Assembly (NCBI GenBank): GCA_017451695.1
Contig: JAFTNW010000010.1
Coordinates: 1-64,000 of the forward strand
Length of the DNA: 64,000 nucleotides
Source of the DNA: Bacteroidaceae bacterium
GTDB taxonomy: Bacteria > Bacteroidota > Bacteroidia > Bacteroidales > Bacteroidaceae
Direction of reading: 5' to 3'
Below the pieces are notes generated by a model. It saw only the letters and a list, made by a program, of their open reading frames with translations, had not been told where the DNA came from and did not search any database. Position 1 is the first letter of the stretch; each line of letters opens with the position of its first letter. This document shows positions 1-64,000 of this stretch, piece by piece. The position numbers were made by a program, and so were the translations under genes.

Positions 1-243
1 CTCCACGTTCCCAAGAATGGTACGGTTTACAAAAATAGAAAGAAATTTCCAATTCTTTCAGTGCAATGATAGAAAAAACAAGCGTTCTTTGTGGCTGTTG
101 TAGGGTATGTGCAAGAGATTAAAGATGCTGTTTCTACCAACTTTCCCTTCCATAAAAAGGCAACGGATAGGTAGCAATTCTTTCTCTAATACCCACCATA
201 TACGGCTCCTTCTGCCGAAATTAACAATATGGTGAGGTAACAC
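1..243 (-). pseudogene. IS30-family transposase remnant, runs off the left edge
   Basis: On the minus strand the last readable frame before the window edge gives ALKELEISFYFCKPYHSWERG-like residues; the PYHSWERG block is the signature around the third catalytic acidic residue (Glu of WERG) of IS30-family transposases. Upstream of it the similarity is spread over more than one frame (an open frame at 58-243 ends with a stop near 58, another frame carries stops), so the gene is broken. The frame is still open at base 1, so more of the C-terminal part should lie outside the window. Between 244 and 435 I see no gene, only AT-rich sequence leading to the next start. The family call rests on one short motif and I did not find the terminal inverted repeat. 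Confidence 0.5.
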
Positions 244-435
244 AAAAATGGTATATGTACCAACAACTTATCAAATTTCACCCTCATCCTGCCATTATTA
301 CGCAAGTTCTTACTATCTTTGCTTGCGAAAACAGATGATATACCTTGCACTCATTGTGGAATGTCGAATCGATTTCGCATATTTCACCTTCTTGTTGCCG
401 TTCGGGCCGGGATGGGAGTGGCAATATATTGCGCA

Positions 436-1791
436 ATGACATTGAACAAGGATTTTGAGGCTCGCACACGCACCCTCTTTGGTGAGGAGCGTTACAAGCG
501 TTTTACATCGGCCCTCGATGAGGAGCCGGTGGTCAGTGTGCGCCTTAATAACCGCAAGCCGCATGCCGATATCGTTGGCGCGCCTGTGCCTTGGGCCCCC
601 GAAGGATGCTACCTTTCTGCCCGCCCTGCATTTACTGCCGACCCGCTTTTTCATGCAGGTTGTTACTATGTGCAGGAGGCTTCGTCAATGTTCCTTGGGC
701 AGGTAATTGAGCAGTATGTGAGCGAGCCGGTGCGCGCTCTCGACCTCTGTGCTGCTCCCGGTGGCAAAACCACCCATCTGTTGCAACGCCTGCCCGCAGG
801 CAGCCTGCTTGTCTCCAATGAGCCTATGCCGTTGCGTGCACAGGTACTTGCCGAGAATGTGATAAAGTGGGGTGCTGCCGCTGCGGTTGTAACCAAGAAC
901 GAGCCTGCCGATTTCGCTTCATTCAAAAACTTTTTCGATTTGATTGTGGTGGATGCCCCTTGCTCGGGCGAGGGTATGTTCCGCAAGGACTCTTTTGCAG
1001 TGGAGCAGTGGAGTGAATCTGTTGTTAAGCAGTGTGCCGCCCGTCAAAAAGAGATTCTGTCCGATATTTGGGGCTGTTTGCGCTCCGGCGGTCTGCTAGT
1101 GTATAGTACATGCACATTCAATGCTGCCGAGGACGAGGAGTGTGTGCAGTGGATAATTGACGAGCTTGGTGCCGAGCCTCTTTCGGTGCAGGTCGATGCA
1201 TCATGGGGCATAACAGGCTCGCTTGCCGATGCCGCGATGCCTGTGTATCGTTTCATCCCCGGCTTTACCCGTGGTGAGGGCTTTTTCCTCGCAGTATTGC
1301 GTAAGGATGGCGATGCACCCGTTGCTCAACCCCGTACTGCAAAAATGCAGCCTGTGGTGGCAAAAACGAGGGCTGAGGTTGCCAAATGGTTGAGGAATCC
1401 CGCCGAATTCGATATAATAATGCAGGGCGAAACCATTACGGCCTTGCCACACGAACATTCGGCAGCCATAATGGCATTGCAACAGAAACTGCGTGTATTG
1501 CATGCAGGCGTGCCGCTTGCAACGATGAAGAATAACAAACTGCTGCCATTGCATCAGTTGGCAATGAGCGAGGCGTTGCAGCGCGATGCTTTCCAATGCA
1601 TAGAGGTCAATCGCGAGCAGGCCTTGGCCTATCTGCATCGTGAGGCACTTGCCTTTCCCGATGCACCTATGGGGCATCTACTGTTGATGTATGGCGGTGC
1701 GCCCATCGGTTTTGTGAAAAATGTGGGTAACAGGGCCAATAACCTCTATCCCGCGGAGTGGAGAATAAGAAAAAATCCAATGGAATTATAA
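436..1791 (+). CDS. rsmF: RsmB/NOP-family RNA (cytosine-5) methyltransferase, RsmF-like
   Basis: Predicted SAM-dependent m5C methyltransferase acting on 16S rRNA. With the start at 436 the protein has 451 residues and begins MTLNKDFEART, the usual beginning of this family; the upstream in-frame ATG at 319 would add 39 residues unlike the family. SAM motif LDLCAAPGGKT lies at about 102-111. The two family cysteines are in PCSGEG (Cys176) and STCTF (Cys226), used for catalysis and product release. The C-terminal part, ending near GGAPIGFVKNVGNRANNLYP, fits the PUA-like RNA-binding domain of RsmF. Eighteen bases separate it from dsbD, so the two may share a transcript. The exact target cytosine cannot be read from sequence. 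Confidence 0.92.
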   Translation: MTLNKDFEARTRTLFGEERYKRFTSALDEEPVVSVRLNNRKPHADIVGAPVPWAPEGCYLSARPAFTADPLFHAGCYYVQEASSMFLGQVIEQYVSEPVRALDLCAAPGGKTTHLLQRLPAGSLLVSNEPMPLRAQVLAENVIKWGAAAAVVTKNEPADFASFKNFFDLIVVDAPCSGEGMFRKDSFAVEQWSESVVKQCAARQKEILSDIWGCLRSGGLLVYSTCTFNAAEDEECVQWIIDELGAEPLSVQVDASWGITGSLADAAMPVYRFIPGFTRGEGFFLAVLRKDGDAPVAQPRTAKMQPVVAKTRAEVAKWLRNPAEFDIIMQGETITALPHEHSAAIMALQQKLRVLHAGVPLATMKNNKLLPLHQLAMSEALQRDAFQCIEVNREQALAYLHREALAFPDAPMGHLLLMYGGAPIGFVKNVGNRANNLYPAEWRIRKNPMEL

Positions 1792-1809
1792 TAAATCAAT
1801 AAAATAGCT

Positions 1810-3864
1810 ATGAGAAAATTATTATTATCGCTCTTTTTGGGAGTGCTTGCGCAGGTTGCTTTTGCGCAGATGTTCAACCCCGTTACTATCGAGCAGAAGT
1901 TTGATGTCGATGGTGCCAATGGAAAAATAGTGTTTAATGCCACAATAGAGGATGGCTGGCACATGTACTCTACCAATATCGGTGAGGGCGGCCCCACCGC
2001 GGCAACTATTACCTTTGAAAAAATAGAGGGTGCCGAGCTTGTTGGCGTTCTCACTCCTTCCGATGGCGCAATCGATGTAATGGACCCTGTATTCGGTATG
2101 CAGGTATCTTATTTCGAGGGTGAGGCTTCGTTTACACAAAAGGTTAAATTCACCGGCGGTGCATACATATTGCAAGGCTACTTGGAGTATGGTGCTTGCA
2201 ACGACGAAAACTGCACACCTCCCACAGCTTTTGAATTCAATATCACAGGTACTGCCACAGTGGCGGCCCCTGCAGCAAAGCCTGCTCCCGCAGTAAAGGA
2301 GGCACCGGCATCGGTGCCCGCGGCCAAAATAGAACCCCTGCCTGTGGCAAAAACTGCCCCCGAGGCTCCTGCCGAGGTTATAGAGGCTGCCGAGCTTGTG
2401 CCCGCCACAGTGGTTGCAGATAATGGTTTCTCGCAGTTGTGGACACCCGTAATCGATAAGTTGGAGGCATTCCAGAACAGTGGCAGCACTGCCACACGCT
2501 CTTTGTGGATTACATTCCTGCTTGGTTTCGGTGGAGGTTTCCTCGCTCTGCTCACTCCTTGCGTATGGCCCATTATCCCCATGACCGTGAGCTTCTTCCT
2601 CAAACGCTCAAAGAGCCGTAAAAAGGCAATCAGCGAGGCTGTGTTCTATGGAATTTCAATCATTGTAATCTATCTTATATTGGGCTTGGCCGTTACAATA
2701 TTCTTTGGTGCAAGCGCTCTTAACGCTCTTTCTACCAACGCGGTGTTCAATATATTCTTCTGTGCACTGCTGTTGCTCTTTGGAGCATCGTTCCTTGGTG
2801 GTTTCGAACTCACATTGCCCTCTTCATGGACAAATAAGGTGGATGAGAAGGCCGGCAATACCACAGGTCTGTTGAGTATCTTCCTCATGGCATTTACTCT
2901 TACGCTTGTATCATTCTCTTGCACAGGCCCCATCATCGGTTTCCTGCTTGTGGAGGTCTCTACAACCGGCTCGCTATTCGGCCCTGCCGTGGGTATGCTT
3001 GGTTTTGCATTAGCGTTGGCATTGCCCTTTACGCTGTTTGCCCTCTTCCCCACACTGCTGAAACAAGCTCCTCGCTCGGGTGGTTGGATGAACACCATCA
3101 AGGTTGTTCTTGGCTTTGTGGAGATAGCATTCGCCCTCAAATTCTTCTCGGTGGCCGACCTTGCATACGGCTGGCGTTTGCTCGATCGCGAAACATTCCT
3201 TGCTATCTGGATTATCCTGTTTGCGCTCCTCGGTCTTTACCTCTTGAACATCATCCGCTTCCCCCACGACGATGCCGACGAGAAACAGACCTCTGTGCCT
3301 AAATTCTTTGTCGCACTTATCTCATTGGCATTTGCTGTATATATGATTCCCGGTTTGTGGGGCGCTCCCTGCAAGGCAATCAGTGCATTTGCTCCGCCCA
3401 TGTGGACACAGGATTTCAATATGTACGACAACGAAGTGCACCCCGCAAGTGCCGACTACGAGGAGGGTATGGCCATGGCACGCCGTTTGGGCAAGCCTGC
3501 GCTGCTCGATTTCACAGGCTATGGCTGTGTGAACTGCCGTAACATGGAATCCTCTGTCTGGACCGACGATCGTGTGGCCGACATCTTGCGCGACGATTAT
3601 GTACTAATATCTCTCTTTGTCGATGATAAAACTCCTCTTCCCACCCCCATAGAGGTTGAAGAGCAGGGCGTTAAACGCAAACTGCGCACAGTGGGCGACA
3701 AATGGAGCTACTTGCAGCGTTATAAATTCGGTGCCAACGCACAACCCTTCTATGTGCCTGTGGATAACGATGGTAATCCTCTTGCAGGCTCATATTCATT
3801 CGACCTTGATGTAGATTCATACATCAAGTTCTTGAACCAGGGAATTGATAACTACAAAAAGTAA
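1810..3864 (+). CDS. dsbD: Thiol:disulfide interchange protein DsbD
   Basis: Carries reducing power across the inner membrane to periplasmic thiol proteins. A signal peptide (cleavage after AQVAFA, near residue 19) is followed by a DsbD-alpha-like domain with Cys130 and Cys135, then an Ala/Pro/Glu-rich linker (about 150-205), then a membrane domain of about eight helices with the paired cysteines Cys251 (LTPCVWP) and Cys371 (SFSCTGP). The C-terminal thioredoxin-like domain has the active site GYGCVNC (Cys573 and Cys576). This three-module layout and the length of 684 residues are normal for the Bacteroidota form. All six expected cysteines are present, so the protein looks functional. It lies between the rsmF-like gene and a GH3-family gene in one direction. 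Confidence 0.95.
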   Translation: MRKLLLSLFLGVLAQVAFAQMFNPVTIEQKFDVDGANGKIVFNATIEDGWHMYSTNIGEGGPTAATITFEKIEGAELVGVLTPSDGAIDVMDPVFGMQVSYFEGEASFTQKVKFTGGAYILQGYLEYGACNDENCTPPTAFEFNITGTATVAAPAAKPAPAVKEAPASVPAAKIEPLPVAKTAPEAPAEVIEAAELVPATVVADNGFSQLWTPVIDKLEAFQNSGSTATRSLWITFLLGFGGGFLALLTPCVWPIIPMTVSFFLKRSKSRKKAISEAVFYGISIIVIYLILGLAVTIFFGASALNALSTNAVFNIFFCALLLLFGASFLGGFELTLPSSWTNKVDEKAGNTTGLLSIFLMAFTLTLVSFSCTGPIIGFLLVEVSTTGSLFGPAVGMLGFALALALPFTLFALFPTLLKQAPRSGGWMNTIKVVLGFVEIAFALKFFSVADLAYGWRLLDRETFLAIWIILFALLGLYLLNIIRFPHDDADEKQTSVPKFFVALISLAFAVYMIPGLWGAPCKAISAFAPPMWTQDFNMYDNEVHPASADYEEGMAMARRLGKPALLDFTGYGCVNCRNMESSVWTDDRVADILRDDYVLISLFVDDKTPLPTPIEVEEQGVKRKLRTVGDKWSYLQRYKFGANAQPFYVPVDNDGNPLAGSYSFDLDVDSYIKFLNQGIDNYKK

Positions 3865-3909
3865 AAAACATAAATTTGCCTTGTTGCAGCATTATGCAGC
3901 TACATAACT

Positions 3910-5418
3910 ATGAACGAAACATCACTTTTAAGGTCTCTGTTAAATCACAGAGTAAAGAAAATAGAAAAGTATGCCACTGAGGCAGAGCAAATTCAGCGCG
4001 ACGTACTTAAAAGATTGGTGTCTGTGGCAGCAAACACAGAGTGGGGTATAAAGCATAACTACGCAGATTGCACAAGCTACGAGAAATTTGCAGCAGCTGT
4101 GGATGTGCAGAACTACGAAACGCTTAAAGGCTTTATCGACCGTATGCGCCACGGCGAGAAGGATGTGCTGTGGAAGGGCCGCTGCAAGTGGTATGCCAAA
4201 TCATCGGGAACCACCAACGACAAGAGCAAATTTATTCCTGTAACCCCTGCCGGCTTGCAGAATGCCCACTACAAAGGCGGTATGGATGTTGTTGCGCTCT
4301 ATCTTGCCAACAACCCCCAGAGCCGTATGTTCAAGGGCCGTGGTCTTATATTGGGTGGCAGCCATGCACCCAACTACAACCTGCCCGGCAGCCTTGTGGG
4401 CGACCTCAGCGCCATTCTCATAGAAAACTGCAATCCGCTGGTTAATATGGTGCGCGTGCCCGATAAATCCATAGCCCTGCTCAGCGATTTTGAGGAGAAG
4501 ATGGAAAAAATTGCCCGTGCCACCTGTACCAAGAATGTAACCAACCTCTCGGGTGTACCCTCATGGATGATGGCAGTGCTCAAACACATGCTCGAAATCA
4601 CAGGCAAGAACAGCGTGGAAGAGGTGTGGCCCAACCTTGAGGTGTTCTTCCATGGAGGTGTGGCCTTTACTCCCTATCGCGAGCAATACCTGCAACTAAT
4701 CCGTAAGCCCGATATGAAATATATGGAGACATATAATGCCAGCGAGGGCTTCTTCGGCATTCAGAACGACCCCACCGACTCGGCAATGATGCTTATGATA
4801 GATTACGATGTGTTCTATGAGTTCATACCGTTCGAGGATATCGACTCGCCCAATCCACGCGTGCTTCCCTTGTGGGAGGTCGAGGTAGGCAAGAACTATG
4901 CAATGCTCATAAGTACCTCATGCGGTTTGTGGCGTTATATGATAGGCGATACTGTGCGCTTTATGAGCAAAGACCCATACAAAATTGTTATATCGGGGCG
5001 TACCAAGCACTTTATCAATGCCTTCGGTGAGGAACTCATTGTAGATAATGCCGAGAAGGGCTTGAAAAAGGCTTGCGAGGAGACCGGCGCACAGGTGTCG
5101 GAATATACCGCAGCTCCCGTGTTCATGGATGCCAATGCACAGTGCCGCCATCAGTGGCTCATTGAGTTCTCCAAGGAGCCCGATTCGTTGGAGCGTTTTG
5201 CCGAGATTCTCGACACCACATTGCAACAGATAAACTCCGACTACGAGGCAAAGCGTTATAAGAATATAACCCTGCAACCACTTGAAATAGTGGTAGCACG
5301 CAAAAACCTCTTTAACGATTGGCTCAAGAGCAAGGGTAAATTGGGCGGCCAGCACAAGGTGCCTCGTTTGAGCAACAGCCGCCAATACATAGAGGAAATG
5401 ATGTCGTTTAATGAATAG
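3910..5418 (+). CDS. GH3 auxin-responsive-family acyl-adenylating enzyme
   Basis: Member of the GH3 superfamily, whose plant members form acyl-adenylates and join the acyl group to amino acids. The P-loop-like motif SSGTTNDKSK lies near residue 98, the A5-like motif YNASEGFFG near 275, the YMIGDTVRF block near 345, and the SGRTKHFINAFGEEL hinge region near 365, in the expected order for an ANL-type enzyme. No signal peptide is visible, so it should be cytoplasmic. Its last codons overlap the start of the following lipoprotein gene by 8 bases, which suggests coupled translation. The bacterial substrate is not established; nothing in the neighbourhood identifies it. Confidence 0.88.
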   Translation: MNETSLLRSLLNHRVKKIEKYATEAEQIQRDVLKRLVSVAANTEWGIKHNYADCTSYEKFAAAVDVQNYETLKGFIDRMRHGEKDVLWKGRCKWYAKSSGTTNDKSKFIPVTPAGLQNAHYKGGMDVVALYLANNPQSRMFKGRGLILGGSHAPNYNLPGSLVGDLSAILIENCNPLVNMVRVPDKSIALLSDFEEKMEKIARATCTKNVTNLSGVPSWMMAVLKHMLEITGKNSVEEVWPNLEVFFHGGVAFTPYREQYLQLIRKPDMKYMETYNASEGFFGIQNDPTDSAMMLMIDYDVFYEFIPFEDIDSPNPRVLPLWEVEVGKNYAMLISTSCGLWRYMIGDTVRFMSKDPYKIVISGRTKHFINAFGEELIVDNAEKGLKKACEETGAQVSEYTAAPVFMDANAQCRHQWLIEFSKEPDSLERFAEILDTTLQQINSDYEAKRYKNITLQPLEIVVARKNLFNDWLKSKGKLGGQHKVPRLSNSRQYIEEMMSFNE

Positions 5419-7342
5419 ATATATGTCGCTTAAAGAGATACTTTTATCGCTGCTTGTGGTGGCTATGCTTGCTGCTTGTGCAAGCATGGGAACCCCCGAC
5501 GGCGGTCCCTTTGACGAGGACCCTCCTGTCTTTGTTGGCGGTATTCCCGCGCCAAACGCAACAGGTGTAACCGATGGAAAGGTTGTTTTAGAGTTCGATG
5601 AAAACATAAAACTCGAGAATGCTTTTGAAAAGGTGGTTATATCTCCTCCGCAGTTTGAGCAGCCGCAAATAAAATACAGTGGCAAGAGGATTACCGTGCA
5701 GTTGTACGATAGCTTAATCCCCAATACCACCTATTCGATAGATTTCAACGATGCTGTGGTAGATAATAACGAAGGCAATCCTTTGGAGAACTTTGCATAT
5801 GTGTTCTCCACGGGAACATCGGTCGATACCCTTGCCGTATCGGGCACCGTGCTCAATGCCGAGGATTTGGAACCTATCAAAGGTATAATGGTGGGCCTCC
5901 ACTCCTTGATGAGCGATACAGCATTTACCAAACTGCCATTTGAGCGCGTAGCACGCACCGACAGCCGTGGCCGTTTTTCAATTAAGGGTCTGGCACCGGG
6001 CAAGTATCGTCTGTATGCCCTTGCCGATGCCAATGGCAACTATCTCTATGACCAGAAGAGCGAAACATTGGCATTCTTGGAAACCGTGGTGTCGCCCTCG
6101 GCTATACGCGCAATGCGCAACGACACCATCTGGCGCGACAGCATAACGGTAGATACCGTGCGCGCAGTGGAATATACCCGTAATCTTCCCGACGATATTG
6201 TGCTACGTGCTTTTAAGGAGCCCTTCTACACACAATACCTTATGAAATATCCGCGCGACGAGCATAGTAATTTTACTATGTACTTTGCCGCACCCAACAG
6301 CGAGCTGCCCAAAGTAAAAGGGCTCAATTTCGATGATACCGATGCCTATGTATTGGAGGCAAATGCCACAATGGATACCCTGCGCTATTGGTTCAAGGAT
6401 ACAACCGTGTATTATAAGGATACGCTGGAACTTGCAGTAACATATAATGTGCTCGACTCCCTGCAACAGCCTGTACCACGCACCGATACATTGTATATAT
6501 CCTCAAAAAGAAGTCGCGAGGCTGTGATAAAGGCCGAGGCCGAGAAGTTTGCCAAGGAGGAGAAACGTTTCCTTAAAAGAGCGAGCAAGCTCCCCGATTA
6601 CGACGAGAATAACCCTCCTGCTTATGTGCCTCCCACCAAGGAACTTATAGTATTATCTACTGCAAAATCGCAAATGGATTTCAACCGCGAGGTGGAATTC
6701 TCATTTATAGAGCCGCTTTCAAGCTACGATGCATCCATGATACATCTGTCATCGGTTGTCGATTCCACATTTACCCCCATTCCATTTGTCTTTGAGCAGA
6801 GTAGGAAGAACATACGCACATATAACCTATATGCCGAGTGGCGTCCCGGTGAGACATATATGCTTACAATCGACTCGGCTGCCTTCAAAGGATTGTATGG
6901 CGGTGTATCCAAGATGTTCGAGCAAAAGATGACCTATCGCACGCTCGACGACTATGCCGTGCTCTATCTTACAATACCTCACACGGGCAACGATGCTGTG
7001 GTTGAACTTGTCTCGGGCGAAAAGGTTGTGAACAAAGTGCGCACCGAAAATAACAAATGCGCCTTCTATTTTATCAATCCCGGTAAATACTCGTTGCGCC
7101 TGTTTATGGACAAGAACGGCAACAACAAATGGGATACCGGCTCCTACGAGGATAAATTGCAGCCCGAGGAGGTGTATTACTATCCCCACATGCTCGACTT
7201 GCGTGCTCTTTTTGAATACGAACAGGACGATTGGGACATAAAGGCTCCGCTAAATACCCAGAAACCATTGGAGATAACCAAGCAGAAGCCCGATAAAGAG
7301 AAAAAGAAAATGAACCGTAACGCTACCAGAAAATTCAAATAA
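5411..7342 (+). CDS. Ig-like (Big_5) domain lipoprotein
   Basis: Predicted outer-membrane or periplasmic lipoprotein of 643 residues. The N-terminus has a hydrophobic stretch and lipobox AML-AAC (Cys23), followed by the TPDGGPFDEDPP sequence typical of this Bacteroidota family and then a bacterial Ig-like domain (about 40-135, with the VVLEFDENI and NTTYSIDF strands). A carboxypeptidase-regulatory-like segment follows (SGTVLNAEDLEPIKGIMVGLH through GKYRLYALADANGN, about 145-215). The tail from about 620 is very basic. An alternative start lies at 5423, still ahead of the signal. The gene overlaps the GH3 gene and ends 4 bases before the DUF3108 gene, so it is in the same operon. Function unknown. 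Confidence 0.82.
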   Translation: MNRYMSLKEILLSLLVVAMLAACASMGTPDGGPFDEDPPVFVGGIPAPNATGVTDGKVVLEFDENIKLENAFEKVVISPPQFEQPQIKYSGKRITVQLYDSLIPNTTYSIDFNDAVVDNNEGNPLENFAYVFSTGTSVDTLAVSGTVLNAEDLEPIKGIMVGLHSLMSDTAFTKLPFERVARTDSRGRFSIKGLAPGKYRLYALADANGNYLYDQKSETLAFLETVVSPSAIRAMRNDTIWRDSITVDTVRAVEYTRNLPDDIVLRAFKEPFYTQYLMKYPRDEHSNFTMYFAAPNSELPKVKGLNFDDTDAYVLEANATMDTLRYWFKDTTVYYKDTLELAVTYNVLDSLQQPVPRTDTLYISSKRSREAVIKAEAEKFAKEEKRFLKRASKLPDYDENNPPAYVPPTKELIVLSTAKSQMDFNREVEFSFIEPLSSYDASMIHLSSVVDSTFTPIPFVFEQSRKNIRTYNLYAEWRPGETYMLTIDSAAFKGLYGGVSKMFEQKMTYRTLDDYAVLYLTIPHTGNDAVVELVSGEKVVNKVRTENNKCAFYFINPGKYSLRLFMDKNGNNKWDTGSYEDKLQPEEVYYYPHMLDLRALFEYEQDDWDIKAPLNTQKPLEITKQKPDKEKKKMNRNATRKFK

Positions 7343-7346
7343 ATAG

Positions 7347-8165
7347 ATGAAAAACAGGTTTTTAACACTCCTCTTTGCGCTGTTGCTTGCGGTGCCGGTT
7401 CTTGCAGTGAAGATAAAGGCAAAGCCTGCATACAAGTCAGGCGAAACATTGGAGTGCGTATTCTATTTCAATTGGCATTTCGTGTGGGTTAAGGCCGGTG
7501 GTGCAAGGCTTATTATACGCGATACCATATACAATGGGCAGAAAGCTCAATATATGTCGTTATTGAGCAGTACCAATGAAAAGGCCGACGCCTTCTTCAA
7601 AATGCGCGACACCCTCACCACTATATATATGCCCGGCAAAGAGGTGCGCCCCCTCTACTATCGCAAGTCATCGGAGCAGGGGCGTCGCAGTTATCTCAAC
7701 GAGGTGCGCTACAATCATCTCCCTTCGGGTAAGGTGGCTGTGTCGCAGCACTATGCGCGTACCGATAGAGCCCCAGTGCATCGTGTCGATACCTGCAATG
7801 CGGGCGTGTTCGATATGATGAGCATGCTTGCTTATGCACGCAATTTCGATTTCTCGACAATGCGCCCCGGGCAACGCTTATCCTACCCCATAGCCACAGG
7901 CCGCAGGGTAGAGGAGCAACGTCTCATATACCGTGGAAAGGAGAGAGTAAAGGCCAACGACGGCCTTTCATATAACTGTTTGAAGATATCTCTTGTGGAA
8001 CTTGATGAAAAAGGCAAGGAGAAAACCGTGGTTAATTTCTTTGTTACCGATGATGAGAATCATCTACCCATACTGCTCGACCTTGCTTTGAACTTCGGTA
8101 CCGCCAAGGCTCGTTTGTCAAAGAAAAGCGGGCTAATGTACCCGCTTATACCGGCAAGAGAATAG
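7347..8165 (+). CDS. DUF3108 domain-containing exported protein
   Basis: A 272-residue protein with a clear signal peptide (MKNRFLTLLFALLLAVPVLA) and then the DUF3108 pattern: YKSGETLECVFYFNW, the KADAFFKMRDTLTTIY segment and the region around GVFDMMSMLAYARNFDF. No catalytic residues are recognisable. DUF3108 proteins are periplasmic and of unknown function. The gene starts 4 bases after the Ig-like lipoprotein gene and is the last of the run, followed at once by a strong terminator. Its constant position behind a GH3 gene and an envelope lipoprotein suggests a shared envelope role, but this is only inference from context. Confidence 0.85.
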   Translation: MKNRFLTLLFALLLAVPVLAVKIKAKPAYKSGETLECVFYFNWHFVWVKAGGARLIIRDTIYNGQKAQYMSLLSSTNEKADAFFKMRDTLTTIYMPGKEVRPLYYRKSSEQGRRSYLNEVRYNHLPSGKVAVSQHYARTDRAPVHRVDTCNAGVFDMMSMLAYARNFDFSTMRPGQRLSYPIATGRRVEEQRLIYRGKERVKANDGLSYNCLKISLVELDEKGKEKTVVNFFVTDDENHLPILLDLALNFGTAKARLSKKSGLMYPLIPARE

Positions 8166-8185
8166 CAACAAATTATCATTTAGCA

Positions 8186-8230
8186 ATCAACGAAAAAAGG
8201 AGCACCCACGGTGCTCCTTTTTTCGTTGAT
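8186..8230. terminator. Bidirectional terminator between DUF3108 gene and thrA
   Basis: A perfect 21-bp inverted repeat with a 3-base loop (CAC). The arm has a GC-rich top (GGAGCACC) and an A6/T6 tract in the lower stem, so a U-run is produced on both strands. It sits 21 bases after the DUF3108 stop and 15 bases beyond the thrA stop, as expected for convergent genes. Confidence 0.93.
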
Positions 8231-8244
8231 ATAATTGTATATAA

Positions 8245-10680
8245 TCAAATATTTGCTATTCGCATGATGTCGGCAAATACACCGGCGGCGGTAACACTTG
8301 CTCCCGCACCATAACCCTTTATAATCATGGGGTCTTTGTAACGCTCGGTGTTCAGCATTATTATGTTGTTGCTGCCTTCAAGGTTGTAGAATGGGTGTTT
8401 CTCATCCACCTTGCAAAGCGATACGGAGCCCTTGCCGTTCTCGAACTTTGCAATAAAACGCCAATGCATATTCTCTGCCTCCAGCTGCTTGCGCTCCTCC
8501 TCGAACTTGTCGTTGAGCTCGGGAAGGCGTGCCCAGAAATTCTCCAAGCTGCCTTCGAACAGCTCGTCGGGTATGAACAGATTGGCCTCTACATCCTCTT
8601 GCTCGATAACATAGCCGGCCTCGCGTGCAAGGATTACCAGCTTGCGCATGACATCCTTTCCGCATAGGTCTATACGCGGGTCGGGCTCGCTGTAACCCTT
8701 CTCCTTTGCAAGGCGCACAGCCTCGCTCATGGGTACATCCTTGCTCAATACGTTAAATATAAAGTTCAGCGTTCCGCTTAATACAGCCTCAATCTTCAAT
8801 ATCTTGTCACCGCTGTTTATGAGGTCGTTCATTGTGTTAATCACAGGAAGGCCTGCACCCACGTTGGTTTCGAACAGATATTTGATATTGCGCTGGCGTG
8901 CAATGTGTTTCAGTTTGCTATATGTGGCATAGTCGCTCGATGCGGCAATCTTGTTGGCTGCCACCACCGATATGTTGTGCGAAAGCAGGTCGGCATAGAT
9001 TGATGCAACCTCTCCATTGGCAGTGCAATCCACAAATACCGAGTTAAAGATATTCATATCGATAATCTCGTCGCGCAACTTGCTTATATTGCTCTCCTTG
9101 CTTGCAGCAAGAGCCTCCTGATAGTTGTCGAGGTTTAGCCCGTCGCGGTCGAAGATGGCATGGCGGCTGTTGGCAATACCCACCACGTTGAGCATGAGCC
9201 CATGCTCCTTTTTCAAAGTCTCCTGTTGCGATGCTATCTGCTCTATGAGGCTGCCGCCCACGGTGCCGATACCGCAGATGAAGAGGTTGAGAACCTTATA
9301 CTCCGACAAGAAGAACGAGTCGTGTATCACGTTAAGCGTTTTGCGCAACTGCTCTGCCTTTACCACAAACGATATGTTGGTCTCCTGTGCACCCTGCGCG
9401 CAAGCAACCACATTGATACCATTGCGGCCGAGTGTCTGGAACAGCTTGCCTATGATACCGGGAGTGTGGCGCATGTTTTCGCCCACGATAGCCACGGTTG
9501 ATAGTTCGCTCTGTGCGGTTACGGCCTCCATGAGTCCCATTGCAATCTCTTTCTTGAACTCTTCGTTGAGCACATCGCATGCCTTTTGCGCATCTATGTG
9601 GCGCAATCCAAGCGAGGTACTGTTCTCCGATGATGCCTGTGCCACAAAGAACACGCTTACATCAGCATTGGCAAGAGCGCTGAATATACGTTGGTTCACA
9701 CCAACTACGCCCACCATGCCAAGTCCCTGCACGGTAAGCAGGTCGGTATCGCTGATGCTGGATATACCCTTTATTATACGCTCCTTGTCGCCACACTCTG
9801 CACTTATTATGGTGCCTGCCCCCTCGGGGTTATATGTGTTAAGTACCTTTATGGGGATATTTGCTTTGAATACGGGATAAATGGTAGGGGGATATACCAC
9901 CTTGGCACCGAAGTTACAAAGTTCGGTGGCCTCCACATAGCTCAGTCGGTCGATGGTATATGCCGAATTTATCACACGGGGGTCTGCGGTCATGAAACCA
10001 TCCACATCGGTCCATATTTCGAGCATATTGGCTTTGAGTGCTGCTGCAAGAATGGCCGCTGTGTAGTCGGAGCCTCCGCGTCCCAGGTTGGTTGTTTCGC
10101 CCGTCTCCTTGTCCGATGATATAAAGCCGGGTGCAACGGTTATCTGGTTTCTGTTGGCCGCAAAGTATTCGTGAATGAGTTTGTCGGTAGCCTCGTCGGC
10201 AAGTATGTATTTATTGTGCTTTGTCTCTGTTTTGATATACTTGCGCGAGTTGAAACGCACTGCACCATCGATGAGTGCGGTTACAATGCGGCTTGATAAT
10301 CTCTCGCCATAGCTCACCACGGTAGCCTCGGTCTTGGGTGTGGTGTTGTTTATGAGCGACAGACCAAGATATATGTTTTGCAATTGGTTGAGCAGGGTAT
10401 CTACCTCCTGCAGCAGGGCGTTGCGTTTCTGCTCGTCTGTAATAACCGCATATATAAGGTCGTGGTGCCTTGCCACAAGCCCTTGAAACTCCTCGTTAAA
10501 GGCCTCGTCGCCGGCAACCGCCATCTTGGATATCTTTATCAGTTTATCTGTAACACCTCCCAAAGCCGATACAACAACAATCACCGGCTCTGTTTTTGCT
10601 GCATTCTCTACAATGCTTTTCAGGTTGAGGATACTATTTACGGAACCAACCGATGTTCCGCCGAATTTCATTACTTTCAT
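8245..10680 (-). CDS. thrA: Bifunctional aspartate kinase / homoserine dehydrogenase
   Basis: Catalyses the first and third steps of the aspartate pathway toward threonine and methionine. With the start at 10680 the protein has 811 residues and begins MKVMKFGGTSVG, the aspartate kinase signature. The kinase domain fills about 1-280, paired ACT-like regulatory segments lie around 300-450 (VQGLGMVGVVGVNQRIF and VAIVGENMRHTPGIIG), and the homoserine dehydrogenase domain begins with the Rossmann motif FICGIGTVGGSL near 465. A GTG-initiated extension to 10767 is open, but it lies inside the untranslated leader and has no family match. Length is close to that of E. coli ThrA. Transcription seems to start about 108 bases upstream (see leader). 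Confidence 0.95.
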   Translation of the reverse strand: MKVMKFGGTSVGSVNSILNLKSIVENAAKTEPVIVVVSALGGVTDKLIKISKMAVAGDEAFNEEFQGLVARHHDLIYAVITDEQKRNALLQEVDTLLNQLQNIYLGLSLINNTTPKTEATVVSYGERLSSRIVTALIDGAVRFNSRKYIKTETKHNKYILADEATDKLIHEYFAANRNQITVAPGFISSDKETGETTNLGRGGSDYTAAILAAALKANMLEIWTDVDGFMTADPRVINSAYTIDRLSYVEATELCNFGAKVVYPPTIYPVFKANIPIKVLNTYNPEGAGTIISAECGDKERIIKGISSISDTDLLTVQGLGMVGVVGVNQRIFSALANADVSVFFVAQASSENSTSLGLRHIDAQKACDVLNEEFKKEIAMGLMEAVTAQSELSTVAIVGENMRHTPGIIGKLFQTLGRNGINVVACAQGAQETNISFVVKAEQLRKTLNVIHDSFFLSEYKVLNLFICGIGTVGGSLIEQIASQQETLKKEHGLMLNVVGIANSRHAIFDRDGLNLDNYQEALAASKESNISKLRDEIIDMNIFNSVFVDCTANGEVASIYADLLSHNISVVAANKIAASSDYATYSKLKHIARQRNIKYLFETNVGAGLPVINTMNDLINSGDKILKIEAVLSGTLNFIFNVLSKDVPMSEAVRLAKEKGYSEPDPRIDLCGKDVMRKLVILAREAGYVIEQEDVEANLFIPDELFEGSLENFWARLPELNDKFEEERKQLEAENMHWRFIAKFENGKGSVSLCKVDEKHPFYNLEGSNNIIMLNTERYKDPMIIKGYGAGASVTAAGVFADIMRIANI

Positions 10681-10693
10681 TTTCCTTAGGTTT

Positions 10694-10768
10694 AATAAAG
10701 AAAACAGCACTCCCTGTGGGCATTTGTAGCCCTTCCACGGAAAGCTGTTCACCGTGCACTGATGCACT
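10694..10768 (-). promoter_or_regulatory. Structured leader of thrA, possible attenuator
   Basis: Reading the minus strand, a small hairpin (GTGCA/TGCAC, 10754-10767) is followed by a larger one between 10748 and 10704: ACAGC pairs with GCTGT, and inside it CCGTGG pairs with CCACAGG with a single bulged A. It is followed by TTTTCTTT, so it looks like an intrinsic terminator about 25 bases before the thrA start. The segment CACGG (10752-10756) can instead pair with CCGTG (10736-10740), which would break the terminator. Two exclusive folds ahead of an amino-acid biosynthesis gene suggest attenuation or ligand sensing. I could not identify a Thr-rich leader peptide or a known riboswitch class. 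Confidence 0.5.
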
Positions 10769-10795
10769 CTGTTTCTAATCCTGTGAATATTGGTG

Positions 10796-10803
10796 CAAAA
10801 ATA
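10796..10803 (-). promoter_or_regulatory. Promoter -7 box for thrA
   Basis: The minus strand reads TATTTTTG, a match to the Bacteroidota -7 consensus TAnnTTTG. Transcription would begin near 10789, giving a leader of roughly 108 bases. The -33 element is not clear. Confidence 0.5.
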
Positions 10804-10868
10804 TGAACTTTACGCAAAATAGGCAAGTGTTTAATCTGTTTACGTTAGATTTTTCCATAGATATTCAT

Positions 10869-10876
10869 TAATTTCG
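10869..10876 (+). promoter_or_regulatory. Promoter -7 box for radA
   Basis: TAATTTCG fits the TAnnTTCG/TTTG -7 pattern. The transcript would start near 10882, only a few bases before the first of two duplicated ATG segments (10885) and about 23 bases before the true radA start. Confidence 0.4.
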
Positions 10877-10884
10877 CAATGTAA

Positions 10885-10920
10885 ATGGCAAAGGATAAGA
10901 ATTTATGGCAAAGGATAAGA
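10885..10920 (+). repeat. Tandem duplication of the radA start region (20-base period)
   Basis: The 16 bases ATGGCAAAGGATAAGA occur at 10885-10900 and again at 10905-10920. The period of 20 is not a multiple of three, so the first ATG opens a different frame that begins with the same five residues (MAKDK) and then runs 67 codons out of frame inside radA. Confidence 0.95.
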
Positions 10921-12272
10921 CTATATTTCTCTGTAACGACTGCGGCTACGAGTCTCCCAAGTGGGCCGGCAAGTGCCCTGCTTGCGGGGCTTGGAACAGT
11001 TTCGTGGAAAAGGTGGTGCGTGCAGGTGCTCCGTCGCGTGGCTCGGTTGCGGCAATGGATAATACCCCGTCGCGCCCCATTCTCATAGATGACGTGGCCA
11101 CAGACGAGCTGCCTCGCATGGATATGGGCGATGCCGAGCTCAACCGCGTGCTTGGCGGCGGCCTTGTCCCGGGCTCTCTGGTGCTGCTTGGCGGTGAGCC
11201 GGGTATCGGAAAATCCACACTCGTTCTGCAAACAATCCTGGGCTTGCCAAAACGCCGTGTTCTCTATGTGTCGGGCGAGGAGAGCGTGCAGCAGATAAAA
11301 CTGCGTGCCGACCGCATTACCCACACCCGCGGCGATTGCCATATTGTGTGCGAGACGGTGCTAGAGACAATCTTTACACACATAAAAAACATAAATCCCG
11401 AGCTCTTGGTCATAGACTCCATACAAACAATGTGCACCGAGGCGGTGGATTCCTCCCCGGGCAGTATGGCACAGGTGCGCGAGTGTACGGCTTTGCTGCT
11501 GAAATTTGCCAAGGAGAATAATGTACCGGTGATTCTCATAGGCCACATAACAAAAGACGGTGCCATTGCCGGCCCCAAAATTCTGGAACATATAGTGGAT
11601 GTGGTTATTCAGTTCGAGGGTGATCAGCACTATCTCTATCGTGTTCTGCGCTCAATAAAAAACCGATTCGGCAGCACTGCTGAGCTCGGTATTTATGAGA
11701 TGCGCCGCGAGGGCTTGCGACAGGTGAGCAACCCGTCGGAACTCTTATTGAGCGAGAGGCACAATGGCATGAGCGGTATTGCCATTGCATCGGCAATAGA
11801 GGGTGTGAGCCCTTTCCTTATAGAGGCGCAGGCACTTGTGAGCACAGCAGCCTATGGCACACCGCAGCGTTCGGCCACGGGCTTTGATATACGCCGCATG
11901 AATATGTTGCTTGCCGTGCTCGAAAAGCGCGTGGGCTTTAAGCTGGCACAGAAGGATGTTTATCTTAATATTGCCGGAGGCCTGCGTGTGAACGACCCTG
12001 CAATAGATCTCTCTGTCATAAGCGCAATATTGTCGAGTAACATGGATGTGGAGATAGAGCCCGCAGTATGTATGGCGGGTGAGGTGGGCTTGTCGGGCGA
12101 GATACGCCCTGTAAACCGCATAGAACAGCGCATTGCCGAGGCTGCAAAGCTCGGTTTCAAACAGATAATAGTCCCAAAATCAAACATAAAAGGGCTCGAC
12201 CTTTCGCGTTTTGCCATCGAGGTGTTGCCTGTGAGCAAGGTTGAGGAGGCTTTCCGTCAACTGTTCGGTTAA
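10905..12272 (+). CDS. radA: DNA repair protein RadA
   Basis: RecA-like ATPase that helps branch migration in recombinational repair; cytoplasmic. The 455-residue protein has the N-terminal zinc finger (Cys10, Cys13, Cys24, Cys27), Walker A GEPGIGKST at 97-105, the RadA-specific KNRFGS motif near residue 247, and a C-terminal Lon-like domain. I chose the ATG at 10905 because only this frame continues; the duplicated ATG at 10885 is out of frame. It is divergent from thrA and 21 bases ahead of an FAD-dependent dehydrogenase gene that probably shares the transcript. Confidence 0.96.
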   Translation: MAKDKTIFLCNDCGYESPKWAGKCPACGAWNSFVEKVVRAGAPSRGSVAAMDNTPSRPILIDDVATDELPRMDMGDAELNRVLGGGLVPGSLVLLGGEPGIGKSTLVLQTILGLPKRRVLYVSGEESVQQIKLRADRITHTRGDCHIVCETVLETIFTHIKNINPELLVIDSIQTMCTEAVDSSPGSMAQVRECTALLLKFAKENNVPVILIGHITKDGAIAGPKILEHIVDVVIQFEGDQHYLYRVLRSIKNRFGSTAELGIYEMRREGLRQVSNPSELLLSERHNGMSGIAIASAIEGVSPFLIEAQALVSTAAYGTPQRSATGFDIRRMNMLLAVLEKRVGFKLAQKDVYLNIAGGLRVNDPAIDLSVISAILSSNMDVEIEPAVCMAGEVGLSGEIRPVNRIEQRIAEAAKLGFKQIIVPKSNIKGLDLSRFAIEVLPVSKVEEAFRQLFG

Positions 12273-12293
12273 TATATAACGAGTTATAGCATT

Positions 12294-13895
12294 ATGATAC
12301 ACGAATTTCAGGTACGCGCCCTGCCTCATCAGGCGGTGAACGAACAGGCGTTGAAACGCTTTGTTTCCGAAGAAAAAGGTTGGGATATACGCACGATAAA
12401 TGCCGTGCGCGTGTTGCGTCGCAGCATAGATGCGCGCCAGCGCACAATATTTGTAAATTTGTCGTTGCGCGTATTTGTGAACGAACAGCCCACAACCGAA
12501 GAGTATGTGAGCCGTGAGTATGGCAATGTGGAGGGTTGCAAGCCTGTTATTGTGGTGGGCGCAGGCCCTGCCGGCCTTTTTGCAGCGCTCAAACTCATAG
12601 AGAACGGATTACGCCCCATTGTGATAGAGCGTGGCCGCGATGTGCGCACCCGCAAGGTTGATTTGGCAAATATCTCTCGTACACACTCTGTGAACCCCGA
12701 ATCGAACTACTGTTTCGGCGAGGGTGGTGCGGGTGCATACTCCGATGGCAAGCTATACACCCGCAGTAAAAAACGCGGCAGCATAGAGGGTGTGCTCAAT
12801 ATCTTCTGCCAGCATGGTGCAAGCCCCACAATCCTTGCAGATGCCCATCCCCACATAGGTACCGATAAACTGCCCCGTGTGATAGAGAATATGCGCCTCA
12901 CAATATTGCGATGCGGTGGCGAGGTGCATTTTGAAACACGCATGGAGGAGATTCTGTTGCGCGGAAAAACCGTCTGCGGTGTGCGCACCAATAAGGGCGA
13001 TTTTCTTGCACAGGCTGTTATTCTTGCCACCGGCCACTCTGCCAAGGATGTCTATCGTCGCCTGCACAGCAACGCTGTGGCATTGGAGAGCAAGGGCTTT
13101 GCCGTGGGTGTGCGCTTGGAGCATCCCTCCGCGCTCATTGACAGCATACAGTATCACAATCCCAAAGGTCGCGGCAAGTATCTTCCCGCTGCCGAATATA
13201 GTTTCACCACACAGGTCGATGGCCGCGGAGTGTATAGTTTCTGTATGTGCCCGGGCGGTGTGATAATACCATCGGCCTCTGCCGAAAAGGAGTTGCTTGT
13301 TAATGGAATGTCGCCATCGCACCGCGGTGGCGCATGGAGCAATTCGGGTATGGTGGTGCAGGTGAACCCCGAGGATGTACTATTGCCCGAAATGCAGATA
13401 GATGTTGAGGATATTGCATCCGTGCCCGATGATTCCCCCTTGCGTGTGATGAATTTCCAAGAACGCCTCGAAAGGCTATGTTGGACAATGGGTAACTATA
13501 AACAGACAGCCCCTGCGCAGCGTATGTCCGATTTTGTGCGCAATAAACTAAGTTACGACCTGCCCCGCAGCTCCTATGCTCCCGGGCTCATATCCTCTCC
13601 CATGCACTTTTGGCTGCCAAAATTTATATCCATGCGCCTGCAACGTGGTTTTGAGCAGTTTGGCCGCATGTCGCGCGGTTTTCTCACAAACGAGGCTGTG
13701 ATGATAGGTGTGGAGACACGCACCTCGTCGCCTGTGCGCATAGTGCGCGATTCTACCTCTTTGCAGCACGTTGAAATAGAGGGGCTTTTCCCCTGTGGCG
13801 AGGGTGCGGGCTATGCGGGTGGCATTGTATCGGCTGCCGTGGATGGCGAGCGTTGTGCTCTGTCGGCCGGGGAGTATGTGAAGCGTATCAATTAG
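12294..13895 (+). CDS. FAD-dependent dehydrogenase (COG2509-type)
   Basis: A 533-residue flavoprotein of the family annotated as NAD(FAD)-utilising dehydrogenase, of unknown substrate. The N-terminal ~85 residues form a small separate domain (MIHEFQVRALPHQA onward). The FAD-binding motif VVVGAGPAGLFAALKLIENG lies near 83, with the acidic end of the second strand at IERGRD. The block NYCFGEGGAGAYSDGKLYTR near 135 and the C-terminal GLFPCGEGAGYAGGIVSAAVDG, which contacts the flavin, are typical. No signal peptide. It directly follows radA. The region after it (13896-14113) has no gene I can support. Confidence 0.85.
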   Translation: MIHEFQVRALPHQAVNEQALKRFVSEEKGWDIRTINAVRVLRRSIDARQRTIFVNLSLRVFVNEQPTTEEYVSREYGNVEGCKPVIVVGAGPAGLFAALKLIENGLRPIVIERGRDVRTRKVDLANISRTHSVNPESNYCFGEGGAGAYSDGKLYTRSKKRGSIEGVLNIFCQHGASPTILADAHPHIGTDKLPRVIENMRLTILRCGGEVHFETRMEEILLRGKTVCGVRTNKGDFLAQAVILATGHSAKDVYRRLHSNAVALESKGFAVGVRLEHPSALIDSIQYHNPKGRGKYLPAAEYSFTTQVDGRGVYSFCMCPGGVIIPSASAEKELLVNGMSPSHRGGAWSNSGMVVQVNPEDVLLPEMQIDVEDIASVPDDSPLRVMNFQERLERLCWTMGNYKQTAPAQRMSDFVRNKLSYDLPRSSYAPGLISSPMHFWLPKFISMRLQRGFEQFGRMSRGFLTNEAVMIGVETRTSSPVRIVRDSTSLQHVEIEGLFPCGEGAGYAGGIVSAAVDGERCALSAGEYVKRIN

Positions 13896-14113
13896 CGCAC
13901 AGCCTTACTACAATCTTGTTAGTGGGTATAACGCGACCCTGTTTGCCATGGTAGTGCATGTAACGCTCTTCAAGGCAGTATATATGTATGTACCTTCACA
14001 GTCCATGAATTACTGCTATCGTTTGTCGCCATTGCCTCGCCATCCTTCAATTTCATCGGTCGCTGCATAGTTGCCGAGCAATAAAATAAGAATTGAGGCT
14101 GTTAAAACCGTTT

Positions 14114-14995
14114 TTACTGTCCGGCAACGTAAAAGTCCAGCCAATTGTTGAACAGTTTGTGCGCTGTTGCCTGCCAAAAATTCAGTGGTGGTTGCGAGGG
14201 GTCGTCGTTAAGATAGTAGTTGGTGGGTATGTTTATTGGCAATCCGCGATGAACATCGCGCTTGTGCTCGCTATCAAGGGTGTAGAGGGCATATTCGGAG
14301 TGGCCTGTGATGAAAAAGTTTCTTGTGCCTTTCTCTTGCATTATATACACGCCCGATTCGCTCGACTCCGATAGCAGCTCGAGCCTCTCCTCGGCAATCA
14401 CATCCTCGCGTTTTATATTTGTGTGGCGGCTGTGCGGCACATATATTATGTGGTCAAAGTCCTTCAACAGCGGGTGGTCGTGGTTGTTGAGCGTGTGAGC
14501 AAATACACCGAACATTTTGCTCGGCAGCAAGTATTTCTCTATTCCGAATTTCTGGTATAGCCCGGCCTGTGCCGCCCAGCAGATGAATAGGGTAGATGTT
14601 ACATTGCTTTTTGCCCATTCAAATATTTCGCACAACTCGGGCCAGTATGTAACCTCCTCGAACGCAATCTTCTCAATGGGCGCACCGGTTATGATAAGCC
14701 CATCGAAGTGCTCGCCTCGCAGTTCGCCAAATCCTTTGTAGAACTTGTTCATATATTCGGGCGTGGCGTGCTTGGGTGTGTGGGTATCAAGCTTCATAAG
14801 CACAATTTCCACCTCTTGTTTGCTGCTCGAAAGTACACGAATGAAATCGGCCTCTGTTGTCTCCTTCATGGGCATGAGGTTGAGCAGGGCTATTCTTAAT
14901 GTTTTGTCGGTGGAGGCGGTGAGCACCTCTACATTGCACCCCTCGTTTATAACAGCTTGCAGTGAGGGTAGTCCTGTGGGTACTTTAATGGACAT
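14114..14995 (-). CDS. metA: Homoserine O-acyltransferase MetA, probably acetyl-CoA-dependent
   Basis: Activates homoserine in methionine synthesis. The 293-residue protein shows the MetA catalytic cysteine in TSTLFICWAAQAGLY (Cys139), the PHSRHT block, and ITGHSEYALYTLDSEHKRD with the catalytic His and Glu. Residue 108 in TGAPIEKIAFEEV is Glu; in the characterised family Glu at this place goes with acetyl-CoA and Gly with succinyl-CoA, so I predict homoserine O-acetyltransferase activity despite the usual succinyltransferase label. It lies 48 bases downstream of the M13 peptidase gene, with no room for a riboswitch. Confidence 0.93.
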   Translation of the reverse strand: MSIKVPTGLPSLQAVINEGCNVEVLTASTDKTLRIALLNLMPMKETTEADFIRVLSSSKQEVEIVLMKLDTHTPKHATPEYMNKFYKGFGELRGEHFDGLIITGAPIEKIAFEEVTYWPELCEIFEWAKSNVTSTLFICWAAQAGLYQKFGIEKYLLPSKMFGVFAHTLNNHDHPLLKDFDHIIYVPHSRHTNIKREDVIAEERLELLSESSESGVYIMQEKGTRNFFITGHSEYALYTLDSEHKRDVHRGLPINIPTNYYLNDDPSQPPLNFWQATAHKLFNNWLDFYVAGQ

Positions 14996-15043
14996 GGCTT
15001 TATGGTTGTGTATATGGTTGTTATATTCTTTTTCTGTTTGTCT

Positions 15044-17071
15044 TTACCAGATGTCGAGTCGCTCCTCTTTGGGAACAAACAGGGCATCCTCCTCGGTAAT
15101 GCCGAACGCTGTGTACCAATCGTCGATATGTGGCAGCGTGCCGTTTACGCGCCAGCGTGTGAGCGAGTGGGGGTCGGTCTTTGTGAGGTTGCGTATCTCC
15201 TCGTCGCGCACGTTGCCGGCCCACACATTGGAGTATGAGAGGTAGAATCGCTGTTCGGGGGTGAATCCGTCTTTCACAGGCAGGGGGTTCTCTCTGGTTG
15301 CATTCTTGAAAGCCTGCATTGCTATCTTCAAACCACCATGGTCGGCAATATTCTCTCCCACTGTTAGCTCGCCGTTGGCATTAAGCCCGGGGAGCACCTC
15401 AATCTTGTTAAAGAAATCTATTATAACCTTGGTGCGCTCGGTAAAACTCTTGGCATCCTCCTCGCTCCACCAATTGGCATAGTTACCCTCTTTGTTGAAC
15501 TGTCGGCCCTGGTCGTCGAATCCGTGTGTCATCTCGTGCCCTATAACCACGCCGATGGCTCCGTAGTTGAAGGCGTCGTCGCCCTTCATGTCAAAGAATG
15601 GGTATTGCAGTATGGCGGCGGGGAAACATATTTCGTTTGTTACGGGGCTGTAATATGCATTCACCGTTTGTGGCGAAATCTGCCACTCGCTCTTGTCCAC
15701 CGGTTTTTTGAAGTTTCTTTCAATGTGGTCGTCCCAATTGAATCGGGCAATGTCGCGGCACACATCGCTATAACTCTTCGCGGGGTCTATTGTGAGCTTG
15801 CTGTAATCGAGCCATTTGTCGGGGTAACCAATCTTCACCGTAAAGGCATCCAGCTTTTCGTGAGCCGCAGCCTTGGTGCTGTCGCTCATCCAGCTTTGTG
15901 CATCGATGCGCTCGCCCAATGCCGTTTGCAGATTTTTTACAAGTGTAACCATGCGCTCTTTTGCTTCGGGCGGGAAATATTTGGCAACGTACAGCTGTCC
16001 TATGATTTCGCTCAATGAACCGTCGGTGGCGGCAAGAGCACGTTTCCAGCGCGGCTGTTGTGCCTGTCGGCCACTCATTGTGCGCCCAAAGAAATCAAAG
16101 GCAAGTTCACCAATCTCGTCGCTCAACTCGTTGGCGGTGGAGCTGATGATACGCCACTGAATATAGGCGATAATGTCGCTCATGGGTGCATTGTTTATGA
16201 TGTCGCTCACCTCGGCAATGGCGGCGGGCTGCCCCACATTGATTTCCTCTATATCTTTCAGCCCGAGTTGCTCGTAAAATTTATCCCAATCTATTCCGGG
16301 GAACTGCTCTTTGAGCTGTGCATAGCTCATAGGGTGGTAGCTGTTCATGGGGTTGCGTCTTTCAACACGGCTGAGCGATTTTTCGGCAATGCGGGTTTCT
16401 ATGTTCATTACCGCATTCATGTTGGCTGCGGCCTGCTCCTGGCTGAATCCTTGCAGGCGGAACATCTTCTCTACATACTCTTTGAATTTGTTGCGTATGT
16501 TTGTGGTAGCCTCGTCAGTGTCGCTGTAATAGCTCTTCTCGGGCAGTGAAAGCCCTGCCTGTGCTATTGTGAGCAGGTTTTTGTTGCTGTCCATTATGTC
16601 GCTGCCAATGCCTGTGGCAAAGAATCCGCTTATTCCGCTGCGGTAGTTTCTGGCTGCAAGCGGCAGGATGTCGGCTCGGTCGGTAAGGGCGGCAGCCTCT
16701 TGCAACAGAGGTAATATGGGGCTGTTGCCAAGCTCGTTGCGGCGTGTGCTGTCCATTGCAAGGTTGTAGAGGTCGCCCACCTTCTGGCCGTTTGAGCCGG
16801 GGGCGTTATCCTGTGCTGCAATTTCAAGAACAAGTTCCTTCAGTTGCTCTCTGCTCTTTTCGCGCAGAGCATCGAACTGCGTGTATCGTGCATATTCGTC
16901 GGTGAGTGGATTTTTGCGGCTCCACCCGCCTGTTGCATACTCATAAAAATCGGTACCGGGGCACTTGGTTGTGTCCATATTGGTAAAATCAATCATCGAC
17001 TCCATCTTCTTTTCTGTTGTGCAGGCTGCGGCGCCCATTAGGATTGCAGCGCAGATAAATATTCTTTTCAT
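15044..17071 (-). CDS. M13 (neprilysin-family) zinc metallopeptidase lipoprotein
   Basis: A PepO/neprilysin-like endopeptidase of 675 residues, cutting oligopeptides outside the cytoplasm. The signal ends in lipobox GAAAC (Cys17), so it is membrane-anchored by lipid. The zinc-binding HEMTH lies at 512-516, the third ligand is Glu573 or close to it in GENIADHGG, and the protein ends in LDIW, the C-terminal Trp typical of M13. The N-terminal domain (about 30-450) is the large regulatory domain of the family. It is 16 bases downstream of the ABC-F gene and precedes metA in the same direction. Confidence 0.94.
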   Translation of the reverse strand: MKRIFICAAILMGAAACTTEKKMESMIDFTNMDTTKCPGTDFYEYATGGWSRKNPLTDEYARYTQFDALREKSREQLKELVLEIAAQDNAPGSNGQKVGDLYNLAMDSTRRNELGNSPILPLLQEAAALTDRADILPLAARNYRSGISGFFATGIGSDIMDSNKNLLTIAQAGLSLPEKSYYSDTDEATTNIRNKFKEYVEKMFRLQGFSQEQAAANMNAVMNIETRIAEKSLSRVERRNPMNSYHPMSYAQLKEQFPGIDWDKFYEQLGLKDIEEINVGQPAAIAEVSDIINNAPMSDIIAYIQWRIISSTANELSDEIGELAFDFFGRTMSGRQAQQPRWKRALAATDGSLSEIIGQLYVAKYFPPEAKERMVTLVKNLQTALGERIDAQSWMSDSTKAAAHEKLDAFTVKIGYPDKWLDYSKLTIDPAKSYSDVCRDIARFNWDDHIERNFKKPVDKSEWQISPQTVNAYYSPVTNEICFPAAILQYPFFDMKGDDAFNYGAIGVVIGHEMTHGFDDQGRQFNKEGNYANWWSEEDAKSFTERTKVIIDFFNKIEVLPGLNANGELTVGENIADHGGLKIAMQAFKNATRENPLPVKDGFTPEQRFYLSYSNVWAGNVRDEEIRNLTKTDPHSLTRWRVNGTLPHIDDWYTAFGITEEDALFVPKEERLDIW

Positions 17072-17087
17072 TATATTGTTTATTTTT

Positions 17088-19016
<1,929 letters not shown>

Positions 19017-19037
19017 TTGCGTCTTATGAATTAATCG

Positions 19038-20069
19038 TTAAATGGTTATTAGACGATAAGTTTCTTCTTGATTAAAAAGATTTTTTTCTTCTAGTCTCTT
19101 TTTACAAGTTTTGATGGCCACATCAGAAGAATCAATGCCAATCCATTGTCGACTGCAATTTTGAGCAGCTTTAAGAGTTGTTCCCGAACCACAGAAACAA
19201 TCCATAACAATAGAATTCGAGTTCGATGATGCATTTATAATAAATTCAATCATCTCCAAATTCTTCTCTGTTGGGTAAATGGGGTATGGTGGGTCTTTGA
19301 AATTCCAAATATCTTGCGTCTTGCTTGCAGAATGTTCATCGGCATAATTTATTTTCCTTGGATTTCCATTCTTTGACCACTCTATGAGCCCTTCAGCATC
19401 TAATCTTTCTAATTCTTCTACAGAACACCTCCAATGCCTTCCTTTTGGTGGATATATTCCTTTGAAAGGTTTGCTAGTGCTACCATTCTCGGTTTCACCG
19501 GGTGCATGAATAGGGACAGTTGTGTATCTTCGTCCGTTTCTATCTATTTTGTTATATCGTTTTTCTATTTCCTCTTGTTGCCATAAAGTCTTAGGCTCAT
19601 TCCATATTGGGGCGTCGCTTTTTGTATAGAATAAAATTAGGTCTTTAACATTACCATACCCAATTCTTCCAAAATTTTTAGGATTACATTTGATTCTCGT
19701 TATGTCATTCCTGAAATTATCAATACCAAATATCTCGTCAAGCATAACTTTAACATAATGACCAATCTTATAATCAATATGTAGATATAACGAACCTTTA
19801 TCAGACAGTAATCTATGTATAAGTAAAATCCTTTCTTTAAGAAAGTTTATGTAGGCCTTTCCTTGTAGAGTATCTTTGTATGCTACATGCGAATCCTTAG
19901 ACCGGCTTATCGTAGAGACCCTCCCATCGTTATCGATGTAGAATGTGTCGCCGGTCGCATAAGGCGGATCAATGTAAACCAAATCGATTTTACCTTCATA
20001 ACCATTGTCTATAAGCCATTCAAGAGCTATAAGATTATCGCTATGAATTAAAATGTTGCTTTCTTTCAT
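19038..20069 (-). CDS. Type II DNA methyltransferase, beta class
   Basis: Site-specific DNA adenine-N6 or cytosine-N4 methyltransferase of 343 residues. The catalytic motif IV DPPY is at 34-37 and the SAM motif I, DCFCGSGTT, is at 290-298, with motif X-like YPTEKN just before it. This order (IV, recognition domain, X, I) defines the beta class. The recognition domain is about 120-260. It overlaps the upstream endonuclease gene by four bases (ATGA). The gene is much more AT-rich than the flanking ABC-F gene, a sign of horizontal transfer. The recognition sequence cannot be read. Confidence 0.9.
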   Translation of the reverse strand: MKESNILIHSDNLIALEWLIDNGYEGKIDLVYIDPPYATGDTFYIDNDGRVSTISRSKDSHVAYKDTLQGKAYINFLKERILLIHRLLSDKGSLYLHIDYKIGHYVKVMLDEIFGIDNFRNDITRIKCNPKNFGRIGYGNVKDLILFYTKSDAPIWNEPKTLWQQEEIEKRYNKIDRNGRRYTTVPIHAPGETENGSTSKPFKGIYPPKGRHWRCSVEELERLDAEGLIEWSKNGNPRKINYADEHSASKTQDIWNFKDPPYPIYPTEKNLEMIEFIINASSNSNSIVMDCFCGSGTTLKAAQNCSRQWIGIDSSDVAIKTCKKRLEEKNLFNQEETYRLITI

Positions 20070-20854
20070 AATGAATATAAAAAATCTCGGAGTAATAGTG
20101 CACTGATAATTGGTAGTTCGCTACTGGATGTTGTTTTATACATCTTTCTTCTGCTGTGAATGTATAGTACTCCATCTAATATTGCAACATTTATAACATT
20201 GGCGTTACTTGCTTTTGTTTTTAGTGCTGTCATAGCATCCAAAAATTGGTCGTTTTGGTGCCCGCCTTCATCTGATATGAATTTGGCTTCTCCGATTATA
20301 TATTTCCCATTGAATCTTGCTAAAAAGTCAATCCCTTTCTTGTCTTCTCTTTCATAACCTAAGTATTTTTTAGCATATTCCTTTAATAAAGCATCGCTTC
20401 CTTTTAGTATGGCATTTTCTGTGGTGTTGTGAAAAAGATCCTTTTCAACAGGGAAGATTCCTAGTGTACCTTTTTCTACCCATCGTCTAAAAAGTGGTCC
20501 CATTTGTCTATTGGTCTCTTTTGGTTCAGAGCATCTTTCATACAATTTATCCAGACCAAGTTCTCTTATTCTCCCACAAATCCTATTAACTGTATTTGGA
20601 TTTCTATCAATTGATGTTTTGTCCTTTCTTAAATATGGTATATAACCATCTTTAATTGGGAACAGATCTAGCTCCAATAGTGAACGCAATAAAGCTTCAT
20701 TATTATTGTTGTTAAATGCAGTTTCTATTTTATTCCATTTAATCTTATCAATAGTCCTTATGTTATCTGGAATAAGCGGATAAACTGAAAATAGTTGATC
20801 CAAATAATTTCTTTGATTTGCTAATTCTATACTAAGTCTAGTAAAGTAATTCAT
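20066..20854 (-). CDS. Type II restriction endonuclease partner, PD-(D/E)XK
   Basis: A 262-residue protein without a strong named match by eye. A nuclease core is visible: Asp176 in KKGIDFLARF followed by Glu189 and Lys191 in YIIGEAKF, giving D-X12-EXK, the spacing of PD-(D/E)XK restriction enzymes. The following SDEGGHQNDQFLDAM is common in Tsp45I-type and related type II endonucleases; I favour that group but cannot prove it. It is translated first, with the methyltransferase start overlapping its stop. No controller protein gene is beside it. Strongly AT-rich. Confidence 0.78.
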   Translation of the reverse strand: MNYFTRLSIELANQRNYLDQLFSVYPLIPDNIRTIDKIKWNKIETAFNNNNNEALLRSLLELDLFPIKDGYIPYLRKDKTSIDRNPNTVNRICGRIRELGLDKLYERCSEPKETNRQMGPLFRRWVEKGTLGIFPVEKDLFHNTTENAILKGSDALLKEYAKKYLGYEREDKKGIDFLARFNGKYIIGEAKFISDEGGHQNDQFLDAMTALKTKASNANVINVAILDGVLYIHSRRKMYKTTSSSELPIISALLLRDFLYSL

Positions 20855-20879
20855 TTTACATGTTTTATGTTTTACCTCA

Positions 20880-20910
20880 CAAAGTTATACCATAGTGGCG
20901 ACAAAAACAA
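20880..20910 (-). promoter_or_regulatory. Promoter of the restriction-modification operon
   Basis: On the minus strand TAACTTTG (20880-20887) matches the -7 box, with a TTG -33 core at 20908-20910, a spacing of 20. It lies about 26 bases before the endonuclease start. Confidence 0.5.
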
Positions 20911-20991
20911 GGCTCTCCACACTTATTTGAGGCCGTTAAAAGGCGGTATCTCTATTTTTTTGAAAAAAAATTGAAAAAAGTTTGGAAAAAA

Positions 20992-21024
20992 TTTGGAAGT
21001 AATAACAAAATGGTTTTATATTTG
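20992..21024 (+). promoter_or_regulatory. Promoter of the perR-like gene
   Basis: TTTG at 20992-20995 and TATATTTG at 21017-21024 form a good Bacteroidota -33/-7 pair with 21 bases between. Transcription should begin near 21031, which rules out the first in-frame ATG (21027) as start of the regulator. The A/T-rich surroundings may hold the PerR operator, but no clear palindrome was seen. Confidence 0.6.
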
Positions 21025-21071
21025 CAATGATTTCAGAAATGAACTACAAAACAAACGCAAAAAGAGAGATT

Positions 21072-21491
21072 ATGATAGCACGTTCCGAACTTAAGAAAGA
21101 ACTTATAAATGCCGGTATCCGTCCTTCGGTTCAGCGTTTGGCTATTTATGAGTATGTAAAAACAAATCGCACCCATCCTACTGCCGATGTTGTATATGAT
21201 GCGTTGCGCGACGAGTTGGGCTCTCTCTCTCTGACAACGGTCTATAACACCTTGAAACTATTTGTCGATGCAGGCCTTGTGCAGTTGCTCTCCATAGACG
21301 ACACGTTCCGTTGTTTCGACGGCGACACCACTTCGCACGCTCACTTCCGTTGCGATTCCTGCGGCAAGATAGTGGATTTGAAGATTAAAAACGATTTTCT
21401 TGCCATGGTCGATGGGCTCGATGGTTTTGAGATTAAGGAGGCGCAGTTGTATTTGAAAGGGATTTGCCCAATATGTAAAAGAAAAAATTGA
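21072..21491 (+). CDS. perR: Fur-family regulator, PerR-like
   Basis: Metal-dependent repressor. With the start at 21072 it has 139 residues; earlier in-frame ATGs at 21027 and 21039 lie at or just after the predicted transcription start and add a tail unlike the family. The winged helix is at about 15-85 (RPSVQRLAIYEYV and SLTTVYNTLKLF). The HAHFRCDSCG block gives the regulatory histidines and first CxxC, and GICPICK the second CxxC of the structural zinc site. The next gene, 42 bases away, is a peroxide-reducing rubrerythrin, which favours PerR (peroxide sensing) over Fur (iron). Confidence 0.87.
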   Translation: MIARSELKKELINAGIRPSVQRLAIYEYVKTNRTHPTADVVYDALRDELGSLSLTTVYNTLKLFVDAGLVQLLSIDDTFRCFDGDTTSHAHFRCDSCGKIVDLKIKNDFLAMVDGLDGFEIKEAQLYLKGICPICKRKN

Positions 21492-21533
21492 GATAATATA
21501 AAAGGATAATAACAATTAAAAATTAAAAGGATT

Positions 21534-22082
21534 ATGAAAAAGTTTATTTGTTCAGTATGTGGTTATATTCACGAAGGAGATTCAGCACCCGAGCGTTGCC
21601 CAATGTGTAAAGTTACTTCCGACAAGTTCAACGAGCTTGTAGAGAACGGCAAGTTGGAGTTTGTTCAGGAGCACGTTATAGGCGTGGCAAAAGGTTGCGA
21701 CAGCCAGATGATAGAGGACTTGACAAAGCATTTCGAGGGCGAGTGTACCGAGGTAGGTATGTATCTTGCAATGAGCCGCCAGGCCGACCGCGAGGGCTAT
21801 CCCGAAATTGCCGAGGCTTTTAAGCGTTATGCTTGGGAAGAGGCTGAGCATGCTGCAAAGTTCGCAGAGCTCCTTGGCGACCTTGTTTGGGATACCAAGA
21901 CCAACCTCGACAAGCGTATGAACGCTGAGTCCGGTGCTTGTGCCGATAAATACCGCATCGCAAAGCGTGCAAAAGAGCTTAATCTTGATGCAATCCACGA
22001 CACTGTTCACGAGATGGCAAAGGATGAGGCTCGCCACGGTAAGGGCTTCGAAGGTCTCTACAACCGTTACTTTGGGAAGTAA
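21534..22082 (+). CDS. Reverse rubrerythrin (N-terminal rubredoxin domain)
   Basis: Reduces hydrogen peroxide in the cytoplasm of anaerobes, with electrons passed through the rubredoxin centre. In the 182-residue protein the rubredoxin domain comes first (Cys6, Cys9, Cys22, Cys25), followed by a four-helix ferritin-like di-iron domain with ECTEVGMYL near 69 and EEAEHAAKF near 103, and DEARHGKGF near 165. This order is the reverse of classical rubrerythrin. It follows the perR-like regulator and is closed by a terminator, consistent with a small peroxide-response operon. Confidence 0.93.
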
Positions 22083-22103
22083 TATTGATATTAAATTGTT
22101 GAA

Positions 22104-22135
22104 AATAAGGGAGAACGCGTGCGTTCTCCCTTATT
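22104..22135 (+). terminator. Terminator after rubrerythrin
   Basis: A perfect 15-bp inverted repeat (arms 22104-22118 and 22121-22135, core GGGAGAACGC) whose 3' arm ends in TTATT. It lies 22 bases after the stop. It can also serve the minus-strand gene ending at 22169. Confidence 0.88.
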
Positions 22136-22168
22136 CGTTATAGTGCATGTTCGCAGCCTTTTGCCGCT

Positions 22169-22480
22169 TTACTCGTAAACAACCTCAATCCTCTCACTCA
22201 CAGGGAACTCCTCTTTCCATCTGTCCCACGAAGAATATACAATCTCCAGCCCACTATAATATGCCGACACGGCAAGCCTGCCTATATTCTCCCAAACGGG
22301 CTCGCCATACTCGCTCGATGCACCGCTGAGTAACAGCCTGTGAGTTATGTAGTCGAGTTCGTAGAACCCGCCACCGCAGCAAACCTCGCCCGGTTTAAGC
22401 AATAGGCAATGCCTGCTTACCATTCCCAAACGTAACCTTCCCTCTTTGGTTACAATGAATTTCGGTTGTTTCCGTTCCAA
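22169..22480 (-). CDS. Small protein of unknown function beside ribH
   Basis: A 103-residue protein I do not recognise. It has no signal peptide or membrane segment. A glycine and cysteine patch (EVCCGGGFYEL) lies near 32-42, and the C-terminal half is rich in aromatic residues (YSSWDRWKEEF). It starts 3 bases after the ribH stop on the same strand, so it is probably translated from the ribH message. Codon use looks like that of its neighbours, which supports a real gene. The family may be restricted to Bacteroidales; this is a guess. Confidence 0.7.
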   Translation of the reverse strand: MERKQPKFIVTKEGRLRLGMVSRHCLLLKPGEVCCGGGFYELDYITHRLLLSGASSEYGEPVWENIGRLAVSAYYSGLEIVYSSWDRWKEEFPVSERIEVVYE

Positions 22481-22483
22481 GTT

Positions 22484-22966
22484 TTATTTGAATTGAGCCA
22501 TCATCTGCAATGCTGTAACCGCGCATTCGTCGCCCTTGTTGCCCAAGCGGCCACCGCTGCGCTCCTGCGCCTGCAATAGGTTGTTTGTGGTTATGAGGCC
22601 GAAAATCACAGGCACATCATACTCTACATTCAATTTGGACAATCCTGCGGTTACTCCCTCGCATATATAATCAAAGTGTGGAGTGTCGCCTCTTATCACA
22701 CAGCCTATTGCTATCACGCTGTCATATTTGCCGCTTTTCACCATCTGTGCAGCGCCAAATATCAATTCAAAGCTGCCGGGTACACTGCGCAAATCTATAT
22801 CTTCCCTGTTTACACCATTTGCAACAAGTGTCTGCACTGCGCCATCGCGCAATGCGTATGTTATTTCGTTGTTCCACTCGGCATATACTATGCCCACTTT
22901 CCTTCCTTTTCCATCTGCCACTTTGCTTGCGTCGTAGGCAGAGAGGTTATGCATTTCTGTTGCCAT
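22484..22966 (-). CDS. ribH: 6,7-dimethyl-8-ribityllumazine synthase
   Basis: Joins dihydroxybutanone phosphate to the ribityl-amino-pyrimidine to make lumazine, the step before riboflavin. The 160-residue protein has the substrate motifs EWNNEITYAL, RSVPGSFEL (near 60-68) and the catalytic His segment GCVIRGDTPHFDYI (His97 or near). The final part GLITTNNLLQAQERSGG fits the family. Length is normal. No other rib gene and no FMN riboswitch is visible upstream; instead a cluster of repeats follows to the right. Confidence 0.95.
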   Translation of the reverse strand: MATEMHNLSAYDASKVADGKGRKVGIVYAEWNNEITYALRDGAVQTLVANGVNREDIDLRSVPGSFELIFGAAQMVKSGKYDSVIAIGCVIRGDTPHFDYICEGVTAGLSKLNVEYDVPVIFGLITTNNLLQAQERSGGRLGNKGDECAVTALQMMAQFK

Positions 22967-22985
22967 AAAATTGTTTTATAAAGGC

Positions 22986-23276
22986 ATCTACAGCGTTGTG
23001 CGCGTTTTTGTTCTCGCCCAAAATTCGCGCCGGCCTTGTATCTGTACTTTATAAAAGCAATTTTATAAGAGTACATTAGGCCGTGCTGTTGCCTAAAATT
23101 TATTAAAAAAGTAATCTACTGCGTTGTGCGTGTTTTTGTTCTCGGTCATTTAGGCTCAACTAAACTCCCTCGCCCAAAATTCACGCCGGCCTTGTATCTC
23201 CTCTTTTTTAATCAATTTTATTTTTAGAGATTCCGGCCTTCTTGCCGCATTATATATTAAAAAAGTAATCTACTGC
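22986..23276. repeat. Cluster of three degenerate ~125-155 bp repeat units
   Basis: The 386-base gap between ribH and the TPR gene holds no gene but repeated sequence. Unit 1 (22986-23043) and unit 2 (23114-23199) share TCTAC(A/T)GCGTTGTGCG, GTTTTTGTTCTCG, CCCAAAATTC and CGCCGGCCTTGTATCT. Unit 2 has an extra 28 bases bounded by CTCG, which unit 1 appears to have lost between short direct repeats; that insert contains a TTTAG/CTAAA hairpin. The 22 bases at 23101-23122, from TATTAAAAAAG to CTACTGC, recur exactly at 23255-23276, preceded by a weak CCGGCCTT match (23233-23240). They may be copies of a dispersed non-coding element. Confidence 0.85.
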
Positions 23277-23301
23277 TTTGTTGCTTGCTTCTTTTACTAA
23301 A

Positions 23302-23331
23302 AAAGCAGCCTACGACACCGCAAGCTGCTTT
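23302..23331 (-). terminator. Terminator of the TPR gene
   Basis: Arms AAAGCAGC (23302-23309) and GCTGCTTT (23324-23331) form an 8-bp stem; on the minus strand the stem is followed by a run of T residues. It lies about 22 bases past the TPR gene stop. Confidence 0.7.
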
Positions 23332-23352
23332 CTATTTTGCTGTTTTTGCCTC

Positions 23353-24021
23353 TTATTTAACGCGGCTGATGTATTTGTCTATGTCGGCAGCGATAGTCGA
23401 TGTGCTGTAATCGTTCTTTATCTGCTCATAGATATTCAAAGCCTTGCTTGTATTGCCCTCTTTCTCGTAGATGTTGCCGGCTTGCAACAAGTAGAAGGGG
23501 CTGATGCTGTTGTTGTCGGCTGTCTCTGCGGCCTTTACAAAGTATTTGGCAGCAGCAGTGGCATCGCCTGTCTGTGCATAGCAACTGCCAAGTGTTCCAA
23601 GTGCAGCGGGTGCAACAATTTGGTCGTCGCCGTCAAATGCCTCCAATTCCTTGATGGCATCCTCATAACGACCGAGCTGTGCAAGTGCCATGCCTGCGTA
23701 TGCGTGGGCAAGGTTGCCGGCATCTGTGCTGCTGTACTCATCTGCAATCTGCAAGAAACCAAGGTTCACGCCATCACCATTGAGGGCTTTTTCAAAATCT
23801 TTGGCTGCAAACAGGTTCTCTGCTGCAAACATAGCCTCTGCAGCCTCTTTCTCCTGGGGCTCTGCTATGAATGTGTTATATGCCATGCTGCCCACCATTA
23901 TTATAACGATAGCGGCAATAGCTGCAATGATAGGTGTTTTGTATTTGAGGATCCAAGCCTCCGACTTTGACAATACCTCATCGGCCATGATGGGTGCGTC
24001 TGAATTTGTTTTGTTGCTCAT
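23353..24021 (-). CDS. TPR-repeat protein with one N-terminal membrane segment
   Basis: A 222-residue protein when started at 24021 (MSNKTNSDAP); a 14-residue upstream extension is possible but starts inside the AT-rich promoter region. One membrane helix is at about 32-51 (TPIIAAIAAIVIIMVGSMAY), with the N-terminus probably cytoplasmic and the rest periplasmic. The remainder is helical TPR repeats (AHAYAGMALAQLGRYEDAIKEL, ALGTLGSCYAQTGDATAAAKYF, YLLQAGNIYEKEGNTSKALNIY). The layout resembles YfgM, which works with periplasmic chaperones; that role is inference. It has its own terminator, so ribH is likely separate. Confidence 0.85.
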   Translation of the reverse strand: MSNKTNSDAPIMADEVLSKSEAWILKYKTPIIAAIAAIVIIMVGSMAYNTFIAEPQEKEAAEAMFAAENLFAAKDFEKALNGDGVNLGFLQIADEYSSTDAGNLAHAYAGMALAQLGRYEDAIKELEAFDGDDQIVAPAALGTLGSCYAQTGDATAAAKYFVKAAETADNNSISPFYLLQAGNIYEKEGNTSKALNIYEQIKNDYSTSTIAADIDKYISRVK

Positions 24022-24205
24022 AATTATTATATTTTTTATTATTATCGGGTAAATTATGCGCAAAAGTAATCAATTTATGTTTAGCTTGAAAATTATAACT
24101 GCTTTTTTTGCATTTAGCGGGTTAATCTTCTCTATTATTGAACCTCCACCATCCCTTTTTGCATAGCCAAAACAGATATCATTTGTTGAAAAAATGGCAA
24201 ACGAG

Positions 24206-24236
24206 TTTGTTGTTTCGCTCCTCGGTGCTATCTTTG
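24206..24236 (+). promoter_or_regulatory. Promoter of recF operon
   Basis: TTTG (24206-24209) and TATCTTTG (24229-24236), 19 bases apart, match the Bacteroidota -33/-7 consensus and sit 31 bases before the recF start. Confidence 0.6.
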
Positions 24237-24267
24237 TAGGAGATTCTTTTGCTAAAATTGTCAGTAA

Positions 24268-25374
24268 ATGTTAGTTAAAAATATATCCATACTCAATTAC
24301 AGGAATTTGTCCGATGTAAGCATTGCGCTCTCTCCCAAAATCAACTGCTTTATAGGCAGCAACGGCATGGGAAAGACCAATCTGCTCGATGCTCTTTATT
24401 ACCTCTCCTTTTGCAAGAGCGCGGTAACCGTCAGCGACAGCTCCAATATCCTGCACGATGCCCCCTTTTTTATGTTGCAAGGGTCCTATTGCAGCGATAG
24501 CGGCATAGACGAAGAGGTGTCATGTGGCCTTAAACGTGGCGAGAAGAAGCAGTTCAAACGCAACAAAAAGAGTTACGACCGCCTGGCCGACCACATCGGT
24601 TCCCTGCCATTGGTGATGATTTCCCCTGCCGACAACGAACTCATCGCGGGTGGCAGCGAGGAGCGTCGTCGCTTTATGGATATGGTAATTTCGCAGTACG
24701 ACAAGGAGTATCTTAACTCCCTTATACGCTATAACCGCGCTCTTGTCCAGCGCAATGTGCTGTTGCGTGGCGAGCGCGAGCCCGATGCCGAAATGCTCTC
24801 CCTCATAGAGGATATGATGGTTGCCGAGGCGCATCACATATTCAACGGGCGTGTGGCATTTGTGAACGAGCTTGTGCCCATATTCTCGGAATTTCATAAC
24901 GTAATCACAGGAGGCAACGAGAGTGTGAGCCTTGCCTTCCGCAGCCACATGAACGAGGGTGACCTCTCGGCCCTGTTGCGTGCATCGCGTGCCGACGACC
25001 GCCGTGTGGGGCACACCACTAAGGGGTGCCACCGCGACGACCTTGTGATGCAGCTTGGCGGTTATGCTATAAAAAAAGAGGGGTCGCAGGGGCAGAACAA
25101 GAGTTTTCTTGTGGCTTTGAAGCTGGCGCAGTTCCATTTCCTGCATCGCAAGGGTGGCGAGATGCCTCTCCTCTTGCTCGATGATATTTTCGACAAGCTC
25201 GATTCCCGTCGAGTAGAGCAGATTGTGAGCCTTGTGTCGGGCGACAAATTCGGGCAGATATTCATTACCGATGTAAACCGCGAACACATCGACAATATAT
25301 TGGAAAGCATCGATGGCGAGTACAAACTTTTCGAGGTTGTTGCGGGCGAGGTACAGCAGATAAAAGAGCGATGA
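24268..25374 (+). CDS. recF: DNA replication and repair protein RecF
   Basis: SMC-like ATPase that helps load RecA at single-strand gaps. The 368-residue protein has the Walker A motif GSNGMGKTNLLDAL near 32-45, the signature region GSQGQNKSFLVALKLAQF near 274, and Walker B LLLLDDIFDKLD near 302. The N-terminal LVKNISILNYRNL is the standard beginning. Length is normal. It overlaps the next gene by four bases (ATGA), so the two products are made together. It is not beside dnaA or gyrB, as is usual in this phylum. Confidence 0.96.
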   Translation: MLVKNISILNYRNLSDVSIALSPKINCFIGSNGMGKTNLLDALYYLSFCKSAVTVSDSSNILHDAPFFMLQGSYCSDSGIDEEVSCGLKRGEKKQFKRNKKSYDRLADHIGSLPLVMISPADNELIAGGSEERRRFMDMVISQYDKEYLNSLIRYNRALVQRNVLLRGEREPDAEMLSLIEDMMVAEAHHIFNGRVAFVNELVPIFSEFHNVITGGNESVSLAFRSHMNEGDLSALLRASRADDRRVGHTTKGCHRDDLVMQLGGYAIKKEGSQGQNKSFLVALKLAQFHFLHRKGGEMPLLLLDDIFDKLDSRRVEQIVSLVSGDKFGQIFITDVNREHIDNILESIDGEYKLFEVVAGEVQQIKER

Positions 25375-25661
25375 AAAGGGGAGAAACAAAATCCATAGCA
25401 GAGCTTGTGAGGGCTATGTGCCGCGAGGAGGGGCTCGAAACTCCTCTCAACGAGTACCGCCTCATAAATGCTTGGGGCGAGGTGCTTGGCGGTGCTGTCA
25501 GTTTCTATACCAAGGATATCTACATCCGCAATCAGGTGCTTTACGTTACGCTCACCTCGTCGGTCTTGCGCCACGAACTATTCATGAACCGCAAGGAACT
25601 TGTGCGCAAGCTCAACGAGCATGTGCGTGCGGTTGTCATCACCGATATTATCTTCCGTTAG
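25371..25661 (+). CDS. DUF721 (DciA-like) protein
   Basis: A 96-residue DUF721 protein, the family that contains DciA, the ancestral loader of the replicative helicase DnaB. The family features seen are LNEYRLINAWGEVLGGAVSFYTKDIYIRN and VLYVTLTSSVLRHELFMNRKELVRKLNE. No nucleotide-binding motif. Its start codon overlaps the recF stop (ATGA). The helicase-loading role is established only for some proteobacterial and related members; here it is inferred from family and from the coupling to recF. Confidence 0.88.
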   Translation: MKRGETKSIAELVRAMCREEGLETPLNEYRLINAWGEVLGGAVSFYTKDIYIRNQVLYVTLTSSVLRHELFMNRKELVRKLNEHVRAVVITDIIFR

Positions 25662-25734
25662 TGGCAAAGGTGGTTATTTCATGTTAAAATGAACATATTT
25701 GCCCTGTCAAGGTTTTTTTCTTTAAGAAAAAAGC

Positions 25735-25742
25735 TAAATTTG
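25735..25742 (+). promoter_or_regulatory. Promoter -7 box of the nucleoside permease gene
   Basis: TAAATTTG, a consensus -7 box, 36 bases before the start. A T-rich stretch (25712-25720) is placed where the -33 element is expected. Confidence 0.5.
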
Positions 25743-25778
25743 CGTGCAGAAAACAATTGAAAACTTAATAAAGATATT

Positions 25779-27035
25779 ATGCAAGGATTTGAAACAAAAG
25801 TGAGGCTCGTTATTCTGAGCTTTTTGCAGTTTGCTATTTGGGGTGCATACCTCACATCCATGGGCCGTTATCTTGGCGATGCCGGCTTGGGTGTTTATAT
25901 CGGTTGGTTCTATGCTGTGCAGGGTATTGTATCCATCTTCATGCCTGCCATAATAGGCATTATTGCCGACAGATGGGTGCCGGCACAGCGCATGCTTGCC
26001 TTTTGCCACGCCGTGGCCGCCATCTTTATGATACTCACAGGTTACATGGGCATGACAAGGGGCTCCGAGGTCGCCTTTAACGACCTCTTCTGGCTCTATA
26101 CATTGAGCGTGGCATTCTATATGCCCACGTTGGCACTCTCCAACTCGGTATCCTATACCGTGCTCGATAGGGCAAAGCTCGATACCGTGAAGGCCTTCCC
26201 TCCCATCCGCGTGTTTGGTACCGTGGGTTTCATCGTCTCCATGTGGATTGTCGATATAACAGGTTTCCAGAGCGATTATAACCAATTCTTTGCATCGGCT
26301 GTATGGGGCTTACTGCTTGCTGCCTATTGCTTTACATTGCCCTCTTGCCCGGTTAATAAGGGCGGCGATAAGAAATCCCTTGCTTCGGCGCTCGGGCTCG
26401 ATGCATTCAAGCTGTTTGGTCAAAAGCGCATGGCAATATTCTTTATCTTCTCCATGCTCTTGGGTGGCGCGTTGCAAATTTCCAATGGCTATGCCAATGG
26501 TTTCATAGGCGGCTATGGTGCGTTCGAGCAGTATGCCGATACATTTGCCGTGCAGCACACCAATATCCTTATATCCCTCTCTCAGATGTCCGAGACACTC
26601 TGTATTCTGCTCATTCCCTTCTTCCTCAGCCGCTTCGGTATTAAGAAGGTGATGCTGCTTGCCATGTTTGCATGGGTGTTGCGCTTTGGTTTCTTTGCGG
26701 TGGGCGACCCGGGAATGCCCGGCGTGCTCTTCTTTGTGGCGTCTATGATTGTTTATGGCGTGGCCTTCGACTTTTTCAACATTTCGGGTTCGCTGTTCGT
26801 TGATAGGGAGGTGCCCGAGAGTCAGCGTTCCAGCGCACAGGGCCTTTTCATGCTCATGACCAACGGCCTTGGAGCCTCGGTGGGCGTTATAGCTGCGCAG
26901 GAGGTAGTAAACCATTATACACAGAATGGAGAATTCTTCGAGGGCTGGCCCACGGCATGGTACATCTTTGCCGGTTATGCCCTTGTGGTGGCATTGGTAT
27001 TTGCAGTGGTGTTCAAGGAGAAAAAACAGGCGTAA
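25779..27035 (+). CDS. Nucleoside:H+ symporter (NupG-family MFS)
   Basis: Inner-membrane transporter of 418 residues with about twelve helices, matching the NHS branch of the major facilitator superfamily. The start FETKVRLVILSFLQFAIWGAYLTSMGRYL and the loop ADRWVPAQRMLAFCH between helices 2 and 3 are typical, as is SVSYTVLDRAKLDTVKAFPPIRVFGTVGFI around 125-155. A second-half motif, DFFNISGSLFVDREVPESQRSSAQGLFML, is also characteristic. Likely imports nucleosides; the specific substrate is not readable. The purine salvage gene hpt is in the same window but not adjacent. Confidence 0.88.
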   Translation: MQGFETKVRLVILSFLQFAIWGAYLTSMGRYLGDAGLGVYIGWFYAVQGIVSIFMPAIIGIIADRWVPAQRMLAFCHAVAAIFMILTGYMGMTRGSEVAFNDLFWLYTLSVAFYMPTLALSNSVSYTVLDRAKLDTVKAFPPIRVFGTVGFIVSMWIVDITGFQSDYNQFFASAVWGLLLAAYCFTLPSCPVNKGGDKKSLASALGLDAFKLFGQKRMAIFFIFSMLLGGALQISNGYANGFIGGYGAFEQYADTFAVQHTNILISLSQMSETLCILLIPFFLSRFGIKKVMLLAMFAWVLRFGFFAVGDPGMPGVLFFVASMIVYGVAFDFFNISGSLFVDREVPESQRSSAQGLFMLMTNGLGASVGVIAAQEVVNHYTQNGEFFEGWPTAWYIFAGYALVVALVFAVVFKEKKQA

Positions 27036-27041
27036 TAGCGT

Positions 27042-27596
27042 ATGGTTGAGCTGCGAGTGGTGGATATTGTATCGAAGGTTGCCGACGACAGGGCATGTGT
27101 GCTGCTGTTGCAGGAGCGTGCGGGCTTGCGCAAGATTATGGTGGCGTTGGGCCTGGCCGAGGCGCAATCAATAATCTTTTCGCGCCAAGGCAAGGTGCCC
27201 CCTCGTCCGCTCACACATCATCTGGTAGGCTCGTTGGCCGATGCCTTTGGGATTAAGATGCTGTATGTGCTCATTCATAGCATAAACGATGGCACATTCT
27301 GCTCGTCGATACTCTTTGAACGTGGTGACGAGGTGCGCAAGGTCGATTCCCGTACCTCCGATGCCATAGCCCTTGCGTTGCTTTCGGAAGTTCCCATTTT
27401 CATAACCGAGGAACTGCTTGGCAGAACCTGCATCCGCGACGAGCAGAATGGTGCAATATCCGTGCCCATAAACGCCGTTAAAGGGGATATCTTGCGGCAG
27501 GCCATGGACGAGGCGGTGCGTAACGAAAATTACGAACTTGCCAAGGCGCTGAAAGAGGAACTCGATTCCCGCCGTGCCGCTGCAACCGACAATTAA
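27042..27596 (+). CDS. Bifunctional nuclease family protein with UVR motif
   Basis: A 184-residue protein: a DUF151/BFN domain (about 1-130, with RPLTHHLVGSLADAFG and the DSRTSDAIALALLSEVPIFITEELL block) followed by a UvrB/UvrC-type helix pair (MDEAVRNENYELAKALKEEL, about 155-175). BFN proteins in plants have DNase and RNase activity; the bacterial role is not settled. It starts 6 bases after the nucleoside permease gene and precedes rsmE by 27 bases, so it is in an operon. The combination with UVR motif is the usual Bacteroidota architecture. Confidence 0.88.
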   Translation: MVELRVVDIVSKVADDRACVLLLQERAGLRKIMVALGLAEAQSIIFSRQGKVPPRPLTHHLVGSLADAFGIKMLYVLIHSINDGTFCSSILFERGDEVRKVDSRTSDAIALALLSEVPIFITEELLGRTCIRDEQNGAISVPINAVKGDILRQAMDEAVRNENYELAKALKEELDSRRAAATDN

Positions 27597-27623
27597 CGAA
27601 AACACAAAATAAAGTAACCACAT

Positions 27624-28325
27624 ATGGCACTATTCTATGTACCCGACATTGCCGACAGATGGGAACTCTCCGAGGAGGAGGCCGCCCACTGCCTGCGAGT
27701 GTTGCGCCTTTCCGTAGGCGACGCACTCGACATTACCGATGGCCGCGGCACGCTCTACAAAGCTCAAATTGCCTCCATCGCAGGCAAGCACTGCTATGTA
27801 GAGGCCAAGGAAACAATAAATATGCCTAAGAATTGGAGGGGTAATATACACATAGCCATAGCCCCCACCAAGAACATGGACCGCATAGAGTGGCTTGCCG
27901 AAAAGGCCACCGAGATAGGGCTCGATGCCATAACCTTCCTGAATTGCCGTTTCTCGGAGCGCAAGGTAATAAAAACCGAGCGTGTGGAGCGCATTGTGGT
28001 GTCGGCCATGAAACAGTCGCTCAAATACAGCAAGCCTGTGGTGGGGGAAATGGTCGATTTCAAGAAATTCATCTCCATGCCCCGCGAGGGCGCGAAATTC
28101 ATAGCCCACTGCTACGATAGCGAGCGCGTGCTCTTAAAGGATGTGTTGCGCGAGGGCGAGGATGCCACCATACTCATAGGCCCCGAAGGCGATTTCAGCC
28201 CCGAGGAGGTGGAGCTTGCTGTGAAGGCAGGCTTTCGCCCCGTCAGTCTGGGAAGTTCCCGTTTGAGAACCGAGACAGCAGGCCTTGTCGCGTGCCATAC
28301 ATATATACTTAAAAACGAAATCTGA
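27624..28325 (+). CDS. rsmE: 16S rRNA (uracil1498-N3)-methyltransferase
   Basis: SPOUT-class methyltransferase, 233 residues. The N-terminal PUA-like part (EEEAAHCLRVLRLSVGD, about 16-32) binds RNA; the C-terminal knot has the family motifs KNMDRIEWLAEKATEIG near 84, FLNCRFSERK near 113, and the SAM-binding loop ILIGPEGDFSPEEVE near 179 with SLGSSRLRTETAGL near 210. All fit RsmE. Three bases separate its stop from the truA start, so translation is probably coupled. Confidence 0.95.
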   Translation: MALFYVPDIADRWELSEEEAAHCLRVLRLSVGDALDITDGRGTLYKAQIASIAGKHCYVEAKETINMPKNWRGNIHIAIAPTKNMDRIEWLAEKATEIGLDAITFLNCRFSERKVIKTERVERIVVSAMKQSLKYSKPVVGEMVDFKKFISMPREGAKFIAHCYDSERVLLKDVLREGEDATILIGPEGDFSPEEVELAVKAGFRPVSLGSSRLRTETAGLVACHTYILKNEI

Positions 28326-28328
28326 CCC

Positions 28329-29078
28329 ATGGCACGCTATTTCATCTATCTCTCATACGATGGTGCCGCCTACCATGGCTGGCAGGTGCAGCCCAATGCC
28401 GTAACGGTGCAGCAGCAGTTGGAAGAAGCCCTCTCCACCCTTATGCGTTGCCCCATGCAGGTGGTTGGTGCCGGTCGCACCGATGCGGGGGTAAATGCCT
28501 CGCTCATGGTGGCTCATGTCGATTTTCCCTCCGAGATAGATGTCCCTCACATGGTATATAAACTTAACAGGCTGTTGCCGCCCGATATTGCAGTAGGCAC
28601 CCTGCGCCGCGTGCGCAACGATGCCCATGCGCGTTTCGACGCCGTTTCACGCAAGTACCATTACAAGGTGGTTACCGCAAAATCGCCCTTTTCGCGCCGA
28701 TACGCCTGTCGTGTTCAGCCCGATATAGATTTTGCCGCCATGAACGAGGCTGCCGCCTTGCTGCTGGAATACACCGATTTTACCTCTTTCAGCAAGCTCC
28801 ACACCGATGTAAAGACAAACAATTGCAAGATTGTTTCGGCTGCTTGGCACCAAGAACCAAATGGCGAGTGGATTTTTGAGATAGAGGCCGACCGATTTCT
28901 GCGCAACATGGTAAGGGCCATAGTGGGCACGCTACTCATGGTGGGCAGGCACAAGTTGTCGTTGGATGGTTTCAGGGCGGTTATAGAGAACAAGGAGCGT
29001 AGTGCAGCAGGCGATTCGGCCATGGGCGAGGCGCTTTTCCTTGTGGATGTAAAATATCCCGATGATATATTTATATGA
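28329..29078 (+). CDS. truA: tRNA pseudouridine(38-40) synthase
   Basis: Converts uridines 38-40 in the tRNA anticodon arm. The 249-residue protein has the catalytic Asp in [12 protein letters not shown] (near residue 53) and the conserved blocks [12 protein letters not shown] at 10, [11 protein letters not shown] near 104, DFTSFSKLH near 153 and [14 protein letters not shown] near 190. Length is normal. It overlaps the following EamA transporter gene by four bases (ATGA). Confidence 0.96.
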
Positions 29079-29974
29079 TGTGGGCTCTGTTGGCTTTTGC
29101 ATCGGCGGCCTTGCTTGGCTGTTACGATTTCTTCAAGAAGGTATCGTTGCGCGATAACTCCGTTGTGGGCGTGCTCTTCCTCAATACCCTCTTTTCGGCA
29201 ATACTCTTTTCTCCGTTCATTCTCCTTTCCCATGCAGGGGTAATAACCTCGGGCGCTCTATATGTGCCCTCTGCGGGTATAGGCACGCATCTGCTGTTGC
29301 TGTTGAAGGCTGTTATCGTGCTCTCATCGTGGCTCTGCGGTTACATAGGCATAAAGCACCTTCCCATAACCATAGTATCGCCCATACAATCCACGCGCCC
29401 TGTGCTTGTGCTCTTGGGTGCGCTCCTGCTCTTTGGCGAGCAGTTGAACGGCTATCAGTGGGTGGGTGTTCTGCTGGCAATATTGTCGGTTTTCCTTTTG
29501 AGCAAAAGCGGCAAGCGCGAGGGAATACACTTCGTACACAATCGTTGGGTGGTGTTTGTGGCACTTGCAGCACTGTTTGGAGCAGTGAGTGCGTTGTACG
29601 ATAAGTTCCTCATGCGCTCGTTGCAGCCGGTGCTTGTGCAGGCTTGGTTCAATATCTACCAATGCGTGCTCATGGCTCTGTTGCTTGCGGTGCTTAACAC
29701 ATTTTCCCCTGCGCAACGTGCAAAGAAACTGCATTGGCGTTGGTCTATTCCCATGATTTCTCTTTTCCTCGGTGTTGCCGATTTCTGTTACTTTTCGGCA
29801 TTGGCACAGGAGGGTGCGCTCATTGCCGTAGTCTCCATGATACGCAGGGGCAGTGTGGTTGTTGCCTTCCTCTTCGGGGCACTGCTGTTGCACGAGAAAA
29901 ACCTCAAAAGCAAAGCAATCGACCTTGCATTGATATTAATTGGATTATTCTTCCTATATTTGGGCTCTAAATGA
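29075..29974 (+). CDS. EamA-family (DMT) transporter
   Basis: Inner-membrane protein of 299 residues with about ten hydrophobic helices in two five-helix repeats, the drug/metabolite transporter fold. The segment [32 protein letters not shown] near 92-125 is the usual EamA end-of-repeat pattern, echoed near 250-280 by [24 protein letters not shown]. The start lies within the end of truA and its stop overlaps the DUF3256 start, so it is translationally coupled at both ends. Substrate unknown. Confidence 0.88.
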
Positions 29975-30585
29975 AAAAACTATTTATAATAACGGTTCTC
30001 TTCCTGTGTGTGGCGGTGGGCGAAACAGCAGCACAGGGTATGCGCGAGATATTTATCAATGCGCCCGACTCGGTATTTCCCCTGCTCACCCGTATAAACC
30101 GCGAGGATTGTGTGGATTTTGTGGATGCAGGCATGCGTGCCCGCGTAACCAACCGCCTTGGCGGCAAGAGCGAACTGCTCAAAATAACCCCCGTTTTCAT
30201 GGAACTCAAAAGCAGCGACTATTCCACAATGCAGCTGCGTCTGTTGCCCTTCAAGGGCGATACCATAATAGCCGTGGCGCGCACCGTCTGTGCCGAGGCT
30301 TGCGACAGCCGTATCTCGTTCTATAAAAAGAGTTGGGAGCCGGCATCGGTGTCGTTTGTGCGCCCTGCTGTCAGCGATTTTTTCCTGTCGCCCGATTCTG
30401 CCGCCCTTTATATGCCCAAGTGCGATATCTATCTTGTAAAGCTCTCCTTGTCGCCTGCCGATGAGGCTCTTGTGGCAGAATACACCATGCCCGAGTATAT
30501 GAACGAAGAGGATAGGGCGGTGGTCGCTCCCTGCTTGCAACCGTTGCGCTACCGCTGGCAGGGTGGTGCTTATGTAAGGGAATAG
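29971..30585 (+). CDS. DUF3256 exported protein
   Basis: A 204-residue Bacteroidales protein with a signal peptide ([21 protein letters not shown]) and the DUF3256 pattern: MREIFINAPDSVFPLLTRINREDCVDFVDA. No catalytic motif is seen; it is probably periplasmic and its function is unknown. Its start overlaps the EamA stop (ATGA). It ends at 30585, directly against the stop of the convergent capA gene at 30586, so no terminator separates them. Confidence 0.85.
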   Translation: MKKLFIITVLFLCVAVGETAAQGMREIFINAPDSVFPLLTRINREDCVDFVDAGMRARVTNRLGGKSELLKITPVFMELKSSDYSTMQLRLLPFKGDTIIAVARTVCAEACDSRISFYKKSWEPASVSFVRPAVSDFFLSPDSAALYMPKCDIYLVKLSLSPADEALVAEYTMPEYMNEEDRAVVAPCLQPLRYRWQGGAYVRE

Positions 30586-31686
30586 CTACTTTAAGAAAAA
30601 CTCCTTCACGTCGCCCCTGTTGTGCTGGTTGAACAGCCTGCGGGTGTCATATATGAATTCTTGCATCTTGCTCTTGCCTGTGGGGCTCTTCACAAGGCTT
30701 GTGTCGGCCGGCAGTATGGTGAAATTGCCGTATCCGTCTCTTTCGGGGCGTGCAACCCAGGTGAGCGCATATTCGAGCGAGCTGAGCCAGCAGATGTCAT
30801 AAATCTTCAACAGCCCCAAGCGCACAAGAAGGCCGCCATCCCTGCCACGGGCATACATGCCCGATACAAGGTTGCCTGTGGAGTATATAACCGCGTTGCG
30901 CTTGGCTGTGAGCGAGTCGCTGCGCATCTCAATTGGCTGCACTACATGAGGGTGGTTGCCCACTATGTGGTCCACTCCCTCTTCCAACAGCCATGCTGCA
31001 AGCTCCTTAATATATTTTGGCGGGGTGCTCACATACTCGTCGCCCCAATGCATGCAGGCAATAATGGCATCGGGCTTCATCTCCTTTGCGCGTGCAATAT
31101 CCTTTTTTATCTGCTCCTTGTCAATGAAATTCACAACAAGCGGCGGCGGTACAGGTATTCCGTTGGTGCCATAGGTGTAGTTCAGCAGGGCTATTCTTGC
31201 CCCCTTTTTCTCTATTATAAGCGGATAACGGCTCTTGCGGTCGGTGCTGTCGCGGTAAACACCGCAGTGTACCACGCCCAGCGAATCCATCATCTGCATG
31301 GTGCGTAATGCTCCTTGCTTGCCGCGGTCGAGGCAGTGGTTATTGGCAAAAAGGAGCACGTCGAATCCGGCTCCTTTGGCGGCATACAAGAAACTGTCGG
31401 GTGCGCAGAATGAGGGGTAACCTCCAAATCTTCTGCTGCCTATTGTCGTTTCAAGGTTGGCTATTGCAATGTCGGCACGGCCCACCTCCTCCCTTATATG
31501 ATTGTAGCAGGGCGAGTAGCTGTATAATCCATCGCCTGCTTGTGCGGCATTCAGCTGGCTTTGGTGCTGCATTAGGTCCCCTGCAAAGAGAATATTTATG
31601 CGCGACAGGGGGTTACAGATGTTTTGCGCCGTAGTTGCAACTACGGCGCAAAACATAAGCAGAGCTATTTTTATTCTTAAATTCAA
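30586..31686 (-). CDS. CapA-family (PGA_cap) metallophosphatase-like protein
   Basis: A 366-residue exported protein of the CapA/poly-gamma-glutamate-synthesis family, which has a calcineurin-like fold. Family motifs are ILFAGDLMQHQSQLNAA near 33, ADIAIANLETTI near 72, LLFANNHCLDRGKQG near 112, and HWGDEYVSTPP followed by DHIVGNHPHVVQPIEM near 215-255. The signal peptide is MNLRIKIALLMFCAVVATTA; residues 11-23 of it are encoded by a perfect 38-bp palindrome (see repeat). No other capsule genes are near. It follows folD by 4 bases and is last in a four-gene run. Confidence 0.88.
   Translation of the reverse strand: MNLRIKIALLMFCAVVATTAQNICNPLSRINILFAGDLMQHQSQLNAAQAGDGLYSYSPCYNHIREEVGRADIAIANLETTIGSRRFGGYPSFCAPDSFLYAAKGAGFDVLLFANNHCLDRGKQGALRTMQMMDSLGVVHCGVYRDSTDRKSRYPLIIEKKGARIALLNYTYGTNGIPVPPPLVVNFIDKEQIKKDIARAKEMKPDAIIACMHWGDEYVSTPPKYIKELAAWLLEEGVDHIVGNHPHVVQPIEMRSDSLTAKRNAVIYSTGNLVSGMYARGRDGGLLVRLGLLKIYDICWLSSLEYALTWVARPERDGYGNFTILPADTSLVKSPTGKSKMQEFIYDTRRLFNQHNRGDVKEFFLK
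31619..31656. repeat. Perfect 38-bp palindrome inside capA
   Basis: The half ATGTTTTGCGCCGTAGTTG is followed with no spacer by its exact reverse complement. Both strands therefore encode the same peptide (MFCAVVATTAQN); on the minus strand this is in frame as residues 11-23 of CapA. The capA mRNA could fold a 19-bp hairpin about 30 bases after the start codon. Confidence 0.97.
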
Positions 31687-31690
31687 CGGG

Positions 31691-32569
31691 TTAATATATT
31701 TGATGTGTGGCCGCCAGCAGTGTGTTCTTCATGAGCGATACAATGGTCATGGGGCCTACACCGCCCGGGACAGGTGTTATGAAGGAGCATTTTGGTGCCA
31801 CGTTCTCAAAATCCACATCGCCACACAGGCGGAATCCCTGCTTGCGGGTGGGGTCGGGCACGCGGGTGGTGCCCACATCGATTATCACTGCACCCTCTTT
31901 CACCATATCGGCCTTTACAAAATGGGGTTGCCCTAATGCGGCAATAATGATATCGGCGTTGCGGCACTCCGCGGCAATGTTCTGTGTGTGGCTGTGGCAC
32001 ACTGTAACGGTGGCATCGCCCGGTGTCTGTTTCTGCATCATCAGGCTCGCCATGGGCTTGCCCACTATGTTGCTGCGCCCCAGCACCACGCATTTTTTCC
32101 CTTTTGTATCAATATCGTATCGGCGCAACAGCTCCATTATTCCGTTGGGCGTTGCCGAAAGGAAACATGGCAACCCAATAGCCAAACGGCCTGCATTCAC
32201 AGGGTGGAATCCATCGACATCCTTGCGATAATCAATGGCCTCTGTAATCTTCTGCTCGTCGATGTGGCGTGGCAGGGGCAGCTGTACTATGAAACCATCA
32301 ACATCGCTGTCCTTGTTCAGTTCATCGACCTTGGCAAGCAGTTCCTCCTCGGTAACATCATCCTCGTAGCGTATGAGTGTCGATGTAAATCCGCACTCCT
32401 CGCAAGCACGTACCTTGTTGGCAACGTATGTTTCGCTGCCGCCGTCGTGCCCCACAAGGATTGCTGCCAAGTGGGGGCGTTTGCCTCCGTGTGCAATAAT
32501 GTTTTCCACCTCCAAGGCTATCTCTTTTTTTATGGTAGCCGCAATGGCTTTGCCGTCAATGAGTTGCAT
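31691..32569 (-). CDS. folD: Methylenetetrahydrofolate dehydrogenase / cyclohydrolase
   Basis: Interconverts methylene-, methenyl- and formyl-tetrahydrofolate for purine and methionine synthesis. The 292-residue protein has [14 protein letters not shown] with the catalytic Lys near 53, the substrate loop [14 protein letters not shown] near 92, the [16 protein letters not shown] block near 117, and NADP-binding [19 protein letters not shown] near 161. The final [20 protein letters not shown] is diagnostic. It is 18 bases downstream of ffh on the same strand. Confidence 0.96.
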
Positions 32570-32587
32570 GGTTGTATGTTTTTATGT

Positions 32588-33910
32588 TTACATTTTGAAA
32601 CGCGACATCAGGTTGCCCATCTTGTTGCCGGCAACATTCTTCATCACCTTGCGTATCTGCTCAAACTGCTTCATCAGGCGGTTTACCTCCTGAATGTTTG
32701 TGCCGCTACCGCGGGCTATGCGTTCGCGGCGCGATTGGTTGATGATATCGGGGTTGGCACGCTCTTTGGGTGTCATGGAACGTATTATGGCCTCCACGCT
32801 CTTGAATGCGTTGTCATCGATATCAAGGTCTTTTATGGCTTTACCCACACCGGGAATCATTGCCATAAGGTCCTTGATGTTACCCATCTTCTTTATCTGC
32901 TCAATCTGTTTAAGGAAATCGTTGAAATCGAATTGGTTGCGTGCCATCTTGCGTTGCAACTTCTTCGCCTCCTCTTCGTCGAACTGCTCCTGTGCGCGCT
33001 CCACAAGCGAAACCACGTCGCCCATGCCCAGGATGCGATCGGCCATACGGTTGGGATGGAATTGGTCTATCGCCTCCATCTTCTCACCGGTACCTATGAA
33101 CTTGATGGGTTTATCCACAACGGTGCGTATGGACAGCGCTGCACCACCGCGTGTATCGCCGTCGAGTTTGGTGAGGATTACACCGGTGAAGTCCAAACGG
33201 TCGTTGAACTCCTTGGCTGTGTTCACTGCATCCTGTCCGGTCATTGAGTCCACCACAAAGAGTGTCTCGGTGGGGTTCACAGCCTCTTTTATGGCTGCAA
33301 TCTCCTGCATCATAGCCTCGTCTATTGCCAGGCGGCCGGCGGTATCTATTATCACAAGGTTGTAGCCCTTGTGCTTGGCCTCTTTTATGGCGTTCAAGGC
33401 TATCTCCACCGGGTTTTTGTTCTCTGGCTCGCTATATACAGGTACCTCAATCTGCTCGCCGAGAACCTTCAGCTGGTCAATGGCGGCGGGGCGGTAAACG
33501 TCGCAGGCAACCAATAGGGGAGAGCGGTTCTTCTTTTTCTTCAAGAAGTTTGCGAGCTTGGATGAGAATGTGGTTTTACCCGAACCCTGCAAACCCGACA
33601 TAAGGATAACCGCTGGATGTCCCTCGTAGTTTATATCGGCTGTCTGTCCACCCATGAGCGTGGTGAGCTCGTCGTGCACAATCTTTATCATCAATTGGCT
33701 GGGGCGGATAGATGTGAGCACATTCTGTCCTATGGCCTTGTTCTTCACCGTGTCGGTAAAGCTTTTTGCCACTTTGTAGTTTACGTCGGCATCGAGCAGT
33801 GCTTTGCGCACATCTTTCAGTGTCTCGGCCACGTTCACCTCGGTGATGCGGCCCTCTCCTTTAAGTATCTTAAATGAGCGTTCAAGGCGCTCGCTTAAAT
33901 TTTCAAACAT
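32588..33910 (-). CDS. ffh: Signal recognition particle protein Ffh
   Basis: GTPase of the signal recognition particle that binds signal sequences and 4.5S RNA. The 440-residue protein has an N domain, G1 GLQGSGKTTFSSKLA near 109, IIDTAGRL near 190, TKLDGDTRGGAALS near 249, and a C-terminal methionine-rich M domain with SRRERIARGSGTNIQEVNRLMKQFEQ near 390, which binds RNA. Length is normal. It lies 29 bases after DUF4831 and before folD. Confidence 0.97.
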   Translation of the reverse strand: MFENLSERLERSFKILKGEGRITEVNVAETLKDVRKALLDADVNYKVAKSFTDTVKNKAIGQNVLTSIRPSQLMIKIVHDELTTLMGGQTADINYEGHPAVILMSGLQGSGKTTFSSKLANFLKKKKNRSPLLVACDVYRPAAIDQLKVLGEQIEVPVYSEPENKNPVEIALNAIKEAKHKGYNLVIIDTAGRLAIDEAMMQEIAAIKEAVNPTETLFVVDSMTGQDAVNTAKEFNDRLDFTGVILTKLDGDTRGGAALSIRTVVDKPIKFIGTGEKMEAIDQFHPNRMADRILGMGDVVSLVERAQEQFDEEEAKKLQRKMARNQFDFNDFLKQIEQIKKMGNIKDLMAMIPGVGKAIKDLDIDDNAFKSVEAIIRSMTPKERANPDIINQSRRERIARGSGTNIQEVNRLMKQFEQIRKVMKNVAGNKMGNLMSRFKM

Positions 33911-33939
33911 CGTTCCTGTGTCTTTATCTTGTTATTATT

Positions 33940-34992
33940 CTATTTTTCTATGCTTATTATGCCACCGGTGGCCTTGTCGAAGAGTACCTGTGTGGTGGCG
34001 TTCTTGTTAAAGAGGGCTTTTGACAGCACCTCCACGGTGCCAAGCTGTGCAATAGGCAGTTCCTCTTCGTACAGCACCTTGCCACCTGTGTATATCTTAA
34101 ATGCGGCCTTGCCGGGTATGTTGTAGCAGATGCCCTCTTTTTTTATCTCCTTCTTCTTAACCTCCTCGGGTGTGGGTATATACACACTTTGCAGATTGTT
34201 GAAATCGTAATATACGGGTGCTCCTGCAAGGTTGGCATTATCTACAAGCCCCAGCTTGCGCGAGAAACGGAATATAATGCCCTTTGTGGTGTCGCTCGCC
34301 TCCTTGGGGGTAAAGCGCACTGTGCGGCTCACGCGCAAGGTGTCTGTTACTCCTGTGAACAGTGCCATCAGGGCCTTCTCCTGCTTGTCGAGCTCTTGCA
34401 GCACCAGCTGCATGGCCATTCCATCTTTGGGCATATTGTCGGCCTGTCCGCGTGTTATGGCAATCTTGCTCTCGCGTATTGCATAAATCTCCTTTGCAAC
34501 AAGTTCGGCCATTTTGGCTGTGGATGTGGCTTGCAGAATCTCCTCGGTCATGTACTGCCTTGCATTGCTTCTCTCTTTCACGGTAACAGCCTTCTCCTCT
34601 TTTGCAAGGGGTGTGGCGGGCTCTCTGTTAATGCTCTCAATGATACCGTCGTTGGTAAGGTGTACGTTGCTTGCCGAGCTGTTGTTCAGTTTCACTGTGA
34701 ACATCTTCTCGGCATCGGGCTTGCCTGTAAGCTCCACATCCACGTTTTCAATCTCCCAATATTTATCGTCGCTCGAAATAACATTGTTCAAGCGCAGATA
34801 GCGTTCTGCATATCTGTGGAATTCTCCCGGCTTGCTTGTTATGCACATTGCATCGACAGTGATGTTTATTGTGGTTGTGGGCAGGTAGTATGTAACCCCC
34901 TCGGCTGTGCCCGAAAGGAATTTGCTCACATCGGTCTGCGCTACGGCAGGCATGGTCATCAATGTCAAAAGCGCGAAAATAATCTTTTTCAT
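33940..34992 (-). CDS. DUF4831 exported protein
   Basis: A 350-residue protein with a signal peptide ending at AVA-QT (near 18) and the DUF4831 pattern GVTYYLPTTTINITVDA near 33 and FHRYAERYLRLNNVI near 58. No enzyme motif is visible. It is probably periplasmic or outer-membrane associated, and the family seems confined to Bacteroidota. It is the first gene of a likely operon with ffh, folD and capA, transcribed away from hpt. Confidence 0.85.
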   Translation of the reverse strand: MKKIIFALLTLMTMPAVAQTDVSKFLSGTAEGVTYYLPTTTINITVDAMCITSKPGEFHRYAERYLRLNNVISSDDKYWEIENVDVELTGKPDAEKMFTVKLNNSSASNVHLTNDGIIESINREPATPLAKEEKAVTVKERSNARQYMTEEILQATSTAKMAELVAKEIYAIRESKIAITRGQADNMPKDGMAMQLVLQELDKQEKALMALFTGVTDTLRVSRTVRFTPKEASDTTKGIIFRFSRKLGLVDNANLAGAPVYYDFNNLQSVYIPTPEEVKKKEIKKEGICYNIPGKAAFKIYTGGKVLYEEELPIAQLGTVEVLSKALFNKNATTQVLFDKATGGIISIEK

Positions 34993-35063
34993 ATTGCTTG
35001 TTTTTATAGGTATTTGCCCCTGCGCGGCATCTTTCCGCAGGGTATAACCTCTCTAATTTGTCG

Positions 35064-35071
35064 CGAAGATA
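35064..35071 (-). promoter_or_regulatory. Promoter -7 box for DUF4831-ffh-folD-capA
   Basis: The minus strand reads TATCTTCG, a TAnnTTCG -7 box, about 70 bases before the DUF4831 start. The rest of the 264-base divergent gap is AT-rich with no gene. Confidence 0.45.
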
Positions 35072-35208
35072 GTAAATAGTTTTGAATTTTGCGGTAAAAT
35101 ATGCTTTTACTTGTTAAAGTGCCTCCCCCTTTTTACCATTTGTTAAGCATTGTGCGAAAAAAAATAAAAGAAATTAAGCGAGCTGCTGTTTTTTTCGGAA
35201 GATTGTGC

Positions 35209-35216
35209 TACTTTTG
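35209..35216 (+). promoter_or_regulatory. Promoter -7 box for hpt-adk
   Basis: TACTTTTG fits TAnnTTTG and is followed by the hpt start 40 bases on. A T-run at 35189-35195 lies where the -33 element would be. Confidence 0.5.
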
Positions 35217-35256
35217 TGCGATATTAGTTAATATGCAGTAATAAGTGCGATAAATT

Positions 35257-35796
35257 ATGTCCCGAATTAAAATACACGATAAGGAGTTCAAGGTATCAAT
35301 TCCCAGAGAGGAGATATTGAAGGAGGTAAAGCGTGTAGCCGATGAGATAAACCGCGATTATGCCGGTAAACGTCCCATACTTTTGGGCGTTCTTAACGGC
35401 TGTTTTATGTTTGCCGCCGACCTCATGCGCCACCTGACTATCGAGTGCGAAATATCATTTGTAAAGCTCTCTTCATATCAGGGAACAACCACCACAGGCG
35501 TCATTCGCGAGGTGCTTGGCCTCACAGAGTCCATTACAGACAGGGATGTGATAGTTGTAGAGGATATTGTAGATACAGGCTACACCATGCAGCGCATGAT
35601 AGAGTCCTTGGGTACCCGCGAGCCGGCATCGGTGCAGATAGCCTCGCTCTTTCTCAAACCTGCCCGTTTGAAGGTGCCTGTGGATGTAAAGTACAGCGCA
35701 TTTACAATCCCTGACAGATTTATCGTGGGTTACGGCCTCGACTATGATGGCTTGGGCCGTAATTTGCCCGATGTTTACGATGTTGTAGAAGAATAA
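35257..35796 (+). CDS. hpt: Hypoxanthine phosphoribosyltransferase
   Basis: Salvages hypoxanthine and guanine to IMP and GMP using PRPP. The 179-residue protein has the PRPP loop VIVVEDIVDTGYTMQRMI (about 98-115), the flexible-loop segment VKLSSYQGTTTTG near 70, and the C-terminal FIVGYGLDYDGLGRNLPDVY, all typical. It is 13 bases ahead of adk, so salvage and nucleotide balance genes are likely co-transcribed. Confidence 0.95.
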   Translation: MSRIKIHDKEFKVSIPREEILKEVKRVADEINRDYAGKRPILLGVLNGCFMFAADLMRHLTIECEISFVKLSSYQGTTTTGVIREVLGLTESITDRDVIVVEDIVDTGYTMQRMIESLGTREPASVQIASLFLKPARLKVPVDVKYSAFTIPDRFIVGYGLDYDGLGRNLPDVYDVVEE

Positions 35797-35809
35797 AACG
35801 GATAAGACT

Positions 35810-36382
35810 ATGCTTAATATAGTAATTTTCGGTGCCCCCGGTAGCGGAAAGGGCACACAGAGTGAAAGAATTGTAGAAAAATACGGTATAGACCATATAT
35901 CTACGGGCGATGTGTTGCGCGGCGAGATTAAAGCCGGAACTGAGCTTGGCAAGCAGGCGCAGGCTCTAATAGACAATGGTCAGCTTATTCCCGATGAGTT
36001 GATGGTGAGCATTCTTGCTGCCAAACTCGATGGTTTCACACAGAGCAAGGGCGTGATATTTGATGGCTTCCCCCGCACCATAGCACAGGCCGAGGCATTA
36101 AAGGTGATGCTTGCCGAGCGTGGTCAGGAGGTAACAGCCATGATAGAACTCGATGTTCCCGAAGAGGAGCTTATGACACGCCTCTTGTTGCGTGGTCAAG
36201 CGAGTGGCCGTGCCGATGACAACGAGGAGACAATAAAGAAACGTCTGGTGGTTTATCACAACCAGACTGCTCCCTTGAAGGATTGGTACAAGGCCGAGGG
36301 CAAGCATTGTTACATCAACGGCCTTGGCGAGCTCGACCGCATATTTGCCGATATTGCAGCAGCAATAGACGCAAGAATCTGA
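35810..36382 (+). CDS. adk: Adenylate kinase
   Basis: Interconverts ATP, AMP and ADP. The 190-residue protein has the P-loop GAPGSGKGTQSERI at 7-20, ISTGDVLR near 35, the lid region and DGFPRTIAQAEAL near 84-96. It is the short form without a zinc-binding LID, as common in Bacteroidota. It follows hpt and is closed by a terminator 20 bases beyond. Confidence 0.96.
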   Translation: MLNIVIFGAPGSGKGTQSERIVEKYGIDHISTGDVLRGEIKAGTELGKQAQALIDNGQLIPDELMVSILAAKLDGFTQSKGVIFDGFPRTIAQAEALKVMLAERGQEVTAMIELDVPEEELMTRLLLRGQASGRADDNEETIKKRLVVYHNQTAPLKDWYKAEGKHCYINGLGELDRIFADIAAAIDARI

Positions 36383-36401
36383 TAAACAAATAACAAAGAG
36401 A

Positions 36402-36437
36402 GGGAGCAACGGCACCATCTGTTGCGCCCCCTTTTTT
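36402..36437 (+). terminator. Terminator after adk
   Basis: Arms GGGAGCAAC and GTTGCGCCC form a 9-bp stem with one mismatch, followed by a T6 run. The 332-base gap to obg otherwise holds only the possible integrase remnant. Confidence 0.8.
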
Positions 36438-36554
36438 GTATAATAACATGGCAGGCACATCCCCTGTGGAACAAAAAGCATGGCAAAACCATTCATTCTG
36501 TAACAGGCATTGCTGGCGAATAAAAAGCTAAGAAGTAATTGTTGAGCCACAATC

Positions 36555-36698
36555 GTGTGTTATCATTTGGTGTCATATCGAACGTATGTGAGATATCTCA
36601 ATGAATTATTGGGTCATCAAGCATTGGTTTATGCGCGTTGTTAAGGATAGCGTTCTGAATAACAGACAAATTCTGGCCAAATATCCATGTCATTACTA
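36555..36698 (+). pseudogene. Possible tyrosine-recombinase C-terminal remnant
   Basis: One frame reads SYRTYVRYLNELLGHQALVYARC and then a stop near 36650; YVRYLNELLGHQ resembles the RYIQELLGHxS box that carries the last catalytic His of tyrosine integrases. A neighbouring frame then reads YAR-VVKDSVLNNRQILAKY to a stop near 36698. No Arg-His-x-x-Arg box or nearby attachment site is seen. It could be chance. Confidence 0.25.
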
Positions 36699-36714
36699 AA
36701 TAAAAAGTAGCAGT

Positions 36715-37875
36715 ATGGCTGAATCGAATTTCATAGATTATGTAAAAATAGTGTGTCGCTCGGGCCGTGGAGGCCGTGGCATGGCACACCTGCATCGTGC
36801 AAAGTATATCCCCAACGGCGGCCCCGATGGCGGCGATGGCGGCAAAGGCGGTGATATTATTTTGCGTGGAAACCGCAACTATTGGACTCTGCTTCACCTT
36901 AAATACCAGCGCCACGTATTTGCCGGTAACGGGCAGAACGGCGGTATAAACAAAAGCACAGGAGCCGATGGCGAGAGCAAAATTATTGATGTGCCCTGCG
37001 GCACCGTGGCATACAATGCCGAGACAGGCGAATTCCTGTGCGATGTGATGGAAGACGGCCAGCTTGTTACCCTGCTCAAAGGCGGCCGTGGCGGCCTGGG
37101 CAATGTCCATTTTGCAACCCCCACACGCCAGGCCCCGCGTTTTGCACAGCCCGGTGAGCCCATGCGCGAGATGACCGTAACGCTTGAACTCAAGCTGCTT
37201 GCCGATGTGGGCCTTGTGGGCTTTCCCAATGCCGGAAAATCCACCCTTCTCTCATCGGTGTCGGCTGCAAAGCCCAAGATAGCCAACTACCCCTTTACCA
37301 CACTTGAGCCCAATCTGGGTATAGTATCGTACCGCGATAACAAATCGTTCGTAATGGCCGATATACCCGGTATCATCGAGGGCGCAAGCCACGGCAAGGG
37401 GCTTGGATTGCGTTTCCTGCGCCACATTGAGCGTAACTCGTTGCTTCTGTTCATGGTGCCTGCCGATACCGACGATATTAAAAAGGAGTACGAGGTGTTG
37501 CTCAACGAACTTGCCACCTTCAACCCCGAAATGCTCGACAAGCAACGTGTGCTTGCCGTTACCAAGTGCGACCTCATTGACGATGAGTTAAAAGATATGC
37601 TCACCCCCTCCTTACCGCAGGGTGTTCCCACCGTCTTTATATCCGCCGCCACAAGCGAGGGAATCCCTCAGCTTAAAGATATCCTTTGGGAAGCTCTTAA
37701 CAGCGAAGAGAATCGCATGGCTGCCGTAAAGCGCGATGAACTTGTGCATCGCGATTACGATGCAAACATGCTTGCCAGCGATTTTGCCGATTGGGAGAGT
37801 GATTTCGTGGATGATGCCTCGGCCGATGACGACGACGATTTCAATTACGAGGAGTTCGATTTCGACGAGGAGTAA
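36715..37875 (+). CDS. obgE: Obg family GTPase
   Basis: Essential GTPase tied to 50S ribosome assembly and stress response. In 386 residues: a glycine-rich Obg fold (1-158; [20 protein letters not shown] and [10 protein letters not shown]), a G domain with [14 protein letters not shown] near 166, [17 protein letters not shown] near 213 and TKCD near 282, and an acidic tail (about 345-386, [18 protein letters not shown]). All three parts are in the usual order. It has its own upstream gap and a strong terminator. Confidence 0.97.
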
Positions 37876-37900
37876 TACTATATAAGTGTTTCAAAATAAT

Positions 37901-37935
37901 GATGGAGATAGCTGCGGCTATCTCCATCGTTTTAT
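37901..37935. terminator. Terminator after obg
   Basis: Perfect 12-bp stem (arms 37901-37912 and 37917-37928, sequence GATGGAGATAGC), loop TGCG, followed by GTTTTATC. It ends transcription of obg and could also stop the minus-strand GH92 transcript, whose stop is about 90 bases away. Confidence 0.88.
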
Positions 37936-38023
37936 CAGGTAAAGGGTTCTCACCCTCTGCAGGGGCTATTCCTTTCTATGTTATTCTATATTGCAATGTT
38001 TCTTATTTTGTTATTGACGAGCC

Positions 38024-40204
38024 TTATCGTATATTATACCACATGGTTGGTGTGTCGCTCATCTCTATTGTGAGCGTGCCGCCATGGGCAATATCGCTAT
38101 GCATGATGTAGGGCAGCGGGTGTGGCTTGCCGTTCAGTGTTATGTTCTTGATATAGATGTTCTTGTTGCTGTTGTTCTTTGTTTCAATGACAAATGTGCC
38201 GCCCTCCACGGATAGCTCGGCACGTTGCACCGTTGGCGAGCCAAACCAATAGCGGCCGCTTGCGGGCTCCACCTCGTAGAACCCCAATGCCGACATTATG
38301 TACCATGCCGACATCTGCCCCATATCCTCGTTGCCCGAGAGGCCGTCGGCCGCATTGCGGTACTGCTCCCGCATCACCCTGCGCACAAGGCGGGCGCATT
38401 CATGTGGCCGGCCCAGCATGCTGTATATATATATAATGTGGTGCGAAGGCTCGTTGCCGTGGGCATATTGCCCTATCATGCCCGAAATATCGGGCGAGGG
38501 GTCGCCCTCCACGGTCGATGGGGCAGTGAACAATGAGTCGAGCTTGGCAAGCATCAGCTCCCTGCCGCCGAAAAGCTCGGTGTAGCCACCAATGTCATGC
38601 GGCACCAGCCATGTATATTGCCACGCGTTGCCCTCGCAGTAGTCGTCGGCACGATGTGCCGAGTAGTAGGGGTTAAACTCTTTGCGAAAACAGCCGGTGC
38701 TATCCACCCCGCGTATGAAACGGCTCTCTTGGTCGAACAAGCGGCGGTACGATTGGCTCTTGCGGGTGAAATACTCTGCATCGTTGCTTTTGCCCAATGC
38801 CTTTGCAGCGTTGGCGGCGGCTCCGTCGGCAAGTGCATATTCGAGTTCGTATGCCACAGCCTCGCCAAACATATTGCAAGGTATGTAGCCGTATGTGTGG
38901 CGCAACCCCTTGCCACGCTCACTGCTCGCCGCGGTCTTTTTTATTGCCTCGAAGGCTTCTTCGCGGTTGAATCCTTTGATGCCTTTTACAATGGCGTCGG
39001 CAACAACGGGTATTGCAGGGTCGCCCACCATGCAGTTTGTTTCGTTGCCCCACAGATGCCACACGGGCAAGCGGCCCTGTTTATCGCATATGTCCACCAT
39101 GCTTGCCACAAATGCGCCGGCCTTTTGCGGCTCTATTATGGTCATGAGTGGTTGCTTGGCGCGATAGGTGTCCCATAGCGAAAAGTTTGTGTAACGCGCT
39201 GTGCTGCTGTTGTATATGTTGCCATCGGCACCCATGTAGTTGCCGTTTATGTCGCTGAAAAGCGCGGGTGCCATCATGCTGTGGTAGAGTGCTGTGTAGA
39301 AAATCTTTTTATCCTCCTCGCTGTGGCAGGTTACATTTATTTTTGCAAGCTCGCTCTCCCACGCTTGGGCAGCCTCGGCTGCAATGGTGTCAAAATTTTT
39401 GTGCAGGGCCTCTTGCTCAAGCGCGATGGTTGCGCCCTCTATGCTCACCGGTGATATTGCCACCTTTAATATAATCTGCTCGCCCTCTGTGGTGGCAAAC
39501 GAAGCGCGGCCATACATGTTATCACGCCCGTGCAGGGTGAATTTATCGAAAGGTTTGCTTGTTTCTGCCACGAAATATACACGTTGCACACGCGCCCACC
39601 CCTTGGAATGGCGGTAGCCTGTGATGCGGTTGTTGCCCACAGCCTGCATGTGGCACTCGGTGGTGCGGTCCCAGCAACCGCCGTTTTCAAGGTCGAACAC
39701 AATGGCTGCCTCGTGCGACGCGGGGAATGTGTAGCGGTGCACACCGGTGCGTGCCGTTGCGGTAATCTCGGCCTTTATGCCGTAGCGTGTGAGGGGCGCA
39801 GCGTAGTACCCCGGGCGGGTAACCTCATTCTCCCTGTCGGCGGGCGACCACAGCCCGCTGTGGGGGTTGTCCATGGTGCCTCGTGCGTATGTAACATCGC
39901 CTGTTATGGGCATCACCGTTATGTCGAACAAATCGCCTATGCCCGTGCCGCTTAAATGGGTGTGGGAGAATCCTATCACACTGTTCTCGCTGCGGTGGTA
40001 GCCCGAGCACCAATCCCACGCTTGGTTTATGCTTGTGGGCCCTGCCTGCACCATGCCGAAGGGAACGCTTGCTCCCACGAATACATGCCCATGCCCACCG
40101 CTGCCTATGAGTGGGTTTACATATTGTGTGAGCCTCTCTGCGGGTGTTTGTGTGCAGGCTGTTATGAGTAGTGCAATGAGCAGTGGTATGGTGCTTCTTT
40201 TCAT
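38024..40204 (-). CDS. GH92 alpha-mannosidase lipoprotein, first of two paralogues
   Basis: Calcium-dependent exo-alpha-mannosidase family, 726 residues. The signal ends with lipobox ITAC (Cys17), so it is lipid-anchored. The GH92 N-terminal VNPLIGSGGHGHVFVGASVPFGMVQ is near 29, EGNAWQYTWLVPHDIGG (acid Glu region) near 532, and GLSGNEDMGQMSAWYIMSALGFY (base region) near 630. The consensus blocks are well kept, so it should be active. It is the last gene of the operon and its start overlaps the stop of the other GH92 gene by 4 bases. The specific linkage is not readable. Confidence 0.93.
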   Translation of the reverse strand: MKRSTIPLLIALLITACTQTPAERLTQYVNPLIGSGGHGHVFVGASVPFGMVQAGPTSINQAWDWCSGYHRSENSVIGFSHTHLSGTGIGDLFDITVMPITGDVTYARGTMDNPHSGLWSPADRENEVTRPGYYAAPLTRYGIKAEITATARTGVHRYTFPASHEAAIVFDLENGGCWDRTTECHMQAVGNNRITGYRHSKGWARVQRVYFVAETSKPFDKFTLHGRDNMYGRASFATTEGEQIILKVAISPVSIEGATIALEQEALHKNFDTIAAEAAQAWESELAKINVTCHSEEDKKIFYTALYHSMMAPALFSDINGNYMGADGNIYNSSTARYTNFSLWDTYRAKQPLMTIIEPQKAGAFVASMVDICDKQGRLPVWHLWGNETNCMVGDPAIPVVADAIVKGIKGFNREEAFEAIKKTAASSERGKGLRHTYGYIPCNMFGEAVAYELEYALADGAAANAAKALGKSNDAEYFTRKSQSYRRLFDQESRFIRGVDSTGCFRKEFNPYYSAHRADDYCEGNAWQYTWLVPHDIGGYTELFGGRELMLAKLDSLFTAPSTVEGDPSPDISGMIGQYAHGNEPSHHIIYIYSMLGRPHECARLVRRVMREQYRNAADGLSGNEDMGQMSAWYIMSALGFYEVEPASGRYWFGSPTVQRAELSVEGGTFVIETKNNSNKNIYIKNITLNGKPHPLPYIMHSDIAHGGTLTIEMSDTPTMWYNIR

Positions 40205-42447
40205 TTGGGCTCTTTTTTAAGTATAAATTCCAGGTTGCCGCCAAGAATCTCATTGTGGTGCAGGCGGTAGCGATTGGTTTCTTTCCCGTTGAGCATTATT
40301 CGGTCTATGTAGTGGCATCCTTCGGTGGGTGCGCTCTTTCTAATGGTTACGCGCCCTTGCGGGGTGGTTATGCTCACACGGTCGAATATGGGGGTGGTGA
40401 GCGTGTAGAAGGGCTCGGCAGGGCAGTCGGGGTATAGCCCCATCATTGAGAATACAGCCCATGCCGATAGCGTGCCTGTGTCGTCGTTGCCGGGCAGCCC
40501 GCCGGGGCTGTCGGTGTAATATGTGTCGAGCAGGCGTTTTACCTCTTTCTGTGTGCGCCACTCTTCGCCGCGGAAACGGCTGAAAAGGTAGGGGTAGGCA
40601 ATGTCGGGCTCGTTGGTGGGGTCGTAGTGATTGTCGTCGAAAACGCCTTGCAGGCTCTCTACGAAATGCTTCTTGCCACCCATGAGCTTGGCAAGGCCCT
40701 TTGTATCGTGCGTGGCAGCAAAGGTATAGCCCCATGCCGGGCCTTCGTGAAAGCCCGGGATATTTTCAAAGTGTTTTCCGGTGGCGGGGTTAAAGTCGCC
40801 AAGGAATGTGCCGTCGGCTGTAAGGGGGCGCAGCGTGCCATGCTCCTTGCAGTAGTAGCGGCGGTAGCTTTGCGCCCTCTTGCGGAACTCCTTTGCGCGG
40901 GTGGTGTCGCCAAGCGAGTCGGCAAGGCAGGCTATGGCATAGTCGGCAGCGCAGTATTCAAGGGCATGTGATACGGAATTGTCGCCCGAGAGGTCGCCCT
41001 CAAAGTATCCCACAGGGATATATCCATCGCTTATGTATGGGTCAATGTCGGGGCGCATGGGGTTTTTGCTCCCCTCGGTGGTGGCCGATTTAAGCATGCC
41101 CTCGTACCCCTTTTTAATATCGAAATCGCGCACTCCCTTTATCCAGCTGTCGGCAATGACAATGGCGGCAGGGTCGCCCTCCATGGTGTATGTTTCGCGT
41201 CCGAACAGTTCCCAGCGTGGCAGCCATCCACCCTCCTCGTACATGCCCACCAATGAGCGTAGCATGTTGGTTTGCAGTTCGGGATATACAAGCGTGAGCA
41301 ACGGGTGCAGATTGCGGTAGGTGTCCCACAGCGAAAAGACCGTGTAGCGGTTGTGGTTGCTGCGGCCTGTTTTGCCGCTCTCCATCATGGGGTACTCACC
41401 GTTTACATCGCTTATTATGCTTGGGTGTATGAGCGCATGGTACAGGGCGGTGTAGAATACTCGCTGCTGCTCGGTGGTGCCGCCCTCTATCTCTATGCGC
41501 CCGAGCATGTCGTTCCATTGGCGCGTTGCCGCAGTGCGTATATCGTCGAAGGTTTTTCCATCCTGCTCTTTTTGCAGATTTTCTCTGGCATTCTCGATAG
41601 ATACGAAAGAGACACCCATCTGCACGATAATCTGCTCCCCCGGGGCAAGGTTGTCGTAACTGAAAAGGTAGCCCACGTTGTCTCCCGCAACCTCGCGGTG
41701 GTAGTTGTGGTATAGCTTATATGTGCCATCGTCGGGGCACCAATCGGCCTCCACCCCTTTGAGCAACGGCTGGAACTTCCAAGCACAGCTTGCCGACGGT
41801 TCGCGCGATACCCGCATCACAAAATAGATGGGAAACACCGCTTGCGTGGTGTAGCAGAATGTGCCCAGCAACTTCATCCCCTCAATCTCGGTGCTACTCA
41901 CACGGCGCACCATGGCACCGCACTCGTTGGTGAGCCCCTCGCCCAAGTTCAGAATTATATTACCCTTGCCGGCGGGGAAGGTGTATCGCTCGCATGAGGT
42001 GCGGGTGGTTGCCGTAACCTCGCTCCTTATGCCATATTTTGTGAGTGTGTTGCCGTAGTAGCCCGGCGATGCTGTTTCGTGCCTGTATTCCGTGCCGTAG
42101 TTCAGGTAATTCACATCGGGCTCACCGGTGGTGGGCATCACAAGCAACGACGATGCCTCGGGGCAGCCCACACCGCTCAATGCAACGTGGGCATAGCCTG
42201 TGAAAAAGCTGTTGTTGTATTCGTAGGGTGCCGACCACCAGCGGCTGTCCTTGTCGTAGGTGTTGAGGTCGGCCCCCATCACGTTGAACGGTACCACCGA
42301 CATCATGCCGCCGGGCAGTACCGCCCCGGGGTTGGTGGTGCCGTAGTTGGTGGTGCCTATAAAGGGGTTTACAAGCACGGCGGGCTTCTGTGCCATGGTT
42401 GCAAGCGCACAGGCAGCCGCTATGATGGATAATAGGGCTTTTTTCAT
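40201..42447 (-). CDS. GH92 alpha-mannosidase, second paralogue
   Basis: A 748-residue exported GH92 enzyme with a cleavable signal peptide (AAACALATMA-QK) rather than a lipobox. The N-terminal VNPFIGTTNYGTTNPGAVLPGGM (about 26) and FSLWDTYRNLHPLLTLVYPE near 375 fit GH92. The acid region reads EGPAWGYTFAATHDTKG, not the usual EGNxWQY, while LPGNDDTGTLSAWAVFSMMG (base region) is standard. It therefore likely belongs to a different GH92 subfamily from its neighbour. Both ends overlap adjacent genes by 4 bases. Confidence 0.93.
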   Translation of the reverse strand: MKKALLSIIAAACALATMAQKPAVLVNPFIGTTNYGTTNPGAVLPGGMMSVVPFNVMGADLNTYDKDSRWWSAPYEYNNSFFTGYAHVALSGVGCPEASSLLVMPTTGEPDVNYLNYGTEYRHETASPGYYGNTLTKYGIRSEVTATTRTSCERYTFPAGKGNIILNLGEGLTNECGAMVRRVSSTEIEGMKLLGTFCYTTQAVFPIYFVMRVSREPSASCAWKFQPLLKGVEADWCPDDGTYKLYHNYHREVAGDNVGYLFSYDNLAPGEQIIVQMGVSFVSIENARENLQKEQDGKTFDDIRTAATRQWNDMLGRIEIEGGTTEQQRVFYTALYHALIHPSIISDVNGEYPMMESGKTGRSNHNRYTVFSLWDTYRNLHPLLTLVYPELQTNMLRSLVGMYEEGGWLPRWELFGRETYTMEGDPAAIVIADSWIKGVRDFDIKKGYEGMLKSATTEGSKNPMRPDIDPYISDGYIPVGYFEGDLSGDNSVSHALEYCAADYAIACLADSLGDTTRAKEFRKRAQSYRRYYCKEHGTLRPLTADGTFLGDFNPATGKHFENIPGFHEGPAWGYTFAATHDTKGLAKLMGGKKHFVESLQGVFDDNHYDPTNEPDIAYPYLFSRFRGEEWRTQKEVKRLLDTYYTDSPGGLPGNDDTGTLSAWAVFSMMGLYPDCPAEPFYTLTTPIFDRVSITTPQGRVTIRKSAPTEGCHYIDRIMLNGKETNRYRLHHNEILGGNLEFILKKEPK

Positions 42448-43565
42448 TGGTTCTCTGCTTCTTGTTTGTCGAGCTCGCTCAATGCAAATGCGTATGCGCC
42501 CACCGATACCGCTTTGCTTGCACCCTGCTTGGAGATTGCTATGCCCACTCGCTTTTGGCAGTCGTAATCCACATATCTCTCCTCGCCATAAACCTTTACC
42601 TTCTTTACCTCTCCCCGGGCAAAAAGTGCAAATTCTTGCTCGTCTTCAAGGTTATATACATTCATCTGCACCAAATTTACCTCCTCGCCGCCAAGGGTGT
42701 GCAGCTTGGAGCGTAGCTCGGCAAGCAGGGCGGGCATAATCCAGCGGCTTGCAGCCGACACACCACCGCCTATCACCACCAAGCCGTCTATGATTGTAAC
42801 GGCTGCCGATATTGCTGCGCCGGCCACCCTGCCGAGTGTGGCAAAGGCCTCTTTTGCAGCCTGTTGGTTGCCCTCGCGTGTGCCGTCGGCTATTTCGCAT
42901 ATATCCTTGGGGGTGAGGCCGTGTGCAGGGTTGCCGCTTGCCTCGCCATACACTCTCTGCACAGCTCTTATGGCAACGCCCTCTTCCACAAGAACATCGG
43001 GCATATCCCTGTGGCGCAGGCAAAAGGTCTCCACGCACGAATTATCGCCTCTGTTCAGTTTGTTGTCTATTACCACGCCAATCCCGAATCCTGTTCCTAT
43101 GGTATAGCCTATGAGGTTTCTGTATTGCTTGTTTGAGCCCGCCTGTCGCAAGCGACGGTTTATTTGTGGCAACGCACCGCAAAGGGCCTCGCCATAGGCA
43201 AAGAGGTCGCCATCGTTGTTTATGAACACGGGCACGCCGAATTTGCCTTGGAGAAAGGCTCCGAGTGCCACCCCGTCGCGGAAGGATGGAAAATTGGGCA
43301 GATAACCGCCTATAATGCCGTTGGGGTAGTCGGCGGGGCCGGGGAAGGCAAAACTTATTGCCACCGGTTTCTTATCCAATTGGTCAAATACCTGTGTGAA
43401 CCCCTCTACAAGCGTTTGCAGGCATTTGTCGAGGTCGTGTGCTTGCGAAGGCATGCTTATGGGCTCGACAATGAACTCGCCTGCCTGCATTGCTCCGAAA
43501 ACAAAATTTGTGCCACCCGCATCTAATGTGGCCACTATGCGGTGGTCGTTTTTGTATTTGCTCAT
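42444..43565 (-). CDS. ROK-family sugar kinase
   Basis: A 373-residue ROK protein, probably a cytoplasmic sugar kinase. The phosphate-binding ATLDAGGTNFVFGAM is at 13-27, and VFINNDGDLFAYGEAL near 115 gives the catalytic Asp region. The usual ROK zinc motif CxCGxxGC is absent; the region reads CVETFCLRHRDMPDVLVEEG, with cysteines but not the motif. No N-terminal helix-turn-helix, so it is not a ROK repressor. Its place among mannan-acting enzymes suggests that it phosphorylates mannose or glucose. Overlaps both neighbours by 4 bases. Confidence 0.88.
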   Translation of the reverse strand: MSKYKNDHRIVATLDAGGTNFVFGAMQAGEFIVEPISMPSQAHDLDKCLQTLVEGFTQVFDQLDKKPVAISFAFPGPADYPNGIIGGYLPNFPSFRDGVALGAFLQGKFGVPVFINNDGDLFAYGEALCGALPQINRRLRQAGSNKQYRNLIGYTIGTGFGIGVVIDNKLNRGDNSCVETFCLRHRDMPDVLVEEGVAIRAVQRVYGEASGNPAHGLTPKDICEIADGTREGNQQAAKEAFATLGRVAGAAISAAVTIIDGLVVIGGGVSAASRWIMPALLAELRSKLHTLGGEEVNLVQMNVYNLEDEQEFALFARGEVKKVKVYGEERYVDYDCQKRVGIAISKQGASKAVSVGAYAFALSELDKQEAENQ

Positions 43566-44866
43566 TTTGCTTGTTGTTTTATTGCTTGCGTGTATTCCTT
43601 GATTATGTTTATGGTGGTGCTGTCGCTATCGAACACCGAGTACCAGCCCTGCGGCTCGTGGGGCGGGTCGCACAGATAGTCGTCGCCGGGGCACCACACC
43701 GCCTCGCGCGGGCGTCCACCGCCTCCCCAGCCCCAGAAATTGCAACCCGCAATGGGCGTGCCACCGTATAAGCTGTTTTTTACCTGTTCGAATATGCAAC
43801 GGTAGAAGGTGTCGCGGCTGTCGGTGGGCACATCTGTTCCCGATATGTTGTCCTTGCGCGGGTAACCGAACTCCTCTATTACCAGCGGCTTGTTAATTTT
43901 TTTTGCCATGGCAATATGTCTTTCAATGTATTCCACGCTCTTTTTGCAAGCGTTGTCTATACCGCTGTCGGGGGCTTGGCGCGGTGTCCAGCCCCAATTT
44001 GCGGGCCATATATGAATGGTCAGGTAGTCTATGTTCTTGTCGCTGTGTATGAGCTCGCACAGCTGCTCGTCGGCCTCGCAACCTATGATGCCCTCGCTGC
44101 CTGTCGATACAAGGTGGTTGCTGTCCATGCTTTTTATAAGGGCGGCCGCTTTTGCTATCCAGCGGGCAAACTGCTCTTTGTTGTCGCGGGCAAAGGGGCG
44201 TGGCTCGTTGCACAGTTGCCAGCTCATTATGGCGGGCTCCTCGGTGTAGGGGCGGCCTGTGATGCTGTTGGTGCGCGATACAATCTGCTCTATGAAATTG
44301 TAGTACAGCTGCTGTGCCTCCTCGCTGCGCGAAAATTGTGCCGAGTAATCGACATATCGGTCGTAACCGCCGGGCACGTTGGCATTGGGCGAGTCGCCAT
44401 AGCCGCACTCTTTTAGGTAAAACCCATATCCGCCACTCCAATCCCATGCGTTGTTCAGGTATATCACAGCCTGCATGTCGCGCTTTTCAAGCTGGGCAAT
44501 GGTGTAGTCGAGCCCCGCAAGCAGAGTGTCGTTGAGCAACCCGGGTGCCTGTTGCAGATAGGGCTTGGCGGGGTTGGCAAGCGCGCTGCCTGCATCGGGG
44601 CCGGCGAGTATTCGCAGGTTGTCGATGCCTATGCTTTTGAGTATATCGAGCTCTTTGCAAAGCCTCTCTCTGTCGCCCCCTTCGCCTGTGGAGCCAAGGA
44701 TGGATGCATACCACATGTTTGTACCAATGAAATTGTATGGTGCCTCATTTTTTATAAGTTCCGTGCCGCGGGTGGTTATGAACGGGGTGGTACCCGCATC
44801 CTTGCGGGTACACGATGTAATAAGCAATATTGCAGCCATTGCCGCGTATAAAATATTCTTTGTCAT
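43562..44866 (-). CDS. GH5 (subfamily 7-like) beta-mannanase lipoprotein
   Basis: Glycoside hydrolase of 434 residues with lipobox LITSC (Cys19). The TIM-barrel motifs fit GH5_7 endo-beta-mannanases: FIGTNMWYASILG near 46, acid/base Glu221 in SWQLCNEPRPF, HIWPANWGW near 285, and nucleophile Glu332 in VIEEFGYPRKD. It is first in the operon mannanase-ROK-GH92-GH92. A beta-mannanase or mannosidase paired with alpha-mannosidases suggests that the target contains both linkages. The exact product is uncertain. Confidence 0.87.
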   Translation of the reverse strand: MTKNILYAAMAAILLITSCTRKDAGTTPFITTRGTELIKNEAPYNFIGTNMWYASILGSTGEGGDRERLCKELDILKSIGIDNLRILAGPDAGSALANPAKPYLQQAPGLLNDTLLAGLDYTIAQLEKRDMQAVIYLNNAWDWSGGYGFYLKECGYGDSPNANVPGGYDRYVDYSAQFSRSEEAQQLYYNFIEQIVSRTNSITGRPYTEEPAIMSWQLCNEPRPFARDNKEQFARWIAKAAALIKSMDSNHLVSTGSEGIIGCEADEQLCELIHSDKNIDYLTIHIWPANWGWTPRQAPDSGIDNACKKSVEYIERHIAMAKKINKPLVIEEFGYPRKDNISGTDVPTDSRDTFYRCIFEQVKNSLYGGTPIAGCNFWGWGGGGRPREAVWCPGDDYLCDPPHEPQGWYSVFDSDSTTINIIKEYTQAIKQQAK

Positions 44867-44887
44867 TTTCTGTTTTTTCTTTCCATG

Positions 44888-44895
44888 CGAAGATA
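44888..44895 (-). promoter_or_regulatory. Promoter -7 box for the mannose operon
   Basis: The minus strand reads TATCTTCG, about 22 bases before the GH5 start. No regulator gene and no SusCD pair is adjacent. Confidence 0.45.
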
Positions 44896-45021
44896 GTGAT
44901 TTGTGTTAAAGAAACGAACTTTGCGGGTATATTTTTACCAAAGGTTGTTTATACTTTCCCTTTAATAATGTGTAAAAGGCTATTTTTTGCTTTTTGGTGT
45001 TGGGGTTTTGGCAACAATTCT

Positions 45022-45029
45022 TATCTTTG
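45022..45029 (+). promoter_or_regulatory. Promoter -7 box for etfB operon
   Basis: TATCTTTG fits the consensus; it gives a leader of about 60 bases before the etfB start at 45098. Confidence 0.5.
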
Positions 45030-45097
45030 CACGGAATATGCGGCTCCTTTTTTGCATGGCAATGCCTTTCGGCAGGGGCTGTGAAAATGTATTTGAT

Positions 45098-45970
45098 ATG
45101 AGTTTGAATATTATTGTATTGGCAAAGCAGGTTCCCGATACCCGCAACGTGGGTGCGCAGGCAATGAATGCCGATGGTACCATCAATCGTGCCGCCCTAC
45201 CTGCGATATTCAACCCCGACGACCTTGGTGCTTTGGAGCAGGCTTTGCAGTTGAAAGATAAAAATCCCGGGAGCCGTGTAACGGTGCTCACAATGGGCCC
45301 CAAGCGTGCCACGGAGTTGTTGCGCGAGGCTCTTTACAGGGGTGCCGATGAGGCTGTCCTCCTGTCCGACAGTGCATTCGCCGGTGCCGATACGTTGGCA
45401 ACATCGTATGCACTCACCACCGCTATTCGCAAGATAGGTGATTTTGATATAATCCTTTGCGGCCGCCAGGCAATTGACGGCGACACCGCGCAGGTGGGCC
45501 CGCAAGTGGCGCAGCAGCTTGCTATTCCGCAAGTTACTTATGTGCGCAAAGTGCAGGCTGTGGAGAACGGCACAGCCGTTGTGGAGCGTGCCATAGAGAA
45601 TGGTGTGGAGCTGTTGAAGGCTCCCCTGCCTCTGTTGCTCACGGTAGATGGCACGGCATCGCCCTGCCGCCCTTGCAATGCCTATCGCATGTTGCGTTTC
45701 CACCGTGCCGCCACAGCACAGGAACAGGCTGCCGATGACTATAAATATAGCGCACAGGCACAGGCCGATGAGGCTCTCACCATCAAGGAGTGGGCGCTTG
45801 CCGATGTAAACGGCGATGCCGCGCGTTGCGGTCTTTCGGGCTCTCCCACCAAGGTGAAGGCGGTAACGAATATTGTTTTCAAGGTAAAGGAGAGCAAGAG
45901 ATATACGGCCGACGGCGAGCAGATAAAATCGCTCGTTGCCGAGCTTTTGGCAAACCACACAATAGGATAA
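45098..45970 (+). CDS. etfB: Electron transfer flavoprotein beta subunit
   Basis: The AMP-binding subunit of ETF, which accepts electrons from acyl-CoA dehydrogenases. I place the start at 45098 (MSLNIIVLAKQVPDTRNVG), giving 290 residues; upstream in-frame codons lie in the promoter region. The family motifs RVTVLTMGPKRATELLREAL near 60, FDIILCGRQAIDGDTAQVGPQVA near 112 and the later SGSPTKV are all present. It is followed by etfA after 4 bases and then an acyl-CoA dehydrogenase. Confidence 0.94.
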   Translation: MSLNIIVLAKQVPDTRNVGAQAMNADGTINRAALPAIFNPDDLGALEQALQLKDKNPGSRVTVLTMGPKRATELLREALYRGADEAVLLSDSAFAGADTLATSYALTTAIRKIGDFDIILCGRQAIDGDTAQVGPQVAQQLAIPQVTYVRKVQAVENGTAVVERAIENGVELLKAPLPLLLTVDGTASPCRPCNAYRMLRFHRAATAQEQAADDYKYSAQAQADEALTIKEWALADVNGDAARCGLSGSPTKVKAVTNIVFKVKESKRYTADGEQIKSLVAELLANHTIG

Positions 45971-45974
45971 GCTT

Positions 45975-46994
45975 ATGAATAATATATTGGTTTATTGCGA
46001 GGTGCGCGATGCTCATGTAGCCGAGGTGAGCCTGGAACTGCTGAGCGAGGGCCGTCGCCTTGCCGACAAACTCGGGGTGCAGCTTGAGGCTGTTGCGCTT
46101 GGATGCGGCTTGCAGGGTGTGCCGGCCGAGGTGTTCCCTTATGGCGTTGATACGCTGCACCTGTTCGACGATGCGCGTCTGTCGCCCTATACCACGTTGC
46201 CCTATGCCGAGGCGTTGAGCAAATTAGTGAGAGAGAACGATTATCAGATATTCCTTCTTGGAGCCACCATAGAGGGGCGCGACCTTGCTCCCCGCCTCAC
46301 AGCCGAGTTGCATTGCGGCCTCACAGCCGATTGTACCTCGCTTGAGATAGGCGATTACGAGGATAGGAAAAGCGGTACAACGATAAAAAATCTTCTGTAC
46401 CAGATACGCCCCGCCTTTGGCGGTAACATTGTAGCAACCATTGTAAACCCCCACCACCGCCCGCAGATGGCAACGGTGCGCGAGGGTGTGATGCCGTTGT
46501 CGGTGGTGCGTGGCAGCGATTATGCGAGCACGGTTGTGCAGCATGCGGTTGCCGATTACATAAGCGATGCAGCCTTTGTGGTGTCGGTGATGGAGCGCCA
46601 TGTGCAGCCCCCGCAGAACAACCTTAAATCGGCTCCCATTGTGGTTGCCGGCGGTTATGGCGTGGGCAGCAAAGAGAATTTCGAGCAGTTGTTTGCACTT
46701 GCGCATCTGTTGCACGGCGAGGTGGGTGCCACACGCGCCGCCGTAGATGCCGGCTATACTACACGCGACCGCCAGATAGGGCAGACAGGCCTCACCGTGC
46801 GCCCCAAGGTTTATTTCGCTTGCGGTATATCGGGGCAGGTGCAGCACATTGCGGGCATGCAGGAGAGTGGAGTGATAATTTCCATTAATAGCGACCCCGA
46901 TGCACCCATCAACGCCATTGCCGACTATGTGATAACCGGCAGGGTAGAGGAGGTTGTGCCTCAAATAATAACCTATTATCAGCAGAAACAATGA
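45975..46994 (+). CDS. etfA: Electron transfer flavoprotein alpha subunit
   Basis: The FAD-binding ETF subunit, 339 residues. The N-terminal MNNILVYCEVRDAHVAEVSLELL is usual; the FAD site is in the C-terminal half, with PIVVAGGYGVGSKENFEQL near 215, TRAAVDAGYTTRDRQIGQTGLTV near 247 and ISGQVQHIAGMQESGVIISIN near 282. Its stop overlaps the start of the acyl-CoA dehydrogenase (ATGA). Confidence 0.95.
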   Translation: MNNILVYCEVRDAHVAEVSLELLSEGRRLADKLGVQLEAVALGCGLQGVPAEVFPYGVDTLHLFDDARLSPYTTLPYAEALSKLVRENDYQIFLLGATIEGRDLAPRLTAELHCGLTADCTSLEIGDYEDRKSGTTIKNLLYQIRPAFGGNIVATIVNPHHRPQMATVREGVMPLSVVRGSDYASTVVQHAVADYISDAAFVVSVMERHVQPPQNNLKSAPIVVAGGYGVGSKENFEQLFALAHLLHGEVGATRAAVDAGYTTRDRQIGQTGLTVRPKVYFACGISGQVQHIAGMQESGVIISINSDPDAPINAIADYVITGRVEEVVPQIITYYQQKQ

Positions 46995-48694
46995 ACTATT
47001 ATAGCAACAACAAGGCATTGCAGCACTATCTGCGCCACCCCCTCTTGCAGCGTATAGTTGCAATGAAGGAGCGTGGTTTTGTCGATAGCAAGGAGTATGA
47101 TTATGCACCCGTGGACTTTGCCGAGGCTGTGCAGGGATATGAGCAGGTGCTGAACCTGGTGGGTGAGCTTTGTGCCGAGTATGTGGCACCCAACGCGGTG
47201 CGCACCGAAACTGAGGGCCCCTCGGTGCAGAACGGCCGTGTGATTTACGCTCCCGGTACCGAGGAGAATCTGCAACTGTTCCGCCAGGCGGGGCTCATGG
47301 GTATTTCGCTCCCCCGCAAATTCGGTGGTTTGAATTTCCCCACAGCTATTTTTACAATGATACAGGATGTGGTGTGCCGTGCCGATGCGGCCTTTGGCAA
47401 CCTATGGGGCTTGCAGGATTGCGCCACCACGATATACAACTTCGGCTCGCCCGAGCAGTGCGAGGCCATTCTGCCGCGTATATGTGCGGGCGAAACCATG
47501 TCGATGGACCTCACCGAGCCCGATGCGGGCAGCGACCTCCAAAGCGTGCGCCTGAAAGCTACATACAGCGAGGAGGATAAATGCTGGTATCTCGATGGTG
47601 TTAAACGCTTTATTACCAACGGCGACAGCGATGTTCACTTGGTGCTTGCCCGCAGCGAAGAGGGCAGCGTGGATGGTCGCGGCCTCTCGCTTTTCATCTG
47701 CGAGAAAAGTTGTGGCAAGGTGCACACCCGCCGCATAGAGGAGAAGATGGGTATTCACGGCTCGCCCACCTGTGAGATTGTCTTCGACCATGCTCCAGCC
47801 GAGCTTTGCGGCAGTCGCAAGATGGGACTTATAAAATATGTGATGTCGCTTATGAATGGTGCGCGTTTGGGTATTGCCACGCAGAGTGTGGCTATTGCGC
47901 AGGCTGCCTATGAAGAGGCTCTTGCTTATGCCCGCGAGCGCAAGCAGTTTGGTAAAACCATTATAAATCTGCCACCCGTATATGATATGGTGGGCAATAT
48001 GCAGGCCCGCCTCGATGCTGCCCGCAGCCTTCTCTACGAAACAGCCCGTAACGTGGACATGAACTATCAATTTGCCGACCTTGCACGCGAACGTACCCTC
48101 ACTCCCGAGGAGCGTGCCGAGTCCAAGAGCTTCTCCAAAAAGGCCGATGCCCTCACCCCTATAATAAAGGGCATGGGCAGCGAGATTGCCAACCGCAACG
48201 CCTACGATGCTGTGCAGGTGCATGGCGGTTCGGGCTATATGCGCGACTATGTGTGTGAGCGTCTCTATCGCGATGCACGCATTACATCTATTTACGAAGG
48301 AACCACGCAGTTGCAGGTGGTGGCTGCCATAAGATATGCCACAAGCGGGTTCTACACCCAGCTGTTGCAGGAGTATCTTGCAACCGATGTGCCGGCCTCT
48401 TTGCAGCCCATGAAAGAGCGTGTGGCGGCAATGGTTGCAGTCTATTGCGAGGCGTTGGAGAAGGTGCAGTCGCTTGAGAACCAGGAGGCACTCGATTTCC
48501 TCTCTCGCCGCATATATGAACTTGCCGCATACTGTATAATGTCGGCATTGCTGATGCTTGATGCTGCAACCGACGAGGAGTTGTTTGCGCCTTCGCTTGC
48601 CCGCTTTGTGGCTATTGCCGAGGCCGAGGTGGCAGGGCACTCCACATATATAAAACATTTTACCCCCGAATTATTAACTAAATACAATAAATAA
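46991..48694 (+). CDS. Acyl-CoA dehydrogenase
   Basis: FAD enzyme of 567 residues that oxidises (or reduces, with ETF) acyl-CoA at C2-C3. The domains are in order: N-terminal helices, a middle beta domain (MSMDLTEPDAGSDLQSV, near 174), and a C-terminal domain with ARERKQFGKTI near 318, VHGGSGYMRDYVCERLYRD near 416 and the catalytic-base region SIYEGTTQLQ near 437. About 100 residues longer than a short-chain type, with an extended C-terminal helical tail. It forms an operon with etfB and etfA. Substrate chain length is unclear. Confidence 0.93.
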   Translation: MNYYSNNKALQHYLRHPLLQRIVAMKERGFVDSKEYDYAPVDFAEAVQGYEQVLNLVGELCAEYVAPNAVRTETEGPSVQNGRVIYAPGTEENLQLFRQAGLMGISLPRKFGGLNFPTAIFTMIQDVVCRADAAFGNLWGLQDCATTIYNFGSPEQCEAILPRICAGETMSMDLTEPDAGSDLQSVRLKATYSEEDKCWYLDGVKRFITNGDSDVHLVLARSEEGSVDGRGLSLFICEKSCGKVHTRRIEEKMGIHGSPTCEIVFDHAPAELCGSRKMGLIKYVMSLMNGARLGIATQSVAIAQAAYEEALAYARERKQFGKTIINLPPVYDMVGNMQARLDAARSLLYETARNVDMNYQFADLARERTLTPEERAESKSFSKKADALTPIIKGMGSEIANRNAYDAVQVHGGSGYMRDYVCERLYRDARITSIYEGTTQLQVVAAIRYATSGFYTQLLQEYLATDVPASLQPMKERVAAMVAVYCEALEKVQSLENQEALDFLSRRIYELAAYCIMSALLMLDAATDEELFAPSLARFVAIAEAEVAGHSTYIKHFTPELLTKYNK

Positions 48695-48696
48695 AA

Positions 48697-49281
48697 ATGG
48701 AGAAAGTTATAAACAAGAAGATACGCGTGGCTTATACGCTTGTTTCGCATCGCAATGGCGAGAGTGAGGAGGTTGAAAAGACAAGCCGCGAACAACCGTT
48801 TGAGTTCCTGTCGGGCGTGGGTTATACCCTTGATGCTTTTGAGGAGAATTTGAAGGATTTGAAGAAGGGTGATACCTTCGATTTTACAATACCTTCGGAC
48901 GATGCTTATGGCGAGTACGACCCCGACCATGTTCAGGATTTCGACCGCGAGGTGTTTACCATCGATGGTAAGTTCGATTCTGCCCACATCTATGCTGGTA
49001 ATGTGGTGGAGATGATGCGTGCCGACGGCTCGCCCATTCTGGGAACGGTGAAAGAGGTAACTCCCATTAAGGTGGTTATGGATTTCAACCACCCCTTGGC
49101 AGGCTGCGACTTGCAGTTCTTTGGCACCGTGGTTGATTCTCGCCCTGCAAGTGAGGCCGAGATGAAGAAGTTCTACGACTCGTTGCGTGCCGCACAGAGT
49201 GGTTGCGGTGGTTGCAGCGGTTGTGGTGGCGGCAGTTGCGGCGACGGCTGTGATGATGGCTGTTGCGGTGGTTGTTATTGA
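48697..49281 (+). CDS. slyD: FKBP-type peptidyl-prolyl isomerase, SlyD-like
   Basis: A 194-residue cytoplasmic prolyl isomerase/chaperone. The FKBP core has the usual split by an IF (insert-in-flap) domain: SHRNGESEEVEK near 18, FEFLSGVGYTLDAFEENLKDLKKGD near 31, and AYGEYDPDHVQDFDREVF near 70. The tail after about 165 is a Gly/Cys run with some Asp, ending in CCGGCY, likely binding metal such as nickel or zinc. SlyD tails of E. coli are His/Cys-rich; here His is missing. It follows the acd gene by 2 bases. Confidence 0.93.
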   Translation: MEKVINKKIRVAYTLVSHRNGESEEVEKTSREQPFEFLSGVGYTLDAFEENLKDLKKGDTFDFTIPSDDAYGEYDPDHVQDFDREVFTIDGKFDSAHIYAGNVVEMMRADGSPILGTVKEVTPIKVVMDFNHPLAGCDLQFFGTVVDSRPASEAEMKKFYDSLRAAQSGCGGCSGCGGGSCGDGCDDGCCGGCY

Positions 49282-49307
49282 TTTTGTATAGATAATAGAG
49301 AACCGAT

Positions 49308-50381
49308 ATGAATAGTACAGGAGTTCTCCTGCGGCTCACCACGTTTGGCGAGTCGCATGGGGTTGCTATTGGAGGAGTGCTCGACGGCTACCCAGCGGGG
49401 GTGGTCGTCGATGAGGGTTTTGTACGGGCCGAGATGCAACGTCGTCGCCCGGGGCAGAGTGCGGTTACCACAGCACGCAACGAGGCCGACGAGGTTCAGT
49501 TCCTCTCGGGTATATTCGAGGGGCGTTCCACGGGTACTCCCATAGCCTTTATTATTCATAACACAAACAATCATAGCAATGACTATGATAATTTGCGCAC
49601 GGCCTATCGTCCCTCGCATGCCGATTATGTGTATGATGTGAAATATGGTGTGCGCGACCATCGTGGCGGCGGCCGCTCGTCGGCCCGTGAAACGGCGGTG
49701 CGTGTGTGCGCGGGTGCGCTTGCCAAGCTGGCCCTGCAACAAAAAGGGATAACGGTGCAGGCATACACATCGCAAGTGGGCGATATAGTTCTTGAACAAC
49801 CATACACGGAATACAACCTTGCGACGGTGGAAACAAACGTAGTGCGCTGCCCCGATGCCGAAAAGGCTGCCGCCATGGAACGCCTCATTTTGGAGGTGAA
49901 GGGCAAGGGCGACACCGTGGGTGGTGTGGTTACCTGTGTGGTCAAGGGTGCTCCTGTGGGGCTGGGCGAGCCGCTGTACGACAAGCTCTCAGCGTCGTTG
50001 GCAGCGGCCATGCTGTCGATAAATGCCGCCAAGGGCTTTGATTATGGCAATGGCTTTGCGGCTGCATGTGGCAGGGGCTCGGAGCAGAACGATATCTTTT
50101 ATAACAATGGCGGTGCCATTGCCACCCGCACCAATAACAGCGGTGGTATTCAGGGTGGTATATCCAATGGCAACGATATTTACTTCCGTGTGGCATTCAA
50201 GCCTGTGGCAACGATACTTATGGAGCAACCAACGGTATCACCCTCGGGCGAGGAGACGGTGGTGAAGGCTCGCGGCAGGCACGACCCCTGTGTGGTGCCT
50301 CGTGCCGTTCCGGTGGTGGAGGCAATGGCGGCATTGACCGTGCTCGACCACTATCTGATGCAGTGTGCAAGAAATTTCTGA
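49308..50381 (+). CDS. aroC: Chorismate synthase
   Basis: Converts EPSP to chorismate with reduced FMN, the last shikimate step. The 357-residue protein begins [19 protein letters not shown], with [19 protein letters not shown] near 127 and the FMN-binding [16 protein letters not shown] near 272-287. Length and motifs are standard. It lies 26 bases after slyD and 20 before DUF6057. Confidence 0.97.
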
Positions 50382-50401
50382 TTAACACAAAATAAAATAC
50401 G

Positions 50402-52324
50402 ATGAATAAAACCGATAAAAAAGATGTTGCGGCGGCTCCCAAAAAGAGTTTTTCTGCGATGCTGAGTGCAATAGGCCTGCCCCGCATTGCGGTGGGTGTA
50501 TTCTTTGTTGCAGTGTGGGCGTTGCTTGCCTTTTGGGAGAGTGCCACGCTGTTCAGCGTGAGCGAGCAGTCGTTGTTCCTTTATACAGGTCATTTCTTCA
50601 GGGAGTCAATGGCGTTGCCCGCGGGCTTTCTTTCGTGGCTCGGTACGTTCTTTATACAGTTCTTCCATTACCCGGTATTGGGCGCAACCATATATGTGTT
50701 GTTGCTCTTTGTAATGTATTGGCTCACCAAGAAGGTGTTCAGGATTCCTGCCCGATGGTCGTTGCTGGCTCTGTTGCCTGTGGCAGTGGTGCTTGCATAT
50801 AGCACACAGATGGGTTATTGGATATTCTACATTAAGATACAGGGTTTCTACTATCTGGCTCTGCTGGGAACCATTGTGTCGCTGCTTGTGGCATGGGTGT
50901 GCCTTAAATATAAGGGATTGTATGCGCCTGTTGTGCTCTTGTGGATGGTGGGTGGTTATATCCTCTTCGGGGCTTATGCGCTTGGCAGTGCTGTTGTTAT
51001 AGCGGTGGCAAGCCTTGTGGACCGCATAAAAGGGCTGTATGGCTCTGTTTACAAGGTGTCGGCTGCCATGATGCTTGTGGCGGTGCTTGTTATGGTATAT
51101 GCCGTGCCGCTGGGAATGTATGAGTATGGTGTTTACACCAATACCATGCTTGGGCACATGCATCTGCTGCCTCTGCCGGTGCATCAGTGGGTCCTTGGTA
51201 ATGCCGAGGTGTTCCCCAATGGTATTTTCGACTATTGGATACCTATTATATTATTGCCTGTTGTATATATTTTTCTTGCTCTTCTGCGTGGCTCGCTGTC
51301 GCCCGAAAAGGGTAGTGGAAAGGCGGATGTTTATGCTGTTTCGCAGGTTGCGATGCTTGTTTCTGTTGCACTGTTTACCTGGCTGTATTGGTTCGGCGAT
51401 GAGAATTTCCGTATAGAAAACAAACAGAACAAAGCGGTGTGGGAAGAGGATTGGGATGCAGTTGCAGAGTATGCCATGGATGTGAAGAATCCTACCCGTC
51501 AGGTGATTCTGAACAAGAATATGGCGCTTTTGAGGCTTGGTCGCTTGGGCGAAGATGCTTTCAAATATCCCGATGGCAGTGCCGATATTGCACATCCCGG
51601 TGCCGTACACTTGACGCAAACAGGTGGCATGATGAACTATTTCCAATACGGTAAGTTTAATTTTTGCTACCGTTGGTGTATAGAAAATTCAGTGGAGTAT
51701 GGTTGGCGTGCCGATTATTTGAAACATGCCACAAGGTGTATGCTTCTGTCGGGGCAGCACAAGCTGGCTATGCGATATATAAATATTCTTAAACACACTT
51801 TGTTCTATCGCTCGTGGGCCGAGGGGATGGAGAAGTATGTGGAGAATCCGCAGTTGATAGCCAAACAACAGGAGTTCAAGATGCCGCTGCTCATGTATAG
51901 CTATGGCGATGCCTTGGAACTCGACGATTCTTATGTAGAGGTTTATCTGTCAAAGAGTTTGTCAACAACTTTTACAAAGAACGATGCGCACATATATAAC
52001 GAAGCGGCTGTGGTTTTTGCTCTTGTGCGCAAGGATGCCAATCTCTTTTGGGACACAATGTCGCGTTACATTAGCAAGGGTAAGCTCACTCGCATTCCCC
52101 ACCATTTTCAGGAGGCGATAATTCTGTTTACCAATCTGAATAAAAGCGTTACGACAAATATCCCTATCGATTTTGCTGTGAAAAGCCGTTTCGAGTCCTT
52201 TATAAATAAGGTGCAGGACCATAAGGGTATGAAGGAGGAGGAGATGGCGCCTCTCTTCGTTGAGGAGTATGGCGATACCTATTGGTATTTCTATTTCTTT
52301 GTTCGTAACATAAAAACCAATTAA
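50402..52324 (+). CDS. DUF6057 membrane protein
   Basis: A 640-residue protein whose first half has about ten hydrophobic helices (for example FFVAVWALLAFWESATLF, ATIYVLLLFVMYWL, VVYIFLALLRGSL) and whose second half (about 330-640) is soluble and probably helical-repeat-like (LRLGRLGEDAFKYPDG, MRYINILKHTLFYRSW). It matches DUF6057, of unknown function. The inner-membrane N-terminal domain with a likely periplasmic C-terminal domain suggests a sensor or scaffold. It is 1 base ahead of the propeller lipoprotein gene, so the two are a functional pair. Confidence 0.83.
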   Translation: MNKTDKKDVAAAPKKSFSAMLSAIGLPRIAVGVFFVAVWALLAFWESATLFSVSEQSLFLYTGHFFRESMALPAGFLSWLGTFFIQFFHYPVLGATIYVLLLFVMYWLTKKVFRIPARWSLLALLPVAVVLAYSTQMGYWIFYIKIQGFYYLALLGTIVSLLVAWVCLKYKGLYAPVVLLWMVGGYILFGAYALGSAVVIAVASLVDRIKGLYGSVYKVSAAMMLVAVLVMVYAVPLGMYEYGVYTNTMLGHMHLLPLPVHQWVLGNAEVFPNGIFDYWIPIILLPVVYIFLALLRGSLSPEKGSGKADVYAVSQVAMLVSVALFTWLYWFGDENFRIENKQNKAVWEEDWDAVAEYAMDVKNPTRQVILNKNMALLRLGRLGEDAFKYPDGSADIAHPGAVHLTQTGGMMNYFQYGKFNFCYRWCIENSVEYGWRADYLKHATRCMLLSGQHKLAMRYINILKHTLFYRSWAEGMEKYVENPQLIAKQQEFKMPLLMYSYGDALELDDSYVEVYLSKSLSTTFTKNDAHIYNEAAVVFALVRKDANLFWDTMSRYISKGKLTRIPHHFQEAIILFTNLNKSVTTNIPIDFAVKSRFESFINKVQDHKGMKEEEMAPLFVEEYGDTYWYFYFFVRNIKTN

Positions 52325-52325
52325 T

Positions 52326-53831
52326 ATGAATACTATGAAAAATATTGCAATATCAGTGCTGGCGGCTGTTGCCATGCTGTCATGCACGCCATCGGTGCCC
52401 GGTAAGTATATAAGCACGGGGGTGGCACCGAGAATATACCCCGACTACACCGATGTAACGATACCGGCTAATATAGCACCATTGGTGTTTGAAATATCGG
52501 AAAAGGGCGATGATTATGTAACGCGCCTGTCGGCAGGGGATAAGGAGCTGCTTTTTGCAGGCAAGGAGGTTGCCCCCTCAATGGAGGAGTGGAGCGAGCT
52601 TGTTGCCAAGGCTGTGGGCGGCGAGATAAAGGCCGAGGTGTTCACTGCCATAAACGACAAGTGGCGCGCCTTTGACCCGTTTGCCATAAAGGTGTCGCCC
52701 GATACCATAGATGCATATATATCGTATCGCCTGATACCGCCTTCGTATGTGGCCTATGAGCGTTTGAGCATAAGTCAGCGCAAGCTATCGACATACGAGG
52801 AGAGTGATGTTTACAACAATATGCTGGTAACAAACGAGCCTTTGGGACAGTGTATCAATTGCCATGCATACAAAAACCACAAGACCGATAACATGCAGTT
52901 CCATGTGCGCCAATACAAGGGCGGCACGGTGCTTGTGAAGGATGGGAAGGCCGTGAAACTGAACCTTGCGACCGATTCCACCTTGTCGGCAGGTGTCTAT
53001 CCCGCTTTTAATCCGCGTTACAATGTGATAGCATATTCGGTGAACAAAACAGGGCAGATATTCCATACAAAACATTCCAACAAGGTGGAGGTGCAGGACG
53101 AAAAGAGCGATATAATACTCTTTGATGCAGATAACCTCACCGTTACCAACGTGGCCAACGATACTACCAAATTGGAGGTGTTCCCTTGGTGGTCTCCCGA
53201 TGGCCGCACGCTCTATTACTGCTCTTCCGATTTTCCGCCGCGCGCTCCGGGGCAGTCGGCCGTGGATGCCGAGGTAAGGCAGTACAAGAAGATAAAATAC
53301 AGCGTTCTGTGTCGCCCGTATGACCCCGAAACAGGTGCATTCGGTGCTGTCGATACAGTGTTCGATGCTGCAAAAATGGGTAAGAGTGCCACCTTCCCAC
53401 GAGTATCACCCAATGGTAAGTTCCTGCTTTTTGCAATGGCCGAGTATGGTTGCTTCCATATATGGCACCACGATGCCGATTTGTATATGATGAATCTTGA
53501 AACGGGCGAATATTGGCCGCTCGATGCTGCCAACTCGCCGTATGCCGAGAGCTACCACTCGTGGAACAGCACCGGCCGCTGGATTCTCTTTGCGAGCCGT
53601 CGCGACGACACCAATTACAGCCGTCTTTATATTGCTCACATAGGCGATGACGGCAGGGCCGAAAAGGCCTTCCTGCTCCCCCAGGAGGAGGCGGACTTCT
53701 ATAGCTTCTTCGACCGTTCGTACAATGTGCCGGAGTTTATGGTGGAACCGGTGCAAATAGCTCCAAATGAGTTTGCCGATGTAATAAAAGAGGATGCTGT
53801 AAATGTTAAATATGTTACTCCGAAAAAGTAA
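52326..53831 (+). CDS. TolB/PD40-like beta-propeller lipoprotein with a CXXCH haem motif
   Basis: A 501-residue lipoprotein (lipobox MLSC, Cys20). The N-terminal part (about 45-170) looks like an Ig-like domain; then NEPLGQCINCHAY gives a single CXXCH (Cys176, Cys179, His180) of the cytochrome c type. From about 240 on WD40/PD40-like blades repeat (VFPWWSPDGRTLYYCSSD, FPRVSPNGKFLLFA, YHSWNSTGRWILFASRRDD), a TolB-like propeller. It follows DUF6057 with one base between. If the cysteines hold haem this is a surface or periplasmic redox protein; that is inference from the motif alone. Confidence 0.82.
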   Translation: MNTMKNIAISVLAAVAMLSCTPSVPGKYISTGVAPRIYPDYTDVTIPANIAPLVFEISEKGDDYVTRLSAGDKELLFAGKEVAPSMEEWSELVAKAVGGEIKAEVFTAINDKWRAFDPFAIKVSPDTIDAYISYRLIPPSYVAYERLSISQRKLSTYEESDVYNNMLVTNEPLGQCINCHAYKNHKTDNMQFHVRQYKGGTVLVKDGKAVKLNLATDSTLSAGVYPAFNPRYNVIAYSVNKTGQIFHTKHSNKVEVQDEKSDIILFDADNLTVTNVANDTTKLEVFPWWSPDGRTLYYCSSDFPPRAPGQSAVDAEVRQYKKIKYSVLCRPYDPETGAFGAVDTVFDAAKMGKSATFPRVSPNGKFLLFAMAEYGCFHIWHHDADLYMMNLETGEYWPLDAANSPYAESYHSWNSTGRWILFASRRDDTNYSRLYIAHIGDDGRAEKAFLLPQEEADFYSFFDRSYNVPEFMVEPVQIAPNEFADVIKEDAVNVKYVTPKK

Positions 53832-53869
53832 AAATTAACATCTGATTGTTAATTAAACAAAAAAGATTG

Positions 53870-53920
53870 TCTCCGCAAATTTTGGCTTATTTTCCCAAAG
53901 TTTTGCGGAGATTTTGTTTT
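53870..53920 (+). terminator. Terminator after the propeller lipoprotein gene
   Basis: Arms TCTCCGCAAA (53870-53879) and TTTGCGGAGA (53902-53911) with an extended AT inner part, followed by TTTTGTTTTTG. It ends the aroC-DUF6057-propeller run. Confidence 0.85.
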
Positions 53921-53988
53921 TGTTGCACTTTTTTTGTGATAAACAGCAAAATTTAATGAGATTTATGCGAATATTTATTGAAAAGTCT

Positions 53989-53996
53989 TATTTTTG
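53989..53996 (+). promoter_or_regulatory. Promoter -7 box of the FAS1-SusCD operon
   Basis: TATTTTTG fits the -7 consensus; the leader would be about 75 bases, A-rich near the start codon. No ECF sigma or hybrid two-component gene is near. Confidence 0.5.
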
Positions 53997-54077
53997 CACG
54001 TTACATAGTGGCTGATTGTGTCATTGTGGTTTGTGATAAAAAAAACAAAAAAAATATAATTAATAAAATTCGTACTT

Positions 54078-57000
54078 ATGTTAAAACACCGTTTAAGTAA
54101 AATTGGCAAGGCAACGCTCTTCGCGTTGTGTGCATTGTTCGTGGGCGGTATGTTCCAGTCGTGTCAGGATACATTTGATGAGTACTCCTACGACGATGGC
54201 GATGAGCCTGCATGGCTTGGTGCCAGTGTTTATAGTTTCTTGAGAGACAACACATCGGGGCATACATACAACTACTATGCAGACATAGTTGACGACCTGG
54301 GTGAAACTGAGCAATTCAGCAAAACCGGTAGCAAAACGATTTTTGTGGCCGACGATGCTGCTTTCGAGCGTTTCTTCGAGAACAACAGTTGGGGTGTACG
54401 CTCTTATGAGGAGCTCACAGAAACCCAAAAGAGAGTGATTCTTAAAGCATCTATGCTTAACGATGCCATGTTGCTCGACATGCTCTCTGCAACATCGGCA
54501 AATGAGGCCGACCAGGGTACCTGCTTGCGTCGTGTAACAGCATTGACAGCGGTTGACTCTGTGCCCATCGTTACAGCTGCGCAGACTCCTAAGTATAACA
54601 AATATTGGGATGCATTGCGTGGAAAGGATCGCGGAAAGGATTTGCGTATAGCCATGGATGGAACCAGCCCCATGATGGTTCACTTCCTCCCCGATTATTT
54701 GAAAAACAAGGGTATTACAGAGGATGATATCTCTTTCTTGTTGCGCAAGAACGGTGTTCAGGAAAAAACCTATCAGAAGGGCGATGTTTACATCTATGAC
54801 AAAAAGGTTGTGAAGAGTGATGTTCCCTCTGATGGTTTCTCGGGTGATGAGATGACTATCACATGTAAGAATGGTTATCTCTATCGTCTTGACGATGTGC
54901 TTATTCCTCCTTCGAATATGGCCGAGGAGATTCGTCGTCATGCCAAGACAACTGTATTCAGCCACATTCTCGATCGTTTCTGCTTGCCTGTTTACGATGC
55001 CGAATTGTCGGCAGAGTACCTTTCGGCAACAGGCAAGGAGGATAGTATATTCCGCTTGCGTTATTATACAAAAGAAGGTGGCGGTGGTATTCCCATCAAT
55101 AGCTCCGTTCTTAAAGAAAAAGACCGTCCCGCAAGTGAGGATGACGTTCTTCTCTTTGATCCGGGATGGAATACTTATTCGAACGGCGCAATTACTGCTC
55201 CCACAGAGATGGCGGCAATGCTTGTTCCCAGCGACGAGGCTATGTATGAGTACTTTACAGAGGGCCCCGGTGCTTTGATTCTTCAAGAGCATAACAGAAT
55301 CGATGACCCCGATACATATGTGAATATTACTGATTTCGAAACTTTGAAACTCGCTTTGAACCGAGTTCCCGACAACCTTATTGCATACCTTATCAATAAC
55401 CTTATGCAAAAGTCATTTACCGGAACCGTTCCCAGCCGTTTCGACAAGATTACGGATGATGGTAACGATGAAATTCCGGGAGTAAGAGATGCAGTTACCG
55501 AGTGCGTTATTGCTAATAACGGTGTTGTATATATATTAAATGAGGTATTCGGTCCCACCGCATATAGTGCAGTTTCTGCTCCTGCTCAAATTCTTGACAA
55601 CATGTATATCATGCGTTATGTGATTCAGCAGCTCGGATATAACTCATTCCTGTTGGCAAAGCAGGCTGTTTATAGCCTCTTTATGCCCGATGATGCTAAT
55701 TTCATCTATTACGACCCCGTTTCAATCTATGCAAACGAGGTTAATCCCACAAAGAAACCTACCGTATATCAATTGTTCTATGACAAGAATCACCCCGACA
55801 AGAACGATAAGGCATACCTCTATGCCAAGATGTATGAGTTCAACCCCGAAACATACGAAATCGATCCGGAGTCTATGACATATACTCCCAAAGGAGATGT
55901 GGTGGATCTTGGTACAAATGGTATGAAATTCTTTAACGGAACAGGTAATACTAATAAACTTTCCGGTATTTTGTATAACCGTATGAGTGACCTCATCGAC
56001 TACCTCATTGTTGTAGATGATATCACCACAGGTAAAAAATACTATAAAGCAAAGAACGGTGGTGCTTTGGTTGTTGATATGAGCAACCCCGCAAAACCCA
56101 TCTTCCAGGGTGGTGAGCAAGTAGAGAACGGCCACCATGTAACAGCGAAGGCAATTTTTGCCGACCAGCTCAATGGTGCATCGTACACCACAGTGCAGTT
56201 GGAGGAGCCCACAACAACCAACCTCTATTCGGGTCTTCCCACTCCCTCTACAAAATCGTTCTACAAGCAGGTGAGAGCGGCTTCGGGTTCTGTAAATTCT
56301 GATAAAACTTTTGAACTTAATGAGAATGCTCCATTCTATGAGTTCTATAGACTGATGGATCCTATTGTAGATGACATCAACCTTGAGGATTTGTTGATTT
56401 CAATGTTCCCCGATGCAACCGCCAGCAAGGTTCGCAGCGACTCTATGAAGAACTATTCGGTCTTCTACACTGCTAAAACCAACAACGTAACAAACGGAAC
56501 AATGGTAAACGGTGTGCCCATTTTCAGCGGATACAACTATACCGTATATATCCCCACAAACGAGGCTGTTAAAGAATTCATCAATTCGGGTATGCCCACT
56601 TGGGAAGATATTGTTGCTTGTAACGCCGGTACCGGTGCATACTCTTCACAAGGCCCGGCTCCCTTGCAGGCTGCTGCCGTTATGCGCTTGTTGAGAGATT
56701 ACATACGTTACCATTTCCAGGATAACTCAATTTTCATCGACAATAACTCTATAAATGCGGAATATGAGACACAGACCATCGGTGCTGCCGGTACCTATTT
56801 AAGATTAGGTGTAAATGCCGGTAATAACACCCTTACTGTTACCGACGAGTGTGGTAACGAGGCCAATGTTATTACAGACAATGCTATGGAGAACAAAACA
56901 TGGAACGTGCTTTGCCGCGATTTCGAGTTCAAGGCTAGCGGTTCTGTGCCCGTTGCAATTGTGAGATCTTCATTCTCTGTTGCACACCTTGTTGATAATA

Positions 57001-57491
57001 CTTTGAGATTCAAGTCAATGTATGGCTACGACGGCCTCATCCAGCGTTTCTCTGTTGATGGTGAGCGTGTCGGCACCATGAAGGTTGAAGGAAACACCTC
57101 TGATGGTTATATCACCGATGAGGAGGGCAACAATCTTTACCTTGTTGCAGAACAGGGAACAGGAATGCTTACCGATGTTGAGACCGGTATGACCGTTTCA
57201 CGCGAGATTGGTTATCTGATGGCTCCCAAGGCCGGTGGCTTTACCAAATTGTCTCGTGAGTCTCACGTTCTTGTTGATGCAGCAAAGGTTCTTATAGCCA
57301 ACGACGGATATCGCGTAGTGCGTGGTGAATACGACTCTAAACTGAAGAGATATGCATATAGCTACTATGTAGATGCCGATGGCAACATGTTGAAATATGC
57401 CAACAATGGTGAGGTGATTGAGAGAACTCCTGTTGCCACAACACCTGAAGAAACACCGGAGGAAGATAATAACACTGACGTTGTAGAATAA
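54078..57491 (+). CDS. Multi-domain fasciclin (FAS1) lipoprotein
   Basis: A 1137-residue surface or outer-membrane lipoprotein (lipobox FQSC, Cys29). I can discern about four FAS1-like units: near 60-285 (TIFVADDAAFERFFENN), 290-495 (TVFSHILDRF, ending NGVVYILNEVF), 500-700 (LDNMYIMRYVIQQLGY) and 750-950 (APFYEFYRLMD, with YTVYIPTNEAVKEFI). The C-terminal tail is Thr/Glu/Pro-rich (TPVATTPEETPEE). FAS1 domains bind proteins or glycans and promote adhesion. It is 11 bases ahead of the SusC gene and resembles a companion binding protein. Confidence 0.88.
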   Translation: MLKHRLSKIGKATLFALCALFVGGMFQSCQDTFDEYSYDDGDEPAWLGASVYSFLRDNTSGHTYNYYADIVDDLGETEQFSKTGSKTIFVADDAAFERFFENNSWGVRSYEELTETQKRVILKASMLNDAMLLDMLSATSANEADQGTCLRRVTALTAVDSVPIVTAAQTPKYNKYWDALRGKDRGKDLRIAMDGTSPMMVHFLPDYLKNKGITEDDISFLLRKNGVQEKTYQKGDVYIYDKKVVKSDVPSDGFSGDEMTITCKNGYLYRLDDVLIPPSNMAEEIRRHAKTTVFSHILDRFCLPVYDAELSAEYLSATGKEDSIFRLRYYTKEGGGGIPINSSVLKEKDRPASEDDVLLFDPGWNTYSNGAITAPTEMAAMLVPSDEAMYEYFTEGPGALILQEHNRIDDPDTYVNITDFETLKLALNRVPDNLIAYLINNLMQKSFTGTVPSRFDKITDDGNDEIPGVRDAVTECVIANNGVVYILNEVFGPTAYSAVSAPAQILDNMYIMRYVIQQLGYNSFLLAKQAVYSLFMPDDANFIYYDPVSIYANEVNPTKKPTVYQLFYDKNHPDKNDKAYLYAKMYEFNPETYEIDPESMTYTPKGDVVDLGTNGMKFFNGTGNTNKLSGILYNRMSDLIDYLIVVDDITTGKKYYKAKNGGALVVDMSNPAKPIFQGGEQVENGHHVTAKAIFADQLNGASYTTVQLEEPTTTNLYSGLPTPSTKSFYKQVRAASGSVNSDKTFELNENAPFYEFYRLMDPIVDDINLEDLLISMFPDATASKVRSDSMKNYSVFYTAKTNNVTNGTMVNGVPIFSGYNYTVYIPTNEAVKEFINSGMPTWEDIVACNAGTGAYSSQGPAPLQAAAVMRLLRDYIRYHFQDNSIFIDNNSINAEYETQTIGAAGTYLRLGVNAGNNTLTVTDECGNEANVITDNAMENKTWNVLCRDFEFKASGSVPVAIVRSSFSVAHLVDNTLRFKSMYGYDGLIQRFSVDGERVGTMKVEGNTSDGYITDEEGNNLYLVAEQGTGMLTDVETGMTVSREIGYLMAPKAGGFTKLSRESHVLVDAAKVLIANDGYRVVRGEYDSKLKRYAYSYYVDADGNMLKYANNGEVIERTPVATTPEETPEEDNNTDVVE

Positions 57492-57502
57492 ACATATCAG
57501 CC

Positions 57503-60500
57503 ATGAATAAGATAAAACATTTATTATTACTCGTGCTCTTTTGCACTGTTGGCATTTCTGCATTTGCACAGAAAGGCGCGAGAATTTCGGGTACAATCAC
57601 CAGCGATGCCGAAGGTCCGCTGATTATGGTGAATGTTACCGAACGTGATAAGAACAATCGTATTATTGAGGCTACCACAACCGACTTTGAGGGTAACTTC
57701 TCTATGGTGGTAAAAAATACTGCCAATGAACTTGAAATCTCATACATCGGTTACAAAACTCAAAAACTGAAAATCGGTACACGTACCGTCTTCAATGTTA
57801 AAATGGTTGAGGACAATATTATCGACGAGGTCGTTATTGAGGCCGAGGAGGTACGTCGTTCTGGTGGTCTTGACATTCTCGAAAGAGAGATGACACACGC
57901 AACCCAGAAAATCAGCATGGAAGAGATGCAGGGTTTGTCGTTTGCATCGGTTGATGAGGCCCTGCAGGGACAGATTGCCGGTCTTGACGTCGTTATGGGT
58001 TCGGGTAGTGTAGGTAAAGGAGCGCAGATGCGTCTGCGTGGTACATCGCAGCTCGAAAGTCTCGGCGGCGGCGAACAGCCTTTGATTGTTGTTGACGAAG
58101 TGAAATTTACCATGCCCGAGAATGAGGATGTCTCAAATTATAACGAGGAAAAATTTGCCGAGTTGCTTATGATCAATACCGAGGATATCGCAGAAATCGA
58201 GGTGTTGAAGGATGCTGCATCATGTGCTGTGTGGGGTCCTGATGGTGCAAACGGTGTTATCAAGATTAAGACAAAGCGTGGTAAACGTGGTCCCACTCGT
58301 GTGAGCTTTACATATAAGTTCAAAGATAAATGGACTGCGAAGAACTTCAACACTTTGAGCGGAGACGACTACACCATGCTTATGAAACAGTCGCTCTTCA
58401 ACCGCAATCAGGTTGAGGTTAAAATTCCCGAGCTTAATTACGAGAAATTCCATCCCGAATATGAGAACTACAACAATAATACCGATTGGGTAGATCATAT
58501 CGACAAGCATGGTTATCGTAACGAATACACACTTAACCTTTCGGGTGGTGGTGAGAAGGCCAATTTCCGTATTGCCGGTTCATATGCCAGCGAGGATGGT
58601 CAGGTTATCGGTGAGGAGATGAGCCAGCTCTCTACTCGTCTTGCTCTCGACTATTTCGTTTCGCAACGTATCAAGGTTATTGCCGATTTCTCTTTCTCTT
58701 ATGTAGAGAATCATTATAAGGGCTCCAATCTTATGTATACATCCAACGTGATGATGCCGAATATGTCTGTTTACAAACAGGATGAACTTGGAAACAACAC
58801 AAGCGAGTATTATAATCTGTTGGAGTCGGCAACACAAACATTGAAAGATAATATGGGTCTTAAGAACCCTGTCGCAGCAGGTAACCTCGAAGCTCGTGAT
58901 AAAGAAAATTACAGTATCAACCCCAATATTATCCTTGAATACAACTTGTGGGGCTTGGAGGATAACGAGCATGCTTTGAAGTATCGCGGTATGGTAAATC
59001 TTAACGCCTCTACTTCGGCCGAACGTAGTTACACTCCCGGTTCGTTGAACCCGAAGTTGGATTGGCACAATAATGAGATAAATAAGTCTTATACCAGCGA
59101 CTATAAAGGTCTTTCGTTTACAACACGTCACGAACTCGTGTTCACTCCTTATTTAGGAAATAAAGACCATTACATCACTTCAAATGCCCGCTTCGAACTT
59201 TCAAACAGTTCAAGCAACGGACAGTCGTCAACATCATCGGGTCTTCCCACGGGTAACATCACCAACTCTACCATTTCATCAAAGTTGGCGAATGCAGGCT
59301 CATGGAAATCGGAGAGCCATGGAATCTCATTCACTGCCGATGCTCACTACTCATATAAGTCGAAGTATTCACTTCGTCTTTCGGTACGTGCCGATGGTAA
59401 CACCTCTTTGGGTGATGACGAGAAGTGGACAATATTCCCTGCTATTTCCGGTCGTTGGAACATCAGCGATGAGGCTTGGATGGAGTGGGCTCGTCCTGTT
59501 ATCTCAATGTTGTCAATCCGTCCCAGCTATGCGTTGGGTGGTCGTGTCCCCAGTGGAAACAATACCTTCAACAGGTATAGTGCAATTAAAAACCAAAGCT
59601 ATCTTGGTTATGGTGCATACCAGATGGAAAACATCCGTTTGACCGGCTTGCATGCTTCCGATCGTCGCGAGTTCAATATCGGTTCAGACTTCGGTTTCTT
59701 TGATGGTAGCGTTACCGGTTCATTCAACTACTATCGTACAACAGAGTATGACCAGTTGATTTCTCCTTATACGATACCTTCTACAACAGGTTACACCAGT
59801 CTGGCTTCAAAGAACTCTGGTACAGTGCGCAGCTCTGGTTGGGAACTTAACCTTAATACAAAGCCGGTTAAGTTGTTCAAGGATTTCTCTGTAAGCATGT
59901 ACTTCAACATCGGTAACAACTACAACGAGATTCTAGAGATGGAGGCCGCTTACATTGAAGCAAAGAACGACCCCTATAACCGCCCGCAAAATGGTACTTA
60001 TCTTGGCCGTGTGCAGGTTGGTAACCCCAAAGGTGCCATCTATGGCTTCCGTTACAAGGGTGTTTATCGTTACAGCTACAAGAATTGGGAGAAGGCTCTT
60101 GCCGAAAAAGAGGCCGGACGCAATGGTTCCTGCCCCATTGTTTACGATGCAAAAGGAAACATCGTTTACAATGCCGATGGTACCCCCAAGAGAATGACAC
60201 TATTCTATGACCGCGAGAACAAAGCCGCTACATACGAGTTTAAGGGTGGTGATGCCATCTACGAGGATGTAAACCACGATGGTACAATCAACCAGCTCGA
60301 TATTGTTTACCTTGGTAACTCTAACCCCAAGGCACAGGGTGGTTTCGGTTTCACATTTAACTACAAGAATTGGTCATTGAAAACCAACTTTGCTTATCGT
60401 TACGGAATCGATTGTGTAAACAATGCCCGTATGAACTTTGAGAACATGGCAACTTTCAACAACCAGAGTGTTGCAGTAAACTACCGTTGGCGTAAAGAGG

Positions 60501-60820
60501 GTGATATCACAGAAATCCCCCGTGCGGTATTCGGTACAACAACAGCATACAACTATTTGGGTAGCGACCGCTATGTAGAGGATGCATCGTACCTCCGTTT
60601 GCAGTATTTGCAGATTGCATATCGTTTCGAGCCCGATTGGTTGAAGAAATATGGCATGAAGAGCCTTTCTGTATATGCTTCGGCCGACAACCTCATTCAC
60701 TGGTCTAAATATACCGGTCTCGACCCCGAGGTTAGCTGGGACGGAAGAGGTATAGCATATGACTATAACGAGGTTCCGAGATATCGCTCATATACAGTTA
60801 CTGTTACTCTCGGATTTTAA
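57503..60820 (+). CDS. SusC/RagA-family TonB-dependent outer-membrane transporter
   Basis: A 1105-residue beta-barrel that imports ligands with its SusD partner. The signal peptide ends near 22 (ISAFA-QK); the CarboxypepD_reg-like domain is about 28-105 (ARISGTITSDAEGPL to TVFNVKMV), and the plug is about 115-260 (LQGQIAGLDVVMGSGSVGKG, RLRGTSQL, AAS-CAVWGPDGANGVIKIKTKRG). The barrel follows and ends YTVTVTLGF, the terminal Phe being the export signature. There is no STN domain, so it is not a direct signalling receptor. It sits 27 bases before susD. Confidence 0.95.
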   Translation: MNKIKHLLLLVLFCTVGISAFAQKGARISGTITSDAEGPLIMVNVTERDKNNRIIEATTTDFEGNFSMVVKNTANELEISYIGYKTQKLKIGTRTVFNVKMVEDNIIDEVVIEAEEVRRSGGLDILEREMTHATQKISMEEMQGLSFASVDEALQGQIAGLDVVMGSGSVGKGAQMRLRGTSQLESLGGGEQPLIVVDEVKFTMPENEDVSNYNEEKFAELLMINTEDIAEIEVLKDAASCAVWGPDGANGVIKIKTKRGKRGPTRVSFTYKFKDKWTAKNFNTLSGDDYTMLMKQSLFNRNQVEVKIPELNYEKFHPEYENYNNNTDWVDHIDKHGYRNEYTLNLSGGGEKANFRIAGSYASEDGQVIGEEMSQLSTRLALDYFVSQRIKVIADFSFSYVENHYKGSNLMYTSNVMMPNMSVYKQDELGNNTSEYYNLLESATQTLKDNMGLKNPVAAGNLEARDKENYSINPNIILEYNLWGLEDNEHALKYRGMVNLNASTSAERSYTPGSLNPKLDWHNNEINKSYTSDYKGLSFTTRHELVFTPYLGNKDHYITSNARFELSNSSSNGQSSTSSGLPTGNITNSTISSKLANAGSWKSESHGISFTADAHYSYKSKYSLRLSVRADGNTSLGDDEKWTIFPAISGRWNISDEAWMEWARPVISMLSIRPSYALGGRVPSGNNTFNRYSAIKNQSYLGYGAYQMENIRLTGLHASDRREFNIGSDFGFFDGSVTGSFNYYRTTEYDQLISPYTIPSTTGYTSLASKNSGTVRSSGWELNLNTKPVKLFKDFSVSMYFNIGNNYNEILEMEAAYIEAKNDPYNRPQNGTYLGRVQVGNPKGAIYGFRYKGVYRYSYKNWEKALAEKEAGRNGSCPIVYDAKGNIVYNADGTPKRMTLFYDRENKAATYEFKGGDAIYEDVNHDGTINQLDIVYLGNSNPKAQGGFGFTFNYKNWSLKTNFAYRYGIDCVNNARMNFENMATFNNQSVAVNYRWRKEGDITEIPRAVFGTTTAYNYLGSDRYVEDASYLRLQYLQIAYRFEPDWLKKYGMKSLSVYASADNLIHWSKYTGLDPEVSWDGRGIAYDYNEVPRYRSYTVTVTLGF

Positions 60821-60847
60821 TAATGTGAAAGTTGATGATATTATATT

Positions 60848-62602
60848 ATGAAAAGGATAAACAAATTATATAAAAAACTCGTATTTGCGATTGTTTTTAT
60901 AAGTGGAATATTCTTCACCTCATGTACAGATTATCTTACTATCATACCTCCAAGTGTGGTTGTTCATGAGGACTTTTGGAAGAATGAGGCCGAAGTTAAT
61001 GGTATGGTTGCCACAGTGTATCTCACACTTTCAAACTCCGGTTCTTTGTCGAATGCCATCTTTTGGGGCGAGACACGTGCCGAAACCGTTGACTACCCCG
61101 CAGGTAGCAGCAATGAACAGTTGAAGTTTATTACCGAGGGCTTGCTCTACGATGATAATGGTTATGCTTCATGGTCTAACTATTACAAGGCAATCAACTA
61201 CTGTAACCTTGTGCTTGAGTATGGTCCCCTTGTAATGGATAAGGACCCCAACTTCTCCGAGGGCGATATGCAAATCATAGAAGGCCAGATGAAGGCACTC
61301 AGAGCTTATGCACACTTTGTTCTGCTTCGCGCTTTCTGCAACATACCTTTGGCAACTTCAGCCGTGTTAAGCGATGCAGAGATTCCCGAGTATCGTCAAG
61401 CGCACCCCATGGAGGCTTTGAAGGTTATTTATGCCGACCTTGTGGATGCCAGCACTAAGGTTTTGCTTTCGGGCGAGGCTTCTCCCAGCAATCTGGGATA
61501 CGTTACCACAAACGCGGTTTATGCTATGATGGCCGATGTTAATATGTGGCAGGCTGCTTTCGCAAAATACTATGTGGAGATAGATAAGACATATACTCCC
61601 GAATTCACATCGGATGAGTATTACGATATGGCTATAGAGAATTGTAATAAGATTCTTGTAGCAATGGACAAGATCCACGAGGAACATTACTTCAACAAGA
61701 ACGAAAAGACATTTGCCTATAATCTGTTGCAAAACACTGCTACTCTTGAAGCTGCCAAGAAGGGTTCTTGCACAATATATGAGCAAATTTTCGGTGCACA
61801 GAACTCTCGCGAATCCATCTTTGAGTTCCAGATAGACAAATCTAACCACGCTGATGGCGGTAATGGTATAGCTTCGGCGTTTGGTAGCGACAATAAAGCC
61901 GGTGGTCTTTTCGTGGTTCAGGAGAATTGGCTTGCCGATATCTACGAGGATGACGATTTGCGTCAGTATGCCTTCACTACAAAAACCGTTCCCAACCCCG
62001 ATGGTTCTTCGTCAGGTGGCTCCGGTACAAATGTGGTTACCGAGACATTTGTAGCTAAATATAAGGCCGAGAATACTCCTTCGCAATATGGTTCCGATAA
62101 CCGTACATATCGTTCAGGCAATGATTTCGATGCTAACTGGATTGTTTATCGCAAAACCGAAATCATGCTTATGAAGGCCGAGGCAATGCTTTCACGCACA
62201 GCCGTTTCCGAGGACGAAATCAAAGAGGCCTTCAACATGACCGAGGCTATCAACAAGCGTTGGAGAATGGATACAACCGACATAGAAAATGAACTTATGT
62301 TTGACGATTACAAAGAGCAGAGCAAGTGCTTGGCTCTCGTGCGCGATGAGCGCGTTCGCGAGCTATGTTTCGAGGGGCGCCGTTGGTATGACATTGTTCG
62401 TATGGCATTGCAGGGCGAAGAGACTGCTTTCTCATATAGCAAAAAACGCCATGGTGTTGATGAAGAGGAGATGCTTCGTCGCTACAACCACATAAGCGCC
62501 TACTTCATGCCTATTCATAAAGACGAAATCCGCTTCAACCCGTTGTTGATACAGAATAAGTCTTGCAAATCTTCTGAGAATGGTTCTATTGAACAAAATT
62601 AA
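60848..62602 (+). CDS. RagB/SusD-family nutrient-binding lipoprotein
   Basis: A 584-residue lipoprotein (lipobox FFTSC, Cys26) that caps the SusC barrel. Typical features are the DYLTIIPPSVVVHEDFWKNEAEVNGMVATVYL start, the MKALRAYAHFVLLRAFCNIPL TPR segment near 146, and the C-terminal RDERVRELCFEGRRWYDIVRM near 500. Ligand class cannot be read: SusD proteins bind glycans, peptides or other ligands. No glycoside hydrolase is adjacent in the window. Confidence 0.95.
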   Translation: MKRINKLYKKLVFAIVFISGIFFTSCTDYLTIIPPSVVVHEDFWKNEAEVNGMVATVYLTLSNSGSLSNAIFWGETRAETVDYPAGSSNEQLKFITEGLLYDDNGYASWSNYYKAINYCNLVLEYGPLVMDKDPNFSEGDMQIIEGQMKALRAYAHFVLLRAFCNIPLATSAVLSDAEIPEYRQAHPMEALKVIYADLVDASTKVLLSGEASPSNLGYVTTNAVYAMMADVNMWQAAFAKYYVEIDKTYTPEFTSDEYYDMAIENCNKILVAMDKIHEEHYFNKNEKTFAYNLLQNTATLEAAKKGSCTIYEQIFGAQNSRESIFEFQIDKSNHADGGNGIASAFGSDNKAGGLFVVQENWLADIYEDDDLRQYAFTTKTVPNPDGSSSGGSGTNVVTETFVAKYKAENTPSQYGSDNRTYRSGNDFDANWIVYRKTEIMLMKAEAMLSRTAVSEDEIKEAFNMTEAINKRWRMDTTDIENELMFDDYKEQSKCLALVRDERVRELCFEGRRWYDIVRMALQGEETAFSYSKKRHGVDEEEMLRRYNHISAYFMPIHKDEIRFNPLLIQNKSCKSSENGSIEQN

Positions 62603-62639
62603 TAAAGGTATAGAAGAATAATTGTCATATATTAAGGTG

Positions 62640-62667
62640 GGGCTCAAACCGCCCTGTGTTTGAGCCC
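62640..62667 (+). promoter_or_regulatory. Stem-loop between susD and the second FAS1 gene
   Basis: Perfect 10-bp stem GGGCTCAAAC/GTTTGAGCCC with an 8-base loop, 37 bases after the susD stop. No U-run follows, so it is less a terminator than an mRNA processing or stability element that could set the level of the downstream lipoprotein. Confidence 0.6.
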
Positions 62668-62696
62668 AAGCCTATAATAATAAAACAACATTAAAG

Positions 62697-64000
62697 ATGA
62701 AAACAATGTTAAAGCATAAATTAATCGTAGCAACAATGGCGGTAGCTGCACTCTTTGCAAGTTACTCATGCGAGGATAGTGATACATACACTTTCCCCGA
62801 GCCCAGCGATTCAGAGCTCTCAATGTTAACCATTATGCAGAAAGACCCCGACTATGCTAATTTCTTGGCCGTGGTTGATATGTGTGGCGAGGGCTGTCTC
62901 GACTCCCTTTTTAACCAATCAAGAGTATATACAGTGTGGGCTCCCACCAATGAGGCAGTAGATAAGGAGGCGCTTATTGCACGTATTGAGAATGGTGAGC
63001 GTGAGACTGTGTTCCAGGAATTTGTGAAATATCATATTTCAAACTACCGTCAGCCTGCCAATGGTACGCTTGATGACGATAATAGCCTTGTGATGCTTAA
63101 CGGCAAGTATGTGAAATTCGTAGGCAACAGCAGAAATGGTTATACATTTGGTGGCCAGGAGGTTGTTGAGAGCAATATACTTGCAAGGAACGGTCTTATT
63201 CACAAGATTGCAAGCACTGTTGAGTATAAACCCTCTATTTGGGAGGCTATCAAGAATGCTCCTGCAGTAAAGTCTTTCTGGCAATTCTGTAAATCATTTA
63301 CCGTAAAGGAAATCGATCACAATGCAAGTATCCCCGGTCCCATCGTAAATCAGCAGCAGACATATCTCGATACCATATACAGAGAATCTAACGAGATGTT
63401 GCATTTGCCCAATGTGGGTCCCGTTGACAATGAAGACTCAACCTTTATTGTTTTTGTTCCCACATCGGAGGTTTGGGAGCAGATAACAACCGAGGCTGCA
63501 GAATACTTTAAGTTTGACGATTCGGAATTTACCGAAGAGCAAAAAATAGAGGCCGATTCTTTAAGACAGGTGCGTGGCGCAAAAGAGTATTTGCGTTACC
63601 TCACATATAGTATGACCGACCAGAAGAATGCCGACGGCCTGGCCGATTTTGACAATCTCCCCGACTCGCTCGTTGCAATGGTTAAGGAGAATCCTCGCAA
63701 GAAAATCGCTGTTGCCGATTTTGCTCCCATAGAAATTGTGAAAGCGTCAAATGGCGAGTTGCGCATACTTGACCACATGCCTTTCAAGCCCACTGACCTA
63801 TGGCACGATACCATCCGTATAGAGGCCGAAAATCAGTATAATGTACGAAAAGGCGAGGACGAAGACTATGTTTGGCGTGGTAATTTTACACCGGTAGTTG
63901 TAAATGAGAAAGAGCAAAACCCCATTCACAAAGATGTAAAAGTATCGGCAGACAGATACATGCTTGCATCGCCCGAATCGGGTGTTCTTCCCACTTGCAC
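62697..64000 (+). CDS. Fasciclin (FAS1) lipoprotein, cut by the window end
   Basis: A partial gene with 434 complete codons and no stop before base 64000. The start at 62697 (MKTMLKHKL) or 62706 precedes a signal peptide with lipobox SYSC (Cys25). The first FAS1 unit is near 37-185 (ELSMLTIMQKDPDYANFLAVVD, VYTVWAPTNEAVDKEAL, IARIENGERETVFQEFVKYHI, ILARNGLIHKI). A second FAS1-like part begins near 190 (PSIWEAIKNAPAVKSFWQF, STFIVFVPTSEVWEQI). It lies 94 bases after susD and continues the same operon, so SusCD is flanked by FAS1 proteins on both sides. Confidence 0.88.
   Translation, partial: MKTMLKHKLIVATMAVAALFASYSCEDSDTYTFPEPSDSELSMLTIMQKDPDYANFLAVVDMCGEGCLDSLFNQSRVYTVWAPTNEAVDKEALIARIENGERETVFQEFVKYHISNYRQPANGTLDDDNSLVMLNGKYVKFVGNSRNGYTFGGQEVVESNILARNGLIHKIASTVEYKPSIWEAIKNAPAVKSFWQFCKSFTVKEIDHNASIPGPIVNQQQTYLDTIYRESNEMLHLPNVGPVDNEDSTFIVFVPTSEVWEQITTEAAEYFKFDDSEFTEEQKIEADSLRQVRGAKEYLRYLTYSMTDQKNADGLADFDNLPDSLVAMVKENPRKKIAVADFAPIEIVKASNGELRILDHMPFKPTDLWHDTIRIEAENQYNVRKGEDEDYVWRGNFTPVVVNEKEQNPIHKDVKVSADRYMLASPESGVLPTC

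Follow-up and report, generated by a model that had tools for sequence, protein, structure and literature searches.

Palindromic DNA is known in several classes, among them dispersed palindromic repeats such as REP/BIME and the Rickettsia palindromic elements, the latter lying in frame within genes. Closer to the element described here are the protective RNA structures that take part in the programmed (differential) decay of operon mRNA in E. coli, of the malE-malF type (Dar and Sorek 2018; PMC5927463). These E. coli protective hairpins lie in the downstream coding sequence in 17 of 26 cases, without a U-tract, and the protective elements are found on average 107 +/- 56 nt into the gene (PMC5927463). 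We describe a hairpin at a comparable position in capA of a Bacteroidaceae genome, and compare it with that system and with other readings of the same sequence.

In the window (the whole 64-kb stretch of DNA that was analysed), capA occupies 30586..31686 on the minus strand, begins with a TTG start codon (31684-31686) and encodes a 366-aa protein of the PGA_cap family (Pfam PF09587, E 2e-66); in relatives the start codon is TTG, GTG or ATG at the same place. Its signal-peptide codons (residues 1-20; 31627..31686, minus strand) show a basic n-region, a hydrophobic core and an A-Q site, with a putative cleavage before Gln21, and are also supported by a by-eye alignment of relatives. The gene is the last of three codirectional genes: ffh (SRP54; 32588..33910, minus strand) lies upstream of folD (31691..32569, minus strand), both named from sequence, the latter by the FolD motif GGVGPMT, and a gap of 4 nt (31687..31690, minus strand) separates the folD stop from the capA start. 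From this spacing, and from the lack of a promoter-pattern match between the two genes, we infer that folD and capA are cotranscribed. The Bacteroides-type promoter pattern has three matches in the window, a number not above chance, and an internal capA promoter was rejected because none of the three is at capA; an alternative start at the palindrome's internal ATG was rejected because this ATG is not kept in relatives.

As the initial annotation had claimed, codons 11-22 of capA form a perfect 38-bp palindrome (31619..31656, minus strand with respect to the gene), whose arms of 19 nt, ATGTTTTGCGCCGTAGTTG (31619-31637) and CAACTACGGCGCAAAACAT (31638-31656), are 100% complementary with a spacer of 0 nt. 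It is also, as claimed, longer than chance would place inside a gene: an exact 19+19 palindrome is expected anywhere in 64 kb with a frequency of about 64000 x 4^-19, or ~2e-7, and in a list covering the whole window this is the sole long perfect palindrome within a confident gene. The window has one more long perfect inverted repeat (8186-8230, with 21-nt arms and a 3-nt loop), which is intergenic and probably an ordinary terminator-like one. The capA palindrome spans the end of the signal peptide and the putative AQ cleavage site, residues 11-22 belonging to the N-terminus MNLRIKIALLMFCAVVATTA^QN (where ^ marks the inferred cleavage). Both of its strands encode MFCAVVATTAQN, an observation that is correct and that carries no additional evidence, because it follows trivially from perfect symmetry in this register. 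The RNA is predicted to fold into a 17-bp stem (31656-31640 with 31635-31619) closed by a 4-nt loop (31639-31636) and extended by three outer pairs (31661-31659 with 31616-31614), so that the whole predicted hairpin covers 31614..31661 on the minus strand, with an MFE of -30.6 kcal/mol and a z of -4.9 against dinucleotide shuffles; the distance from the folD stop to the stem is 34 nt.

With up to 3 mismatches allowed, the palindrome sequence has one copy in the 2.29-Mb draft genome and is absent from 60 relatives, and a dispersed repeat or mobile palindrome was therefore rejected. A known RNA family was likewise rejected, as a search of Rfam gave nothing above the gathering threshold and the best matches fell far below the gathering scores.

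The gene capA is present in 44 of 44 genomes of the genus, and its signal-peptide region was read cleanly in 39 of them (L083, L087, L089, L090 and L105 failed the motif search). Nearly all of the 39 readable genes fold to a hairpin at the same place with widely differing letters, as exemplified by GATATTCTGCGCCGTTAC-AGCT-GTAACGGCGCAGAATATC in L082, ATATTGCGCCATAGCGGT-AGTT-ACCGCTATGGCGCAATAT in L095 and GGCGTAATGCTTTGTGCA...TGCACAAAGCATTACGCC in L091; the hairpins of L103, L108 and L124 are weak. Measured against recodings with the same protein, drawn from each gene's own codon pool, the hairpin reaches a mean z of -2.9 when the window around it is wide (36 genomes) and of -3.41 when it is tight (39 genomes), with at most 1 in 100 recodings being equally stable for 28 of the 39 tight windows, whereas five control windows in the same genes give z from -0.43 to +0.34. 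(Sense-versus-antisense z-scores were disregarded, because the two strands have equal real energies but unequal nulls.) The hairpin has thus been kept genus-wide at capA beyond what protein and codon use demand, and it is the folded mRNA itself that is preserved. The capA frames of L092 (G017) and L105 (G012) each hold one internal stop (TAA and TGA, respectively), and are possibly pseudogenes or assembly errors.

Compensatory change is extensive. Among 10 centre-aligned capA genomes, double changes, in which both bases differ between two standard pairs, are seen at 16 of the 17 pairs of the stem. An ungapped alignment of 7 capA sequences has 95.8% of its cells paired and double changes at 9 of 17 pairs, and its covariation score of 0.588 compares with 0.275 in shuffles, none of 500 of which reaches that value; sliding one arm by 1-3 columns reduces pairing to 19-49%. 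RNAalifold predicted the same helix unprompted. Across three gene families, interior non-Watson-Crick pairs comprise 85 G-U and 46 A-C (binomial p 0.0008, from related and so not independent sequences), where composition gives an expected G-U:A-C ratio of 0.89; judging by these pairs, the excess of G-U over A-C favours selection on the mRNA strand rather than a DNA process.

The comparison of capA among relatives that the initial annotation had proposed, carried to 39 genomes, returned hairpins of each relative's own sequence with compensatory changes, and an assembly artefact at the palindrome appears very unlikely, because hairpins of their own occur here in dozens of relatives whose genomes were assembled independently. 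Two of the origins that it had offered find no support in these data. A protein-binding DNA site is not supported because the palindrome sequence is different in every relative, structure rather than sequence being conserved among orthologous sites, and a recent inverted duplication is not supported because the hairpin occurs throughout the genus and its sequence has diverged through paired changes. Beyond the genus, long hairpins of unrelated sequence occur in a patchy distribution at the capA start (L054, L061, L050, L125, L048 and L040; that of L054 reads CTCGCCTCCATG-TTTT-CGTGGGGGCGAG), so that the element may predate the genus.

Hairpins of this kind are not confined to capA. A scan for long stems in 1.15 Mb of the same genome, in which genes were called by simple rules and some starts are wrong, found such stems to be scarce in real coding sequence, and three of the best besides that of capA lie in codons for export signals or N-terminal anchors: in the signal-peptide codons of a SPOR-domain gene (L144:12039-12083, on C9) and of a DUF3316 gene (L162:6640-6673, on C27), and in the first codons of lptC (L148:4679-4711). 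A further hairpin of this genome lies in the first codons of a queG-like gene, at +30 (L175:12853-12879). The SPOR hairpin is kept in 28 further genomes with changing sequence (mean z -3.2 genus-wide, in a set that includes one wrong-strand entry, L208), and that of DUF3316 is also kept genus-wide with changing sequence (mean z -2.9; up to 23 perfect pairs, in L246); both are unrelated in sequence to the capA hairpin. The regions in lptC and in the non-exported queG are structured in both genomes compared (the second being G062), so that their conservation rests on two genomes. Separately, a near-perfect palindrome, GTATTGGACACTTTTGCAAAAGTGTCCAATAC, was seen at +72 of a peptidyl-tRNA hydrolase gene (L155:7102-7139).

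All five hairpin genes (capA, SPOR, DUF3316, lptC and queG) are operon-internal, with a start that abuts or overlaps the preceding stop. Upstream of the SPOR gene is tpiA, whose stop overlaps the SPOR ATG (TAATG); upstream of the DUF3316 gene is that of a gyrase/topoisomerase A subunit (gyrA/parC; overlapping ATGA); lptC follows a gene without a certain name, and queG a polysaccharide deacetylase-like gene, these upstream names being read from sequence without a family search. In capA the stem mostly starts 20-40 nt beyond the folD stop, in the SPOR gene 24-32 nt beyond that of tpiA, and in DUF3316 16-34 nt beyond that of the gyrase-like gene. In some relatives the tight junction has been lost and the hairpin kept near the downstream start (capA in L094 and L100; DUF3316 in L231, L232, L238, L240 and L242). 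In L100 and L094 about 0.2-0.7 kb is inserted between folD and capA, where near relatives are tight, and the L100 insert contains a terminator-like repeat. At the genome-wide level, z-scores of orthologs in two species, taken over codons 6-27, correlate at 0.29 for coupled genes (n 107), at 0.12 for the rest and at about 0 in a control window, so that an association of coupling with conserved structure at the 5' end is no more than suggestive (permutation p 0.08). Outside the genus, hairpin strength shows no association with coupling (p 0.69), and coupling as the sole predictor of hairpins is unsupported there.

By analogy with the protective structures of E. coli, we hypothesize that the hairpin at the folD-capA junction is a barrier in mRNA decay, a reading that we prefer and to which we give slightly less than an even chance. 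The palindrome is the DNA counterpart of that mRNA hairpin, which selection maintains at this junction; the downstream part of the transcript would be cut and then degraded from its 3' end, the exonuclease would halt at the hairpin, and the upstream housekeeping message (folD, tpiA, gyrA/parC) would outlast the downstream one. The hairpin would have been placed in the signal-peptide codons of capA, the first tolerant stretch, because there is no intergenic room at the folD stop. In this manner it would probably set the amount made from each gene of the shared transcript, and the recurrence of the same design is supported, throughout the genus for the tpiA-SPOR and gyrase/topoisomerase-DUF3316 junctions and in two genomes for lptC and queG. 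Counting against a decay barrier are the decoupled relatives, the lack of a coupling link outside the genus, the permutation p of 0.08 for the genome-wide link, and a position nearer to the start than in E. coli. The earlier suggestion that a hairpin controls CapA translation is upheld in so far as a structure conserved without its sequence supports an mRNA hairpin controlling expression; the operon context leans slightly towards protection of the upstream folD message rather than control of CapA translation.

The strongest rival, which we consider possible though rather unlikely, is a brake or governor on translation of the downstream gene, in which the stem slows the first rounds of elongation and leaves initiation open, and so limits synthesis of the downstream protein or, in a variant suited to the weak TTG start, focuses it. 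A stem lying about 20-35 nt after the start codon falls just beyond the footprint of the initiating ribosome. The position of the hairpin relative to the downstream start is constant even where the upstream stop has moved away, and other Bacteroidales have strong capA hairpins both with and without coupling, as a brake would allow; against this, all five families are operon-internal with an abutting or overlapping stop and start, whereas genes with their own leaders should need brakes equally. A hairpin retained after decoupling may be simple inheritance, and since inheritance from a coupled ancestor also explains the retention, the decoupled cases do not decide between barrier and brake.

An export-linked pause, in which the hairpin delays ribosomes on the signal-peptide codons and so aids membrane targeting, is improbable. 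Four of the five families do encode exported or membrane-anchored proteins, but the pause would precede the emergence of the signal peptide from the ribosome, and, taken as a class, genes with signal peptides show no more structure than other genes (mean z -0.48 vs -0.46), so that the hairpin was rejected as a general trait of such genes; moreover, queG is not exported and also has the hairpin, and export is therefore not the common factor. We consider it quite improbable that the stem acts between folD and capA as an attenuator or a partial terminator of transcription, although Rho-dependent action is conceivable: a strong stem at an operon junction would suit this role, and a few relatives (for example L119 and L107) do have T-runs behind it, but these encode Phe, most relatives have no such run, and in the window the stem is followed by CATCTGTAACCC and not by the U run of an intrinsic terminator. 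Least credible of all is that template-switching mutation maintains a neutral palindrome without function in a permissive region, a process that would account for the many perfect arms in a signal peptide that tolerates change, but that should act anywhere in genes, where control windows are null and long coding stems rare, and that would predict neither the G-U over A-C asymmetry nor hairpins at the same distance from the start in several unrelated genes.

The capA palindrome is thus an RNA element that is conserved, and whose paired bases covary, within a protein-coding sequence. It is conceivable, and we offer it tentatively, that it exemplifies a general design in Bacteroidota, its mechanism undescribed in this phylum, in which strong hairpins free in sequence would lie in the first codons of operon-internal genes (favouring signal peptides), be kept by compensatory change and set the ratio of adjacent cistrons, whether by halting an exonuclease or by slowing early elongation. 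How Bacteroidota control the ratios of cistrons within an operon has received little study, and the hairpins predict, gene by gene, the sites of RNA 3' ends or of ribosome pauses. Signal-peptide codons can bear a structural message in addition to the coding one, a point of relevance to annotation and to the recoding of codons in gut Bacteroidota.

Among known systems, REP/BIME and the Rickettsia palindromic elements resemble the capA palindrome as palindromic DNA able to act as mRNA structure, the Rickettsia elements also in sitting inside genes, whereas the capA palindrome is single-copy and has a different sequence in each species at homologous codons. Intrinsic (Rho-independent) terminators share the strong stem-loop and differ in their U-run, the capA stem having none and lying within coding sequence. 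The nearest counterpart is programmed decay in E. coli: on features that can be tested in sequence, the capA hairpin is likely to be a new variant of the decay-protection class, not a proven member of it. As in E. coli, a stable structure stands at the boundary of two cistrons (of which cotranscription is presumed here), the stem has no terminator U-tract behind it, either in the window or in the majority of relatives, and the Bacteroidaceae hairpin is conserved in related species. The differences are that this system is in Bacteroidota, that its stems lie at about +20 to +35 instead of 107 +/- 56 nt, in signal-peptide codons, and are longer and near-perfect, and that compensatory changes keep the structure while leaving the sequence free.
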